Below are positions 1 through 54,465 of a DNA stretch of 54,465 nucleotides, one piece after another. This DNA is from Paludibacteraceae bacterium (GTDB lineage Bacteria > Bacteroidota > Bacteroidia > Bacteroidales > Paludibacteraceae). A program made the position numbers and the translations under genes. The DNA lies in contig JAKSNP010000011.1 in the NCBI GenBank assembly GCA_024399655.1, positions 1-54,465 on the forward strand. Reading direction: 5' to 3'. The first letter of the stretch is position 1, and every line of letters begins with the position of its first letter. The notes below the pieces were generated by a model. It saw only the letters and a program-made list of their open reading frames with translations, did not search any database and was not told the DNA's origin.

Positions 1-54
1 CTTGCGACCACTACCCCCTCAAAGTAGCGTGTATACCAATTTCACCACCTGCGC
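1..54 (-). tRNA. tRNA-Leu(GAG), partial
   Basis: The minus strand reads a class II tRNA 5' half: acceptor GCGCAGG ending at 54, a Leu-type D-arm, and anticodon stem CTACT/GGTAG enclosing loop TTGAGGG, giving anticodon GAG. The variable arm begins and the window then ends, so the 3' half is missing. Confidence 0.85.
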
Positions 55-106
55 TCAACACCGATTATCACCTACCGGCAAACTTATGGAAAACCATAAG
101 GAGCTG

Positions 107-188
107 TGCCCAGAACAGGACTCGAACCTGCACACCTTGCGGCATACGCACCTGAAACGTACGCGTCTACCAATTCCGCCACCTGGGC
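107..188 (-). tRNA. tRNA-Leu(CAG)
   Basis: Acceptor stem GCCCAGG pairs with TCTGGGC (one G-T), with discriminator A. The anticodon stem TACGT/GCGTA encloses TTCAGGT, giving CAG. There is a long variable arm and a normal T-arm (CAGGTTCGAGTCCTG). It lies downstream of tRNA-Gly and upstream of tRNA-Leu(GAG) in a minus-strand tRNA cluster. CCA is not encoded. Confidence 0.95.
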
Positions 189-246
189 AAGTCCGATAGG
201 GAAACTCAAAGTTTCTCATCGGTTGTATATAGAGTTTCAAAGATCG

Positions 247-290
247 CTAAGGCACATGCCTTAGAGAAAAAATGCAGGACTTGGTCCTGC
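247..290 (-). terminator. Tandem hairpins after tRNA-Gly, likely terminator
   Basis: GCAGGAC/GTCCTGC with a 3-nt loop (274-290) is followed on the minus strand by a T-rich run (264-272). A second perfect hairpin, CTAAGGCA-CA-TGCCTTAG (247-264), follows directly. The first has the form of an intrinsic terminator or processing signal between tRNA-Gly and tRNA-Leu(CAG). Confidence 0.6.
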
Positions 291-298
291 ACCTTTTG

Positions 299-371
<73 letters not shown>

Positions 372-421
372 ATTATAGTCACAATTTTTATATAGACCTA
401 AGCTCTTTTTCAAAAGCGAGT

Positions 422-454
422 GCAAAGGTACTGCTTTTTTTTGATATGACCAAA
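422..454 (-). promoter_or_regulatory. Bacteroidetes-type promoter for the tRNA cluster
   Basis: On the minus strand TACCTTTGC (430 down to 422) matches the -7 element TAnnTTTG, and TTTG (454-451) sits 20 nt upstream as the -33 element. It reads into tRNA-Gly(GCC). Confidence 0.7.
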
Positions 455-486
455 TTTTTCAGCAAAAAAAATGCATTTTTTCAAAA

Positions 487-519
487 AAAAGAGGCAAAAC
501 TGCGAATTTTGCCTCTTTT
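487..519 (-). terminator. Intrinsic terminator of the exbB-exbD operon
   Basis: A perfect 13-bp stem AAAAGAGGCAAAA/TTTTGCCTCTTTT with a 7-nt loop is followed on the minus strand by a long T-run. It starts about 30 nt after the stop codon of the last exbD gene. Confidence 0.85.
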
Positions 520-550
520 ATAGTATTTCCATTAAAGAAAATCGGTAAAA

Positions 551-1021
551 TCAATAGCTTGTGCGTTGTGTAGCAGCATAAGAAAGTTTAAGTGCATATG
601 CATTACGCAATTCCTGTTTGATTTCAGAAATGACACCCATACGCGTTTCTTTATCGGCTTTGATACTGACAATCATTTTACCTTGATTTTCCTCAGTCAT
701 AGCGGAACGTTCGTTAATGATACGATCACCTATTTCCTCTTTACGAACAAAAGCGTCATTAATTTGGATACGGGTTTCTGCACCAAGTTCCTTACGGAAT
801 TCTGCAGTAGGAGTTCCTACATAGATGTAACGAACGAGCTGTTTGTTTTCGAGTTTGGTTAACTCGGTTGCTTTTGGAACCTGGAATTGTACCTTATAGC
901 TAACTTCTTTCATAGATGTAACTGACATGAAGAAGAAGAGCAGCATGAAGATAATATCCGGCAGAGAGCTGGTATTAAGCGCCGGCATCTCGCGTTTATC
1001 GTTACGACGAATTTTAGCCAT
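551..1021 (-). CDS. exbD: ExbD/TolR-type biopolymer transport protein (second copy)
   Basis: A 156-residue single-pass inner-membrane protein of the ExbD/TolR family, the stator partner that uses proton motive force with ExbB to energise TonB-dependent outer-membrane import. A basic N-terminus (residues 1-11) precedes one hydrophobic helix (about 22-38) that starts SLPDIIFML; the Asp in it matches the conserved proton-responsive Asp of the family. The rest is a periplasmic domain. It begins 2 nt after the upstream exbD and is the last gene of a four-gene minus-strand operon. The two ExbDs differ strongly outside the helix, so they may form a heteromer or serve different partners; that is inference. 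Confidence 0.9.
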   Translation of the reverse strand: MAKIRRNDKREMPALNTSSLPDIIFMLLFFFMSVTSMKEVSYKVQFQVPKATELTKLENKQLVRYIYVGTPTAEFRKELGAETRIQINDAFVRKEEIGDRIINERSAMTEENQGKMIVSIKADKETRMGVISEIKQELRNAYALKLSYAATQRTSY

Positions 1022-1023
1022 AG

Positions 1024-1602
1024 TTATTTCCCTCCGTAGTTTTTAGGTTCAGCCTCAGAAATCTTTTGAGGATAAATCTTTTGGATTTGCTTTTGTATAT
1101 CCTCGTCAAGGTCAGCATAAGGCTTGTGGAAATACTTACGAGCACATTCTTCACGCAGTTCGTTGTAAGCAGCCACGAGTTCGTTTTGTACATCAAGATA
1201 TGCCTGATACTGTGTATCGACGTCGTTTTGAACAGAGATCACATGTTCTTTTGTATAGAGCAGTACTCCAAACGGAGCGCCAAAATCTTCCTCAAAGAGT
1301 TTAGGAAGAGAAGCATCATTGTCGGCATTGAGGATAAATTTCTTGGCCTCTTCTTTAAGTTGGCGAATATCCATCAACTGTCCCTGTACCATGATTTGGT
1401 TCAGCGAATTGATTTTGACAGCCATCAAGTTACGCTCGTTGATTTCGGGAGGTGTCTGTTGATCAGCAGGCACAGGAGCGGGAAGACGACGCGCCAGACC
1501 TTGGTTAACATCCATAGAAGTGGTAACCAAGAAGAAGATAAGCAGCAAGAAAGAGATATCCGCCATAGAGCTGGCATTTATCTGTGGTATTTTCTTTGCC
1601 AT
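1024..1602 (-). CDS. exbD: ExbD/TolR-type biopolymer transport protein (first copy)
   Basis: A 192-residue ExbD family protein, longer than the usual 130-150. The N-terminal motif SSMADISFLLLIFFLVTTSM (about residues 11-30) carries the conserved Asp in the single transmembrane helix. The periplasmic part contains an Asp/Glu- and Lys-rich C-terminal stretch (about 140-185) with helical, possibly coiled-coil character, absent from the sister copy. It lies between the small membrane protein and the second exbD with spacings of 23 and 2 nt, consistent with one mRNA. The family assignment is clear; the cargo receptor served is not visible. Confidence 0.9.
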   Translation of the reverse strand: MAKKIPQINASSMADISFLLLIFFLVTTSMDVNQGLARRLPAPVPADQQTPPEINERNLMAVKINSLNQIMVQGQLMDIRQLKEEAKKFILNADNDASLPKLFEEDFGAPFGVLLYTKEHVISVQNDVDTQYQAYLDVQNELVAAYNELREECARKYFHKPYADLDEDIQKQIQKIYPQKISEAEPKNYGGK

Positions 1603-1625
1603 AATTCTTTAGTCTGATTCAAAAC

Positions 1626-2105
1626 TTACTTTTTGTTTTTAGTATAGATTACACCCCAAACAAGAGCGACAACAGTAGCAATCATCAGGATGTAAGTGAG
1701 GTACATACAAGCATCGCTCAAACGAGCCATAGCACCTTCGTTGTCATGTCCTTCGTAACCGAGAATATCGATTTTGTCGGGGCTTCCAAGCAACCAGCAA
1801 ACAATGATGAGAGCGATGAAACCGACAACAACGATAAGGCTACGAATGGCACGTTTGGGGGAAACTTTATATGTATTGACAAAATCCCAAACTACAACGC
1901 CTAAAGTAACGATGCACACAAGGGCTACCAAAATATAGTTCCATGCAAGGAACATGTTAGTGAATGAAGGGATAGCCAATTCTTCGTCTACCACCATCAG
2001 ACCTGTCTCTTCGTTGCCTCCGAGGAAGAACATCAACGTAGCGATGATGCCTAATCCCATCAGCACCCAAAGGGCGATCTTAGGAATCATTTTATAATTT
2101 TTCAT
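1626..2105 (-). CDS. Conserved membrane protein within the exbB-exbD operon
   Basis: A 159-residue integral membrane protein with four predicted hydrophobic segments: about residues 9-28, 52-73, 87-106 and 133-153. A short charged loop follows the second segment (Lys/Arg rich, about 78-86). I do not recognise a named domain. It sits between exbB and the first exbD, where Bacteroidales loci often carry an extra small membrane protein, so a structural or assembly role in the ExbB/D motor is plausible but unproven. The start has no SD sequence; the 69-nt gap to exbB is short enough for cotranscription. Confidence 0.75.
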   Translation of the reverse strand: MKNYKMIPKIALWVLMGLGIIATLMFFLGGNEETGLMVVDEELAIPSFTNMFLAWNYILVALVCIVTLGVVVWDFVNTYKVSPKRAIRSLIVVVGFIALIIVCWLLGSPDKIDILGYEGHDNEGAMARLSDACMYLTYILMIATVVALVWGVIYTKNKK

Positions 2106-2174
2106 AATCCAGCAAATTTAAAGAGTGTTAGTAATGCGTATTATAAATAATAGCAGTCTATTATTAATGCCAGA

Positions 2175-3014
2175 TTATTTCTTTTGTGCAGCGTCGTATT
2201 CAACCACGATATCCATCAAGCTGATGGAGCTGTCTTCCATCTCGTTAACGAGCCCTTCGATAACGCTAAGAATGTAGTTGTAGAACAATTGAAGGATGAT
2301 AGCGATGATCAAACCGAGAAGAGTGGTCAACAGAGCGACTTTAATACCACCGGCAACGACAGTAGCCGAGATATCACCTACCTGTTGGATCTTATCGAAT
2401 GCAGCAATCATACCGATAATGGTTCCCAAGAAACCGAGAGAAGGAGCAATAGAGATAAAGAGAGAAATCCAACTGAGATTCTTCTCGAGCAAACCGAGTT
2501 GAACGCCGCCATAGCTGGAAACGGTTTTTTCTACAACATCAATACCTTCATCATAACGGCTCAAGCCCTGATAGAAAATACTTGCAACAGGACCGCGGGT
2601 GTTACGGCACACATCAAGTGCAGCTTCAATGCCACCGTTTTGAAGAGCTTTCTCAATGTTAGTGAGAAGAGCTTTGGTGTTAGTTTTGGAGAGGCTCAAA
2701 TAGATAATACGCTCGATACAGAGAGCAAGACCGAATACCAAGCAGAGGAGGGTAGCAGCCATAAAACCGGCACCACCTTCAATGAATTTCGTTTTAAGGG
2801 TTTTGTGCAAAGCAACGAGACCACCTTCTTCTTCAGCAGCAGTTTCTGCAACTTCTTCAACGGGTTCAGCCTCAGCAACTTCAGCTTGAGCCTGATCTTC
2901 AGCAACTTGTTCAGTAGCTTCGGGAGCCTGAGCAGCAGCTTCCTGAGCCATCATAGCGGTGCTACCAAGAGTGAGCATCGCAAGTACCATAACGGTAGCA
3001 AATACTTTTTTCAT
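2175..3014 (-). CDS. exbB: ExbB/TolQ/MotA-family proton channel protein
   Basis: A 279-residue protein. Residues 1-23 look like a signal peptide. An Ala/Glu-rich, very acidic linker (about 24-65) follows, and then the MotA/TolQ/ExbB domain with three transmembrane helices (about 80-100, 183-203 and 220-245). The signature SLGFLGTIIGMIAAF near 193-207 is the conserved channel-lining region. ExbB forms the pentameric channel around ExbD. The signal peptide plus acidic Ala-rich extension is common in Bacteroidetes ExbB and gives a periplasmic N-terminal tail. It is first in a four-gene operon. I found no clear TAnnTTTG element directly upstream, so read-through from the tRNA-Ser promoter is possible. 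Confidence 0.92.
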   Translation of the reverse strand: MKKVFATVMVLAMLTLGSTAMMAQEAAAQAPEATEQVAEDQAQAEVAEAEPVEEVAETAAEEEGGLVALHKTLKTKFIEGGAGFMAATLLCLVFGLALCIERIIYLSLSKTNTKALLTNIEKALQNGGIEAALDVCRNTRGPVASIFYQGLSRYDEGIDVVEKTVSSYGGVQLGLLEKNLSWISLFISIAPSLGFLGTIIGMIAAFDKIQQVGDISATVVAGGIKVALLTTLLGLIIAIILQLFYNYILSVIEGLVNEMEDSSISLMDIVVEYDAAQKK

Positions 3015-3238
3015 AAATTTATAGTTATTTGTTTAAAAAATAATATATCCAATTTGACTTATTATCAAGATACACATCTACACAAATTGGAAAAGGGATC
3101 ATCTCCTATTTCCAAACCCGACAAACGGCAAAACCGGATGTCGTTATAATCGGGAATGCCTGCTTAAAAGCAAAAAATCCGTCTGTCAAAGGCGAGAAGC
3201 GAAACTTGCTTATCACGAATGTCAGGCGGTTCCCCTTG

Positions 3239-3326
3239 CGGAAAGGCGGGGATTCGAACCCCGGAAACCCTTTTGAGGTTTACACGCTTTCCAGGCGTGC
3301 CTCTTAAACCACTCGAGCATCTTTCC
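3239..3326 (-). tRNA. tRNA-Ser(GGA)
   Basis: A class II tRNA of about 88 nt on the minus strand. The acceptor is GGAAAGA/CCTTTCC with a mismatch at the innermost pair, and the discriminator is G as usual for Ser. The anticodon stem CACGC/GCGTG encloses CTGGAAA, giving GGA. There is a long variable arm, and the T-arm CGGGG-ATTCGAA-CCCCG is perfect. Confidence 0.93.
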
Positions 3327-3444
3327 TTGGTTGTTGTGAAACAAAGTTCTCAAGAACTTGTTTCCTTGAAAATTCCGCCGGTCTAGAACATCTATAGAAG
3401 CGGTATTTTCAGCGGTTCCATATATGATGAACCGCAAATGCGCT

Positions 3445-3476
3445 GCAAAATTACAAAAAATATTTGAGTCTGCAAA
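3445..3476 (-). promoter_or_regulatory. Promoter for tRNA-Ser (and possibly the exb operon)
   Basis: Minus-strand TAATTTTGC (3453 down to 3445) matches TAnnTTTG. TTTG at 3476-3473 lies 19 nt upstream. About 115 nt separate it from the mature tRNA-Ser 5' end. Confidence 0.6.
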
Positions 3477-3506
3477 ATTTTTGCGCATTTTTTTTGAATT
3501 CTTATG

Positions 3507-4265
3507 CTATTTTTTCCAAAATAAGCGCAAAGCATTGGCGGTTGTGGCTTTATCTATAGTATGAACGGGCACTTGATAGACATCAGAAAGGAGCTGCGCA
3601 ACATGTATCATAAAGCGACTTTCATTTCGTTTGCCTCTATAAGGAACAGGTGCCATATAAGGAGAATCAGTTTCAAGAAGAATCCTATCAAGAGGTACAG
3701 TAGCGAGTGTTTCACGAAGTTTGCAATTTTTAAAGGTCAAGACCCCTCCTATACCCAAATAAAAACCCATTTTCAGTAAGATATCTGCCGTTTCTCTACT
3801 GCCAGTAAAGCAATGGAACACACCTTGAAGTCCGGGAAATTCGCGCAAAATGGAAAGTATATCGTCAGTCGCCTCTCTGGAATGAATAATAACCGGTTTA
3901 TCACGATCAAGTGCCCAAGCCAGTTGTCGACGAAGTACCTCTTTCTGTTCGTTGACATAAGTACGATCCCAATAATAATCAAGCCCGATTTCTCCAATGG
4001 CAATATAATCGTATGAGTCCAAAGCCGACGAAATTGTTTGCAGTTGGGATGCCCAATCTTCTTTCACTTCCTCAGGATGAAGACCTGCCGCAGGAAAAAG
4101 AAAATCGGGATAACGGCTACATACATCGGCAACAGAAGCCACAGAATCGGCATTGATACCAGGAACAATTATTCGCTGTACTCCAGCTTGTTTCTGCGCA
4201 GCAATAAAAGCATCAAAATCTTCCTGGTATTGTGAATCGTCAATATGTGCGTGGGTATCTATCAT
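3507..4265 (-). CDS. tatD: TatD-family metal-dependent deoxyribonuclease
   Basis: A 252-residue TIM-barrel metallohydrolase of the TatD family (3'-5' exonuclease / DNase). Metal ligands are visible in order: DTHAHID at the N-terminus, GEIGLDYY (catalytic Glu near residue 93), VIIHSRE, FHCFTG and LLETDSPY. The length is normal for the family. It follows queA by 90 nt on the same strand without an obvious promoter of its own, so it is probably cotranscribed with queA. The start is the first ATG; no SD sequence is present, as is usual in this phylum. Confidence 0.95.
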   Translation of the reverse strand: MIDTHAHIDDSQYQEDFDAFIAAQKQAGVQRIIVPGINADSVASVADVCSRYPDFLFPAAGLHPEEVKEDWASQLQTISSALDSYDYIAIGEIGLDYYWDRTYVNEQKEVLRRQLAWALDRDKPVIIHSREATDDILSILREFPGLQGVFHCFTGSRETADILLKMGFYLGIGGVLTFKNCKLRETLATVPLDRILLETDSPYMAPVPYRGKRNESRFMIHVAQLLSDVYQVPVHTIDKATTANALRLFWKK

Positions 4266-4355
4266 AAGTCAAACAATATTTGATAAAGGTTGCGCCACCA
4301 TAGCGCGATCATAGCCTGACACAATGTAAAAAAAGCAAAATATTAGTGTAACAAC

Positions 4356-5516
4356 TCACCTCCGAAAAAGAATACTGCTGTCGCCGTAACTCAAAAAACG
4401 GAAATCATGAGCAAGTGCATAATCATAAATGGTATGCCAGTCTCCTTTAACAAACGCCGATACAAGAAGCAGAAGTGTTGATTTGGGTTGATGGAAGTTG
4501 GTAATCAACTGATCCACCACATGGAATTGATATCCCGGTTTAATCATTATCTGCGTTTCAGCATGCAAGGTTTCCTGATGCGTGTCATCAAGGTACTTCA
4601 AAAGACGCTCCATCGACTCTCGCGTAGAAAGTGTATGAGGTTGCTCGTATGCGATAAATTGAGGTACATGCATCTGCAATGTTTCACCAATAAAATACAG
4701 AGATTCAAGTGTACGCATACTGGTGGTGCCAACTGCCACGATATGTCCGACGTTGTCATGAATATCTTGTATAGCTTGACGAGGAACGGCTATTATCTCT
4801 GTATGCATAGTATGCAAGTTGGCATCTTCGGTTTTTACGGGTTGGAATGTACCGGCACCTACATGCAGGGTAAGTTCGGACATACGAATACCCCTACTAC
4901 GCAAATCGTCCAATACAGCATCAGTAAAGTGCAATCCTGCAGTAGGAGCCGCCACACTTCCTTTAATACGGGAATAGACGGTTTGATAAGTGGTTTTGTC
5001 ACTCTCTTCCGTATTTCGATTAAGATATGGCGGAATGGGCAATTCGCCTAATTTGTCCAATATTTCTGCAAAACTGAGCGATGTATCGTCCCAAGAAAAA
5101 CGAACATGATGCGTATTGCCGGTAGTGGCAAGCCGCTCAGCACGTAACGGTCCCACTTGCAAAACGCCTGATTTCCATTTTTTAAGATTACCAATCATGC
5201 ATTTCCAAACGCATCCTTGCGTTGAACTCAAAGCCAATTGATAATCATGCGGCTCCAACGGCTCCAGGCAGAACACTTCTATACGAGCTCCAGAATCTTT
5301 ATGAAAAACCAAACGCGCCTGTATCACGCGCGTATTATTATATATAAGGAGCGAATCGGCCGGAATATATTCGCCTATATTGTAAAAACGGTCCTCGCTG
5401 ACCTGCCCATTCTGATAGACGAGCAATTTGGAATGATCACGCTCTGCCAACGGATATTTGGCAATTCTATCGTCCGGAAGCGGATAATTATAATCTTGAA
5501 TAAGTAATTTTTCCAT
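4356..5516 (-). CDS. queA: S-adenosylmethionine:tRNA ribosyltransferase-isomerase QueA
   Basis: 386 residues. QueA transfers and isomerises the ribose of SAM onto 7-aminomethyl-7-deazaguanine in tRNA, giving epoxyqueuosine (queuosine pathway). The frame is open further upstream, but the start is placed at the ATG at 5516 (MEKLLIQDYNYPLP), because the -7 promoter element lies at 5533-5526 and the extra upstream residues have no family counterpart. Conserved blocks seen: IAKYPLAERDHSKLLV near the N-terminus, VAAPTAGLHFT in the middle, LHVGAGTFQPV, and NFHQPKSTLLLLVSAF near the C-terminus. The length matches the family. It is divergent from udk across a shared 110-nt promoter region. Confidence 0.96.
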   Translation of the reverse strand: MEKLLIQDYNYPLPDDRIAKYPLAERDHSKLLVYQNGQVSEDRFYNIGEYIPADSLLIYNNTRVIQARLVFHKDSGARIEVFCLEPLEPHDYQLALSSTQGCVWKCMIGNLKKWKSGVLQVGPLRAERLATTGNTHHVRFSWDDTSLSFAEILDKLGELPIPPYLNRNTEESDKTTYQTVYSRIKGSVAAPTAGLHFTDAVLDDLRSRGIRMSELTLHVGAGTFQPVKTEDANLHTMHTEIIAVPRQAIQDIHDNVGHIVAVGTTSMRTLESLYFIGETLQMHVPQFIAYEQPHTLSTRESMERLLKYLDDTHQETLHAETQIMIKPGYQFHVVDQLITNFHQPKSTLLLLVSAFVKGDWHTIYDYALAHDFRFLSYGDSSILFRR

Positions 5517-5525
5517 AATTGGGTG

Positions 5526-5573
5526 CAAAATTACAAAAAAATTTTGGAATGTCAAAAAAAAAGTGTACCTTTG
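5526..5573. promoter_or_regulatory. Overlapping divergent promoters of queA and udk
   Basis: Plus strand: TTTG (5543-5546), 19 nt, TACCTTTG (5566-5573), reading into udk. Minus strand: TTTG (5556-5553), 19 nt, TAATTTTGC (5533-5525), reading into queA. The two -33 boxes interleave within 14 nt, so the promoters probably cannot be occupied simultaneously. Confidence 0.75.
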
Positions 5574-5626
5574 TAAGTTGATATTTCCGTAAGGGTAAAA
5601 AAACACTTTATAATCGGGTTAAAAAT

Positions 5627-6241
5627 ATGTTTATAATCGGCATTGCGGGCGGCACCGGCTCGGGCAAAACAACGGTGGTAAAAAAACTGATTGAACGACT
5701 GCCGAAAGGCGAAGTATCCGTTATCCCCCTGGATTCGTACTATAATGATTCATCGCATATTCCGATGGAAGAACGTCAGAAAATCAATTTTGACCATCCT
5801 GACGCTTTTGAATGGCCCTTGTTACGCCGTCACCTCCAAGATTTGAAACAAGGAAAAGCCGTAGAACAACCCACTTACGACTATATTACTTCTTCCCGAA
5901 TGAAAGAAACCGTTCATGTTGAACCCAAAGAAGTGGTCATCGTGGAAGGAATTATGACTCTATGGGACAAATCTCTCCGCGACGAGATGGATTTGAAAAT
6001 TTTTGTTGATGCCGATGCAGACGACCGTTTGATACGCGTAATTCAACGTGATATAGTAGAACGAGGACGTACCGCTGAAGCCGTAACGGAGCGTTATACC
6101 CGCGTGTTGAAACCGATGCACGAACAATTCATCGAGCCATGCAAACGATATGCTGATGTGATTATTCCGCAAGGAGGTCACAACAACGCCGCCATCAACA
6201 TGATGACCAAATTCATCAAACAACAACTGAAAGAACATTAG
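5627..6241 (+). CDS. udk: Uridine kinase
   Basis: 204 residues. A P-loop kinase that phosphorylates uridine and cytidine to UMP and CMP in pyrimidine salvage; cytosolic. Walker A GGTGSGKT at residues 8-15, the substrate loop LDSYYND at about 35-41, NFDHPDAF at about 53-60, and VVIVEGIMTLWD around 105-116 are all family hallmarks. The length is typical (about 205-215). Its own promoter is at 5543-5573. The two chromate transporter genes follow after 15 nt, so they may share its mRNA. Confidence 0.95.
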   Translation: MFIIGIAGGTGSGKTTVVKKLIERLPKGEVSVIPLDSYYNDSSHIPMEERQKINFDHPDAFEWPLLRRHLQDLKQGKAVEQPTYDYITSSRMKETVHVEPKEVVIVEGIMTLWDKSLRDEMDLKIFVDADADDRLIRVIQRDIVERGRTAEAVTERYTRVLKPMHEQFIEPCKRYADVIIPQGGHNNAAINMMTKFIKQQLKEH

Positions 6242-6256
6242 TCAGACGGTACGCCA

Positions 6257-6670
6257 ATGCCCGATGTACGATTGATATTTCAATTATTCTGGACTTATCT
6301 GAAAATAGGAACTTTCACTTTAGGTGGAGGTTATGCCATGTTACCTCTTATTCAACATGAAGTGGTGGATAAGCGCCATTGGATAGAGGAAGAAGAGTTT
6401 CTTAACATGATAGCATTGGCACAAGCTGCTCCCGGACTGATAGCCGTGAATTCCGCAATCTTTATTGGACATCGAATTGCGGGATGGAAAGGAGTGATCG
6501 CCACTATCTTAGGTGCCGCGCTTCCCTCCATTGTAATCATTCTGCTTATTGCCATCTATTTCCAACAATTCAAAAATCTTCCAACCATTGAGGCTATCTT
6601 TAAAGGAATACGTCCGGCAGTAGTGGCTTTGATTGCCGCTGCCGTAATACGCATGGCTCGAAAGATATAA
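6257..6670 (+). CDS. chrA: Chromate transporter, half-size, C-terminally short
   Basis: A 137-residue CHR-family (chromate ion transporter) half protein. The N-terminal signature GTFTLGGGYAMLPL (about residues 18-31) and AQAAPGLIAVNSAIFIG (about 54-70) match the conserved CHR core; half-size CHR proteins normally work as pairs. Its partner follows 27 nt downstream. It is about 60 residues shorter than the partner and stops after RPAVVALIAAAVIRMARKI, so the last two or three membrane helices of the family are absent. No frame downstream restores them, so this looks like a true early stop rather than a single frameshift. Confidence 0.85.
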   Translation: MPDVRLIFQLFWTYLKIGTFTLGGGYAMLPLIQHEVVDKRHWIEEEEFLNMIALAQAAPGLIAVNSAIFIGHRIAGWKGVIATILGAALPSIVIILLIAIYFQQFKNLPTIEAIFKGIRPAVVALIAAAVIRMARKI

Positions 6671-6697
6671 TCTGCAAAAACCGACACCCGTTACATT

Positions 6698-7303
6698 ATG
6701 ATATATCTGCAATTATTATGGTCGTTTATCAAAGTCGGATTCCTGGGATTCGGCGGTGGTATGGCTATAATATCGCTAATACAAAGTGAGGTGTTAAGCC
6801 ATGGTTGGATGACAGAAACAGAATTTGTGGATATTGTGGCCATTTCTCAAATGACTCCCGGTCCTATCGGCATCAACTGCGCTACTTATGTAGGATATAC
6901 CGCAACAGGAAGTGTTTGGGGAAGTCTGTTAGCCAGCATAGCTATCATCATTCCGAGCCTCTTGATTATGCTGACCATTTGCAGAATATATGACCACATA
7001 CGTGACAAATGGAAAGACAATCACACCTTCAAAACTATCATGAGAGTGATTCGTCTATTGGTTGTTATTCTGATTGCTCATGCCGCTATCAGTTTGATGA
7101 CTCCCGCTTCGTTTATTGACAGAAACAGTTGGATTATTTTCATTTTGACTCTTTTAGCCATGCTAAGCCCGATGGCCTACAAAGATATTACAAAATGGCA
7201 AGGACAAGAAACACGACCTGTCATAAAAAAGGTGACCGAAATCATCAGCCACCCTATTCTGTTAATTATATTAGCCGGAGCGGTAGGATATTTGCTTTAC
7301 TGA
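6698..7303 (+). CDS. chrA: Chromate transporter, half-size, second subunit
   Basis: 201 residues, a full-length short-chain CHR protein. Signature FIKVGFLGFGGGMAIISLIQ at about residues 9-28 and SQMTPGPIGINCATYVGY at about 53-70; six or so hydrophobic helices. It belongs with the gene directly upstream as the second half of an antiparallel CHR pair. The substrate may be chromate or another oxyanion; the family name does not prove it. Its 3' end overlaps the converging secreted-protein gene by 7 nt. Confidence 0.9.
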   Translation: MIYLQLLWSFIKVGFLGFGGGMAIISLIQSEVLSHGWMTETEFVDIVAISQMTPGPIGINCATYVGYTATGSVWGSLLASIAIIIPSLLIMLTICRIYDHIRDKWKDNHTFKTIMRVIRLLVVILIAHAAISLMTPASFIDRNSWIIFILTLLAMLSPMAYKDITKWQGQETRPVIKKVTEIISHPILLIILAGAVGYLLY

Positions 7304-8202
7304 TTCTGGTGCAAAAGTTGTGATTTCACTATCGTCACATATTCCCGAAGATTATTTACGGTTTTTTCAAATTCCGGATGATTGGCCATAGTCCAATCTC
7401 CCATTTTTTCAAGAAAATCAACCGAAATCAACATCAGATCGGCACCTGCTTCATTAGTGGCCGAAACACAATGGGTATATGCCGTGTTGTCCATTTTCTT
7501 TGTAAGATAGTTCAAATCCTTCTCAGAATACACTTTTGAGAAAATATTGAGCATCATATTACGCAAAGACTCTGATGTGTAAGTTACATAATCCGAATAA
7601 ATACTATCCACATTGGTTTGCTGATCGTCACCTAATGCTGAAACAATCAAATCTCCAAACGAGGAGAAAACAGATTCCATTGATTTTTTTGTTCCGGAAA
7701 CATCAAAATATCGATCAAAAATTTGCTGATAGGAATTGGTGATTGATTCAACCATAGGAATCAGTTGCGGTTCTTTTCCTTCCAATATCGCTTTCATTCC
7801 TTCACCCAATTGCTCCGCAAGCTGCTGATATTCCGTATTCTGCGCCAAATCTTGCATCGTTGCCGTTGTTTGTGACATCAATTGTGAATAGCGTTTTTGT
7901 TGCTGCGTTTTAGTAAGTTTTTTCAAATCTTCCATACTGACGTATTTTTGGAAATACGGCAGAAACAAATCTACCATATCATCCATCATTTGAGAACCCA
8001 CATATTCGGAAATCAACTTACTAATTTCATTCTGGTCGGCACCTTGCTGCATAAGAATCGATTGAGCCATCTGCTGAATTTGCTCGATTGAAACAACATC
8101 ACTGGAAGTAAGATACTTTTTAAGAGCATCACGATACTGATCAGCATGCAAAGGCATTAAAGCAATGAATGCCAAGACAAAAAAAGAAATAATTTTTTTC
8201 AT
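7297..8202 (-). CDS. Secreted DUF2059-like helical protein
   Basis: 301 residues with a clear N-terminal signal peptide (about residues 1-20, cleavage after LHA). The rest is predicted helical, Gln-rich and acidic. Two similar halves can be seen, each with a pattern like L..LTK....R/Y...S (about 105-130 and 230-250), reminiscent of tandem DUF2059 domains; I offer this only as similarity. No catalytic motif is visible. It is monocistronic with its own promoter and converges on chrA with a 7-nt overlap. The function is unknown; it is likely periplasmic. Confidence 0.7.
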   Translation of the reverse strand: MKKIISFFVLAFIALMPLHADQYRDALKKYLTSSDVVSIEQIQQMAQSILMQQGADQNEISKLISEYVGSQMMDDMVDLFLPYFQKYVSMEDLKKLTKTQQQKRYSQLMSQTTATMQDLAQNTEYQQLAEQLGEGMKAILEGKEPQLIPMVESITNSYQQIFDRYFDVSGTKKSMESVFSSFGDLIVSALGDDQQTNVDSIYSDYVTYTSESLRNMMLNIFSKVYSEKDLNYLTKKMDNTAYTHCVSATNEAGADLMLISVDFLEKMGDWTMANHPEFEKTVNNLREYVTIVKSQLLHQNQ

Positions 8203-8290
8203 AATCTATATATTTTTTATCTGACTTTTTTGTTGACGACTTCGTATAGGATTCGTATACTGTCCGTATAGTATTCATCCTTTACACAAT

Positions 8291-8323
8291 GCAAAGATAC
8301 AACAATTATGCCAATCCTGCAAA
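8291..8323 (-). promoter_or_regulatory. Promoter of the DUF2059-like gene
   Basis: Minus-strand TATCTTTGC (8299 down to 8291) with TTTG at 8323-8320, 20-nt spacing. The leader is about 80 nt and contains three copies of a CGTATA-type motif (8242-8272) of unknown meaning. Confidence 0.65.
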
Positions 8324-8476
8324 TTTTGTCCCTATTATTGATGGCTTTTGTCCCGAATGCAGGATCTTCAACTTGCTCCAACACGGATTAAAACCAACAA
8401 AACAATTGAACGACGAGTGTCGGGAAAGTGTCGGTCGACTCTCTACTAAAAACAATTTTAGAAGAGCATAAGCGCT

Positions 8477-10786
8477 CTAACTTTGTATCTTCTCCAATTT
8501 GGCGTATGTAAGCAAAAGCGTTTTCGCACCCGGTCCGTCAAAAAGAATATCGATTTTATCATTGCCGTTTTCCGAATAAACTCTTTGAACCAAACCGTTA
8601 CCGAAAATACGATGCGCCACTCTGTCACCTTTGGCAAACGGATAATCGGCAAGCGAAGATGTAGCAGAAGATGGTACGGAGGAAACAGGCGATAGACGTC
8701 GAGGGGTTTTAGTTTCTGTTCGTACAGCAGATACGGATGATTCCGGTTCTTCCCAGGACGAATTCTGCCATCGAGGGAAAAAACCGTTGGTAGGATCGAA
8801 CGAAGATCGAGAGGATGCCGACTCTGTCTTGCAAATATATTTACGATCTATATCCTTGAGGAAACGGGATGGTGACGAGAAATTGACCGACCCATTTCGG
8901 AAACGACTTTTGGCATAGGTGATGCTACAACGTTCCATCGCCCGAGTAATCGCCACATAAAGCAGCCGGCGCTCCTCTTCTATTTCGGAAGGCGAATCAC
9001 AGAATTGAGAAGGAAACAAATTCTCCTCCATACCCACGATGAACACGACCGGATATTCCAACCCTTTGGCTGCATGAACGGTCATAAGACTTACTCGCGA
9101 TGTATGGTCTTCAAGGTGTTCATCCTGATCCGTCAGCAACGACACTTCTGCCAGAAAATCATGAATTGGCGTATATGATATACCTTCCTGCTGCCGTTGC
9201 ATCACAAATTCGTGAATACCGGACAGCAATTCATCAAGATTCTGTTTGCGGTCGATGCCTTCTGTGGATTTATCAGCCGCTGCGGCTGCCATCACTCCCG
9301 ATAAACGCAAAACCGAATCCGCAAATTCATAGGCATCCAATGTATCAATTTGCTCCATAAATTGCGAAATGATAGAAGCAAAGCCGGCAAGAGCATGAAG
9401 CGGAGCTGAACTCAATGCCAACGAATATAAAGATGGCTGTTGAACAACATCAAACATACTCACATTGTTGAGAGCTGCACATTCGGCCACTTTACGAATG
9501 GTACTTTCACCTATCTTACGAGCAGGAAAATTGATCACACGCAACAAAGCCTCATTATCTTTGGGGTTGGCCACAAGACGGAAATAGCAAATTGCATCTT
9601 TTATTTCCTTGCGCTGGTAGAACGATGTCCCTCCATATATGCGATACGGAATATTTAAACGGCGGAGTTCGTTTTCAAACACTCGAGATTGGGCATTTGT
9701 ACGATACAGAATGGCCATATCGTCATAACTGACCCGCTTAGTAGCTCGATGCAACTGACCGATAGATGCCGCAACTCCTTCTGCTTCTTCTCGATCGGAA
9801 GCATATGATGCCAATTGGATACGGTCTCCCTCTTCCTTTTCCGAATAAACCTCTTTGTATATTTGATTCTCATTATGATGAATCAGACTGTTGGCCGCTT
9901 TGACAATTGTTTGCGTGGAACGGTAGTTTCGTTCCAATTTGAACAATTTGGCATCACGATATTCACGCTGGAAAGACAAGATATTTCGGATGTCCGCTCC
10001 TCTGAACGAATAGATACTTTGCGCATCATCTCCCACCACGCAGATTTTGTTTTGAGGAGCTGCCAACTGGCGAACAATAACATATTGAGCGAAGTTCGTG
10101 TCTTGATACTCATCCACCAATACATATTGGAAAATATCCTGATAATACTCACGAACTTCCGGATATTCGTCCAACAACCGACATACATTTACCAACAAAT
10201 CATCAAAATCCATCGCATTAGCGCCACGAAGCCGCAGTTGATAGAAATGATAGAGATTGGCCATTTCATATAAACGGTCGTTTCGGTCACGTTTGCTGAT
10301 TTCGCGATCAAGCGCATACGATTCCGGGGTTACCAATTGATTCTTGGCGGAAGAAATGCGCGACAGAACAACTGACGGTTTGTACACCTTATCGTCCAAT
10401 TCACGCTCTTTTATCAATTGTTTGACAAGCGATTTGGAATCAGAACTATCATAAATGGAGAAATCGCGGGTAAAACCCAATCTGTCACTCTCCTGACGCA
10501 ATATTCGCGCGCAGATACTATGGAAAGTGCCCATCCACAAATAACGGGACAGAGAAGGATCAACCAATTGGGTGATACGCTCTCTCATTTCACGAGCGGC
10601 CTTGTTCGTAAATGTTAGGGCCAATATATTGTTGGCCTTCACTCCGGATGCAAGCAAATAGGCTATCTTATAGGTCAACACGCGAGTCTTGCCGGATCCT
10701 GCACCGGCAATAACCAAAGACGGACCTTCGTTGTAAGCGACGGCTGCGGCTTGAGATTCATTGAGTTCGGACAATAACGGATTCAT
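8477..10786 (-). CDS. uvrD: UvrD/PcrA-type superfamily 1 DNA helicase
   Basis: A 769-residue 3'-5' SF1A helicase, acting in nucleotide excision repair, mismatch repair and rescue of stalled forks. Motifs in order: Walker A AGAGSGKT (27-34), FTNKAAREMRERI (Ia), VLVDEYQDTN (II), VGDDAQSIYSFRGAD (III), LERNYRST (IV), VHAAKGLEYPVVFIVGMEENLFP (V) and RRLLYVAITRA (VI). The C-terminal about 60 residues end in a basic KGDRVAHRIFGNGLVQ-type Tudor-like module, as in PcrA (RNA polymerase contact in PcrA/UvrD). Between them lies a Ser-rich, probably disordered linker (about 660-710). UvrD or PcrA naming is arbitrary here. A weak hairpin overlaps the stop codon (8463-8478). Confidence 0.95.
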   Translation of the reverse strand: MNPLLSELNESQAAAVAYNEGPSLVIAGAGSGKTRVLTYKIAYLLASGVKANNILALTFTNKAAREMRERITQLVDPSLSRYLWMGTFHSICARILRQESDRLGFTRDFSIYDSSDSKSLVKQLIKERELDDKVYKPSVVLSRISSAKNQLVTPESYALDREISKRDRNDRLYEMANLYHFYQLRLRGANAMDFDDLLVNVCRLLDEYPEVREYYQDIFQYVLVDEYQDTNFAQYVIVRQLAAPQNKICVVGDDAQSIYSFRGADIRNILSFQREYRDAKLFKLERNYRSTQTIVKAANSLIHHNENQIYKEVYSEKEEGDRIQLASYASDREEAEGVAASIGQLHRATKRVSYDDMAILYRTNAQSRVFENELRRLNIPYRIYGGTSFYQRKEIKDAICYFRLVANPKDNEALLRVINFPARKIGESTIRKVAECAALNNVSMFDVVQQPSLYSLALSSAPLHALAGFASIISQFMEQIDTLDAYEFADSVLRLSGVMAAAAADKSTEGIDRKQNLDELLSGIHEFVMQRQQEGISYTPIHDFLAEVSLLTDQDEHLEDHTSRVSLMTVHAAKGLEYPVVFIVGMEENLFPSQFCDSPSEIEEERRLLYVAITRAMERCSITYAKSRFRNGSVNFSSPSRFLKDIDRKYICKTESASSRSSFDPTNGFFPRWQNSSWEEPESSVSAVRTETKTPRRLSPVSSVPSSATSSLADYPFAKGDRVAHRIFGNGLVQRVYSENGNDKIDILFDGPGAKTLLLTYAKLEKIQS

Positions 10787-10826
10787 GATTCAGGTCTAAA
10801 ATTCGGATATATATGCTTTTCAAACT

Positions 10827-10908
10827 GCAAAAATACAAAATAATTATGACATATGCAAGAAAAACAACAAATATATTTGCATATTTCAAAAAAAATCTGT
10901 ACCTTTGC
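10827..10908. promoter_or_regulatory. Divergent promoters of uvrD and the rRNA methyltransferase gene
   Basis: Minus: TATTTTTGC (10835-10827), with a degenerate CTTG about 20 nt upstream (10859-10856). Plus: TTTG (10876-10879), 20 nt, TACCTTTGC (10900-10908). The plus promoter ends only 10 nt before the methyltransferase ATG. Confidence 0.7.
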
Positions 10909-10918
10909 AGGCTAAAGT

Positions 10919-12256
10919 ATGTTACCGTTAGAATTTCTAGATAGTATGCGTCAGCAACTCGGTCCCGAAGCCGAGGCTTTGTTCCACGCTTTGGAACAAG
11001 AGCAGCCGACAAGTATCCGACTTAACGACAAGTTGGATGTGCTGACTTTTACATGCGATACCGATGAGGTTCCGTGGCATATTGACGGTTATTATCTGAG
11101 CGAACGGCCCCAATTCACGCTTGACCCGCTCTTCCATGCAGGATGCTATTATGTGCAGGAAGCCAGTAGCATGTTCGTGCAGCAAGCGTTGGATCAATAT
11201 GTACCGGCCAATAGCATCGTCTTGGACCTTTGCGCAGCTCCGGGAGGCAAATCCACTCTGATCAGTCAACATTTGGGAAAAGAAGGGTTGCTTTTAAGCA
11301 ACGAAGTCAATCGACAACGAGTATTTATCTTGAGCGAGAATATCCAAAAATGGGGTAACGGAAATACCATCGTCACTCATAATCAAGCCGAAGATTTCGG
11401 CTTGAAATGCAGAAATCTGTTTGACTGCATTCTCGTGGATGCTCCTTGTTCCGGAGAAGGGATGTTCCGAAAAGATGAAGACGCTCGCAAAGAATGGAAC
11501 ATTAAGAACGTGGAAATGTGCGCTGAACGCCAACGCAAAATCCTGATGGATGTTTGGGATGCGCTCAAACCGGGTGGTATTCTGATTTACTCGACTTGCA
11601 CGTTCAACAACGAAGAGGATGAAGAAAATGTTCTTTGGATAGCCGACTGTCTCGGCGCAGACATTCTTCCTTTAAATTACAATCAGGCTTGGGGCATTTC
11701 GGAAGGTAATCCGGGATATCATTTCTATCCGCATAAAACGAAAGGAGAAGGATTCTATATCTGCGCACTAAGAAAATATGATGAGGAATTTGCGCCTTTC
11801 CGTATTAAAGATAACAAAAAAGCAACGGCCAACAATGTGGAATTTGAAAAAGAAATGCGCAGTTGGTTACGCAATCCCGAAGAATGGGCCATCAGACAGA
11901 GTGACAGATTTATGACAGCCTATCCTTTAAAATACAAAGAGTTGATCGACTACTTAAGCACTCAACTCATCTGCATATCCACAGGATTCGGTATAGGAGA
12001 GATGCGAGGGAAAGGAGTGGCTCCACAACACGCACTCAGTATGGCTAAAGCTTTCAATCCGGATGTATTCCCGAATCACGAATTGAGTTTGAACGAAGCT
12101 TTGAGTTATTTGAGAACAGAAGCGCTAAACATCAACGATTGTCCGATGGGAGTTATCTTGCTTACCTATCAACATATTCCTCTTGGATTTGCCAAGAATG
12201 TTGGCAACAGATTAAACAATCTCTATCCTAACGAATGGCGTATCCGCAAACTGTAA
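10919..12256 (+). CDS. rsmF: rRNA cytosine-C5 methyltransferase, RsmF/NOL1-NOP2-Sun family
   Basis: A 445-residue SAM-dependent m5C methyltransferase. SAM-binding motif LDLCAAPGGKST at 102-113, VDAPCSGEGMFRKD (motif IV with a conserved Cys), and YSTCTFNNEEDE (motif VI with the catalytic Cys). The C-terminal part (about 330-445) resembles the RNA-binding C-terminal domain of RsmF. The target base is inferred from E. coli RsmF (16S rRNA) and is not shown here. The first ATG is kept as the start because the first residues (LPLEFLDSMRQQLG) align with the family N-terminus, although it is only about 10 nt downstream of the -7 box, which implies an almost leaderless transcript. Confidence 0.9.
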   Translation: MLPLEFLDSMRQQLGPEAEALFHALEQEQPTSIRLNDKLDVLTFTCDTDEVPWHIDGYYLSERPQFTLDPLFHAGCYYVQEASSMFVQQALDQYVPANSIVLDLCAAPGGKSTLISQHLGKEGLLLSNEVNRQRVFILSENIQKWGNGNTIVTHNQAEDFGLKCRNLFDCILVDAPCSGEGMFRKDEDARKEWNIKNVEMCAERQRKILMDVWDALKPGGILIYSTCTFNNEEDEENVLWIADCLGADILPLNYNQAWGISEGNPGYHFYPHKTKGEGFYICALRKYDEEFAPFRIKDNKKATANNVEFEKEMRSWLRNPEEWAIRQSDRFMTAYPLKYKELIDYLSTQLICISTGFGIGEMRGKGVAPQHALSMAKAFNPDVFPNHELSLNEALSYLRTEALNINDCPMGVILLTYQHIPLGFAKNVGNRLNNLYPNEWRIRKL

Positions 12257-12261
12257 AAGGG

Positions 12262-12374
12262 AAATATACTACATAGAAATTATATATAGCAATTATATAT
12301 ATTACATAGAAATTACATATAGATATTACATATAGAAAATTACAATATATTAGGAATTATATATCTATATATCA
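12262..12374 (+). repeat. AT-rich imperfect repeats after rsmF
   Basis: About 110 nt of nearly pure A/T with recurring TTACATAGAAATTA and TTACATATAGA motifs (for example from 12300, 12311, 12324 and 12338), spaced 11-14 nt. There is no coding potential. With the adjacent dispersed repeat and terminator it fills the 369-nt gap between rsmF and rhlE. Confidence 0.6.
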
Positions 12375-12459
12375 CTACTTTTTCCCACCCTGTCTTTATC
12401 GAGAGCTAAACGTAACATAAACGTAACATAAACCTAACGTCACCGATACATATAGGACT
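12370..12459 (-). repeat. Dispersed repeat, copy B (11-bp units)
   Basis: Read on the minus strand: AGTCCTATATGTATCGGT, then units ending in two TGTTACGTTTA copies, then a conserved block GCTCTCGATAAAGACAGGG and GGAAAAAG. The same order occurs on the plus strand at 37041-37114 with one unit fewer. It is non-coding, lying in the rsmF-rhlE intergenic region. Confidence 0.7.
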
Positions 12460-12565
12460 TCTTTCTGTCAGGCATAAATCTGCTATCGCTTGATATACAA
12501 TACTCATTATATCCAATTGGCTTCTACCGGTTTTTTTCCGCCAATAGGTTTTTGATTCTAAATAA

Positions 12566-12596
12566 AAATCCGCCTTTTATAGCGGATTTCTATTTT
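12566..12596. terminator. Bidirectional intrinsic terminator between rsmF and rhlE
   Basis: AAATCCGC/GCGGATTT (12566-12573 and 12582-12589) with an 8-nt loop. T-rich sequence follows on the plus strand (12591-12598) and, less strongly, on the minus strand. It lies between two convergent genes. Confidence 0.75.
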
Positions 12597-12625
12597 TTCA
12601 TTTGCACACAACACACAGAAATATA

Positions 12626-14050
12626 TTATTGTTCTGAAGATGGCATTGAAGTATGACTGGTCTTTTTTGCCTTATGTTTATGATGATGTGTTGATGAATG
12701 AGAATCGGCTGAAGATGATGAATGCGGTTTCTTGGACGGATGTTTTTTGCCGTGAGAAGGGGACTGGGTTTTATGAACGGGATTTTGATATGGGGCTGGA
12801 ACCTCTCCCAACTCTGAAGGAACCGGAATACGCTCGATTTCCTTATGAAGGAAACGCTCTATTTTGGAAAAAAAGCGCTGATCATCAGGACTTACAAGAG
12901 TAACTGCGACACCTTTATTCTCAGCACGAGCGGTTCGCCCTATACGATGAACATAATCTTCTGCATCTCGTGGCACATCATAATTGATTACTAACGGAAT
13001 ATCATCTACATCTATTCCTCTGGAAACAATATCCGTAGCTACCAAAACATCCACTTTACCGTTACGAAAATCTAGCATTACAGCATCTCGCTCTTTTTGT
13101 TCAAGATCCGAATGCATAGCACGAGCATCCAATCCTTTACGACGCAAAAGAACAGCCAATTCCTTTACGCGCTGTTTCTTTCCCACAAATACAATCACCT
13201 TCTTCAAAGGCTCAATAGAAGATGAGGGAGATGGCATAAGAACTGGCTCCCCAATGGACGAAGTTCTTTCTTCCGTATTATCCGCTGCCTCCAAAGACGA
13301 TGACTCATTAAGGCTATTGTACCAACCTCCTCCTAACAGATATTTCACCATTTGCATTTTTTGAGGTTCATACACATCTGCAGCCATTTGTTTGATTGTT
13401 TCTGGAGGACGACTGACAGCAATTTGAACTTCAACCGGCTCATGCATAATAGCCTTGGCCATACGTCGGATATCTGCAGGCATTGTAGCCGAAAACATGA
13501 TCTTCTGACAATCTGCAGGCAAATGTTTGTAGATTGTCATGATATCATCATAGAAGCCCATATCCAACATACGATCGGCCTCATCCAGGATGAAATACTT
13601 GACTCCCGAAAAATCGATATCATAGATGTTCATGTGGCTAAGCAATCGTCCGGGAGTAGCAATTACCACATCTGCACCCGATTTAAGTCCTCGCAATTGT
13701 GTTCCCCAAGCACTACCGTCGTTCCCTCCGTAAACTGCCACAGACGAAAAAGGAACATAAAAGCCGAAGCCCTGCATCTGTTGGTCTATCTGTTGAGCGA
13801 GTTCACGGGTCGGTGCCATGATGATTGCATTCAACTTGTCGGGATTATGGTTGTCAAATTCCAAGTTGGTAAGCAACGGCAACAAATATGCTGCCGTTTT
13901 ACCTGTACCAGTTTGAGCACATGAAATCACGTCATGTCCTTCCAAAATTACAGGAATCGTCTTTTCCTGAACCGGGGTACAAATATCGAAATGCATATCC
14001 CATAAGGCATCCAAAATGCCGTCGGATAGCGCCAATTCATCAAAATACAT
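12626..14050 (-). CDS. rhlE: DEAD-box ATP-dependent RNA helicase, RhlE-like
   Basis: 474 residues. RNA helicase likely in ribosome assembly, RNA decay or cold adaptation. Motifs: Q motif around FDICTPVQEKTIP (21-33), Walker A AQTGTGKT (45-52), PTRELAQQ, DEAD in FILDEADRMLDMGF, SAT, VATDIVSRGIDV and HRIGRTAR. Between the two RecA domains (about 240-285) is a Ser/Glu-rich insertion not typical of the family. The last about 65 residues are a Ser/His/Lys-rich basic tail, as is common in RhlE-type helicases for RNA binding. It converges on rsmF with a terminator between. A promoter was not found in the 159-nt gap upstream, so it may be read from the epimerase unit. Confidence 0.93.
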   Translation of the reverse strand: MYFDELALSDGILDALWDMHFDICTPVQEKTIPVILEGHDVISCAQTGTGKTAAYLLPLLTNLEFDNHNPDKLNAIIMAPTRELAQQIDQQMQGFGFYVPFSSVAVYGGNDGSAWGTQLRGLKSGADVVIATPGRLLSHMNIYDIDFSGVKYFILDEADRMLDMGFYDDIMTIYKHLPADCQKIMFSATMPADIRRMAKAIMHEPVEVQIAVSRPPETIKQMAADVYEPQKMQMVKYLLGGGWYNSLNESSSLEAADNTEERTSSIGEPVLMPSPSSSIEPLKKVIVFVGKKQRVKELAVLLRRKGLDARAMHSDLEQKERDAVMLDFRNGKVDVLVATDIVSRGIDVDDIPLVINYDVPRDAEDYVHRIGRTARAENKGVAVTLVSPDDQRFFSKIERFLHKEIERIPVPSELGEVPAPYQNPVHKTQSPSHGKKHPSKKPHSSSSADSHSSTHHHKHKAKKTSHTSMPSSEQ

Positions 14051-14209
14051 CTATCGCATCATTCCAAGGATGGCAAATCGGTAAAAATACAGATACTGAC
14101 ATCCTTAATGTCATTTTATCAAGACCACATCAATACTCCCTCCTTAAGCCAACAATATAAAACAGCATGTTAACGGCATGAAAGGGGGAAATGTATATTA
14201 ATCGTTTTT

Positions 14210-15739
14210 TTATTTTTCCCAACCGGTGAAAATTTCGGGACCATATACGTTGTGTTCTTCCGCATCATGTAAAGGAGCCCACAATTGAGCAAAGAACGGA
14301 TTGCGACGCGCTTCGCTATCCCAATCCCAATTTCGTGCATTGGGTTGATCGCTATACGGCCATGGGAAACATTCAGGACACCAATGTCCGCCCAACAAAA
14401 TAAGTCGGGGAGTCGCCTTGAATTTATGCCCTTGAGCACATTGCCATTCAAGCGGAGTATCCCAATCACCTTTCACCATATCGGAAGAAAGGCATTTGCC
14501 GCCTCTGAATTCGGCAGCACGCTGCATATCCTCAATAGTAAATTCCGACATCGGTTTTTGTTCATCGTAACCGTGGTCGAGAATAACAGCCTCTTCGCTA
14601 TTATGCGACAAATCGGTATGTTTCCAATCCGGTATGGCGCGATAGGCTTCCATTGAACCGTAGTAAGCGTGGATACGCTGTTCACGATTGTGACGTATCC
14701 ACCATTGTGTACCATGTTCTTTAGACATAGCCATAGCATACATAGCCAGTTTCACAATATGGGGAACAAGATGTGACGCGTAAACCAATTTGGAACGAAC
14801 AGCAAATTTCAGACCGGCAGGCAAAGTGTCGGATTGCGCCATTTGGTGGAAATACTCCCGAATAGGAACATTTGCACGGAAATGCGTATATTTCTCCAAT
14901 TCGTCACCATCCAGATACCACATCCCATGGAAATTGCGTGTAGTAAACCAATGAGCGGAGAATATCTTTTCCGGACGAGGACAACCGATGGCTTCCAACA
15001 ACAAACATTCAAATTCATAGTTGGAAACACGATATTCCGCACCACTGCCGATATTATAGTAGCGACGCCAGAATTCTTCCGGTATTTCATCACGACAGAC
15101 GCGTTCCAACAATCTACCGCTATCCTCTACGGTAGCCCATTCCAAGACACCACGGATTGGAACATGGAACATAATCGGATCATAATTTTTGAGGATGGCG
15201 GGATATAAGATACCTGATTGACGCAAACTCACCCAATGACGTATTCCGCTATCTGTCAAAATACGTTCAGCCCACGCTTTGGTGATACCATAATGATCAT
15301 AGGCTGAAACACATATCGGATCTCCCGTTCTTCCCCAATGAAGCGGTTCACGACGATCTCCCATTTGAGCCACACTTCCGATATACACCACTTTAGGTTG
15401 TTGGTCTCCTTGAGCCAAAACCGCATCGCGAACATTTTCAGCCGCTTTGATATTGGTTTTGCGAGTTTGCAACGGTTTATAGTCAGCTTGAGGCGATACC
15501 ATTCCTCCTACATGCAAAACATAATCACTTCCTGTTACACCACGAAGTACATCTTCATAACGGGTAAGGTCACCCCAAACCACTTCTATACGTTCGAGAT
15601 ATGGAGCCAGTTTTTCTTTATTTTTAGCACTCGGGCGAGCCAATATACGAACTTTATATTGATCGGGATACTTGAGCAATTCCTGCATCCCGGCCCAACC
15701 CATTGTTCCGGTAGCACCGGTCAAAAATACTGTTTTCAT
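14210..15739 (-). CDS. Extended SDR (NAD-dependent epimerase/dehydratase-like) with C-terminal treble-clef zinc module
   Basis: 509 residues. Residues 1-330 form an extended short-chain dehydrogenase: TGATGTMG nucleotide loop at 7-14 and the catalytic Y150-GIT-K154. Extended SDRs act on nucleotide sugars or related carbonyl substrates; this one's substrate is unknown. The C-terminal about 150 residues are unusual: C434-x3-H438-x15-C454-x2-C457, embedded in a WxCxxGHxF...CPEC pattern like the DUF4379-type treble clef seen in DNA/RNA-associated proteins. The start ATG overlaps the antiporter stop codon by 4 nt (ATGA), indicating translational coupling. The dehydrogenase fold is certain; the role of the zinc module is not. 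Confidence 0.8.
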   Translation of the reverse strand: MKTVFLTGATGTMGWAGMQELLKYPDQYKVRILARPSAKNKEKLAPYLERIEVVWGDLTRYEDVLRGVTGSDYVLHVGGMVSPQADYKPLQTRKTNIKAAENVRDAVLAQGDQQPKVVYIGSVAQMGDRREPLHWGRTGDPICVSAYDHYGITKAWAERILTDSGIRHWVSLRQSGILYPAILKNYDPIMFHVPIRGVLEWATVEDSGRLLERVCRDEIPEEFWRRYYNIGSGAEYRVSNYEFECLLLEAIGCPRPEKIFSAHWFTTRNFHGMWYLDGDELEKYTHFRANVPIREYFHQMAQSDTLPAGLKFAVRSKLVYASHLVPHIVKLAMYAMAMSKEHGTQWWIRHNREQRIHAYYGSMEAYRAIPDWKHTDLSHNSEEAVILDHGYDEQKPMSEFTIEDMQRAAEFRGGKCLSSDMVKGDWDTPLEWQCAQGHKFKATPRLILLGGHWCPECFPWPYSDQPNARNWDWDSEARRNPFFAQLWAPLHDAEEHNVYGPEIFTGWEK

Positions 15740-17352
15740 TTATCTTCTCCTTTCATTTTACGCCATATATTCTTTATTACTCCTGTCGTGTCGGTAATCA
15801 CACGCAGTTTGATGTCTTCCAATTCCTCCCTTTCGGCCTGTTCCAATGCACGTTGCGCATCTTCGGCATCTTTCTGCGAACTGATAAGCAAAATATCGTT
15901 AGGATGCAACTCTGTATTGCCATCCGGAATAATAAACGATTCACCATGACGAATCATCACGATACGATAATCTCGCGGAATTATAGCATTACGCAACATA
16001 CTACCGTTCACCAACATTTCATTCGTCACTTCCAATTCCCGTACCTGCTTTTGAATTTCCTCAGGAAGGTCAATGTCGAAATATACCAGTTTCTGCTCTA
16101 TTCCGGTTTCGGGCATAGCCAATTTCAATTTATCAGCCACTTTGCTCAAACTGCTTCCTTGAATAATAAGGCTGACTAACGTACACGCAAAGACCACATT
16201 GAAAAGCAGGTTGGCATTAGGCACATGATTAGCTATACACAAGATGGCAAAGATAATAGGCACAGCTCCTTTTAATCCCACCCAACTGAGCATCATCTTG
16301 TCACGCAACTTATATTGCTTGAACGGGAACATGCATATCAAAACTGTTATAGGACGTGCAACAAAAATCATCACAATGGAAATAATCAAACAAGGTAGCC
16401 AGACTTTCAAACTGAGTAATTCAAACGGACGAACAATCAGACCGAGCATCAAGAACATTACCAATTGAGCCAACCATGTCAAGCCGTCAAAAAACGATTT
16501 GGTTTGCCGTTTGCGAATAAAACGCGTATTGCCAATAATCAAACCGCCTATATATACGGCCAAATAAGGATTGCCCTTCAGGTAATAGGTGACACCGAAT
16601 ATAAAGATACAGGCGGAGAGTACCATTATCGGATACAGACTTTCGTTGGAAAGTTTGACTTCTTTCAGAATCTTGACTACCAATTTACCGAACGCAAAAC
16701 CCATCACGGCACCCATTACCAACTGTATCAGGATATCCTGAATTATAGCCAAGGCACTGACATCCGCTTTCCCGCTGGTAACAATCCCGATTAAAGTGAT
16801 AGTCAATACATAAGCCATCGGATCGTTCGCTCCGCTTTCCAATTCAAGAAGAGGACGGAGATTATGCTTCAATCCTACACCATTGGTGCGCAAAATAGAA
16901 AATACACTGGCAGAATCGGTTGAAGACATACAAGCGGCCATCAATAAAGCGACGGGCAATGTAACCGCTGCTACTGCATGCAACCAGCCGAACACATAAA
17001 ACACAACTATGCCCGTTATAACTGCAGTAAGCAACACACCAATCGTAGCCAATATGATACCGGGAACCAAAATCGGTTGGATATCTTTTATCTTGGTATC
17101 CATTCCTCCTGAAAAAAGGATAATACAGAGTGCGATTGTACCTAAAGCTTGAGCGGAACTGATATTGATCATATATCCAATTCCGTTTCCGTCAGTATCA
17201 AACCATGCACCTATTCCGTCCGGACCAAACAACATACCTACTGCCAAAAAGAGCAGAAGAGCAGGTACGCCAAAACGATTGCCTATCTTATCGGTCATAA
17301 TGCTCACAAAGAACAAAAGGGCCAAAATCAAAAGTACTAATTCTACTTGCAT
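15736..17352 (-). CDS. Cation/proton antiporter, NhaP2/CvrA K+/H+ type with TrkA-C domain
   Basis: A 538-residue CPA1 antiporter with 12-13 predicted transmembrane helices over residues 1-390, including SSTDSASVFSIL (about 143-154) and ELESGANDPMAYVLT (about 168-182). The latter carries the conserved Asp pair region of sodium/potassium-proton antiporters. Residues about 400-490 form a cytosolic TrkA-C (RCK-C) domain with IPRDYRIVMIRHGESFIIP, typical of K+/H+ antiporters with ligand gating. A charged C-terminal tail follows. It is the middle gene of thioredoxin - antiporter - SDR, with 70 nt to the upstream gene and a 4-nt overlap with the downstream one. Confidence 0.92.
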   Translation of the reverse strand: MQVELVLLILALLFFVSIMTDKIGNRFGVPALLLFLAVGMLFGPDGIGAWFDTDGNGIGYMINISSAQALGTIALCIILFSGGMDTKIKDIQPILVPGIILATIGVLLTAVITGIVVFYVFGWLHAVAAVTLPVALLMAACMSSTDSASVFSILRTNGVGLKHNLRPLLELESGANDPMAYVLTITLIGIVTSGKADVSALAIIQDILIQLVMGAVMGFAFGKLVVKILKEVKLSNESLYPIMVLSACIFIFGVTYYLKGNPYLAVYIGGLIIGNTRFIRKRQTKSFFDGLTWLAQLVMFLMLGLIVRPFELLSLKVWLPCLIISIVMIFVARPITVLICMFPFKQYKLRDKMMLSWVGLKGAVPIIFAILCIANHVPNANLLFNVVFACTLVSLIIQGSSLSKVADKLKLAMPETGIEQKLVYFDIDLPEEIQKQVRELEVTNEMLVNGSMLRNAIIPRDYRIVMIRHGESFIIPDGNTELHPNDILLISSQKDAEDAQRALEQAEREELEDIKLRVITDTTGVIKNIWRKMKGEDK

Positions 17353-17422
17353 TTTTTTATTTTGAGTGTATTGCCGACTGTTCGTTCAACTATTTTCTAC
17401 TGGCCGGCTCGGTATATCAATT

Positions 17423-17860
17423 CTATTTGGTGGATACAGCCAACAAATAAGTCTCTATTATCTCCACAATCTTATCCTGAGGATAAAGCCCTTTCAGCAA
17501 TATGGGTTCACCGTAAAGAGGTATATACAACACTTGTGGAATGCTGCTGATTCGGAAAAAAGCAGCCAATTCGCGTTCACGCTCCGTATCCACTTTGTAA
17601 AAGCGCACCTGTTCGCAATATGTCTGACTCAATTCCTCCATAATAGGAGCCAAACGCTTGCAAGGACCGCACCATGTTGTGTAAAAATCAATCACACACG
17701 GCTTATCTCCCACAAACTTGAAGCCCTCTTCCGGATTATAATGTTTATAATCCATTACACGCAGTATGAATTGCTCTTGCGTGAGATAAATCACATCCTG
17801 AGAACGGCAATAACTTGCCATTGACAACATAAAGAGCAGTAAAATCGCAGATTTCTTCAT
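17423..17860 (-). CDS. Periplasmic thioredoxin-like protein
   Basis: 145 residues from the ATG at 17860 (MKKSAILLLF); earlier in-frame codons are rejected because they run into the promoter. An N-terminal signal peptide (1-20, ending near CRSQ) targets it to the periplasm; the Cys before the cleavage region could alternatively be a lipid anchor. The thioredoxin fold carries active site W63-C-G-P-C67 and the cis-Pro loop SSIPQVLY. It is probably a disulfide reductase or oxidase for envelope proteins. First gene of the unit with the antiporter and SDR, divergent from aroB. Confidence 0.88.
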   Translation of the reverse strand: MKKSAILLLFMLSMASYCRSQDVIYLTQEQFILRVMDYKHYNPEEGFKFVGDKPCVIDFYTTWCGPCKRLAPIMEELSQTYCEQVRFYKVDTERERELAAFFRISSIPQVLYIPLYGEPILLKGLYPQDKIVEIIETYLLAVSTK

Positions 17861-17872
17861 ATTTTTCGCCAA

Positions 17873-17912
17873 TTTGGGTGCAAAATTACAAAAAAAATCG
17901 TAACTTTGCAAA
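17873..17912. promoter_or_regulatory. Divergent promoters of the thioredoxin unit and aroB
   Basis: Minus: TTTG (17912-17909), 20 nt, TAATTTTGC (17888-17880). Plus: TAACTTTGC (17901-17909), with a TTTG at 17873-17876 (24-nt spacing, longer than ideal). The elements overlap, as at queA/udk. Confidence 0.65.
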
Positions 17913-17931
17913 CTTTTTCAGTAAAAAATAT

Positions 17932-18867
17932 ATGAAGACACTCGTTTTGCAAGACAAAAAGGTAAGTTGGAAGAGCAGTTTTCCGACATTAAAGATAAAA
18001 GGAGGCGAAAGTTGCAAAAACCTACGCAATCTACATCGAGTCTGGGATTTCCTGCTAAAGCACAATGCTGACCGAAATACAGTATTGCTATGCGTCGGAG
18101 GCGGAAGCATTAGCGATTTGGGAGGACTGGCTGCTTCCACTTATTTGAGGGGTATCCGTTTCAGCGTCATGCCGACTACGGTTTTAAGCATGGTGGATGC
18201 CTCTATCGGCGGAAAAACGGGAATCGACTACAAAGGGTTCAAAAATCTGATCGGCACTTTCCAAAGACCCTACCGACAGTCGATCGACACTCGTCTTTTG
18301 AAAACCCTGCCCTATGAAGAATTCCTGAGTGGGATGGCAGAAGTGGTAAAAACTGGCCTCCTGAACAACGAAATCCATTTCAACGAGGCACTAGCTGCTT
18401 TGGAAGACGGACAAATATCGGAAGACCTGGTTCTGAAAACTAGAGCTTTCAAAGAACATATCGTACACCTTGATCCTAAAGACCGAAATATCCGACATCA
18501 ACTGAATCTGGGACACACCATAGGCCATGCTTTGGAAGAAGCCGGAATGAAATGGAATATGCCGATTCGCCACGGCTATGCCGTCATGCAAGGATTGGTG
18601 GCCGAACTTTATCTCAGCATGATGAAAACCGGCTTGGACAAGCGGATAATCAGCCAATTGAGCCATATATTGATTGAATATTACGGGAAACCTGCCTATT
18701 CGTGCAAGGACTATCAAAAACTCATAGCCATTATGCGCCAAGACAAGAAAAACGTAGAGGGAAAAATCAATTTCACTTTCTTGCAAAACATTGGTCAACC
18801 GCTTATCAATCAAACTGCCACCGATAAAGAAATTGAAGAAGCCTTGGAATACCTTTTCACATTATAA
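17932..18867 (+). CDS. aroB: 3-dehydroquinate synthase
   Basis: 311 residues from the ATG at 17932, the first after the promoter. AroB converts DAHP to 3-dehydroquinate, the second step of the shikimate pathway; it needs NAD and a divalent metal. Seen: VGGGSISDLGGLAASTYLRGI, PTTVLSMVDASIGGKTGID, GMAEVVKTGLL, and the metal ligands in LNLGHTIGHALEE and IRHGYAV. The protein is about 40 residues shorter than usual AroB (about 350). The N-terminal NAD-binding part is abbreviated, but all catalytic residues I can check are present. Confidence 0.95.
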   Translation: MKTLVLQDKKVSWKSSFPTLKIKGGESCKNLRNLHRVWDFLLKHNADRNTVLLCVGGGSISDLGGLAASTYLRGIRFSVMPTTVLSMVDASIGGKTGIDYKGFKNLIGTFQRPYRQSIDTRLLKTLPYEEFLSGMAEVVKTGLLNNEIHFNEALAALEDGQISEDLVLKTRAFKEHIVHLDPKDRNIRHQLNLGHTIGHALEEAGMKWNMPIRHGYAVMQGLVAELYLSMMKTGLDKRIISQLSHILIEYYGKPAYSCKDYQKLIAIMRQDKKNVEGKINFTFLQNIGQPLINQTATDKEIEEALEYLFTL

Positions 18868-18892
18868 ACCTTTTACTGAAAAACGTATTAAA

Positions 18893-18928
18893 AGAATAGT
18901 CACCCGCTCAGGTGACTATTCTTTTATT
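18893..18928. terminator. Bidirectional terminator between aroB and the outer-membrane protein gene
   Basis: A 12-bp perfect stem AGAATAGTCACC/GGTGACTATTCT with a 6-nt loop (18893-18922) is followed by TTTTATTAT on the plus strand. The minus strand continues into a T-rich stretch. It serves both converging transcripts. Confidence 0.88.
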
Positions 18929-18952
18929 ATATATTCTCAATCAAATGCTTCG

Positions 18953-20725
18953 TTAAAAACGCCACTTGACCCCGGCCATACCATTTATACCAATGGTTTG
19001 ATAGCCATAAAAAATATCGTTGTGACGATGCATCAGGTTATTGAGTTCCAGATAGCACGACAGCCAGGTATTGATTTCGTATTGAGCTCCTAATGATAAA
19101 TTGATATACGGTTTGAGTTTGACATCCTCGCCCGTAGTAAGCGCCCAACGAGCTCCGGCAAACCTATTGTCGGAATAAAGCGACCATTTACTGTCGATTC
19201 TTGCATCTACACGCAGATGTAAATCCCACGAGGGACGATCGTAAGCTCGCCCTTCTGTAGTTGTGAGACCGGGATATTTATCGCTGAACACTTCCACACT
19301 ATCTTGAATCCACTTATGATAATTGAAACCCAAAAGGATATGGACTATATCTTGATAATGATAGGTAAATTCTGCACCTACACGCCACTCCTGCCAATCG
19401 CTGTAGAAATAATCGAGATACGACGGATCACCTGCTGCTTGCTTTGCCTGCAAAGTAGACATATCAGGCGAAAGGAATGTGGACATATTCTTGCTCATGC
19501 AATAATGAGCATAGATATCAATCAGGAATGTGCTGACCGGATGAATACGGAATCCTAAAGCGGCATCCACAGGAACATAGCCACTTACATGATGCGAAGT
19601 GATGCCGGGAATGATTTCAAGATAGGGATTCATACCTAAATATCCTTCTAGCAATCCAAAATTGAATTGTCCTTTGGCGCTACCGTACAAAGCCAACCAT
19701 TCAGGAAGGATACGATATTCGAAATCAACATTGGGTGACGGAGCGAAACTGACATTTTCGCTTGCAGACATCATTTGACCTTTACCGATATTGAGATCGA
19801 AATTCACTCCGGCATGAATACGGAATGCCTCACTATTAAATTCGTAGTAGGGCTCAATACGCAAACCGTGGCGAGCATTATATAAAGTGTCGGCAAGATG
19901 TTGCATCGGATCAACCGAATAAAGCGCATTCTGCATGAAGAAATGTATACCACCTGTATTTTTTTCTTCCGTATACGAAACATCACCATAAGTACGAATA
20001 CAATGTTCGGCAGCCACATTGGGAACAATATATGCATTATAACCGGTCTCTACACGATATTGCAGATTGTCTCCGGGACGGGTACGAACACCTATGCGAG
20101 TATGAATCGTCCAAATATTCTGCTTGTCATTATCTGCCAATTCGGCATATTTCTTTATGGTTAAGCCTTTGTCACCGTCAAAATATCGTCCGTAACGGGT
20201 ATAGAAACGATTGTTTCCATCCACGGAAAAATACATATCCATCGCATTCAGACGCATATTATAAGCCATGCCGATTTGTGTATTTTCCCAGATCCGTCTT
20301 CCCCATATAGCTTGATGGTGGGCAAAGAAATCAAGCGTTATTTTCTTCTGAGGAGTAAGACGGTAAAAGAAATTAAATCGGGTTTGCGGATGGCCGATAG
20401 CACCTTCCAAATAATTGGGAGAAGCAATGGCTTTATTCTTGAAAGACGAAGGACTGCATCCGAGCGTATTGAAATTGAAATCCGTTTGAAGCGGATTCGC
20501 AAAGGTGGAATAACGGACCTCGGCCGATTCCATATCCATCTCAAGACGTTGCGGAGCTACCGAAAGTTTGCCGGCATCCTGAATAATCGGTTGAAATTCT
20601 CGTTCTACGGTAACGGAACGGTCAATCGTTGAATCGGATGACGATTCGGATTGGGCATAAAGAGGATTTGTTGCCACCAAAGGCAGAAGCAATAGAATAG
20701 CAATATTAATATTTTTGTTTAGCAT
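18953..20725 (-). CDS. Outer-membrane beta-barrel protein (TonB-receptor-like, no plug)
   Basis: 590 residues with a signal peptide (1-24, ending LYAQ). Residues 25-80 form a short Ser/Glu-rich N-terminal segment. The remainder is a long series of amphipathic strands with alternating aromatic residues, such as FNFFYRLTPQKKITLDFF, ending in GMAGVKWRF with a terminal Phe, the BAM recognition signal. There is no plug domain or TonB box that I can see. It lies 3 nt after the TPR gene and so is the last gene of the pot-TPR unit. Whether it moves polyamines or is assembled by the TPR partner is inference. Confidence 0.75.
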   Translation of the reverse strand: MLNKNINIAILLLLPLVATNPLYAQSESSSDSTIDRSVTVEREFQPIIQDAGKLSVAPQRLEMDMESAEVRYSTFANPLQTDFNFNTLGCSPSSFKNKAIASPNYLEGAIGHPQTRFNFFYRLTPQKKITLDFFAHHQAIWGRRIWENTQIGMAYNMRLNAMDMYFSVDGNNRFYTRYGRYFDGDKGLTIKKYAELADNDKQNIWTIHTRIGVRTRPGDNLQYRVETGYNAYIVPNVAAEHCIRTYGDVSYTEEKNTGGIHFFMQNALYSVDPMQHLADTLYNARHGLRIEPYYEFNSEAFRIHAGVNFDLNIGKGQMMSASENVSFAPSPNVDFEYRILPEWLALYGSAKGQFNFGLLEGYLGMNPYLEIIPGITSHHVSGYVPVDAALGFRIHPVSTFLIDIYAHYCMSKNMSTFLSPDMSTLQAKQAAGDPSYLDYFYSDWQEWRVGAEFTYHYQDIVHILLGFNYHKWIQDSVEVFSDKYPGLTTTEGRAYDRPSWDLHLRVDARIDSKWSLYSDNRFAGARWALTTGEDVKLKPYINLSLGAQYEINTWLSCYLELNNLMHRHNDIFYGYQTIGINGMAGVKWRF

Positions 20726-20728
20726 AAA

Positions 20729-23656
20729 TCAATCCTCCTCTTCGTTAGAATTATCAGTATTAGGTTGTTCCAATCTGCTGAGTACATCCAAACGCTCGGC
20801 TACCAAGGTGAGAATATCGTCAGAACCATGATAGTTGGATTGAAGCGTTAGGAGATACTGTTTAGCTTGGAATAGATCGCCTCTTTGTACATTGATATCC
20901 GCCAATAGCAGCAGACTCTTGGCTAACCAATACTGGTGTTGAGTGTTAAGCGATGCAAAACTCATCACCTCGGCCTCGGCCTTATCCGGATTACCCAATT
21001 TATAATAACAATAGGCCAGCCAATATTTCGACTCTGCTCCTGTTTCAATGCGCACATCTTTGCTCAACGGAGTAAAATCAATTTGCGCCAAGCCGTACTG
21101 TTCACCTTCCAAATAGGCTTTGGCACGGTTATACAAAGCCTCGTTGCGGACATCTTCACTGATATCCTTTTCCGACAGAATCTGAGTAGCGATCGAAATG
21201 GTCCTGTCATAATCGGTCAGGAAATAACTACAACGCAAAATACCGAGACGCGCAGCTATCAATTGCTGTTTAGCAGTACATAATTCCAGCATTTTCTCAA
21301 AGTCTATACGCGCTTCGGCATAATCCTCCAAATCATAGTTGATTTGCGCCATGTGCACATAAGCGTCTTCCATATATGGGTTGCCATCCAGGCGACTGAG
21401 CGACTGATATAGGCGAAGAGCTTCCTGACGGCGATCCAGACGATAATTGGCATCGGCAGCATAATAAGTCGCCATCGTACAATAACGACCGCCTTGACAA
21501 TACTGCGAAAGATATGTACCGAAACCGGCGGCGGCTTCGGCATAATTGCCTAACATATATTGAAGTTCGGCAGTCACATAAGTAAGCGAATCCTCCTGAC
21601 TGCTTACATTCATATTCATCGGACCGAGTTGCTGCGTATAGGCCAGATAATCACCGATGCGATTGGTTTCCACGTAGATTTGTTCCAATCCGTCAAGAGC
21701 GGCATAAGCTTCTTCGCTGCCGGGATAGGATTTGATTGTATTCTTGAATGCCTGAATAGCAGCTTCCGATTGGTCAAGATTACGATAAATCATACCGATT
21801 TCCAAAGCGGCTTTGCGGGCGTAACTGCTATTGGGATAGTTATCAATCAGTCGTTGGTAGGCATTGATGGCCGCTTGATTCTTGTCTTCCTCCAATCGGG
21901 CACGGGCAATCTCATACAAAGCATCATCTGCATAATCTGAACGAGGATAGGATTTCACCAACTGCTCGAGCACCTGCGCTTTTTCCGAATAATTTCGCAT
22001 CAGTCCAAGAGCGTATCCGCGTTGGAACAAAGCATAATCGGCTCCCGATTTGCCAAGTTCAATCACACGATTATACATAGCAGCAGCCTCGGAGAATGCA
22101 CGGTTGTTGAAACAGCAGTCACCTATTCGATTGACTGCATCTGCATAAGTCGGTGACAATGTGTCGGCATTGCGGGAGATATATTTTCTAAACACGATTT
22201 CGGCTTCGCCATATTGCTTCATCGAAAAAAGAGCATAGCCTTTCAGATAGACTGCCTGAAGATTATTCTGCGAAGTGCCTGCATCGGGTTGTTGTTCATA
22301 TAGCCGCAACTCATTATAGCAGTCCTCGTAACGATGTAGACGATACATGGCCTCAGCACGGTAATAATATGCTTCTGTTTTGTATGCGGAAGAACGAGGT
22401 TCGTGGTCGATCACCTGTTGCATCCAATCCAATACCTGAGGCATTTTACCCTGCAGAAAAGCATCTGCTCCCAATTGATAGCGCAAATACTGTTTGGCCT
22501 CACTCATCTTGGCTGTAGGATTCTGAATACGGTCAAGCGACTCGAGCGCCATGGCGTAATTCTTACTGTTGCGGTACATATCTGCCAACAATTCATACAC
22601 CTGTTCGATGTGCTGACTGCGCGGATATGCTGCCAGGAAAGCATCAAATGCCGATATGCTCTCACCCAAAGCAGTACCGCTTTGATAGGTGGCAAGAGCG
22701 TAATTGAACATGGCCTCCTCACGTATGGATGGGGTCAGATTATAAGCTATAGCGGCCTGATAAGAAAGCTTGGCACGCTCGATATCATTTGTCTTGACAT
22801 AGGCGTTTCCCAAATGGTAACATGTGCTTTCCGAGAGTGTATCCTGCTCAAGACGGACTTTCTTGAGATAATTGACGGCACTGTCCCAATGCTCAAGTTG
22901 GTATTCGGCCACACCCAGCAAATAGATATCTTCACGAACCAGCTCTTTGTGTTGCCGCGAAAAATCTTCTTCGTATGCTTTGAGATGCTCCACTGCAGGA
23001 AGATAATAACCTTGCGTATAGTAGATCTCACCCATGATACGATGAATCTCACCCGTATATTCGCTATCGGGATTTTCCCGTAACAAATAGGCGGCACGAT
23101 CAAACACTTCATCGTAATTCCGCTGAGCATAATATATTTGCACTATATAGTAAGGTACCACCAATTTGTACTCAGCCGTATGCTCAATGGCTAAAAATTC
23201 TGGCAAAGCACGATTGTAGTTCCCTTCTTTATAAGAGCAATAGGCATAATAATACCGTCCCTGCAAAGTATAGGGATTTTCGGTATCCTTCAACTTCTTG
23301 AAACAGGCGGCCGCTTGAGCCGTTTCCCCATACAGAAGCAATGAATAGCCTTTATAAAAATAATACTCAGGTTGTTGCGGGCGGCTGAGATCGTTCACTT
23401 CCACCTTGGCAAACTGCCTCAAAGCATTCTTATACTTCCCTTTTTCGGTCTGTAGCACACCTATCATCAAGTTCACCTCGCTACGATAGGTAGTATAGGG
23501 ATAATCTACCAGGTACTGCTTCAGGTCTTTCTGAGCCTCTTTCTGTCGCTGCTCAAAACCTGTTTTCACCTTCTGGAAAGCATCTTCCATGTCATTGGCG
23601 AAGGCAAAACCCGACGCCAAGACAAGGCAACACAAACTTATCAGTATGCGCTTCAT
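20729..23656 (-). CDS. Large secreted TPR-repeat protein
   Basis: 975 residues: a signal peptide (1-20), then helical tetratricopeptide-like repeats over almost the whole length, with periodic Y..A....Y....A and G.Y..A patterns. The repeat consensus is recognisable at NYDEVFDRAAYLLREN, QPEYYFYKGYSLLLYG, SSYARKAALEIGMIYRN and many more. It ends in an acidic tail (SNEEED). Likely a periplasmic scaffold, similar in layout to YbgF/BamD-like envelope TPR proteins. The start codon directly abuts the potD stop (no intervening base), and the barrel gene follows after 3 nt, so the three are very probably coexpressed. Confidence 0.85.
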   Translation of the reverse strand: MKRILISLCCLVLASGFAFANDMEDAFQKVKTGFEQRQKEAQKDLKQYLVDYPYTTYRSEVNLMIGVLQTEKGKYKNALRQFAKVEVNDLSRPQQPEYYFYKGYSLLLYGETAQAAACFKKLKDTENPYTLQGRYYYAYCSYKEGNYNRALPEFLAIEHTAEYKLVVPYYIVQIYYAQRNYDEVFDRAAYLLRENPDSEYTGEIHRIMGEIYYTQGYYLPAVEHLKAYEEDFSRQHKELVREDIYLLGVAEYQLEHWDSAVNYLKKVRLEQDTLSESTCYHLGNAYVKTNDIERAKLSYQAAIAYNLTPSIREEAMFNYALATYQSGTALGESISAFDAFLAAYPRSQHIEQVYELLADMYRNSKNYAMALESLDRIQNPTAKMSEAKQYLRYQLGADAFLQGKMPQVLDWMQQVIDHEPRSSAYKTEAYYYRAEAMYRLHRYEDCYNELRLYEQQPDAGTSQNNLQAVYLKGYALFSMKQYGEAEIVFRKYISRNADTLSPTYADAVNRIGDCCFNNRAFSEAAAMYNRVIELGKSGADYALFQRGYALGLMRNYSEKAQVLEQLVKSYPRSDYADDALYEIARARLEEDKNQAAINAYQRLIDNYPNSSYARKAALEIGMIYRNLDQSEAAIQAFKNTIKSYPGSEEAYAALDGLEQIYVETNRIGDYLAYTQQLGPMNMNVSSQEDSLTYVTAELQYMLGNYAEAAAGFGTYLSQYCQGGRYCTMATYYAADANYRLDRRQEALRLYQSLSRLDGNPYMEDAYVHMAQINYDLEDYAEARIDFEKMLELCTAKQQLIAARLGILRCSYFLTDYDRTISIATQILSEKDISEDVRNEALYNRAKAYLEGEQYGLAQIDFTPLSKDVRIETGAESKYWLAYCYYKLGNPDKAEAEVMSFASLNTQHQYWLAKSLLLLADINVQRGDLFQAKQYLLTLQSNYHGSDDILTLVAERLDVLSRLEQPNTDNSNEEED

Positions 23657-24982
23657 TTATTTATTATGATTTTTACGATGTTTATTCTGCAACGCGTTTT
23701 GACGGCGTTTTTTCAATATCTGAGTTACGATAACTGCCACGATAGCAACAACAAGAATGATAATGATTCCGATAGTCCATCCCCCGAGGTTGTCGCCTTT
23801 TACGCGTGACCACATATCCAAGATATCTTTGTTCTGTTCGCCGCAGTCATGCATCAATGCACAACGGTTAATCACCGAAAGATCGGGATAGAACACCTGG
23901 TTGGCATGAATAGCCGTTGCTTCCGGACCGAAGAAATAACTGAGGTCCGAGGTTTCCTCTATTGTGGAATCGTTGGCCCATTCTTGAATTTCGGGAGAAG
24001 CGATTACACTTACATAACCGATTTCTTCCATATTGTATATCGCATTCTCCGGCATACACATGAAGTTGATAAAATAACTGGCTGCCTTGGAATTGACGGC
24101 ATACTTGGGTATGCACCATCCGTCAAACCAGACATTACTGCCCTCTTCAGGAACAATATAACGAAGTGTGACACCTACTTCAGATGCCTCATCAATGGCC
24201 CATTGAGCATCGCCCGACCATGAAAGATTGAGCCAACTTTTGCCTTTTGCCATTTCTTCTTTACCGAAATCCACTTCCCAACCTGCTATATTCTCTTTGG
24301 CGCCTATCAAAATATCTTCTACACGTTTGATACGCTCGGGGGTGAGAGTCTTCACCAGTTCATCACGGGTCACTTCACCACGGGCCACCTCATCACGGAA
24401 AGCATAGAGAACCAATACGGAATAGACATCACGGAAAGCGTCTTTCATGAAAATATGACCTTGGAATTTGGGATCGAGCAGAGCTCCCCAAGATGCAAGA
24501 TCGGATGCCTTCACAAATTCGGGGTTATAGAGCCAACCCGTTGTTCCCCACATATAGCCGACGGTATAATCTTCCACACGGATGTCCGAACCTGCAGGAG
24601 CCATCTGTTGGAATTTGTCTTTGGCAAACGGTGCCACCAATGTCGTATAGTCGGGAGTCGTACCGAAATCCTTATTGATCGGTTGAAGCAAATCCTGACG
24701 CAGCATACGCTCGATAATATATTCCGAGGGGCAGATTACATCATAATCTTCATGTCCCACCTCGATTTCAGTCAGCATAGATTCATTGATATCAAATGTC
24801 TGATATACAATTTGAACCTCTTCTCCTGTCTGTTCTCGATACCAATCAGGAAAACGATTAAGCACATTTTCCATATCGATGTAATCAGCCCAGTTGTAAA
24901 TCTTGAGGGTGTGTTCACGATCGGCGGAAAAAACGCCAAGCGCCATACAAAGAGCGCAAATGCTAACCAAGAGTTTTTTCAT
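23657..24982 (-). CDS. potD: Spermidine/putrescine ABC transporter substrate-binding protein PotD with C-terminal membrane anchor
   Basis: 441 residues. A signal peptide (1-19) is followed by a type II periplasmic binding fold. YNWADYID at about 29-36, SWSGDAQWAIDEA and VWFDGWCIPKYAV are characteristic PotD/PotF blocks with aromatic and acidic polyamine contacts. Unlike usual PotD (about 350 residues), it continues after residue 395 with GGWTIGIIIILVVAIVAVIV, a transmembrane helix, and a Lys/Arg/His-rich cytosolic tail. It therefore seems tethered to the inner membrane by its C-terminus rather than by a lipid. It is 103 nt downstream of potC. Confidence 0.92.
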   Translation of the reverse strand: MKKLLVSICALCMALGVFSADREHTLKIYNWADYIDMENVLNRFPDWYREQTGEEVQIVYQTFDINESMLTEIEVGHEDYDVICPSEYIIERMLRQDLLQPINKDFGTTPDYTTLVAPFAKDKFQQMAPAGSDIRVEDYTVGYMWGTTGWLYNPEFVKASDLASWGALLDPKFQGHIFMKDAFRDVYSVLVLYAFRDEVARGEVTRDELVKTLTPERIKRVEDILIGAKENIAGWEVDFGKEEMAKGKSWLNLSWSGDAQWAIDEASEVGVTLRYIVPEEGSNVWFDGWCIPKYAVNSKAASYFINFMCMPENAIYNMEEIGYVSVIASPEIQEWANDSTIEETSDLSYFFGPEATAIHANQVFYPDLSVINRCALMHDCGEQNKDILDMWSRVKGDNLGGWTIGIIIILVVAIVAVIVTQILKKRRQNALQNKHRKNHNK

Positions 24983-25085
24983 TTCTGTAAAAAAGTTGGA
25001 TTAAATGATTAATTGTTTGTTGATTTTTTGATTATTTTTTTATTCGGGTCTCCCCGATTTATTTTGTATTTCGTTATTCGCCAGA

Positions 25086-25937
25086 TCAATTCAATTTCTT
25101 TTGATTGCGCGCAGTACGGATATTCATTCCTATCAGCAACAGAAGTATGGTTAGGAAAATCAGCGAAAAGAGAGGTCGCAATTCCGGAGTCAAACCGCCT
25201 TTGCGCGCGTCCGCGTATATAAAGGTGCTGAGCGTTTCCACTCCGTCGGAACCCTTGGTGAAGAATGTTACGCCGAAATCATCTATACTCAAAGTAAGAG
25301 CCAAAAGGAAACCGCTTATCATTCCGGGACGCAATTCCGGCACCAACACCTTACGCAATGCCTGCCATGGTGTGGCACCCAAATCAAGAGCGGCCTCATA
25401 GATATTGGGGTTCATTTTCTGGATTCGGGGCATCACGCTCAATACTACATAGGGCGTACAGAATACCACATGTGCAGCTATTACGGTGCCCAAACCGCGA
25501 CTGATTCCTAAAAACACGAACAGCAGGAAAAGCGAAATACCCGTCAGAATATCGGGGTTGATCATCGGTATCGAATTGAGGAATGACACGATACGACGAC
25601 CGCGTTGACGCATATTGTATATTCCGATGGCTGCCAATGTGCCGAGGAAAGTGGATATGACTGCAGCTATTATGGCGATTACACCCGTATAGAGAATGGC
25701 GCGATAAAGGTTGGGGTCCACACGCACCTGAGCCTCGAAATCATAACCCGTAAAAAGGTTTTCATATAAGCCCAACGTGAAACCCGTCCAGTTGCCGAAC
25801 ACCTTGCTCTTCGTAAACGAAAAAACCAGAATCAACAGAATGGGAGCGTACAAAACTACTAGCAGCAACCACAAATATGCTTGACCCGCCACTCGGCTGA
25901 GTCGGCCACGACGGTCGATGGTAATTACCTGACTCAT
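25086..25937 (-). CDS. potC: Spermidine/putrescine ABC transporter permease PotC
   Basis: A 283-residue inner-membrane permease with six hydrophobic helices. The EAA loop that contacts the ATPase reads EAALDLGATPWQALRKVLVPELRPG (about residues 178-202). FSIDDF-like LSIDDFGVTFF follows. The basic N-terminus precedes a first helix at about 19-40. The start ATG overlaps the potB stop by 4 nt (ATGA), which suggests translational coupling and equal expression of the two permeases. Confidence 0.94.
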   Translation of the reverse strand: MSQVITIDRRGRLSRVAGQAYLWLLLVVLYAPILLILVFSFTKSKVFGNWTGFTLGLYENLFTGYDFEAQVRVDPNLYRAILYTGVIAIIAAVISTFLGTLAAIGIYNMRQRGRRIVSFLNSIPMINPDILTGISLFLLFVFLGISRGLGTVIAAHVVFCTPYVVLSVMPRIQKMNPNIYEAALDLGATPWQALRKVLVPELRPGMISGFLLALTLSIDDFGVTFFTKGSDGVETLSTFIYADARKGGLTPELRPLFSLIFLTILLLLIGMNIRTARNQKKLN

Positions 25938-26725
25938 AACAAACCTCCTTTCTGACTGTCGTCGTTGTCATTCTGTCCGAAGAAAGAAGTGGCACCGATA
26001 ATAACCAACATGATAAGCGATAGTGCCGCACCATAATTCCACATCATGATTCCGCCTTCGCCGAAACTGCGTTGGATAAGCGAACCGAATAGGGTTATCT
26101 TGTTATGCGTAAGCAATTCGGAAATGGCGAAAGTGCTTACGGTGGGCATAAACACCATTACAATACCCGAATATATACCCGATGCGGACAAGGGCAACAC
26201 CACTTTGGTGAAAGTCTGCACACGATTGGCTCCCAAATCCATAGCGGCTTCAAGCAGACTGACATCCATTTTCTGCAACGTATTGTATATCGGATAAATC
26301 ATAAACGGCAAAAAGTCATACACCATACCGAAAAGCAAAGCTCCTTCACCCAAGGGCAGGTTGAACATGTGGAAAAGTTCCACCGTCGCGATGGTGCGGA
26401 GTAGAAAATTGATCCACATCGGAAGGATAAAGAGGAGCGCCATCACGGCAGGAGTCCTGAACGAACGCAACGCCATGATATAGGCGGCTGGATAACCCAG
26501 AAGCAGACATACGATCGTGGTCACCAAAGCAACGGCTATCGAATAGATAAAGGTATTCACCGCCTCCGATTTGCTGAAGAACTGAACGAAGTTCTGGAGG
26601 GTAAAATGGCCTGCCTGATCGGTAAAGGCATACACCCCGATTAGCGCTAGGGGCAATAGCACCAGGAGAACCAGGAAAAGAATATATGGCCAAGCCCAAC
26701 TGCGGCGATTACGAAACAGTTTCAT
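25934..26725 (-). CDS. potB: Spermidine/putrescine ABC transporter permease PotB
   Basis: A 263-residue permease with six predicted helices; the EAA loop is [25 protein letters not shown] (about 155-179). Partner of PotC in the heterodimeric channel. The 5' end overlaps the potA 3' end by 17 nt, so ribosomes finishing potA probably reinitiate here. Confidence 0.94.
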
Positions 26726-28154
26726 CTTTTGCTTGCTCTTTTTTGTAAAGTCGTATATAACTGGGAGCTACTTTGATGCCGACACGGTCGCCGTTGTCCC
26801 ATATATCATTCGTATCCACATAGATATCGTCACCGTCATCTGTTCGTACGGTCAGATGATAGTGATCTCCCTTGTATAGGATAAAATGCACTTCACCCGA
26901 CAGAGTGCCGTCATCTTCGTCGTCTTGAAGATTGACATGGTCGAAATCAACTTCCACTTCCACTTCTTCACCTATCGCGAAACGCTCAGAAGTGCGATCG
27001 TTGATATTCCAATCCTCATCCAGAAACTCCACGCGGTTGTCTTCCTTCACTATGCCCGAGAAGGTATTGCAGAGACGTTCCTTACGCATCACTTGGATAT
27101 CTTCGGGCTTCACCAACAGTCCCACTTGGGTTCCGGGCTCGAACATACGGTAGTCCTGTATCATCAGTTCATAACCGTTGTCGGTAAGAACGGTCATTTC
27201 GTAATGAACGCCCTTGAATATACAACTCTGTACGGTTGCGTGTAGTTGCCAGGGGTCATCGGCTTTCTCCGCATCCGTTTCGGCTTTCGATTCGGCAATA
27301 TAAAAATCTTCGGGACGGATTACTACATCCACAGCCGTATTTTCTCCGAACCCGTGGTCCACACATTCAAAATCGCGGTCGCAGAAATGCACCAGCCCGT
27401 CTTTCACCATCACGGCGTCAAGAATATTGCTCTCGCCGATGAAGTTGGCTACGAAACAGTTCTTCGGCTCGTTATATACGTCCGTCGGCGAACCTATCTG
27501 CTGAATCTTGCCTTCACGCATCACCACCACACGGTCACTCAATGTCAAAGCCTCTTCCTGGTCGTGAGTCACATAAATGAAAGTGATTCCCAGCTTCTTG
27601 TGCATCTCGCGCAACTCCAACTGCATATCTGCTCGCATTTTGCGGTCAAGCGCGGCCAGAGGTTCATCCAGCAGCAACACTTCCGGTTCGTTGATTATCG
27701 CACGTGCGATAGCCACACGTTGCTGCTGACCGCCGGAAAGACTGTCCACGTCACGATATTCGTAATCGGACATGCTGACCATCTTGAGCGCGCGTTTCAC
27801 ACGCCGTTCCATCTCACGAGTCTCTATGCCCTTCAGCTTGAGACCGAATGCCACATTCTCAAACACGTTCAAATGCGGGAAAAGTGCATATTTCTGGAAC
27901 ACCGTATTCACCGGACGAAGATGCGGAGGCATGTCTGTCACATCCTGCCCGTTAAGTAATATATCGCCGGAAGTAGCGACCTGAAAACCCGCAATACAAC
28001 GCAAAAGCGTCGTCTTGCCACAACCAGAAGGGCCTAGGATGGTCACAAACTCACCTTTAGTGATTTTGAGATTGACATCATCCAAAGCAAATTTACCGTC
28101 CTCAAACTGTTTGGAGACGTGATTCACCTCAATAATGTAGTCCGATTTTGCCAT
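26709..28154 (-). CDS. potA: Spermidine/putrescine ABC transporter ATPase PotA with duplicated regulatory module
   Basis: 481 residues from the ATG at 28154; seven further codons upstream begin with TTG inside the -7 element and are rejected. The ABC domain (1-235) shows Walker A GPSGCGKT at 41-48, the signature [14 protein letters not shown] and [11 protein letters not shown]. PotA normally ends near residue 370; here the C-terminal region is longer and contains two similar modules, each with KGxHYxxxVxTDxG and ending GxxVGxxVxPxxI (about 315-365 and 425-475), separated by an acidic stretch rich in Asp. The second is an apparent duplication of the TOBE-like domain. First gene of the pot-TPR-barrel unit. 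Confidence 0.94.
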
Positions 28155-28172
28155 TTTAGTAAAATTAGGGCA

Positions 28173-28204
28173 CAAAATTACTGTTTTTTTTTGAATTACA
28201 CAAA
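28173..28204 (-). promoter_or_regulatory. Promoter of the pot operon
   Basis: Minus strand TAATTTTG (28180-28173) with TTTG at 28204-28201, 20-nt spacing. It leaves a leader of about 15 nt before potA. Confidence 0.7.
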
Positions 28205-28599
28205 TTTTTCAGGCATTTGAAAGGCAGAAAAATATTTTTTTCTGATATTTACCCGAAATTGATGCCTTTACATCGTGTTTTCATCTTTCTTTTGAAGATT
28301 TTTTCTCGCAAAAAACGAAAAAAGCAGACCTTTTGCAAACGTTTTAAAAAAGAACCCTTTTTCATGGAATACACCGAAATTTTCATTTGATGTTTCCCCC
28401 CTGATTAAACTCTTTTCTCCACTTTCAATTCCCCACTCTTTACTAGACGATTACTAGAGGATTACTAGACTATTACTAGACTATTACAATATCTTTTAAC
28501 AATTATCGGCCTTTTCATTTTTTCAAATCTCTCATATTAAACAAACAGCTGATCCACAAATACTATGCCTTCAAAAAAAACCAAAAAACATAGGTGAAA
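28205..28599. other. Non-coding AT-rich gap between potA and the membrane protein gene
   Basis: About 395 nt, T-rich near potA, with no frame that looks coding. The only ordered structure is the 11-bp tandem repeat at 28440-28487. No tRNA or known RNA motif was recognised. Confidence 0.6.
28440..28487 (+). repeat. 11-bp tandem repeat TTACTAGAnnA
   Basis: Four consecutive 11-bp units, TTACTAGACGA, TTACTAGAGGA, TTACTAGACTA and TTACTAGACTA, then a partial TTAC. It lies about 113 nt upstream of the -33 box of the downstream gene and about 235 nt upstream of the pot promoter. Confidence 0.85.
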
Positions 28600-28632
28600 T
28601 TTGGCAGATTGAAAAAAAAAATGTAACTTTGC
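28600..28632 (+). promoter_or_regulatory. Promoter of the 223-residue membrane protein gene
   Basis: TTTG (28600-28603), 20 nt, TAACTTTGC (28624-28632); the ATG follows 22 nt later. Confidence 0.75.
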
Positions 28633-28654
28633 GCTCTCAAATATCAAATACAAT

Positions 28655-29326
28655 ATGAAAACTGACAAATCGAAAGAAAAAAGAATGTATCTCCGCATCC
28701 GTAATCTTTGCGGGTTCTTGGGAATGATTCTACCTTGGTTGGCATTATTTTCTGCAGGAATAGCCCCACACCCCAGCGACCAATGGTGGTGGAGCATTTC
28801 AGCCACCTATTATCAGAGTCCCGCATTAGTCGGAGTACTTGTTCCGGCTGCCATCGTACTGATCACTTATATCGGTTACAACGCCACCGACAATCTCGTC
28901 ACCACCCTTTGCGGAATATTCGGTCTTGGAATTGTACTCTTCCCCTGTAAAGTAGCCTGGCTTGCTGCAGGAACGAAAGTAGGATTCTTCCAAATTCCCA
29001 TGGAAACTTCCCACATCATCCACACGGCTTGCGCAGCCATCTTCTTCCTGCTCATCGCTTTGAACAGCATTTTCCTCTTCACCAAATCGGGAGACAGCAT
29101 GACGGAAAAGAAGAAAATACGCAACCTTATTTATCAGATTTGCGGATGGAGCATGATTGCATTGGAATGCGTCTTCGTTACGGTTCGACTGATCGGACTT
29201 CCAGGTTACACCGTCATGATTCTCGAAATTCTGCTTCTGAGCCTCTTCGGTTTGTCGTGGTTGGTCAAAGGAGAAGCATTTCCCTTCTTGAATGACGATG
29301 AAGAATCGGAAGAGAAAATTGCATGA
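28655..29326 (+). CDS. Multi-pass membrane protein of unknown function
   Basis: 223 residues with six to seven hydrophobic segments (about 18-37, 58-77, 82-101, 118-140, 158-178, 184-202) and an acidic C-terminal tail. The segment SISATYYQSPALVGVLVPA followed by IGYNATDNLVTTLCGIFGLGIVLFP resembles an unnamed bacterial membrane family with SISxYYY, ...DN...AG...FP spacing; I know of no function for it. Monocistronic, with a strong promoter and no nearby partner gene. Confidence 0.75.
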   Translation: MKTDKSKEKRMYLRIRNLCGFLGMILPWLALFSAGIAPHPSDQWWWSISATYYQSPALVGVLVPAAIVLITYIGYNATDNLVTTLCGIFGLGIVLFPCKVAWLAAGTKVGFFQIPMETSHIIHTACAAIFFLLIALNSIFLFTKSGDSMTEKKKIRNLIYQICGWSMIALECVFVTVRLIGLPGYTVMILEILLLSLFGLSWLVKGEAFPFLNDDEESEEKIA

Positions 29327-29412
29327 AAAGCACAAAAAATCGTAAAAAAACAACCGATTTTAGGCCAAAATCGCATTTTTTTGCATAAAAATCACATTTT
29401 TTTTGAAAATTA

Positions 29413-29445
29413 TTTGGTCAGTTCAGAAAAAAGCTGTACCTTTGC
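29413..29445 (+). promoter_or_regulatory. Promoter of the greA unit
   Basis: TTTG (29413-29416), 20 nt, TACCTTTGC (29437-29445). It precedes about 140 nt of leader before the 38-residue ORF. Confidence 0.8.
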
Positions 29446-29488
29446 AGCCGAAAACAAATAAAATTTTCATAGTTAAGGTTTAGGTTTA

Positions 29489-29590
29489 ATGGTAACAGGA
29501 GGCTGTGAAGTTTCCTGTTATTTTTCCCTTAAAGACAAAGCAATAGCCCTTTTTGGGGTATTTTTTTATTATAAAAGGTTATCATTATGA
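29489..29590 (+). CDS. Possible 33-codon leader ORF upstream of the greA unit
   Basis: An ATG at 29489 opens 33 codons (MVTGGCEVSCYF...KRLSL) ending in TGA at 29588-29590. The stop overlaps the start of the next small ORF as ATGA. The frame contains a terminator-like hairpin. The overlap and position in a leader suggest a translated leader peptide, but the composition is not clearly coding, so this is a low-confidence call. Confidence 0.3.
   Translation: MVTGGCEVSCYFSLKDKAIALFGVFFYYKRLSL
29494..29525 (+). terminator. Terminator-like hairpin in the greA leader
   Basis: AACAGGA/TCCTGTT (29494-29500 and 29513-29519) with a 12-nt loop, followed by ATTTTT. Placed about 45 nt after the expected transcription start, it could act as an attenuator. 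The stem is only 7 bp and AT-rich, so termination would be partial. Confidence 0.5.
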
Positions 29591-29703
29591 ATACCGACAA
29601 ATCCAACAAGGAAACTAACGAGTCTGTTATTCCCGACTTGACCAATGTGGAAGAAGCCCGCAAAGCATTTATCGCAAGCGAAATATTCAAACGCAAATAC
29701 TGA
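29587..29703 (+). CDS. Small conserved protein, 38 residues, upstream of greA
   Basis: The sequence begins MNTDKSNKETNES and ends NVEEARKAFIASEIFKRKY. A polar, probably disordered N-terminus precedes one amphipathic helix. I recall similar tiny Bacteroidetes proteins ending EARxAFxxSEIFxRKY, whose function is unknown to me. It sits 26 nt upstream of greA behind the same promoter, which supports real expression and a link to transcription or translation; that link is inference. Confidence 0.65.
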   Translation: MNTDKSNKETNESVIPDLTNVEEARKAFIASEIFKRKY

Positions 29704-29729
29704 TTCCTGAAACAATAAAACCAAACAAT

Positions 29730-30200
29730 ATGGCAACAACCTACATGACTGCAGAAGGACTGCAGAAACTGAAAGACGAATTGCAATTCCTCGAGGGTAC
29801 GGAACGTCCCCGCGTAATTGCCGCCATCGCTGAAGCACGCGACAAAGGTGACCTGAGTGAAAACGCAGAATACGATGCAGCTAAAGAAGAACAAGGGCAT
29901 CTTGAAAGCAGAATCGCATGCCTCAAAGGCAAAATTATGGACGCTCGTATCATCGACGAAAGCACCATCAAAACCGACGAAGTACAGATATTGACTAAAG
30001 TGCGTGTACGCAACAAACGCAACAATCAAGAAAAAGTTTACCAACTGGTTACCGAAGGCGAAGCCAATATCATGGAAGGCAAAATCGCTGTCACCACTCC
30101 TATTGCAAAAGGTCTGATGGGCAAAAAAGTAGGCGACATCGCTCAAGTGCAAGTGCCTGCCGGTATTATGGAATTCGAAATCCTGGAAATCAGTCTCTAA
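29730..30200 (+). CDS. greA: Transcription elongation factor GreA
   Basis: 156 residues. GreA binds the RNA polymerase secondary channel and stimulates cleavage of backtracked RNA. The N-terminal coiled coil (1-75) carries the acidic tip GDLSENAEY with D41 and E44, which place the second metal. The C-terminal FKBP-like domain (80-156) contains VTPIAKGLMGKKVGD-type residues. The length is typical (about 158). The HIT gene follows after 15 nt. The leader hairpin and small ORFs recall E. coli, where the greA leader makes short terminated GraL RNAs. Confidence 0.96.
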   Translation: MATTYMTAEGLQKLKDELQFLEGTERPRVIAAIAEARDKGDLSENAEYDAAKEEQGHLESRIACLKGKIMDARIIDESTIKTDEVQILTKVRVRNKRNNQEKVYQLVTEGEANIMEGKIAVTTPIAKGLMGKKVGDIAQVQVPAGIMEFEILEISL

Positions 30201-30215
30201 TCATCCTAATTGCTT

Positions 30216-30626
30216 ATGACACTCTTCACTCGCATCATCAACGGTGAAATACCGAGCTACAAAATTGCGGAAGACGAACACTACTACGCATTTTTGGACA
30301 TCAACCCTCTGAAAAAAGGACACACGCTGGTTATTCCCAAGCTGCCCGAACCCGAAGCCGATTATATCTTCGACCTTGACGACGACACCCTTCGCGGATT
30401 GATGTCGTTCTGCAAAATGGTGGCCGCAGGTATCAAGGAAGCTACCGGATGCAAACGCGTCGGAGTTGCCGTCTTAGGGATGGAAGTGAATCATGTACAT
30501 GTTCACCTGGTTCCTTTGGACAAAGAAACCGATATGCTTTTCTCCAATCCCAAATTGCAATTGAGCGCCGAAGAGATGAGTGAAATAGCCAACAGCATCG
30601 CTCAAGCTATCGACCACGCTTTATAA
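30216..30626 (+). CDS. HIT-family nucleotide hydrolase/transferase
   Basis: 136 residues from the ATG at 30216. The catalytic histidine triad is NHVHVHLVP, with H93, H95 and H97. The N-terminal TRIINGEIPSYKIAED and DINPLKKGHTLVIPK match the HinT/PKCI branch, which hydrolyses adenosine phosphoramidates and dinucleotide polyphosphates. The family length is about 115-140. Cotranscribed with greA, as often in Bacteroidetes, and followed by a strong terminator. Confidence 0.93.
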   Translation: MTLFTRIINGEIPSYKIAEDEHYYAFLDINPLKKGHTLVIPKLPEPEADYIFDLDDDTLRGLMSFCKMVAAGIKEATGCKRVGVAVLGMEVNHVHVHLVPLDKETDMLFSNPKLQLSAEEMSEIANSIAQAIDHAL

Positions 30627-30665
30627 TTGATAACATCACTAGCATTACGCTATTCATGTCACAAT

Positions 30666-30702
30666 AAAAGCCCCGGATTCCACTAGAATTCGGGGCTTTT
30701 TC
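30666..30702. terminator. Terminator of the greA-HIT unit
   Basis: A 15-bp stem (AAAAGCCCCGGATTC / GAATTCGGGGCTTTT, one G-T pair) with a CACTA loop and T-run. It is GC-rich enough to act on the converging DUF2147 transcript as well. Confidence 0.92.
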
Positions 30703-30772
30703 TATCGGGCTGATTTATACTGCCCTGAGTAGAATGGTTTGATCGGCATATATCAATCACCTGTTTCGTTCA

Positions 30773-31204
30773 TCAGGCACGAATCCAGGTTTGGTTGCGA
30801 CCAAGAATACCTTTCTTATCCAAACTGCCGCGCAACACCAATCGTCCGTCTTTGAGGAACAGTTTGCCATAATAGAACTTGCCACTTTCAGGATCCAGGC
30901 AACGGCCTCCTACCAATTGACCATTTTCCTCGCGCATACCGCGAAGTATAATCAAACCGACGATAGGTTGATTATGATCGGCGCCTTCACATTCGGTACA
31001 TACCATATCCTCACTTCCGGGCCAAAGCATTTTCACAATCTTGCCGTAATACAAACCGTCGGTTCCTTTATAGATCCTTACCATGGCGTAACTGTTGCCC
31101 GTTTTGTCATCAACGGTTTTCCATTCACCTACAATCTTGTCTACCTGTGAGAAAGAGGAGAGACTGACCAATGCGAGTAAGAAAGAGACAATAATTTTTT
31201 TCAT
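30773..31204 (-). CDS. Secreted DUF2147 protein
   Basis: 143 residues from the ATG at 31204 (MKKIIVSFLLAL). Signal peptide 1-19, then a compact beta-rich domain: VGEWKTVDDKTGNSYAMVRIYK, YYGKIVKM, PIVGLIILRGM and GRCLDPESGKFYYGKLFLKDGRLVLRGSL. This is the DUF2147 pattern, a lipocalin-like fold with unknown ligand. Two Cys in CTEC may chelate metal or form a disulfide. Periplasmic or surface location is inferred. It is 64 nt downstream of another small secreted protein, possibly in one transcript. Confidence 0.85.
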   Translation of the reverse strand: MKKIIVSFLLALVSLSSFSQVDKIVGEWKTVDDKTGNSYAMVRIYKGTDGLYYGKIVKMLWPGSEDMVCTECEGADHNQPIVGLIILRGMREENGQLVGGRCLDPESGKFYYGKLFLKDGRLVLRGSLDKKGILGRNQTWIRA

Positions 31205-31268
31205 ATCTGCTTTATTTAGATTAGAAATATCAATAACCTGACTACAAGGATTATGCCAAACCCCGAAA

Positions 31269-31691
31269 TCAATAGTCCTTATAATCCTCCACGGAACGCC
31301 ACATATAGCCGCCACGTTTGTAAATCAATTCCCACATCTTTCCTGTACGGAAATTGAACAGGTAGATCGTCTGCTCATCCCCCTCACCCAACAGGATAAG
31401 GCGATAATTGATTTCGTCGGAAGCCAGAATATCTTCACGAGGAGAACCTAATGGCGTAAGCGCCAATTCCCTCCACACTTTCTCTCCGTTGTAGAAGGCG
31501 TACAGCATATAGACGCGCCCCGCGCATTTGTCGATTTTAAGAACTTCAAGTTGGGGAATCGAAGTGGTGACAATCTCATACCGAGGACCGTACTTATACT
31601 GAGAAATCAATGAATCCATCGCACTTTTCTGCCCTGCGAAACCAAAGAAAGAAACGGCCAATAAAAGAAAAGAAAAAAAGATTCGTTTCAT
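31269..31691 (-). CDS. Small secreted protein of unknown function
   Basis: 140 residues starting at ATG 31691; the two codons upstream begin with TTG. Signal peptide about 1-20 (ending FGFAG). The remainder has alternating beta-rich and charged segments (YEIVTTSIPQLEVLKID, GRVYMLYAFYNG, YLFNFRTGKMWELIYKRGGYMW). I recognise no domain. It lies between tRNA-Leu(UAA) and the DUF2147 gene; both encode small exported proteins. Confidence 0.65.
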   Translation of the reverse strand: MKRIFFSFLLLAVSFFGFAGQKSAMDSLISQYKYGPRYEIVTTSIPQLEVLKIDKCAGRVYMLYAFYNGEKVWRELALTPLGSPREDILASDEINYRLILLGEGDEQTIYLFNFRTGKMWELIYKRGGYMWRSVEDYKDY

Positions 31692-31762
31692 AAGCAATCA
31701 TGTTATAAAAAAAGAGAACCTCAGTTCTCCCCTGTTACCAATCGGACGTTTTCGATTCTTAG

Positions 31763-31848
31763 TACCGCGAGCGGGACTTGAACCCGCACAACCATCACTG
31801 GTCAAAGGATTTTAAGTCCTTCGTGTCTACCGATTCCACCATCGCGGC
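31763..31848 (-). tRNA. tRNA-Leu(TAA)
   Basis: An 86-nt class II tRNA. Acceptor GCCGCGA/TCGCGGT (terminal G-T), with discriminator A. The anticodon stem AAGGA/TCCTT encloses CTTAAAA, giving TAA. There is a long variable arm, and the T-arm GCGGG-TTCAAGT-CCCGC is perfect. Own promoter upstream. Confidence 0.95.
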
Positions 31849-31882
31849 GTGCTTTAGAAGCACCTTGAATCGAAATTCGGCT

Positions 31883-31952
31883 GCAAAGGTACAACTATTT
31901 TTTGAAATATGCAAAAAATTTTGCACATATACTCATATTTTTGTAACTTTGC
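31883..31952. promoter_or_regulatory. Divergent promoters of tRNA-Leu(TAA) and the HAD phosphatase gene
   Basis: Minus: TTTG (31915-31912), 20 nt, TACCTTTGC (31891-31883). Plus: TTTG (31920-31923), 20 nt, TAACTTTGC (31944-31952). The -33 boxes are only 4 nt apart, back to back. Confidence 0.78.
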
Positions 31953-31967
31953 AGCGCAAACTATAAA

Positions 31968-32642
31968 ATGATGAAGAAAAAATTATGCATATTTGATTTG
32001 GACGGCACGCTTCTTAACACCATCAAAGATCTGGGAGGAGCATGCAACTACGCCCTTCAGCAGTTCGGATTTCCTCAGCACGCCATTGAAGAATACCCCC
32101 ATTTTGTAGGTAACGGAGTAAGCAAACTCATCGAAAGGGCGTTACCAGAAGGCCATAAAGACGAAGAAACCGTCATAAAAGTGAAACGAGTATTCGCCGA
32201 ATATTACATCGACCATTGTACGGAAAAAACCGAACCCTATCCTGGAATCGCAGCCTTGCTGTCCTCTCTAAAAAAAGAAGGATGCAAACTGGCTGTCGCA
32301 TCCAATAAATTTCAAACGGCCACCGACAAAATCATACGATTCTATTTCCCGGACACATTCGATACCATCCTCGGAGAAGGACCCAATCCGCGCAAACCCG
32401 ATCCAAAGATGCTGATTGACATCATGCAACAGAACAACTGTAATCCGGCCTCCACCATTCATATAGGTGACAGTCTGACCGATATAGGTGCCGCACGTGC
32501 AGCAGGTATAAATGTAATTGCCTGCACATGGGGCTTTGCTCCTCGGGAAATTATTTTGGCCGAACAGCCCGACTACAAAGCGGAAAATGCCGATGAAATC
32601 AAGGATTTGTTACTGAATCCGTCCCCCATTTTTCCACAATAG
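31968..32642 (+). CDS. HAD-superfamily phosphatase, phosphoglycolate phosphatase-like
   Basis: 224 residues. HAD motifs: DLDGTLLNT (nucleophile Asp near residue 10), VASNKF (motif II Ser), RKPDPKM (Lys) and HIGDSLTDIGAARAAG (motif IV). The helical cap between motifs I and II fits the Gph/PGP subclass C1. The substrate is not certain; Gph-like enzymes act on 2-phosphoglycolate and other small phosphates. Two adjacent ATGs (31968, 31971) are possible starts. The 3' end overlaps dusB on the other strand by 44 nt. Confidence 0.88.
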   Translation: MMKKKLCIFDLDGTLLNTIKDLGGACNYALQQFGFPQHAIEEYPHFVGNGVSKLIERALPEGHKDEETVIKVKRVFAEYYIDHCTEKTEPYPGIAALLSSLKKEGCKLAVASNKFQTATDKIIRFYFPDTFDTILGEGPNPRKPDPKMLIDIMQQNNCNPASTIHIGDSLTDIGAARAAGINVIACTWGFAPREIILAEQPDYKAENADEIKDLLLNPSPIFPQ

Positions 32643-33624
32643 AATCCATTATTCCAAAAACTTCTTCCCGTGTTTCTGCTCTCAGGAGTGATATGCGTGT
32701 TTGGCGGAAATCATATAATCCTTTCAATACGGGTGAGTTGGCGAAATGGCGGCGCGAATGCACGATGCCTTTCCGCTCGTCGCCTATCCATCGGATTGAT
32801 GCATCCACGTGTTGCTTCAGAATATCCATACACCATCGCATATCGCGACGGGGCAATAATTCGCCTGTATCCAGATAATGGCGTATATCTTCAAATATCC
32901 AGGGACATCCGAAAGTGGCTCGACCGATCATTACAGCATCCACGCCATAGCGCTCGAAACACTCCTTGGCCCTTTCGGGTGTGGTGACATCGCCGTTTCC
33001 TACAATCGGAATATGCATACGGGGATTATTCTTCACCTCGCCGATCAGAGTCCAATCCGCTTCTCCGGTATACATTTGCGCACGAGTTCTTCCGTGGATA
33101 GCCAATTCGCGAATACCGCAATCCTGTAATGCTTCCGCAAGATCGACAATAATCTTCTCGTCGTTGTTCCATCCCAATCGTGTTTTTGCCGTAACGGGAA
33201 CATGAACGGCATTCACCACAGCACGAGTGATTTCGAGCATACGCGGTACATCTCTGAGCAATCCGGCTCCCGCCCCTTTTCCTGCCACTTTCTTGACCGG
33301 ACAACCGAAATTAATATCGATGAAATCAGGATTTGCCTGCTCCACGATACGGGCTGCTTCCGCCATACTGGCGGCATCTTTACCATAGATTTGAATGGCT
33401 ACAGGACGCTCGGCATCAGCGATAGTCAGTTTGCGTGTAGCGGCTGCCACATCCCTTACCAAAGCGTCGGCATTGACAAATTCGGTATACACCTTATCGG
33501 CTCCGAAACGCTTGCAAAGCAGACGAAAAGCAGGGTCTGTCACATCTTCCATCGGAGCAAGATAAAGAGGCTGCCGGGGAAGCGCTGTTTTGGGGGCTAT
33601 ATGTGCGGAAATAGTTTCGTTCAT
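32599..33624 (-). CDS. dusB: tRNA-dihydrouridine synthase, DusB type
   Basis: A 341-residue flavoenzyme that reduces specific uridines of tRNA to dihydrouridine. FMN-binding TIM barrel: LAPMEDVTDPAFR at the start, INFGCPVKKVAGKGAGAGLL around residues 98-117 (catalytic Cys within), TAKTRLGWNN, IHGRTRAQMY and VGNGDVTTPERA. The C-terminal helical domain (about 255-341) completes the family length. The gene tail overlaps the converging phosphatase gene by 44 nt. Upstream is a 21-bp tandem duplication and no recognised promoter. Confidence 0.93.
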   Translation of the reverse strand: MNETISAHIAPKTALPRQPLYLAPMEDVTDPAFRLLCKRFGADKVYTEFVNADALVRDVAAATRKLTIADAERPVAIQIYGKDAASMAEAARIVEQANPDFIDINFGCPVKKVAGKGAGAGLLRDVPRMLEITRAVVNAVHVPVTAKTRLGWNNDEKIIVDLAEALQDCGIRELAIHGRTRAQMYTGEADWTLIGEVKNNPRMHIPIVGNGDVTTPERAKECFERYGVDAVMIGRATFGCPWIFEDIRHYLDTGELLPRRDMRWCMDILKQHVDASIRWIGDERKGIVHSRRHFANSPVLKGLYDFRQTRISLLRAETREEVFGIMDSIVEKWGTDSVTNP

Positions 33625-33670
33625 TTCTTGATTTTTTGACTTAACCTATCGACGATCGGAATCAGCAATA

Positions 33671-33712
33671 AAGTTGAATACAAGACCTGCGAAGTTGAAT
33701 ACAAGATCTGCG
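33671..33712 (-). repeat. 21-bp tandem duplication upstream of dusB
   Basis: AAGTTGAATACAAGACCTGCG (33671-33691) is repeated as AAGTTGAATACAAGATCTGCG (33692-33712), with one mismatch. It sits between the 7TM-HD gene stop and the dusB start. There is no coding role. Confidence 0.85.
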
Positions 33713-33782
33713 GATGAGGGACGGATGCTGGCTGTCAATCGGTCGTTTTCAGGCATTGGATATTACACAACGGTCGTTTTAT

Positions 33783-35681
33783 CTATTGAGCGGGATTGAT
33801 GGTAGGATATTGGATACGATGATGAAAGATAAGCATCAAGCGCTCTTTGAACACGCGTCTTAATGTTTCCACATCACGGAAGGAGAGTTTGGTTTCGTTG
33901 AACTGACCAGCCGCGATCTGCGAATTGATCATATCATCCACCATCTCGCTGATACTGACTTCCGTGTATTCCTTCAAACTTCTGCTTCGCGCCTCAATGG
34001 CATCTGCCATCATCAAAATGGTACCTTCTTTGGTTTGCGGTCTGGGGCCCGGATAAGTAAACATTGCTTTGTCCACATTTTCCGCTCCGATACGATTCAC
34101 TTCGCTGTTATAGAAATAACGGGTCAGGCCTGTTCCGTGGTGAGTCTGTACCAGTTGGATGATCACTTCCGGCAAATGATGTTCGCGAGCGATATTCACT
34201 CCTTCCGCCACATGCCCGATAACCGCTTTGGCGGCTTCTGCATTCGACAGTTCCAAGAGCGGATTATGTCCTCCACCCTGGTTTTCGGTGAAATTAAGCG
34301 GATTTTTCAATTTGCCTATATCATGATACAAGGCTCCCGTACGCACCAGCAGGACATTTGCGTCGATACTTTTGGCGGCGGCGGTAGCGAGGTTGCTCAC
34401 TTGAAGCGAATGTTGGAAAGTGCCGGGTGCCTCTTCGGCGAAACGGTGCATCAAATCGGAATTCACATTGGTCAGTTCCACCAAAGTGATATTGCTGACC
34501 ATACGGAACAATTTTTCGAAGAGATAGATGACACCGTAGGAACAGATTATGAGCACGGCGTTGACGAGGAGCATCAGGTAGATTTTCCAATCGAGCATCT
34601 CCACATTTCCCGTGGTAGCCAGGATAAAGGTGGTATAGGAAACGGCATAAGTGAGCAGCACCCAACCAGCCGTTTTGGCCAACTGACCCCGTTGCGATAT
34701 ATCCCAAAGCGTGGCTACGGCAATAATGCCGACACCGATCTGTATGAAGAAAAACATAAACGGCGACGGTGCCGCCAAGGAAGCGATCAGACAGGTGGTG
34801 AAATGGAACATGAACGCGGTACGCGAATCACAGAACACACGTACGATAATCGCCGTCCAAGCAAACGGAACGGCATAAATCACCAAAGTACGACCGCGGG
34901 CCAATAGTATATAGGTCATCAAAACGATGATACAGAGCGTGATAGAGAAGAATATCACGTACTTCAACTCCCAGAACTGTTTGCGGAAGACCATCAGGAA
35001 GATGGCGAAACATGCCAGAATCAAAATCAGCATCACGGCATAGAATATGCGGATGAAAAGCAGATGGTGGCTGTCGATATTGCGGTCCATATTGGCTCTG
35101 TCGAGCGAAAGCAGCATCTGATGTATATGCGGGGTTACTATTTCGCCCCTGTCGATAATTTTCTCACCGGTCTGTACCAGTCCCTGGGTAGTGGAAAGTC
35201 CTGCCAGAAGTGTCTGTTTCAGTTTGGCCGATGTGAGCGAATCGTACTGAAGGTTAGGGATCCGCTCCTCGTGGAACTGCACATAGTAGCTTTTGGGAGT
35301 AAAGAGCGATTTCAACGGCACAAGACGCAATGTGTGGTCGGCATTGAGAATAGCTATGTTGCTATAAGCGGCTTCGTGCAACTGCTCCAATTCATAAGCG
35401 GAGATAATGAGCTGTTCGTTCTGCTCGCTTATGATGTTGTAGCACGGTGTAAAAGAAGCCAACAACTGTGCCTGTTCTTTGGCCACATCCTCTTCGGTTT
35501 TATAGATGGGGAAATCGAATTCGGCGCTTACCCGGTCGTAGGGCCACGGCTTTCCTATTTCAATTATATAATTGGCGTTTTCGTTGCTCAAAGGAGGGAA
35601 GAAAAGCCAACAAAGTGCAGCCACTACTATCAAAGCCACCGCTTTCATCATGTCAGCAGATGAAACATTCGCCTTTTTCAT
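33783..35681 (-). CDS. 7TM-HD membrane phosphohydrolase (PgpH/YqfF family)
   Basis: 632 residues. An N-terminal membrane anchor (about 12-28) leads to an extracytoplasmic 7TMR-HDED-type domain (about 30-195), then seven transmembrane helices (about 205-395) and a cytosolic HD domain (about 420-560) with HSLQVSNLA, YHDIGKLKNP, GHVAEGVNIAREHHLP and THHGTG metal-binding histidines. Characterised members (PgpH) degrade the second messenger c-di-AMP to pApA; the same activity is likely but not shown. It is 78 nt downstream of tadA on the same strand, probably in the gldD-tadA unit. Confidence 0.92.
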   Translation of the reverse strand: MKKANVSSADMMKAVALIVVAALCWLFFPPLSNENANYIIEIGKPWPYDRVSAEFDFPIYKTEEDVAKEQAQLLASFTPCYNIISEQNEQLIISAYELEQLHEAAYSNIAILNADHTLRLVPLKSLFTPKSYYVQFHEERIPNLQYDSLTSAKLKQTLLAGLSTTQGLVQTGEKIIDRGEIVTPHIHQMLLSLDRANMDRNIDSHHLLFIRIFYAVMLILILACFAIFLMVFRKQFWELKYVIFFSITLCIIVLMTYILLARGRTLVIYAVPFAWTAIIVRVFCDSRTAFMFHFTTCLIASLAAPSPFMFFFIQIGVGIIAVATLWDISQRGQLAKTAGWVLLTYAVSYTTFILATTGNVEMLDWKIYLMLLVNAVLIICSYGVIYLFEKLFRMVSNITLVELTNVNSDLMHRFAEEAPGTFQHSLQVSNLATAAAKSIDANVLLVRTGALYHDIGKLKNPLNFTENQGGGHNPLLELSNAEAAKAVIGHVAEGVNIAREHHLPEVIIQLVQTHHGTGLTRYFYNSEVNRIGAENVDKAMFTYPGPRPQTKEGTILMMADAIEARSRSLKEYTEVSISEMVDDMINSQIAAGQFNETKLSFRDVETLRRVFKERLMLIFHHRIQYPTINPAQ

Positions 35682-35759
35682 ATTGTATCAAATTAGCATT
35701 TTTATCGTTGAATACTGGATTTTCCGCCCCGTCAGAACGGGAACGAAGAAGCCTTCTTA

Positions 35760-36194
35760 TTAGCGTTTTCTCTTAAAAAAATCACGCATGATCGTTGCGC
35801 ATTCGTTCTCCATGATTCCCGCGTCCACCTTGCATTTGGGATGAAGCGCCTCGGGAGCAAAAAAAGTATAGCCGCGTTTGGGATCGGAAGCTCCGTACAC
35901 CAGACGGGAGATCTGTGCCCAACCGATCGCTCCGGCACACATCACGCAGGGTTCGAGCGTAACATAGAGCGTGCATCCGTTGAGGTATTTTCCCCCCAAT
36001 GAATTGGCCGCAGCCGTAATCGCCTGCATTTCAGCATGAGCCGTCACATCCTGCAAAGTTTCGGTCAAATTGTGACCTCTGCCGATCACCTGCCCGTCCG
36101 CCACGATAACGCACCCAACGGGAATCTCATCCGCCTGACGTGCCAAATCGGCCTCATAGAGCGCCAGATTCATGTATTTTTCGTCCTCACTCAT
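35760..36194 (-). CDS. tadA: tRNA-specific adenosine deaminase TadA
   Basis: 144 residues. TadA deaminates A34 to inosine in tRNA-Arg(ACG). Zinc-dependent cytidine-deaminase fold with H53-A-E55 and P-C83-VM-C86 as the zinc/catalytic residues. The N-terminal KYMNLALYEADLA and the C-terminal ECATIMRDFFKRKR are typical, and the length is slightly under the usual 150-165. The start overlaps the end of the gldD frame by 8 nt. Confidence 0.95.
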   Translation of the reverse strand: MSEDEKYMNLALYEADLARQADEIPVGCVIVADGQVIGRGHNLTETLQDVTAHAEMQAITAAANSLGGKYLNGCTLYVTLEPCVMCAGAIGWAQISRLVYGASDPKRGYTFFAPEALHPKCKVDAGIMENECATIMRDFFKRKR

Positions 36195-36762
36195 AATCAG
36201 TCCATCGTAGAGTTTCGATCAGCATCAACACATCCTGATGCAGATAATCGTATACTGGAGCCAGCGAATCCTGGTTGGGTATGCAATTCACATAAACTGC
36301 TCCTCGGAAGAAATGTCGGACGGAATCCGTCAGATAGAACTGTGTAGGAGAGGCGGTATTCCCTTCCAATTCATACAGGATACCATAGGTATGCGCTTCC
36401 GGATTGCTGTATTCGTGTTCGGGAATAGCAGTAGCCTTGACGGCATGATTGAACACGAATTCCTGAGCATCGTCCGACAATTGGCGCAGGTTCCCTTTTA
36501 CGGGTTTGTAGCTGCAATGAACGAAGGCATTGAAAGCGGGATAAAAGATGTCAATCCAATATTGTTCTCCGTCGTATTCGACGGCTTGTGGCGTTGCCGC
36601 TTGATTGATAAGGAAATGATAGGGATATCCATCCAATTGACAATCCGTATATACGGGTTGTTCCAAATCGATACGGAAATACCCCCGTTCTTTCGGAACG
36701 GCCGGCTTTCGGCATGCAGCCAAAAGGAGGAAAAGAGGCAAAAGCAACAATAACTTACGCAT
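36187..36762 (-). CDS. gldD: GldD-family gliding-motility-associated lipoprotein
   Basis: 191 residues from ATG 36762 (MRKLLLLLPLFLLLAACR). The lipobox LLAAC puts the lipidated Cys at residue 17. The mature part has GYFRIDLEQPVY, WIDIFYPAFNAFVHCSY, TYGILYELEGNTASPTQFYLTDSVRHFFRGAVY and PVYDYLHQDVLMLIETL, matching the GldD family described in gliding Bacteroidetes. The family also occurs in non-motile Bacteroidales, where its role is unclear. Likely an inner- or outer-membrane lipoprotein facing the periplasm. First gene of gldD-tadA(-7TM-HD), with its own promoter. Confidence 0.9.
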   Translation of the reverse strand: MRKLLLLLPLFLLLAACRKPAVPKERGYFRIDLEQPVYTDCQLDGYPYHFLINQAATPQAVEYDGEQYWIDIFYPAFNAFVHCSYKPVKGNLRQLSDDAQEFVFNHAVKATAIPEHEYSNPEAHTYGILYELEGNTASPTQFYLTDSVRHFFRGAVYVNCIPNQDSLAPVYDYLHQDVLMLIETLRWTDYE

Positions 36763-36780
36763 ATTAATCCAATTTACGCC

Positions 36781-36812
36781 GCAAAGGTACAAAATATATT
36801 CGGGTTTTCAAA
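36781..36812 (-). promoter_or_regulatory. Promoter of the gldD-tadA unit
   Basis: Minus strand TTTG (36812-36809), 19 nt, TACCTTTGC (36789-36781). Confidence 0.72.
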
Positions 36813-36859
36813 ACCAGAAAGCGGAAAAATAAAATTTTCTCACTTTTTATGCGTGCGCG

Positions 36860-36892
36860 CTTGCACATTTAAAAAAAATGTTGTATCTTTGC
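36860..36892 (+). promoter_or_regulatory. Promoter of the manC-glycogen operon
   Basis: CTTG (36860-36863, degenerate -33), 20 nt, TATCTTTGC (36884-36892). It is followed by an unusually long leader of about 295 nt. Confidence 0.7.
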
Positions 36893-37040
36893 AGGCTATT
36901 TTGGAAAAATATGCTGACCAAATGTCAATCAGCCGTAGTGTCAAAGCAGCGCCTCCGTAGCACAATCAAAGGGCCAGGAAAGCCGACAAACCCTGCACCT
37001 ATGCGGCAAAGAGAGGGAGTAAGCGGACGGATAGGACAAG

Positions 37041-37114
37041 AGTCTTTAACGTATCGGTTATGTTACGTTTATCTTACGTTTAGGTCTCGACAAAGACAGG
37101 TCGGAAAAAAATGG
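37041..37114 (+). repeat. Dispersed repeat, copy A (11-bp units)
   Basis: AGTCTTTAACGTATCGGT, then TGTTACGTTTA and TCTTACGTTTA (two 11-bp units), then GGTCTCGACAAAGACAGG and GGAAAAAAATGG. It is colinear with the minus-strand copy at 12459-12370, which has one more unit; the two are in opposite orientation 25 kb apart. Confidence 0.7.
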
Positions 37115-37127
37115 AATATAGTTGCAA

Positions 37128-37192
37128 AAATCAAACAGGTAATAAAATCAAACAAGCAACAAATCAAACAAGTAATAAATCAAACAAACGAT
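37128..37192 (+). repeat. Four tandem AAATCAAACAA units abutting manC
   Basis: Units at 37128-37144, 37145-37160, 37161-37176 and 37177-37192, each beginning AAATCAAACA with lengths of 17, 16, 16 and 16. The last unit ends at the base before the manC ATG. The units are A-rich and unstructured, which fits the AT-rich translation initiation regions of Bacteroidetes. Confidence 0.85.
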
Positions 37193-38329
37193 ATGAAGAA
37201 CAATTATTGCGTTATAATGGCCGGCGGTATAGGAAGCAGATTCTGGCCCGCCAGCCGCAACAACCGCCCCAAACAATTCCTTGACTTTTTCGGAACGGGT
37301 CATTCGCTACTGCAGATGACGGTGGACCGTTTCCGTCCCCTGGTTCCTATCGAGAACGTGCTGATCGTGACCAACGTGCTGTATAAAGATTTGATTCTGG
37401 AACAGATTCCCGACCTGAAACCCGAACAGGTATTGTGTGAGCCGGCACGCCGCAACACGGCTCCCTGCATAGCCTACGCCATCGCGCATATCAAAGGAAT
37501 GGTTCGTCAACGCACCGGATTGGGCGAAGAAGTAAGTTGGGACGACGACCGTCTGAACGCCAATATCGTGGTATCTCCCAGCGACCACCTCATCCTTCAC
37601 GAGAACCAGTTCCGCAAAACCATCCGTACCAGTTTCGCGTTTGTAGAGAAACACGACAGTCTGCTCACCTTAGGCATGAAGCCATCCCGCCCCGAAACGG
37701 GTTACGGTTACATTCAACTGAGCAATCAGACCATCAACATGGTTGATTCCGACATCTATAAAGTACGCGCTTTCACCGAAAAGCCGAACCGCGAACTGGC
37801 TGAAGTGTTCCTCAAGAGCGGCGAATTCCTTTGGAACTCCGGCATCTTCATCTGGAACCTGCGTACCATACGTCACGCCTTTGCCGAATTCCTGCCGGAA
37901 GTGGTAGACAAATTCATGCCCGGTGAAAAACTGATGGGAACGGCCGAGGAAGAAGCCTACATACAGGACAAATTCCCGAGCTGTCCGAATATATCCATCG
38001 ACTACGGCATTCTCGAGAAATCGAAGAACGTATATGTACTTCCGTCCGATTTCGGATGGAGCGATTTGGGAACTTGGGGTTCGCTCTACGAATTGAGTGA
38101 AAAAGACGAACAGGGGAACGCCACCTTGAAATGCCACGCCACCTACTATGACAGCCACAATAATATGGTCACCCTGCCGGAAGGGCATCTGGCCGTAGTG
38201 AAAGGACTGGACGACTATATCGTGGCCGAGGCCGACGACGTCCTGCTCATCTGCCCTAAAGGGGAAGAACAGCAGATACGTGAATTCGTCACCGACGCTG
38301 AAATCGACTACAAAGGACGATACAATTAA
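37193..38329 (+). CDS. manC: Mannose-1-phosphate guanylyltransferase
   Basis: 378 residues from the ATG at 37193. It makes GDP-mannose from mannose 1-phosphate and GTP for surface glycans. The nucleotidyltransferase signature MAGGIGSRFWPASRNNRPKQF is at the N-terminus (residues 8-28). VSPSDHLI, RPETGYGYIQL, AFTEKPN, NSGIFIW and VLPSDFGWSDLGTWGSLYE are standard GMP blocks. The short form without the C-terminal isomerase domain matches Bacteroides-type enzymes. It leads the plus-strand operon and is 11 nt from the debranching enzyme gene. Confidence 0.95.
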   Translation: MKNNYCVIMAGGIGSRFWPASRNNRPKQFLDFFGTGHSLLQMTVDRFRPLVPIENVLIVTNVLYKDLILEQIPDLKPEQVLCEPARRNTAPCIAYAIAHIKGMVRQRTGLGEEVSWDDDRLNANIVVSPSDHLILHENQFRKTIRTSFAFVEKHDSLLTLGMKPSRPETGYGYIQLSNQTINMVDSDIYKVRAFTEKPNRELAEVFLKSGEFLWNSGIFIWNLRTIRHAFAEFLPEVVDKFMPGEKLMGTAEEEAYIQDKFPSCPNISIDYGILEKSKNVYVLPSDFGWSDLGTWGSLYELSEKDEQGNATLKCHATYYDSHNNMVTLPEGHLAVVKGLDDYIVAEADDVLLICPKGEEQQIREFVTDAEIDYKGRYN

Positions 38330-38340
38330 TCCGTATATTC

Positions 38341-40296
38341 ATGAGTTACCTGAATTTCGACAAGACATTGCTCCTCAATCTGGAACGCAGCCTGAGAAAG
38401 GAGATGATCCACACCAACCGTGCCGGAGCGTATATGTCAAGCACGTTGGTGGACTGCAATACCCGCAAATACCACGGGTTGCTTGTAGTACCGCTCCCCG
38501 AACTGGGGAACGAGAACTATGTCTTGCTCTCGTCGTTGGACGAAACCGTCATTCAACACGGTGCGGAATTCAATTTGGGTATCCACCAATACGGCGAAAC
38601 CAATTTTTCGCCATCCGGACAGAAATATATCCGTGAATTCGACTGCACATCGCTATGCACCACCACATTCCGTGTAGGAGGCGTAATCCTCACCAAAGAA
38701 CGTATGCTGGTAAGCGGTGAATCCAGGGTGTTTATCCGTTATACGTTGTTGGAATCCGGCTCGCCCGTCACCCTGCGTTTGAAGCCGTATTTGGCATTCA
38801 GGAGCGTTCACGCCCTCACGCATGCCAATCCCGACGCCAATTCCGACGTCGAACCCATCAAGAACGGCCAACGAATCCGCCTTTACGATGGTTTCCCCTA
38901 TCTGAACATGCAGTTCTCGAAAAAAGCGGAATACAAGCACAATCCGTTGTGGTACAAGGATATCTACTATCAGAAAGAGGACGAACGTGGATACGAATGC
39001 CGTGAGGACCAATTGGTGCCCGGCTCTTTTGAACTGAGCATGCGCAAAGGCGAATCCGTTATTTTTGCCGCAGGTACGACCGAAGGCAATCCGAGCGGGT
39101 TCAAAACCATTTGGAACAAGGAACAGCCGTTGCGCATTCCGAGAAACGATATGTTCTCGTGCCTGAAAAACAGCGCCTGCCAACTTTACAAGCATCAAGG
39201 CGACAAATGTTATCTGATGGCGGGCTATCCGTGGTTCGGTGCTCAGGCGCGTGAGGAATTCATCTCAGTGGCCAGTTGCACCCTTGATATCGACCGTCCC
39301 GACGATTGGGAAGCCATCGTCGATCAAACCGCCATACCCGATGTGGAACTTTTCCTGAAAGGTGAACATACCGACCAATGCGGCATTCAGGGGATGAGCG
39401 AACCAGACGCGTTGCTGTGGCTGGTGAGGGCATTCCAGAAATTCGCCCACAAATATTCGATTCAGGAAGCGGCAAGACGTTACGGCAAAATATGCAAACA
39501 GATTATCGATTTCTATCAAAAACAGGCTCATCCGCGTACATACCTGCATCCCAACGGATTATTGTGGGTAGACGGCAAGCATAAGCCCGCCACCTGGATG
39601 AACGTGATAGAAGACGGCAAACCCGTGACTCCGCGCACCGGCTATGTAGTGGAATTGAACTCCTTATGGTACAACGCCATGCGATTTACCGCCGAATTGA
39701 TGCGTGCCAACGGGCAGAAACAGACAGCGGACCTGCTTGAATACCGCGCCGAACTGGTGAAAGATGTATTTGTCACCACCTTTTGGAACGGTGTCTATCT
39801 GGATGATTACGTTACCGACGGTTACCACAATCACGAGGTGCGCCCCAACCAGATTTGGGCTGCCGCGCTGCCGTATTCGCCGTTGGATATGAAACAGAAA
39901 AAAGCCGTAGTGGACATCTGTACGAAAGAACTGCTCACACCGCGCGGCTTGCGGACCCTGTCGCCCAAAAGCGGCGATTATCGCCCCGTATATATCGGCG
40001 GCCAGAAAGAACGCGATCATAATCTTCACAACGGTCCCGTATGGCCCTTCACTATAGCTGCTTACGCACGCGCTTATATGAGCGTCTACCACCGCAGCGG
40101 CATCAGTTTCATGCAACGCCTGTTGGTGGGCTTCGAGATGGAGATGAAAGAACTGACAATCGGAACGATTAACGAATTATATGACGGCAACCCTCCATAT
40201 AAAGGTCACGGGGGACAATGTTACGCCCCGAGCATAGCTGCCGTGATCTCGGTGATTGATACGATGAAACACTTTGAAACACAGCAAAACGGATGA
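38341..40296 (+). CDS. Glycogen debranching enzyme (amylo-alpha-1,6-glucosidase, GH133 type)
   Basis: 651 residues. An N-terminal GDE_N domain (about 1-230, with NTRKYHGLLVVPLP and EFDCTSLCTTTFRVGG) and a C-terminal (alpha/alpha)6 glucosidase domain (about 290-650). Catalytic-region motifs include PNGLLWVDGK, NVIEDGKPVTPRTGYVVELNSLWYNA, RPNQIWAAALPYSP and GQKERDHNLHNGPVWPF. It removes alpha-1,6-linked glucosyl stubs in glycogen. No signal peptide, so cytosolic. Overlaps the following GT4 gene by 4 nt (ATGA). This trio with GT4 and GH57 is standard in Bacteroidales glycogen metabolism. Confidence 0.92.
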   Translation: MSYLNFDKTLLLNLERSLRKEMIHTNRAGAYMSSTLVDCNTRKYHGLLVVPLPELGNENYVLLSSLDETVIQHGAEFNLGIHQYGETNFSPSGQKYIREFDCTSLCTTTFRVGGVILTKERMLVSGESRVFIRYTLLESGSPVTLRLKPYLAFRSVHALTHANPDANSDVEPIKNGQRIRLYDGFPYLNMQFSKKAEYKHNPLWYKDIYYQKEDERGYECREDQLVPGSFELSMRKGESVIFAAGTTEGNPSGFKTIWNKEQPLRIPRNDMFSCLKNSACQLYKHQGDKCYLMAGYPWFGAQAREEFISVASCTLDIDRPDDWEAIVDQTAIPDVELFLKGEHTDQCGIQGMSEPDALLWLVRAFQKFAHKYSIQEAARRYGKICKQIIDFYQKQAHPRTYLHPNGLLWVDGKHKPATWMNVIEDGKPVTPRTGYVVELNSLWYNAMRFTAELMRANGQKQTADLLEYRAELVKDVFVTTFWNGVYLDDYVTDGYHNHEVRPNQIWAAALPYSPLDMKQKKAVVDICTKELLTPRGLRTLSPKSGDYRPVYIGGQKERDHNLHNGPVWPFTIAAYARAYMSVYHRSGISFMQRLLVGFEMEMKELTIGTINELYDGNPPYKGHGGQCYAPSIAAVISVIDTMKHFETQQNG

Positions 40297-41432
40297 ACGC
40301 ATTAATGTTCGGTTGGGAATTTCCTCCCCATATCCTGGGAGGGCTGGGTACTGCCAGTTACGGACTGACGCGAGGAATGTCGCAGCAGGCCGATATGCAT
40401 ATTTCGTTTGTACTCCCCCGTCCGTGGGGCGATGAGGATCAGTCGTTTCTCCGGATTATCGGCGCCAACAGCGTTTCGGTTCCTGGCCGCGGCTGCATCG
40501 AATTTTCGGGTCGTTATCCCGACAATCTGCTGGAGGAAATCGGCAATTACGAAGCCGTCGCCTCCGTGCTGGCACGGCAATTGGACTTCGACATCATTCA
40601 TTCGCACGACTGGCTCACCTATCCAGCCGGTGTGACCGCCAAATATCTGAGCGGCAAACCGCTCGTCATCCATGTGCATGCCACCGATTTCGACCGCAGC
40701 CGCGGACAGGTGAATCCTACGGTTTACAATATTGAACGGCGCGGGATGGATCTGGCCGACCATATCATCTGCGTGAGCGAACTGACCCGCCGCACCGTGA
40801 TAGAGAAATACGGACAGCACCCCGACAAAGTGTCAACCGTCCACAACGCCGTCGAACCCCTGCCTCATCCCGAAGAATTCACCAAACATCCGCGAAAAGA
40901 CAAGCTGGTCACTTTCCTCGGACGAATCACGATGCAGAAAGGGCCAGAGTATTTTGTGGAAGCCGCAGCACGCGTTTTGGAGAAGACCGACGGTGTACGC
41001 TTCGTTATGGCAGGAAGCGGCGATATGATGACCAAGATGATCGACCTGGCGGCCAAGCGGGGAATAGCCGACAAGTTTCATTTCCCCGGTTTCATGAGGG
41101 GGAAAGAGGTGCAGGAACTTCTGGCCGATTCCGACGTATATATCATGCCGTCGGTGAGCGAACCGTTCGGTATCTCGCCATTGGAAGCGATGCAGGTGGG
41201 ATGCCCTACAATCATCTCCCACCAGTCAGGATGCGCCGAAATCCTGACACACGCCATCAAAATCGATTATTGGGATATAGATGCCATGGCAGACGCCATT
41301 TATGCCATTGTCAAATACCCCGGCATCTACCGTTCGCTCAGCGAGATGGGGCGTGAAGAAGTGAACAATATCAAATGGGCTGATGCCGGCATCAAAGTCC
41401 GTCAAATATACGATAAAGTGTTAAGAAGATGA
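40293..41432 (+). CDS. Glycosyltransferase family 4/5, glycogen synthase-like
   Basis: 379 residues, GT-B fold. N-terminal FGWEFPPHILGGLGTASYGLTRGM has the nucleotide-sugar/acceptor glycine loop. FLGRITMQKGPEYFVEAA and VRFVMAGSG mark the donor-binding domain, and EPFGISPLEAMQVG carries the E-x7-E donor-sugar motif. Probably extends alpha-1,4-glucan from NDP-glucose; the donor (ADP- or UDP-glucose) is not evident. Overlaps both neighbours by 4 nt. Confidence 0.9.
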   Translation: MNALMFGWEFPPHILGGLGTASYGLTRGMSQQADMHISFVLPRPWGDEDQSFLRIIGANSVSVPGRGCIEFSGRYPDNLLEEIGNYEAVASVLARQLDFDIIHSHDWLTYPAGVTAKYLSGKPLVIHVHATDFDRSRGQVNPTVYNIERRGMDLADHIICVSELTRRTVIEKYGQHPDKVSTVHNAVEPLPHPEEFTKHPRKDKLVTFLGRITMQKGPEYFVEAAARVLEKTDGVRFVMAGSGDMMTKMIDLAAKRGIADKFHFPGFMRGKEVQELLADSDVYIMPSVSEPFGISPLEAMQVGCPTIISHQSGCAEILTHAIKIDYWDIDAMADAIYAIVKYPGIYRSLSEMGREEVNNIKWADAGIKVRQIYDKVLRR

Positions 41433-42703
41433 AGAATATCTGTTTTTGTTTTCTGATGCATGTTCCCATGCAATTGCGTCGTTACCGTTTCTTTGAAATC
41501 GGTCAGGATCATTATTACTACGACGATATGGCAACGGAAGAGCATCTCGCTCACCTGGTATCCGTCTCTTATATGCCCCTATTGCGTGCGTTGCAGGAGA
41601 TGATACGTCTCAGCAAAGGCAAATTCCATTGCGGATTGGCCGTTACGGGTACGAGCCTCGAACTGATGGAGCAATACAACCCCGAACTGATCGATATCAT
41701 CAAGGAACTGGTGAGCAGCCGATGCCTCGAACTGGTGGCTATGCCGTATGCCTATTCGTTGGCCGCCCAGCATAGTGAAACCGATTTTGAAGCGCAGCTC
41801 GTAAAACACGCCGACAAGCTCAACTATCTATTCGGTGTCCGTTCCACCACTCTCTTCAACACCGAACTCCTTTATTCCGACGAAATAGCCCAACTCACCT
41901 ACCGCCTGGGCTACAAAACCATCTTGGCGGAAGGCGCACAACATATTCTGTCCTACAAATCGCCGAACTACGTATATCGCAGCATAGCCGCACCCAAACA
42001 GAGCGTATTGCTTCGCAATATGGATTTGAGCGACAGCCTGGCATTCCATTTTTCCGATACGGGTTGGCCCGACTATCCCACCGATGCCAACAAGTTTATC
42101 TCGCGCCTGCAATCTTTGCCCGAAGAGGAGAACCTTATCAATATATGGATGGGAGCCGACGCATTCGGCATCTATCAGAATGCGGCTACCGGCATTTTCG
42201 AATTTCTCAAGGCTCTGCCGTACTACGCATTGGAAAACGGCATAGGATTCCTTACCCCTTCGGAAGCGGCCCGCAAATCCAAACCCTCAGATATCGTCAG
42301 TTGCCCCTATCCTATGACCTGGGCCGGCGACAGCAAAGGACTCAGTCTCTTTGAAGGCAACGATCTCCAGCAGGAAGCCCTGCAGAAACTGTTTGCCGTG
42401 GCCGAACGTGTTCATCTCTGCCAGGACCAGTCACTCAAGACCGACTGGCTGTTGCTGCAGGATGCCAACTATCTGCACCACATGAACCATCAGGACCGCG
42501 GGGAATCGCCATTCGAGTCCGCCTACGATGCCTTCATCAACTATATGAATATTCTGAGCGACTTCCTCCAACTGGTGGAAGAACAATATCCCACCACCAT
42601 CGACAACGAGGAACTCAACGCCCTGCTCAAGACCATCAACAACCAAGAGAAAGAAATCCTCAAGCTGCAAACCGAGATCAAGGCTCTGAAGAAGAAAAAG
42701 TGA
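41429..42703 (+). CDS. GH57 family alpha-amylase-like protein, motif-degenerate
   Basis: 424 residues: a GH57 (beta/alpha)7 barrel (about 1-280), helical bundle, and a C-terminal coiled coil (about 390-424, Lys-rich end). The fold is recognisable from HYYYDDMAT and FNTELLYSDEI (E146 is at the nucleophile position). However, the family's HQP is H11-V12-P13, the Bacteroidales ETYSHS block is M105-PYAYS110, and FMDYETFGEHQ, which carries the acid/base Asp, is W240-MGADAFGIYQ250. Key residues of an active enzyme seem lost, as in described alpha-amylase-like GH57 homologues. It may bind glucan instead. Overlaps by 4 nt on both sides. Confidence 0.85.
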   Translation: MKNICFCFLMHVPMQLRRYRFFEIGQDHYYYDDMATEEHLAHLVSVSYMPLLRALQEMIRLSKGKFHCGLAVTGTSLELMEQYNPELIDIIKELVSSRCLELVAMPYAYSLAAQHSETDFEAQLVKHADKLNYLFGVRSTTLFNTELLYSDEIAQLTYRLGYKTILAEGAQHILSYKSPNYVYRSIAAPKQSVLLRNMDLSDSLAFHFSDTGWPDYPTDANKFISRLQSLPEEENLINIWMGADAFGIYQNAATGIFEFLKALPYYALENGIGFLTPSEAARKSKPSDIVSCPYPMTWAGDSKGLSLFEGNDLQQEALQKLFAVAERVHLCQDQSLKTDWLLLQDANYLHHMNHQDRGESPFESAYDAFINYMNILSDFLQLVEEQYPTTIDNEELNALLKTINNQEKEILKLQTEIKALKKKK

Positions 42704-44706
42704 AAACCTATTATCGCCCCATATTGCCCACTTACCTATTGCGACTGCTGCTGATTGCGGCGGCGTTGGGGATGTGTATGTCGCTGTCGGCTCAAATGCA
42801 GGCACACGAACATATCGGCAACAGCAGCAAGACCAAACGCAAGCCGGCCGTCATCAAAGCCTGGACGCTTCCTCATCCTCTGGCCTTGGCTGATACTCTG
42901 AACACCATCGATTCGTCGTTCATCAATTTCCCGATGCGCGACGTGCTCTACGACTATTCGATACTCAACACCTACAACGGCAATATCGTTTCGCCCGTAC
43001 AGTCGGCCATCTATTTCAGCCGTACTCGCAAAACCGAAAGCATATTCGCCACGCCCTACGATCCATACACTATCACACCGCAGGATGTGAAGTTCTACAA
43101 CACCCAGACCCCTTATTCGACCATCAGTTACAAAAAGGGATTCAAGACCTACCATCCGGAAAACGACCTTCGCTTCGCCTGCACCGGCAACCTCTCCCCC
43201 AAACTGAATCTCGGTCTGGCTCTCAACTACCTCAACGGCGTAGGCCATTATATGAATCAGGAAGCCAAAACCGTCAACGGCGACGTTTTCGGGTCATACA
43301 ACGGCAACCACTATTCCATCCAGGCCGCGTTCACCTTCAACACTCTCAGCAATTTCGAAAACGGCGGACTGCAGAACACCGCCGACATGCATGGCGGACT
43401 CAAGCCCGAGGATATTCCGGTCAACCTGCAGGCCATGAGCGGTTTCCGTTATCTGGCGGGTTATATCAATCATTATTACAGCATTTGCGTCGAGCGCGAA
43501 CAGAACGTGCATTATCGCCAGCGCAACGAGCAGGGCAAATGGGAGGAAAAAGACTCGACGCGCACCGTGTATGTGCCCGTCACCACTTTCCGCCATGTAT
43601 TGGATATAAACGAGCAGACCCGACGATATATCGAGAAAGAGCCCACTACATTCTTCCCCGACACCTGGCGTACGCCCGACGGCACACGCGATTCGGCCGC
43701 CACGCTCACCATCCGCAACACCCTATCCGTCACCTTTGAGGAGGAATTCAACACCAAACTCAAATTCGGCGCCCTGGTGTATGCCTACAATGAATGCCAG
43801 CGCCATCTCAACGCGTTGGGTGACACGCTGATGAGCCCTGACAGCATATTTGCGTACAAATGGACCAACAACACCTTCGTAGGAGGGCAACTCTATAAGA
43901 ACAACGGCAAGATTATCCGTTACGGTTTCGGAGGTGACGTATGCGTCGTAGGTTACAAGATCGGAGAATTTCAGGTGAACGGACACCTCAACGCCCGTTT
44001 CCGTGTAGGCAAAGACTCGATGACAGTAGCCGCCAATGCCTTCTTCCGGAACGAGACGCCCGACTACTACCTGCAGCACTACCTCAGCAACCACTATAAA
44101 TGGGACAACGATTTCCGCAAGTTGCTCCGCCTGCGTGTAGGGGGTGAGATAGCCTATCCCACCAAATGGGTGACAGCACGCTTGAAAGTGAATTACGAGA
44201 ATATTACACACCACATCTATTTTGATATCGACGGTCTGCCCAAACAGAGCGAAGAGAACATATCCGTTCTTGCGGGTGACCTTCAGCTCAACCTCACGAC
44301 TCCCTACGTCAACCTGGATAATTCGGTGGTCTATCAATATTCCTCGTCCGACCTGATGCCTCTGCCCAGCGTAGCGCTCTACAGCAACCTCTACTACCAC
44401 GGATTGTGGTTCAAGGCTCTGGACGCTCAGATAGGGGCTGATGTGAGGTACAACACCGCCTACTACGCCCCCCTCCTCAATCCCGCCACCGGTCAATTCT
44501 GCCTGCAGGACAAGCAGAAAGTGGGGAACTACCCAATTCTCAGCGTGTACGCCAATTTTTACGTACGCCTTATCCGGTTGCGCTTCTTCGCCCAATACCA
44601 GCATTTCAACGCCTCTTTCATGAACAAACAATACTACGCCATGCCCTCCTACCCGCTCAATCCCGATGAATTCCGCGCGGGGTTGGCTTGGCATTTTTAC
44701 AATTGA
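42700..44706 (+). CDS. Putative outer-membrane porin (PF14121-like beta-barrel)
   Basis: 668 residues starting with GTG at 42700, whose GTGA overlaps the GH57 stop. The signal peptide (about 1-32, ending LSAQ) is preceded by a 10-residue extension. The mature protein alternates strand-forming segments across the entire length and ends FRAGLAWHFYN. YSILNTYNGNIVSPVQSAIYF, FYNTQTPYSTISYKKG and LNLGLALNYLNGVGHYMNQ are typical of the Bacteroidetes 'putative porin' family. Linked with the glycogen genes, so it could take up their sugars; that is inference. Confidence 0.82.
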   Translation: MKTYYRPILPTYLLRLLLIAAALGMCMSLSAQMQAHEHIGNSSKTKRKPAVIKAWTLPHPLALADTLNTIDSSFINFPMRDVLYDYSILNTYNGNIVSPVQSAIYFSRTRKTESIFATPYDPYTITPQDVKFYNTQTPYSTISYKKGFKTYHPENDLRFACTGNLSPKLNLGLALNYLNGVGHYMNQEAKTVNGDVFGSYNGNHYSIQAAFTFNTLSNFENGGLQNTADMHGGLKPEDIPVNLQAMSGFRYLAGYINHYYSICVEREQNVHYRQRNEQGKWEEKDSTRTVYVPVTTFRHVLDINEQTRRYIEKEPTTFFPDTWRTPDGTRDSAATLTIRNTLSVTFEEEFNTKLKFGALVYAYNECQRHLNALGDTLMSPDSIFAYKWTNNTFVGGQLYKNNGKIIRYGFGGDVCVVGYKIGEFQVNGHLNARFRVGKDSMTVAANAFFRNETPDYYLQHYLSNHYKWDNDFRKLLRLRVGGEIAYPTKWVTARLKVNYENITHHIYFDIDGLPKQSEENISVLAGDLQLNLTTPYVNLDNSVVYQYSSSDLMPLPSVALYSNLYYHGLWFKALDAQIGADVRYNTAYYAPLLNPATGQFCLQDKQKVGNYPILSVYANFYVRLIRLRFFAQYQHFNASFMNKQYYAMPSYPLNPDEFRAGLAWHFYN

Positions 44707-44773
44707 CCCGCTATCCTTATCTGATCAGAAACACTAACCGCTTTCACCATTAGACACAATTATCCTACCAACA

Positions 44774-47020
44774 ATGGACTACACCGAAAATCTAAATACC
44801 ATTCTCCGTCTTTCACGACAGGAAGCCGAACGCCTCAATAATCCGCTGGTGCAACCCGAGCATCTGCTGTTGGGAATATTGCGCCATCAGCAAGGGATGG
44901 CCTATCAACTGCTGATACAAAGCGGCGTCAAGCCTGCAGCTGTCAAGGAAGCCATTGACACTCGTTTCATTCTTCCCGCCTCCGCCAATCAGGATACGCC
45001 CTATTCGCGTACCACCGCTCGCATCTTGCGGCTCACCACCATTGAAGCCGAACAATACGGAGCGGAAACGGCAGGTTCGGTCCATCTGCTTCTGGCCGTT
45101 CTGCGCGAACGCGTCAGTTTTGCGTCCATGCACCTGGAAGAGCAATACCAAGTGGCCTACGAATCCATAGAACGCCTCTATCCGCATCCTGCGTCCCCAG
45201 GCGGAGAAGAAGAAATGGATGAGGAAGTGGAGATGTTGGACCCCGAAGACATGCTCGGTCAATTGGCAGGCAGTCTGATGCCCCCTATGCCCAAGAAACA
45301 GGCCAAAAGCAAAAACGGCACTCCCATGCTCGACAAGTACGGCCGTGACCTGACGGCACTTGCCAAAGCGGGAAATCTGGACCCCGTCATCGGTCGGGAG
45401 AACGAGATTCAACGCATCGTACAGATTCTCAACCGCCGCAAGAAAAACAATCCTATCCTCATCGGCGATGCCGGCGTGGGCAAGAGCGCCATCGTGGAAG
45501 GTTTGGCCCAACAGATAGAAGGACGCCGCATCGTAGCCCTTGAGATGGCAGCTTTGGTGGCAGGAACGAGCTACCGAGGCCAGTTTGAACAGCGCATGAA
45601 AGACGTGGTATCCGAACTGCGCCACCATCCGGAAATCATACTGTTCATCGATGAAATTCACACATTGGTGGGAGCCGGCAACGCGCAAGGTTCGTTGGAT
45701 GCCGCCAATATATTGAAACCCGCTCTTGCACGCGGTGAGGTGCAATGTATCGGAGCCACCACGACGGCCGAATACCGCAACACGATAGAGAAGGACGGAG
45801 CTTTGGAGCGCCGTTTTCAGAAAGTGACGGTGGCCGCCCCCGACGCCCACGCCACTCTGGCTATCCTTCAACGCCTGAGCGAGCAATACGGTTCGTTCCA
45901 TAAAGTGGAATATACGCCCGAATCGCTGAAGGCTTGTGTCACGCTGACCGACCGATACATAGCCGACCGTTCGCAGCCCGACAAGGCCATCGACGCCTTG
46001 GACGAAGCGGGTGCGTTGGGGCAATCGCCCGTAACGGAAGACCATATACGTGCCATTGTCAGCCGGATGTCGGGTGTTCCGATTCAGCGTATCGCCCGTC
46101 GTGAAAACGAGCAGTTGCAGCGTATGGACTCAGAGCTTCGTCGCCATGTAGTGGGTCAGGATGCAGCCATCTCCCGTCTGGTTCGCGCCATTCGCCGTTC
46201 TCGGATGGGTTTGCACAATCCTCAACGGCCCATCGGCACGTTCTTTTTCCTGGGAGCTACGGGAGTAGGCAAAACCTATCTGGCTCAATGCCTTGCTGAG
46301 GAGATGTTCGGTTCGCGGGATGCAATCATCCGTTTCGACATGTCGGAATACGCCGAAAAACATACGGTCAGTCTGCTGGTGGGCGCGCCTCCGGGCTATC
46401 TGGCCCATGAAGACGGCGGTCGCCTCACCGAAGCTGTAAGAAGACGTCCATACAGCATCCTGCTCTTCGACGAGATAGAGAAAGCTCATCCGGATATTTT
46501 CAATGTGCTCCTTCAGTTGCTGGACGAAGGTCGCCTGACCGACCGTCAGGGAAGGCGGGTGGATTTCCGCAATACGATCATTATCCTCACCTCCAATGTA
46601 GGAACGCGCCAGTTGAGCGAGTTTGGAGCCGGCGTGGGCTTTAATGCGGGGGAACTGACCCAAGCCAAAACCGAAAAGACGCTGCATAAGGCGTTGGAAC
46701 GCACTTTCCCGCCCGAATTCATCAACCGAATCGACGATATCATCACCTTCTCGCCCTTGTCACGCGAAACGCTGGCCACTATTATCCGTTTGGAGTTGGA
46801 TCGTCTTCGCAGCCGTTTGGCGGCTCAGGGACATACTCTGGTGATTTCCGCCAAGGCGAAGGAACAGCTGCTTGACCTGGCTTATGATCCGAAGAACGGT
46901 GCACGGCCCGTCAAGCGCGCCATCCAGACCTATATCGAGGACCTTATTTGCAGCCGTCTGATGCAGAATCCCGACCTCAAGTCAATCAGGATCGACCGAC
47001 TCCGTCCGGAAAGTAACTGA
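44774..47020 (+). CDS. Clp ATPase, ClpA/ClpC-like, without the M-domain
   Basis: 748 residues: a Clp_N double repeat (about 1-140), first AAA+ (Walker [19 protein letters not shown]; about 185-420) and second AAA+ ([20 protein letters not shown]; about 460-748). The ClpP-docking loop V621-G-F623 is present, so it probably feeds a ClpP protease. Between the two ATPase domains, [20 protein letters not shown] runs straight on, so the coiled-coil M-domain of ClpC (some 50-60 residues, the site of adaptor control) is missing. Bacteroidetes ClpC is normally about 840 residues. No TAnnTTTG promoter is apparent upstream; it may be read from the glycogen operon. Confidence 0.9.
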
Positions 47021-47107
47021 GGGATAATAAAAGGCTCGCGGGAGATTAGTCGCCTATCAACAGAAATACGAAACTAAAAAAATAAAAACAAAAAACATTT
47101 TTACATT

Positions 47108-47422
47108 ATGACATTAGAAGTAACAGATGCCAACATTAAGGAGTTGTTGGCAGAGGGCACTCCCCTCGTAGTAGATTTGTGGGCCCCTTGGTGCGGTCCT
47201 TGCAAGATGATGTTGCCTATCGTAGACGAATTGTCGGCCGAATACGAAGGCAAGATTCGTGTAGGCAAGATGAACGTGGATGAAAATCCCGACACCTGCG
47301 ACGAATACGGTGTGATGAACATCCCCACGATGTTGTTCTTCAAGAACGGTGAACTGGTGAACCGCCATGTAGGCGCATCCCGCAAACCCGAATTGCAGAA
47401 AATTTTTGACGAGTTGGTATAA
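47108..47422 (+). CDS. trxA: Thioredoxin
   Basis: 104 residues, cytosolic. Active site W28-C29-G-P-C32, buried Asp in VVDLWAPWC, and cis-Pro in NIPTMLFFKNGE. The standard length makes it the general dithiol donor to ribonucleotide reductase and others. It is 87 nt after the Clp ATPase and followed by a terminator about 100 nt downstream. An A-rich stretch precedes the ATG. Confidence 0.96.
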   Translation: MTLEVTDANIKELLAEGTPLVVDLWAPWCGPCKMMLPIVDELSAEYEGKIRVGKMNVDENPDTCDEYGVMNIPTMLFFKNGELVNRHVGASRKPELQKIFDELV

Positions 47423-47522
47423 ATTAACGTTATGTTCCGCCTTATTCGTCGGAAAGCCAACCATCCGATGAAAAAGGTAGGGTGGCGTATTGGATACTTC
47501 AACCGTGTCACCTTTCACAAAG

Positions 47523-47551
47523 GCTTACCTCAAAATGGTAAGCTTTTTTTG
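47523..47551 (+). terminator. Terminator after trxA
   Basis: GCTTACC/GGTAAGC (47523-47529 and 47537-47543) with a 7-nt loop and a run of seven T. Confidence 0.8.
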
Positions 47552-47818
47552 TTGGCATATAGGTGATTTTGCAGTCTGCATCTTGAATTGATAAAGTGCA
47601 TTAGGAACGGTATTGTGGAAGGGTGTTTTTATTGACAAAAGGATAAATAATTACACAAAGGTGTCTGACACCTTTATGTAAAACAAGGGTTAAATGATTG
47701 AATACAAAAGGATAAGCGGGTTAGCAAAAAGGGAATCGATAATGCAGAAAAATATAGGGAAGGGAAAGAAAAAATGGAATATGCAAGAATAGAAGTTATT
47801 TTTACAAAAAACAAGAAA
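47552..47818. other. Non-coding gap with a 31-nt palindrome
   Basis: About 267 A-rich nt without a gene. The only clear structure is the palindrome at 47651-47681. Confidence 0.6.
47651..47681. repeat. 31-nt near-perfect palindrome
   Basis: TTACA-C-AAAGGTGTC-T-GACACCTTT-A-TGTAA, two 15-nt arms with one mismatch around a single central T. The AAAGGTGTCTGACACCTTT core resembles short REP-type palindromes seen in many genomes. There is no T-run, so it is not a terminator. Confidence 0.75.
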
Positions 47819-47842
47819 CAGGCAACCCTCACGGGCTGCCTG
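47800..47842 (-). terminator. Terminator of the 135-residue membrane protein gene
   Basis: CAGGCA-A-CCC-TCAC-GGG-C-TGCCTG (47819-47842) followed on the minus strand by TTTCTTGTTTTTTG. It begins 2 nt past the stop codon at 47845. Confidence 0.78.
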
Positions 47843-47844
47843 CT

Positions 47845-48252
47845 TTACTTTATGAACCTAATCATAAATCTTACTATAGAAAGAATGAATATAATTATCA
47901 AGATGGCGACGCACCATTTGTAGAAAGCGGGCACGTACTTCCGGGGCGGATGTTCGATAACCCTTTCGATGTTCTGATAGATAGTGTCGTGAATTTCTTT
48001 TTGTTGCGCCTTGTCGACGGTATGCCATCTGTCGCGAGTGATATAAACCGTATCACCAGCCAAGTATTGGTGTATGTAGATACTATCGTGCTTGTAGAGA
48101 TAGACGCTATCGTGTTGGATATGCGTCTCTACGGAATCACGTTGCATGACTACTTGTTGTGAACGGCAACTGCTGCATAAAAGGCAGAGCAGCAGTATAA
48201 ACAGGATTATTACGGCAAGGCAAACGATAGATCGTCCTTTACTTGTTAGCAT
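47845..48252 (-). CDS. Spanin-like small membrane protein (phage lysis-type)
   Basis: 135 residues. An N-terminal hydrophobic segment (9-28) ends LLCSSC, a plausible lipobox. The middle is polar with repeated HDSVY/HDSIY units (about 45-65) and RDRW, IHDTIYQNIERV, likely an elongated coiled or beta region. A C-terminal transmembrane helix (about 113-131) follows PPRKYVPAFYKW. This layout recalls small proteins with DSxY repeats that accompany lysozyme-like genes in Bacteroidetes prophages. No homologue is certain; function as spanin or holin partner is inference. Confidence 0.6.
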   Translation of the reverse strand: MLTSKGRSIVCLAVIILFILLLCLLCSSCRSQQVVMQRDSVETHIQHDSVYLYKHDSIYIHQYLAGDTVYITRDRWHTVDKAQQKEIHDTIYQNIERVIEHPPRKYVPAFYKWCVAILIIIFILSIVRFMIRFIK

Positions 48253-48744
48253 ATTTTTTTTGTGGCTCTCACAGATTCCACAGATAGCACAGATTTTATG
48301 TCTCCCGCAGATCTCCTCGTCAGCAGAAACTCCGCTAAGTGGATTAGCCTTGCTAATCGAAGCGCTACGTTCTGCTTCCTTTTCCCCATTCGAAGCGCTA
48401 CGTTAGCTTCTTTGGGGACCCCGTGGGGATTACGCAGATTTTAGAAGAATATAAAGAATATACTTTGTGCTACGCCCAAAGCGAATATAAAGAATAAGAT
48501 TTTATTTATTCCGTAGCCATTATTCATTATTTGCTTATGCAAGCATAGCAACTAAATCATAATAACTACAAACGAACGTTTCACGTTCTGGCTCATTGCA
48601 TTCGCCAATAAATAAAAGGACCTGCGGATAGAAGTATCAAACGAGAACACTACGCTAACAATCGCGCGGCCTAATTACTCGGTTTAGGTTAATGAATCAG
48701 TTGCGAGAAATTCTTTACCCACGTATCTCTTTTACGTGCGCTGT
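48253..48744. other. Repeat-rich non-coding gap (492 nt)
   Basis: No supported gene. Contains CACAGAT-type repeats (48268-48298), duplicated TCGAAGCGCTACGTT (48357 and 48390) and GAATATAAAGAATA (48447 and 48483), and hairpins GAACG/CGTTC (48583-48597) and CACGTA/TACGTG (48720-48738). Confidence 0.65.
48268..48496 (-). repeat. Cluster of short direct repeats
   Basis: On the minus strand ATCTGTG occurs three times within 31 nt (48298-48268), with related ATCTGCG blocks at 48313 and 48440. Between them TCGAAGCGCTACGTT is duplicated 33 bp apart, and GAATATAAAGAATA is duplicated 36 bp apart beyond them. The ATCTGTG series resembles a dispersed repeat seen in many Bacteroidetes genomes. Confidence 0.55.
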
Positions 48745-49092
48745 TTAGTCTTGTGCGGCTTGGTACTCTTTCTTCACGACGAAGGAATAGAAGTTACCCT
48801 TGAAGGTACGGTTGCCATCATAGGAACTACGATAAGCCTGTTGCTTGGTGTAGAGAGCCTGGTCGCTGTCGGTGCTTTTGGCTGCGCAGATAGCTTTAGC
48901 GGAAGCACAAGCAGCAGTAAAGGCGGTACGGACAGCCACTTGGTTCTCGGTGGGTTCACCTTCGTAAGGATAGCACATTTTGCCGGAATAGACATCACCG
49001 GTACGCTTGTTGGTACGGAAGTAGACATCGGAGTGCATGCACACTTTACCGGACATGCTTTGCACCAGCGCCATAGGAACGATTTTGGACAT
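48745..49092 (-). CDS. Conserved 115-residue protein of a phage-like gene set
   Basis: 115 residues, no signal peptide or membrane helix. The N-terminal SKIVPMALVQSMSGKVCMHSDVYFRTNKRTG and the Ala/Ser-rich helix (about 53-75) resemble small Bacteroidetes proteins found beside lysozyme-like genes; I do not know a function. It contains four Cys. Placed between the P5-like gene and the spanin-like gene, with about 190 and 490 nt of non-coding sequence on either side, so it may have its own promoter, which I could not identify. Confidence 0.6.
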   Translation of the reverse strand: MSKIVPMALVQSMSGKVCMHSDVYFRTNKRTGDVYSGKMCYPYEGEPTENQVAVRTAFTAACASAKAICAAKSTDSDQALYTKQQAYRSSYDGNRTFKGNFYSFVVKKEYQAAQD

Positions 49093-49285
49093 ATTCGTTA
49101 AGGTTTAGTGTTCGGCATTTAGGTCGCAAAGGGGAGCCCTTTTCCGTGAGTTGGTTTCTCCCGTTAGTCGGGAGACACCGAGCACTGCAAACGCGTCCGC
49201 CAGTTTACATCGGGGACCCCGGGCGGCATGAATGCCTTGAATTAATAATTAAGGTACAGTCACTTTCTTTATAGTCGGGAGACAT
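49093..49285. other. Intergenic region with several inverted repeats
   Basis: 193 nt with CTCCCG-TTAGT-CGGGAG (49158-49174), a CGGGGACCCCGG palindrome (49208-49219) and an imperfect CCTTGAATTAATAATTAAGG (49233-49252). TAGTCGGGAGACA occurs twice, near 49166 and 49273. Confidence 0.5.
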
Positions 49286-49702
49286 TTACGACTTAGGTCT
49301 TTTGCGGTATAAATCCCACGCACGATTGAAATCGTCTTTATACTGATCAATCTCCACACCCGCCTCCACGTGAGCCATCGACCAGATAATAGCTTTTAGT
49401 TGGGCGCTATCAAAAGGAATCACCTCGCGTCCGCCGAGTCGGGTGTCACGGCAAACGCATTGGATATATCCTTTGGTATTGTTTTCAGATGGCGGAGCCC
49501 AACGGGTAACTATTTTCTCAATCGTATTCAGTTTATAATCGGCTATATATCGTTGCATGAGCAATATAGCGGCACGGAATCCGAGTTCCATCGATTCAAA
49601 CTGCTCAAATTCGGGATCTGTGGTATGCAGTTTACCAATCCAGTAATTGGATTTTGAATAACGGATATTGAGAGGATTGTTGTTACGTATAGCTCGCGTC
49701 AT
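49286..49702 (-). CDS. Phage structural protein P5-like / transglycosylase-like protein
   Basis: 138 residues from the ATG at 49702 (MTRAIRNNNPLNIRYS). NNNPLNIRYSKSNYWIGK, FEQFESMELGFRAAILLMQRYI and NTIEKIVTRWAPPSENNTKGYIQCVC match the small lysozyme/P5-like family found in Bacteroidetes phages and genomes, related to the muramidase tail of phage structural proteins. Conserved aromatic and Glu residues fit peptidoglycan binding or cleavage. No signal peptide is seen, so export would need a holin-like partner. Divergent from the small gene at 49968. Confidence 0.8.
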   Translation of the reverse strand: MTRAIRNNNPLNIRYSKSNYWIGKLHTTDPEFEQFESMELGFRAAILLMQRYIADYKLNTIEKIVTRWAPPSENNTKGYIQCVCRDTRLGGREVIPFDSAQLKAIIWSMAHVEAGVEIDQYKDDFNRAWDLYRKRPKS

Positions 49703-49725
49703 AGCAGGTAGGATTTTGAATCGCT

Positions 49726-49734
49726 GCAAATATA
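49726..49734 (-). promoter_or_regulatory. Candidate promoter of the P5-like gene
   Basis: Minus-strand TATATTTGC matches the -7 element. No clear TTTG is seen 19-20 nt upstream, so confidence is limited. The ATG is 24 nt downstream. Confidence 0.45.
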
Positions 49735-49800
49735 CAACGCGAATGTTTGTTTGAAAAATTTTTTAAGGAAAAAGTGCATAAAAAAACCGTATCTTGCGTT

Positions 49801-49835
49801 TTTGGTGCAAAATACGGTAATTTTCTATAACTTTG
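49801..49835 (+). promoter_or_regulatory. Promoter of the small 103-residue gene
   Basis: TAACTTTG (49828-49835) with TTTG at 49801-49804 (23 nt apart, longer than normal). Confidence 0.5.
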
Positions 49836-49840
49836 TACCG

Positions 49841-49967
49841 CACTATTTATTCGGACGCGTCGACAGAAATACGGTAGAAACATCCACCAAGAGACGCCAA
49901 CGGCACGGCTATCATCTGTCGCGTCGGTAACACACGCCCGTCACAAGAGACGGGTAGTGTGGATAAA
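49841..49967 (+). ncRNA. Structured leader of the 103-residue gene
   Basis: GACGC[GTC]GACAGA (49854-49867) pairs exactly with TCTGTCGCGTC (49915-49925), an 11-bp stem with a 3-nt bulge. Inside, 47 nt hold shorter pairings. A second hairpin CCCGTC-ACAAGA-GACGGG (49937-49954), flanked by ACAC/GTGT, ends 14 nt before the ATG. This is a stable two-stem leader in a genome with mainly unstructured leaders. The class is unknown. Confidence 0.55.
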
Positions 49968-50279
49968 ATGCAAGAAAAAACCGTATATGAGATTTTCAGC
50001 CATCTTCGCGAAGAAGGATGGTTGGAATGGCTAATTGCCGCAGGAAAGATCAGTCCGCTGGTATTGGAACAGATGGATTGGTATGAGTATTATTTAACGC
50101 AGCCTCAGGGTAGATACGCAGGAGCCATCTCGGCGACGGCGCTCCGCTTCTCGACGGAGCGTAATACGATCGATGTGCGTAGCGTACAGCGTTGTGTAAA
50201 GGAGATGAAACGGCCGGTAGTCATCAGGCGTGAGCGTATCTTGAATAAAGGAGAAGATTCAGCAGGAGGTGCCGGATAA
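49968..50279 (+). CDS. Small possible DNA-binding protein of the phage-like set
   Basis: 103 residues from ATG 49968; GTG at 49959 would add three. Helical N-terminal half (EKTVYEIFSHLREEGWLEWLIAAGKISPLVLEQMD), then SATALRFSTERNTIDVRSVQRCVKEM, which has the spacing of a helix-turn-helix with a recognition helix near RSVQRCVKEM. Similar small proteins occur next to lysozyme-like genes in Bacteroidetes prophages. A role as regulator is inference. The C-terminus is Gly-rich. Preceded by a structured leader. Confidence 0.6.
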   Translation: MQEKTVYEIFSHLREEGWLEWLIAAGKISPLVLEQMDWYEYYLTQPQGRYAGAISATALRFSTERNTIDVRSVQRCVKEMKRPVVIRRERILNKGEDSAGGAG

Positions 50280-50285
50280 AAAAGG

Positions 50286-50322
50286 GGGCCCGGCAGCAAA
50301 TGCAGAACATACTGTCGGGCCC
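50286..50322 (-). terminator. GC-rich hairpin, minus-strand terminator form
   Basis: GGGCCCGGCAG/CTGTCGGGCCC (one G-T pair) with a 15-nt loop. The minus strand continues into CCTTTTTTA, the plus strand into an A-run. It lies 7 nt after the end of the plus-strand gene. Confidence 0.6.
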
Positions 50323-50372
50323 GGCGAAAAAAAAATTGGTATGAAAAGAACAACCTCACGGTTGCATAGCGC

Positions 50373-50397
50373 ATCTCTTACTGCGCTATCTTGTTAT
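50373..50397. other. Hairpin pair in the 50280-50558 gap
   Basis: ATAGCGCA-TCTCTTAC-TGCGCTAT, a perfect 8-bp stem, preceded by CAACC-TCAC-GGTTG. No T-run. The gap holds no gene; the two GC-rich hairpins at its ends are listed separately. Confidence 0.45.
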
Positions 50398-50486
50398 GTT
50401 TGCTACGGTTGTAGCCAAGATGAAAGACTGCCTAATAGCTGAAAAAAAAGGAACAATCAGCAAAAGAGCAATGAACAGTTGTCGAT

Positions 50487-50538
50487 AAAAAGGGGCGGTG
50501 CACAGGCTGTAACGGATACGATGCCCATACACCGCCCC
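50487..50538 (-). terminator. Terminator of the barrel/OmpA-like gene
   Basis: GGGGCGGTG/CACCGCCCC (50492-50500 and 50530-50538), a perfect 9-bp stem with a 29-nt loop, followed on the minus strand by TTTTTATCG. It lies 20 nt past the stop codon. Confidence 0.7.
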
Positions 50539-50558
50539 ACCAACAACAAGAGGAACGA

Positions 50559-51773
50559 TCAATTATCCCGTTGTACCACAACAGCGTTGGGATTCTGCTG
50601 CTTAACGAGGTCGCCCCGTTTCTTAAATATATCAACTTCAACCCATTGTTTTTTCTCGGTATCAGAAATTACCCGATCACGGCAAGAAAGGATATACACT
50701 CTTTCGGGCGCAATACCCGCTTGCATGATGAGTTTTTGTATTTGTCGGACGCATTGAGCAGAAGCTAGCGAACCGACGTTGTTGCGTGGCAGGATAGCAT
50801 ATCCGTGGAGTCCGATAGTGAGGGTGGTATCTTTTTTCATGCGATAGATAACCTTTTTGATATCTTCGTTAGCTACTTCGCAGGGGCATTGGTCGTCGGA
50901 CCTGTTGTAGGACATGTTAAGAACAAGCGAGTCGATTTTGATCATTTCGGCCATTTCGGCCTGTGTCATCCAGATGGTGTCGGAATAGAATCGCACGATG
51001 GTGTCGGTAAGATAAACGGTATCTTGCGGAACCATCCAATTTTGTTTGGCCAATTTCTTGTTTTGTCTGCTTTGAGCTGAAGAGCATGAGGGGAATGAAA
51101 TAGCTATACCGGCATTGGCGGCTACCTGGAAGAATTTGGGAGAAGAACCACCTATGACGTTTTCGCGTCCGAGTCCGAGAGCGAGTTTCTCGTCAGCTGA
51201 AGCTTTGATAATGAACTTGAAATAGTTGGTGACACGTAGGTCGAATTGCAGTCCGACCTGAGCCGACATACCCCAAGGTGCATCGACAGAAGCGAGGTCG
51301 ACGGCATTAAGTCGATAATAATCGGCATGCAGTCCGGCAAAGAGATAGAATGCGAACCATTTGCCCCGTCTTTCGGGTCGATATTCATCGAGCGGCGAGT
51401 AATAGACAACGGGACCGAACGACAGGTTCATGACATCGTCGAAGAGGTCGGACCCGGGTCGGATAAGACGGTTGTAGATATTGGTTTCGGGATTATAAAT
51501 AACGTCGATACCGAATTTGACAGCGGGTGAGAAGAGGTAGTTGAGTCCGACATTGACCCACATATCACGTGTAAGCGACCGGTTGAGCGTAGAAGATTTG
51601 TCGGCGAGTGACATGAGGTTGTAGCCGACGGTGCCATAGAGTTCGAGAGCATTAGAGTTTTGTAGATTGAACTGCGGATTGTCTTTCCCGCCGTAGTTGG
51701 GTCGATGCGTTTCCTGTGGGAAGAGCGCGACCGAAAGCAGCATAGCCGCCAATAATAAATAAAATTTCTTCAT
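50559..51773 (-). CDS. Outer-membrane beta-barrel protein with degenerate OmpA-like domain
   Basis: 404 residues. Signal peptide (1-19). Residues about 40-230 form a beta-barrel of the OmpW/OprF-like size with ALELYGTVGYNLMSLADKS, FGIDVIYNPETNIYN, FGPVVYYSPLDEY and GLHADYYRLNAV. A Thr/Asp-rich linker with DTVYLTDTIVRFYSDTIW (about 250-270) leads to a C-terminal domain (about 300-390) with LTIGLHGYAILPRNNVGSLASAQCVRQIQKLI and GIAPERVYILSCRD, which follows the OmpA peptidoglycan-binding pattern but lacks the Asp and Arg that bind diaminopimelate. Paralogue of the next gene; separated by 44 nt and probably cotranscribed. Confidence 0.75.
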   Translation of the reverse strand: MKKFYLLLAAMLLSVALFPQETHRPNYGGKDNPQFNLQNSNALELYGTVGYNLMSLADKSSTLNRSLTRDMWVNVGLNYLFSPAVKFGIDVIYNPETNIYNRLIRPGSDLFDDVMNLSFGPVVYYSPLDEYRPERRGKWFAFYLFAGLHADYYRLNAVDLASVDAPWGMSAQVGLQFDLRVTNYFKFIIKASADEKLALGLGRENVIGGSSPKFFQVAANAGIAISFPSCSSAQSRQNKKLAKQNWMVPQDTVYLTDTIVRFYSDTIWMTQAEMAEMIKIDSLVLNMSYNRSDDQCPCEVANEDIKKVIYRMKKDTTLTIGLHGYAILPRNNVGSLASAQCVRQIQKLIMQAGIAPERVYILSCRDRVISDTEKKQWVEVDIFKKRGDLVKQQNPNAVVVQRDN

Positions 51774-51817
51774 ATCAGAGTCTGTTGATTAGTATAAGCC
51801 AAAAAAGAGGTAAGATA

Positions 51818-52582
51818 TCAATAGGGTTGGTTGCCCAATTGTCGTTTATTTTTGAGATAATAATAGTTGCCTCTTCTTTCGAATTGCCTTTTTTGAATAA
51901 CGGCTTTGCAGGGGAAAGTGACGCAGAAGCCGGCGTTGAAAGCGATTTGGAAGGAGATAGGAGCGTTGCCTGTGGATTCATCAATACGGTAAAGTCCGAG
52001 AGCGAGTTTCTCGTCGTAGGTAGTACGTATATAGAAGCGGCAGTATTCGACGAGTTTGGCATCGAATTGGAGTCCGAGCACGACCGACATACCCCACGGT
52101 TGTTTGATTTTTTCGCGTTCGTTGCCATAGAGTTTGTAGTAGTCAGCTCGGAGTCCTCCGACAATCCAGAAGTCGAACCAATCGAAGTCGCGCAGCGGGA
52201 GAAACTGGTTGAGCGGGGAATAATAGGCGAGAGGACCGAACGACCAAGAGCGTACGCGTCTGAACTTGGCTGCATCGGATTTGACGGTGCCGTCGTAGAC
52301 GGTGGTTTTGGGATTGAACAAGACGTCGATTCCGACCTTGACGCAAGGAAGGATTTTGTAGTTGGCACCGGCATTGAGCCAAAGATCGCGGCTACGAATC
52401 TTACGATTGTCGACGGTAAGCGAATAATCGGCCATAGACATAAATCCGTAGCAGGCAGACGCATACAGTTCGACAGCAGATGTGGAATGATCAGCAGTAA
52501 GAGAGAACGCCGGTTTGTAGGTTCTGGCCTCAAGCACAGCCGCCATCAGCAGCAAGACGGAACAAAGATAGATTTTACGCAT
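51818..52582 (-). CDS. Outer-membrane beta-barrel protein, paralogue
   Basis: 254 residues from ATG 52582 (MRKIYLCSVLLLMAAVLEA); earlier in-frame codons begin with a GTG inside a stem-loop and are rejected. Signal peptide 1-19, then a barrel that aligns along its length with residues 40-230 of the downstream protein (AVELYASACYGFMSMADYS, KVGIDVLFNPKTTVYDG, FGPLAYYSPLNQF, LRADYYKLYG, DEKLALGL). It lacks the linker and OmpA-like part and ends in a basic tail. Its own leader carries the stem-loop at 52633-52662. The function is unknown; the pair suggests tandem duplication. Confidence 0.72.
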   Translation of the reverse strand: MRKIYLCSVLLLMAAVLEARTYKPAFSLTADHSTSAVELYASACYGFMSMADYSLTVDNRKIRSRDLWLNAGANYKILPCVKVGIDVLFNPKTTVYDGTVKSDAAKFRRVRSWSFGPLAYYSPLNQFLPLRDFDWFDFWIVGGLRADYYKLYGNEREKIKQPWGMSVVLGLQFDAKLVEYCRFYIRTTYDEKLALGLYRIDESTGNAPISFQIAFNAGFCVTFPCKAVIQKRQFERRGNYYYLKNKRQLGNQPY

Positions 52583-52632
52583 GATAAAAATTTGGTTATT
52601 TACCCTAAAAAGGGGGCAGATTAGGTAGGAAA

Positions 52633-52662
52633 CCACTGTCTATTCTCCCGAACCGACAGTGG
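52633..52662 (-). other. Stem-loop 1 with shared loop
   Basis: CCACTGTC (52633-52640), loop TATTCTCCCGAACC, GACAGTGG (52655-52662): a perfect 8-bp stem. On the minus strand it lies about 50 nt upstream of the barrel gene start and reads CCACTGTC-GGTTCGGGAGAATA-GACAGTGG. Confidence 0.8.
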
Positions 52663-53030
52663 CGGTTTTAAAAATTGAACAAATAAAAATGAGTTAGTAT
52701 ACTATCAAAAGCAGGATAGCCGTAAACGTATTGAATTCATCGTACAGAAGGGAAGCGGTAGGACCGGACTTCTAAAGATTCCGCATAAAAAGAGGGGGAT
52801 TCCTCATCCAGACACAAAATACACCCAAGAAATTTTGTTAAACGTTTAATTATCCAGGTTGCCACAAACAGGTAAGTTCAGAAAAAAACTCCAAAAATTG
52901 AACACTAGCCAATAATTATCAAAACTCCCTATCAAGGATAAACAAGCGATTCATTATCCGAACCATAAATCCCTTATCATCCATTGAGGCGCCCCGAAAA
53001 AGGAATCCCCTTCTTTAGAGTAGGAATAAA

Positions 53031-53060
53031 GTATAGCCTATTCTCACGAACCAGCTATAC
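53031..53060 (-). other. Stem-loop 2 with shared loop
   Basis: GTATAGC (53031-53037), C, loop TATTCTCACGAACC, A, GCTATAC (53054-53060): a perfect 7-bp stem plus one mismatch. The loop matches stem-loop 1 at 13 of 14 positions although the stems differ in every register. Confidence 0.8.
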
Positions 53061-53211
53061 GCGTGTTGTGTGAATATAATTATAAAAAAACCTTAAATGA
53101 AACGACTTCTGCGCGCTCGCAGCAAGCGTTTCTTCTTTCGATAAAATGAAAACCCTTAAAAAAGGATATTTATCTCAACATTACAACAAGAAGTCCTTAT
53201 ACCAACACCCA

Positions 53212-53616
53212 TCAATTATTGTTTTCCAATTTGGATTTATTTTTTCTTCGTTTGATTTCCTTGAAAGCGACATAGGCGAGCGCCATGAGCACCAGCGGAA
53301 TGATATCGTCGCCGACGGGGGTCATATAGGGATCCTGCGGATCATAGCCGGGATTGAGTTCGCTATCAGGATCGGCGATTGCCCTATCAGGTCCGGAGGA
53401 GAAAGGCAGACCGTCGGCGGATTGGTAGTCGATATCAGCCATACCGGAGGTGGAATGCCAGGGTATGGCCGTGTTGTAGTCGGGCACATAATCCGCACCG
53501 GTCGGGAAAACGGTACCCTGATAGTCGGTGACCCATCCGGCATTCATATTGTCGGCCATAGCGCCTGCTACCCCGAAGGATAGCAGGATCACTATAATAG
53601 ATTGAATTTTTTTCAT
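53212..53616 (-). CDS. Small exported protein with C-terminal membrane tail
   Basis: 134 residues: a signal peptide (1-21), an acidic, Pro/Asp/Gly-rich extracytoplasmic segment (22-100, MNAGWVTDYQGTVFP...DPQDPYMTPVGDD), then IIPLVLMALAYVAFKEI (about 103-119) and a basic end (KRRKNKSKLENNN). Helix followed by Arg/Lys cluster is the tripartite form of C-terminal sorting signals or simple tail anchors. The start overlaps the stop of the large surface protein by 4 nt, so translation is coupled. The function is unknown. Confidence 0.7.
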   Translation of the reverse strand: MKKIQSIIVILLSFGVAGAMADNMNAGWVTDYQGTVFPTGADYVPDYNTAIPWHSTSGMADIDYQSADGLPFSSGPDRAIADPDSELNPGYDPQDPYMTPVGDDIIPLVLMALAYVAFKEIKRRKNKSKLENNN

Positions 53617-54465
53617 TTCAAGATTTCCTTTCTTACTTGATTATCGGTAACAATGATATAAACACCGGGTTGCAGTTGCATAGCGGGTTGGTTGAGATCA
53701 GCGACTTTAATACCGAGTACGGTGTAGATACCGGGTTGCATCGCAGCGAACTTACCGAGGTCATCCTGATCGACATCCGAGATATCGGTAGGTGTTTGCG
53801 GCATGCGGCTGACTACGGCATTGATAGCGAATCTGGAGTCGTCGTGCAAGGAAGCGGGCGTGAACGAATAGTCGTCGGTAAGCAGTTCGGTGACGATACC
53901 GGTGGCATAGTCGATGAGTGAAACGGATTGGAAGTCGCAGGCAGCCTGCGTACGATGTCTGAGTGAGAACGTCTTGTTGCCCATCGATTTAGCCTTGTAT
54001 CCGACAGGAATGAGCTGTTGCGCGGCATAGACGGGATCGATAGCCATGAATGCGAGCATCATATTATCATCCAGTGTATAGACGCACAGTTGTTCGTTAC
54101 CTCCGATGAGTTTGGCGAGGTCGGCGTTGTATTCGTATTCGGTAGTGAAGGATTGAGAGATAAGCAGTCCGGTGACATCCGCTCCGAGGGAGTCGGAGAG
54201 GGCGATATCGAGTGTAACTTCCTCGTTGTCGTTTTGGACGAAGGCGGGCAAATCGGCGGGCGATTGATCGATATCGAAGATGAGTTTACCTTCTCCGGTA
54301 GATTGGATGAAATAGGAGTTGAAAGGCAGTAGTACGGCATCTTCGGTTCGGCATTGCGTATAGTCGCTAAATCCGTCAAGAGCGAGGGTGAGGTAGCGCA
54401 TCGGTCCGCTCCAGTCGTAGGTTCCGTTCCACTTGCCCTCTTCGTCGAGGTGCTTGACGAGCATA
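53613..54465 (-). CDS. Large surface/secreted protein, C-terminal part (runs off the window)
   Basis: At least 283 residues; the frame is open to the window edge, so the N-terminus is missing. The visible part is beta-rich (YLTLALDGFSDYTQCR, FNSYFIQSTGEGKLIF, LCVYTLDDNMMLAFMAI). The end reads GIYTVLGIKVADLN...LQPGVYIIVTDNQVRKEILK, which resembles the G-xYxxxGxxV...LxPGxYxxxxxxxxxKxxxK form of C-terminal sorting domains in Bacteroidetes (type IX secretion-like). Coupled with the small tail-anchored gene through a 4-nt overlap. Secretion route is inference. Confidence 0.75.
   Translation of the reverse strand, partial: MLVKHLDEEGKWNGTYDWSGPMRYLTLALDGFSDYTQCRTEDAVLLPFNSYFIQSTGEGKLIFDIDQSPADLPAFVQNDNEEVTLDIALSDSLGADVTGLLISQSFTTEYEYNADLAKLIGGNEQLCVYTLDDNMMLAFMAIDPVYAAQQLIPVGYKAKSMGNKTFSLRHRTQAACDFQSVSLIDYATGIVTELLTDDYSFTPASLHDDSRFAINAVVSRMPQTPTDISDVDQDDLGKFAAMQPGIYTVLGIKVADLNQPAMQLQPGVYIIVTDNQVRKEILK

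What the first reader, a model, noticed from the sequence alone, without database searches (positions are those of the whole stretch)
52633..53060. Two stem-loops with the same loop but different, self-complementary stems
Seen: CCACTGTC-TATTCTCCCGAACC-GACAGTGG and GTATAGC-c-TATTCTCACGAACC-a-GCTATAC, 398 nt apart. The loops agree at 13 of 14 bases while the stems share no sequence yet each pairs with itself. That is the footprint of selection for structure with a recognised loop, not of simple duplication. Flanks are loosely similar too (AGATTAGGTAGGAAA versus AGAGTAGGAATAAA upstream on the plus strand). Possible roles: protein-bound RNA hairpins in leaders of surface-protein genes, small RNAs, or folded-strand DNA recombination sites. 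The first lies in the leader of the 51818-52582 gene.
Basis: partly seen in the sequence, partly recalled or inferred. Interest (0 to 1): 0.72.

Follow-up and report, generated by a model that had tools for sequence, protein, structure and literature searches.

The report
RNA hairpins sharing a conserved cap
Two small RNA hairpins in a herbivore-gut type bacterium share the same tip on unrelated stems; they belong to a family of hairpins, mostly at the ends of transcripts and including members of a known small-RNA family, whose preserved tip is not yet explained.

Summary
The likely RNA strand is minus, the strand of the genes beside it. There each hairpin is an 8-bp variable stem, a G/A mismatch and a cap GUUC-GNGA-GAAU with a GNRA-type tetraloop. 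Searching 178 genomes of the genus for the loop alone, 5 of 29 copies outside this genome sit on self-pairing stems of 7-13 bp with other sequences. Covariance model R2 matches 102 of 178 genomes, own included, 1-6 copies each. The full cap occurs in 12 of 27 best hits in the order, 1 of 25 in the rest of the phylum. 44 of 70 distinct genus hairpins end in a strong U-run. FopS-family sRNA loci have GNGA(N) loops in 25 of 26 cases, generic terminators in 3 of 182. Best reading: terminator-type 3'-end hairpins with a lineage-specific cap; why the cap is kept is open. H1 and H2 have weak U-tracts and are not FopS RNAs, so whether they terminate, attenuate or stabilise is undecided.

The parts
52633..52662 (-). 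Hairpin H1: CCACUGUC / GACAGUGG stem, G/A mismatch, cap GUUC-GGGA-GAAU
   Evidence: 38.6 bits with model R3, of which it is a training member
53031..53060 (-). Hairpin H2: GUAUAGCU / GGCUAUAC stem (innermost pair U-G), G/A mismatch, cap GUUC-GUGA-GAAU
   Evidence: 43.3 bits with model R3, of which it is a training member
52641..52654 (-). Conserved apical part of H1 (GGTTCGGGAGAATA)
53039..53052 (-). Conserved apical part of H2 (GGTTCGTGAGAATA)
52621..52632 (-). Weak U-tract and shared tail after H1 (TTTCCTACCTAA)
   Evidence: 4 T in the best 8
53016..53030 (-). Weak U-tract and shared tail after H2 (TTTATTCCTACTCTA)
   Evidence: 5 T in the best 8
47810..47845 (-). Third capped hairpin of the window (GCCC-GUGA-GGGU, without the mismatch), starting at the last base of the stop codon of ORF 47845-48252
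   Evidence: (29.9 bits, E 1.8e-5), fold
51818..52582 (-). 254-aa ORF whose ATG lies 50 nt after H1; H1 is in its leader or ends a transcript before it
   Evidence: no Pfam or NCBIfam match; two paralogues in this genome, none in 36 congeners
53212..53616 (-). 134-aa ORF whose stop lies 151 nt before H2; a relative in G007 is also followed by a capped hairpin
   Evidence: L014, E 4.4e-6; L109
52663..53030 (-). Stretch without a likely gene between H2 and H1, within a strongly folding region
   Evidence: fold of 52560-53211, z -3.95 from 20 shuffles

Best explanation
H1 and H2 are 3'-end (intrinsic-terminator-type) RNA hairpins on the minus strand that carry a cap conserved in Bacteroidales: Y-N-G(C/U)UC-GNGA-GA(G/A)U-(A/C)-G. 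The stem may vary as long as it pairs; the cap (GNRA-type tetraloop on a short helix, usually with a G-U pair at its base and a mismatch below) is kept. H2 most likely ends the 53613-53212 gene pair, or a small RNA from its 3' UTR. H1 ends a transcript of the 370-nt stretch between them, or is an attenuator or stabilising hairpin in the leader of the 51818-52582 gene. Shown by computation: structure, strand, a kept cap with changing stems, and presence at the predicted ends of FopS-family loci. Inferred: that H1 and H2 define transcript ends. Unknown: why the cap is kept and what, if anything, reads it.
For: Loop-only search, no stem asked for: 5 of 29 copies outside this genome have 7-13 contiguous flanking pairs on other stems, the other 24 have 0-4; about 0.03 expected if arms were random, G-U counted (my estimate). 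Model R2: 102 of 178 genus genomes at E<=0.05, own included. In 74 distinct rows 98.3% of cells pair, 236 cells changed on both sides, slid controls 27-47% (rows were chosen by a model with this structure and lean to it). Tails: 44 of 70 distinct genus hairpins have >=6 T in 8, against 14 of 70 just 5' of the same hairpins and 130 of 5000 random 12-mers (the model contains a tail, so this leans too). 27 of 70 only 3' of a same-strand ORF, 15 between two, 14 intergenic, 9 leader only, 5 inside ORFs. Cap variants end FopS matches above Rfam's gathering score in L148/L253 (one locus) and L260; caps with the G-U base end sub-threshold FopS matches in L085 (same place as L057), L087, L096. FopS seed loci, chosen without the hairpin: 25 of 26 complete exact-seed loci have a GNGA(N) loop, against 3 of 182 generic terminators by the same rule. 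Wobble pairs, sense vs other strand: 39 vs 1 in 74 genus rows, outermost and cap-base pairs left out (model-chosen rows).
Against: The U-tracts of H1 and H2 are weak (4 and 5 T in 8) and the terminator scan did not report them. No Rfam family reaches its gathering score there, and the FopS seed was not found in this 75%-complete genome. No convincing promoter. 5 of 70 genus hits lie inside ORFs and may be false. H1 cannot be compared with orthologues: no relative of its gene outside this genome in 36 congeners or in the genome- and viral-contig scans, which reach close relatives only. R3 also scores plain terminators, so its raw counts (143 of 393 in the order, 111 of 395 in the phylum sample) overstate the spread of the cap. 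Among best hits of the order the full cap is 12 of 27, not all.
Confidence: 0.68

Rival explanations
1. Ordinary intrinsic terminators whose loop happens to be a stable GNRA tetraloop; the cap recurs only because it folds fast and is stable, and nothing recognises it. (Shares the terminator part with the best explanation; differs on why the cap is kept.)
For: GNRA loops are stable (recalled); GAAA was the commonest loop among generic terminators (5 of 182); R3 finds terminator-like hairpins through the phylum; the cap also occurs at what looks like a plain gene end (window 47810-47845).
Against: The genus's 182 generic terminators have mixed loops; 2 have a C-GNGA(N)-G cap, 3 pass the rule that 25 of 26 FopS seed loci pass. 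The weak G-U pair at the cap base is kept in 61 of 74 rows, which stability would not ask for. Full cap 12 of 27 in the order, 1 of 25 in the rest of the phylum.
Confidence: 0.4
2. H1 is a leader element (attenuator or protein-binding hairpin) that controls the 254-aa gene, and H2 its duplicate upstream.
For: H1 ends 50 nt before the ATG; the tails of H1 and H2 resemble each other; L090 has a capped hairpin without a U-run in the leader of a gene with InlB-type repeats.
Against: Leader-only position is 9 of 70 in the genus; no such hairpin was seen before the gene's two paralogues (44-nt gap; locus L008).
Confidence: 0.2
3. DNA element read as a folded single strand: recombinase, transposon-end (REP/IS200-like) or replication-origin hairpin.
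For: Some copies follow DUF5906 genes (L082, L290), which I recall as mobile-element proteins, or other long ORFs without a Pfam match (L086, L151); GTAG occurs 5' of both hairpins on the plus strand.
Against: Wobble pairs lie on one strand (39 vs 1), U-runs follow on the same strand, members end predicted sRNAs, and the stem, which such enzymes usually read (recalled), is the variable part.
Confidence: 0.04

Closest known systems
FopS sRNAs of Bacteroidetes (Rfam RF04319; PMC11697453)
   Same: [quoted passage not shown] in this genus that hairpin has a GNGA(N) loop in 25 of 26 loci looked at, and sub-threshold members L085, L087, L096 carry the cap with its G-U base.
   Different: H1 and H2 lack the FopS 5' seed and do not match the family.
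GibS (RF04182) and BTnc231 (RF04180) sRNAs
   Same: The Rfam consensus lines show GCUU-GUGAU-AAGU and CUUC-GUGA-GAAG hairpins, the same kind of apex.
   Different: Only sub-threshold matches here (H2 to BTnc231: 21.4 bits against a gathering score of 80.4).
Intrinsic (Rho-independent) terminators with stable tetraloops
   Same: Hairpin, usually followed by a U-run, often 3' of genes.
   Different: Fixed apex with G-U pair and mismatch below a GNGA loop; weak U-tract in H1 and H2.

Membership tests
Intrinsic terminator | Stable hairpin on the transcribed strand | tested here: met
   z -5.3 and -4.1 (transcription itself inferred from the neighbouring ORFs)
Intrinsic terminator | U-tract directly after the stem | tested here: inconclusive
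   weak in H1 and H2 (4 and 5 T in 8), strong in 44 of 70 genus hairpins
Intrinsic terminator | Transcription ends there | not testable with these tools
   no RNA data
FopS sRNA (RF04319) | 5' seed UUUUUCAUGGUAUUAGAU | tested here: not met
   0 matches with up to 2 mismatches in this (75%-complete) genome
FopS sRNA (RF04319) | Rfam gathering score | tested here: not met
   no FopS match at H1 or H2 up to E 10
Cis-regulatory leader element | Kept in leaders of orthologous genes | tested here: inconclusive
   no orthologue of the 254-aa gene found
REP / folded-DNA recombination site | Stem sequence conserved among copies, no strand bias of wobble pairs | tested here: not met
   stems differ, wobble pairs one-stranded

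The most novel reading that the evidence does not exclude
The cap is a recognition tag: Bacteroidales, which as far as I recall lack the classical sRNA chaperone Hfq, mark the 3' ends of small RNAs and selected 3' UTRs with a GNGA cap that a dedicated RNA-binding or end-protecting protein reads, so that any stem will do as long as the cap is right.
Probability: 0.2. Interest if true: 0.72.

Novelty: new variant of a known kind. Interest (0 to 1): 0.42.

Why it matters
Small-RNA biology in Bacteroidales is young and few protein partners are known. A short 3'-end cap kept while stems change gives a sequence handle to find unannotated small RNAs and 3' ends in uncultured gut bacteria, and a precise, testable candidate site for an RNA-binding protein.

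Tried and rejected
Exact loop search in 60 relatives: 3 hits outside this genome, in other families of the order, none on a stem. Loop sequence alone is weakly enriched: 31 matches in 178 genomes against 21 for the reversed control by my hand count of the table; only the stems make it significant. Model R1 from two sequences gave 6 weak matches in 5 congeneric genomes; L052 and L048 break pairs, and L052 looks false. Rfam at gathering level: three tRNAs in the window, nothing else. Relatives of the H1 gene in genome and viral contigs: none. Loop pattern in viral contigs: 11 stretches, not followed up. A regex for RRM (RbpB-like) proteins over 1.23 Mb of stretches printed nothing; a crude test. 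Promoter scans: nothing convincing. Pfam on L082, L086, L151, L290: DUF5906 in L082 and L290 only. NCBIfam on four window proteins: no match near a cut-off. Phylum-wide R3 counts cannot be read as spread of the cap: the 26 loci outside the order that I aligned, those fetched for the best hits, have mixed loops.

Rows dropped before counts: L169 fell under the score limit of A6; 3 of 30 fetched seed loci have an inexact seed (L252, L255, L256) and one exact locus (L237) is cut off by the end of its stretch; L255 shows no such hairpin in the stretch printed. In A7 and A8, 2 and 6 rows are the opposite strand of a hairpin already counted; with them the full cap is 12 of 29 and 1 of 31.

Paper searches for a described cap; none found in what I saw. 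Seen: section 8 and passages of PMC11697453; passages of PMC7366714, PMC10994844, PMC8040213; the other papers only as listing.

Full report
The window is contig 3 of a 1.41-Mb, 75%-complete genome. By one protein its closest named relatives are Paludibacteraceae / Bacteroidales metagenome genomes, many from rumen and other animal guts by their titles (best 80 of 174 relatives, 69-78% identity). The likely genes beside the finding (53613-54464, 53212-53616, 51818-52582, 50559-51773) are on the minus strand (ORF positions, hardly any with a known family).

Observation. H1 (52633-52662) and H2 (53031-53060) are as described. In 200 dinucleotide shuffles no pair of hairpins shared more than 11 of 14 loop bases, against 13 here. 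On the minus strand both fold as one helix of 8 + 4 pairs with a single mismatch and a tetraloop, GGGA or GUGA. The one difference between the caps is the N of GNRA. H2's innermost stem pair is a U-G on that strand and would be a C/A mismatch on the other.

Relatives, without asking for a stem. GGYTCGNGAGARTA in the 178 held genomes of the genus gives 31 matches, 2 of them H1 and H2. By hand count the reversed control gives 21, so the sequence alone is hardly enriched. But 5 of the other 29 copies (L057, L058, L062, L070, L077) lie between arms with 7 to 13 contiguous pairs; the other 24 have 0 to 4. L058 and L062 look like one kind of locus. With random arms about 0.03 would be expected (my estimate, (6/16)^7 per copy). 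Their stems differ from H1 and H2 and, L058/L062 apart, from each other. This is the main test free of model bias.

Relatives by covariance model. R1, from H1 and H2 only, matched 6 of 121 genomes, own included. R2, from seven hairpins, matched 102 of 178 at E<=0.05, own included. Alignment A6 (90 hairpins) has 74 distinct rows: 98.3% of cells paired, 11 of 12 pairs with changes on both sides, 236 such cells; sliding one arm drops pairing to 27-47%. The G-U pair at the cap base is kept in 61 of 74. These rows were picked by a model with this structure, so the figures lean to it. Leaving out the outermost and cap-base pairs, wobble pairs are 39 on the sense strand and 1 on the other; in the order set 10 and 0 (same caveat).

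The own genome has five R3 hits at E<=0.001: H1, H2, 47810-47845 in the window, C8:7099-7134 and C9:98099-98134. The last follows a DUF5906 gene, as does the hairpin of L082 in a congener; the gene before the C8 one has no Pfam match.

What the hairpins are. Of 70 distinct genus hairpins 44 have at least 6 T in 8 after the stem, against 14 of 70 just before it and 130 of 5000 random 12-mers; 23 of 28 in the order set, 2 of 28 just before it. By ORFs of at least 80 aa within 200 nt, 27 lie only 3' of a same-strand ORF, 15 between two, 14 intergenic, 9 only in leaders, 5 inside ORFs. So they are mainly terminator-type. They are not the usual terminators of the genus: in 1.23 Mb of stretches 182 terminator-like hairpins have mixed loops, 2 with a C-GNGA(N)-G cap. 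The A-tail control gave 51 structures, so part of the 182 is noise.

Link to small RNAs. T5..CAT within 60 nt upstream: 13 of 70 genus hairpins, 5 of 28 order hairpins, 0 of 182 generic terminators. Rfam's FopS model passes its gathering score at L148/L253 (one locus, cap GCUC-GUGA-GAGC) and L260 (GCCU-GUGA-AGGU), and at L236 and L238, whose hairpins have plain GNGA loops; L085, L087 and L096, which carry the cap with its G-U base, and L275 stay below it. Searching the FopS seed instead of the hairpin: 165 of 178 genomes have it with up to two mismatches, the own genome none (the reversed control gives some matches too, 0 to 2 per genome and strand). Of 27 exact-seed loci among the 30 fetched, 26 are complete; 25 have a GNGA or GNGAN loop by rule, against 3 of 182 generic terminators by the same rule. 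The 26th, L260, is missed by the rule because of its G-U pair. These loci are related to each other, so the p-value printed overstates. [quoted passage not shown]), which speaks against RbpB as reader of the cap. I saw no mention of a shared cap in what I read.

Range. R3 matches 143 of 393 genomes of the order at E<=0.001 and 111 of 395 of the phylum sample, so it also detects plain terminators. Cap letters decide: among the best loci aligned, sense strand, distinct, the full cap is in 12 of 27 in the order (other genera) and 1 of 25 in the rest of the phylum (p 7e-4); any closed GNGA(N) loop 24 and 8. In A6 it is 49 of 74, which its model favours.

H1 and H2 themselves. Weak U-tracts (4 and 5 T in 8), no Rfam family, no clear promoter. 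H2 lies 151 nt after the stop of the 53212 ORF; in G007 a relative of that protein is also followed by a capped hairpin (L014/L109), and L116 has similar DNA before its hairpin. H1 lies 50 nt before the ATG of a gene for which I found no relative outside this genome. The region folds strongly. I think H2 is a 3' end and H1 either a 3' end or an attenuator.

Verdict. A real but infrequent kind of RNA 3'-end hairpin with a kept cap in Bacteroidales; a variant of known terminators and of sRNA 3' ends. What the cap is for is the open question.

Noticed in passing
window 53212-53616: 134-aa protein with a hydrophobic, basic C-terminal tail; weak relatives, matching mostly in the C-terminal half, in 17 of 37 genomes, own included. 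Suggests a sorting signal; no NCBIfam family.
   Followed up: partly
window 50559-52582 and G000:C10:29727-30437: Three paralogous proteins, one with a weak outer-membrane beta-barrel match, present in this genome and in none of 36 congeners.
   Followed up: partly
window 52663-53030: Stretch without a likely gene and with a possible long-range helix (GAAGGGGAUUCC with GGAAUCCCCCUC, by eye) in a strongly folding region.
   Followed up: no
L092, L093, L095, L097, L098, L101 (hairpin region): An unannotated small-RNA-like unit, acaaaaggaattttttcatactcgg plus capped hairpin, in six congeneric loci, in at least five after the same gene.
   Followed up: no
L091, L094, L100 (hairpin region): A second small-RNA-like unit, agaggttttttcatgtaattgtaagtatttgg (with small differences) plus capped hairpin, with TACCTTTGCA upstream.
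   Followed up: no
L273, L277, L281, L285, L289 (hairpin region): In other Bacteroidales, a related unit with CATAA or similar, then TTAGTAGTT.TAAATGTTAGTAATGTG in most, plus capped hairpin; no Rfam family at E 0.05.
   Followed up: partly
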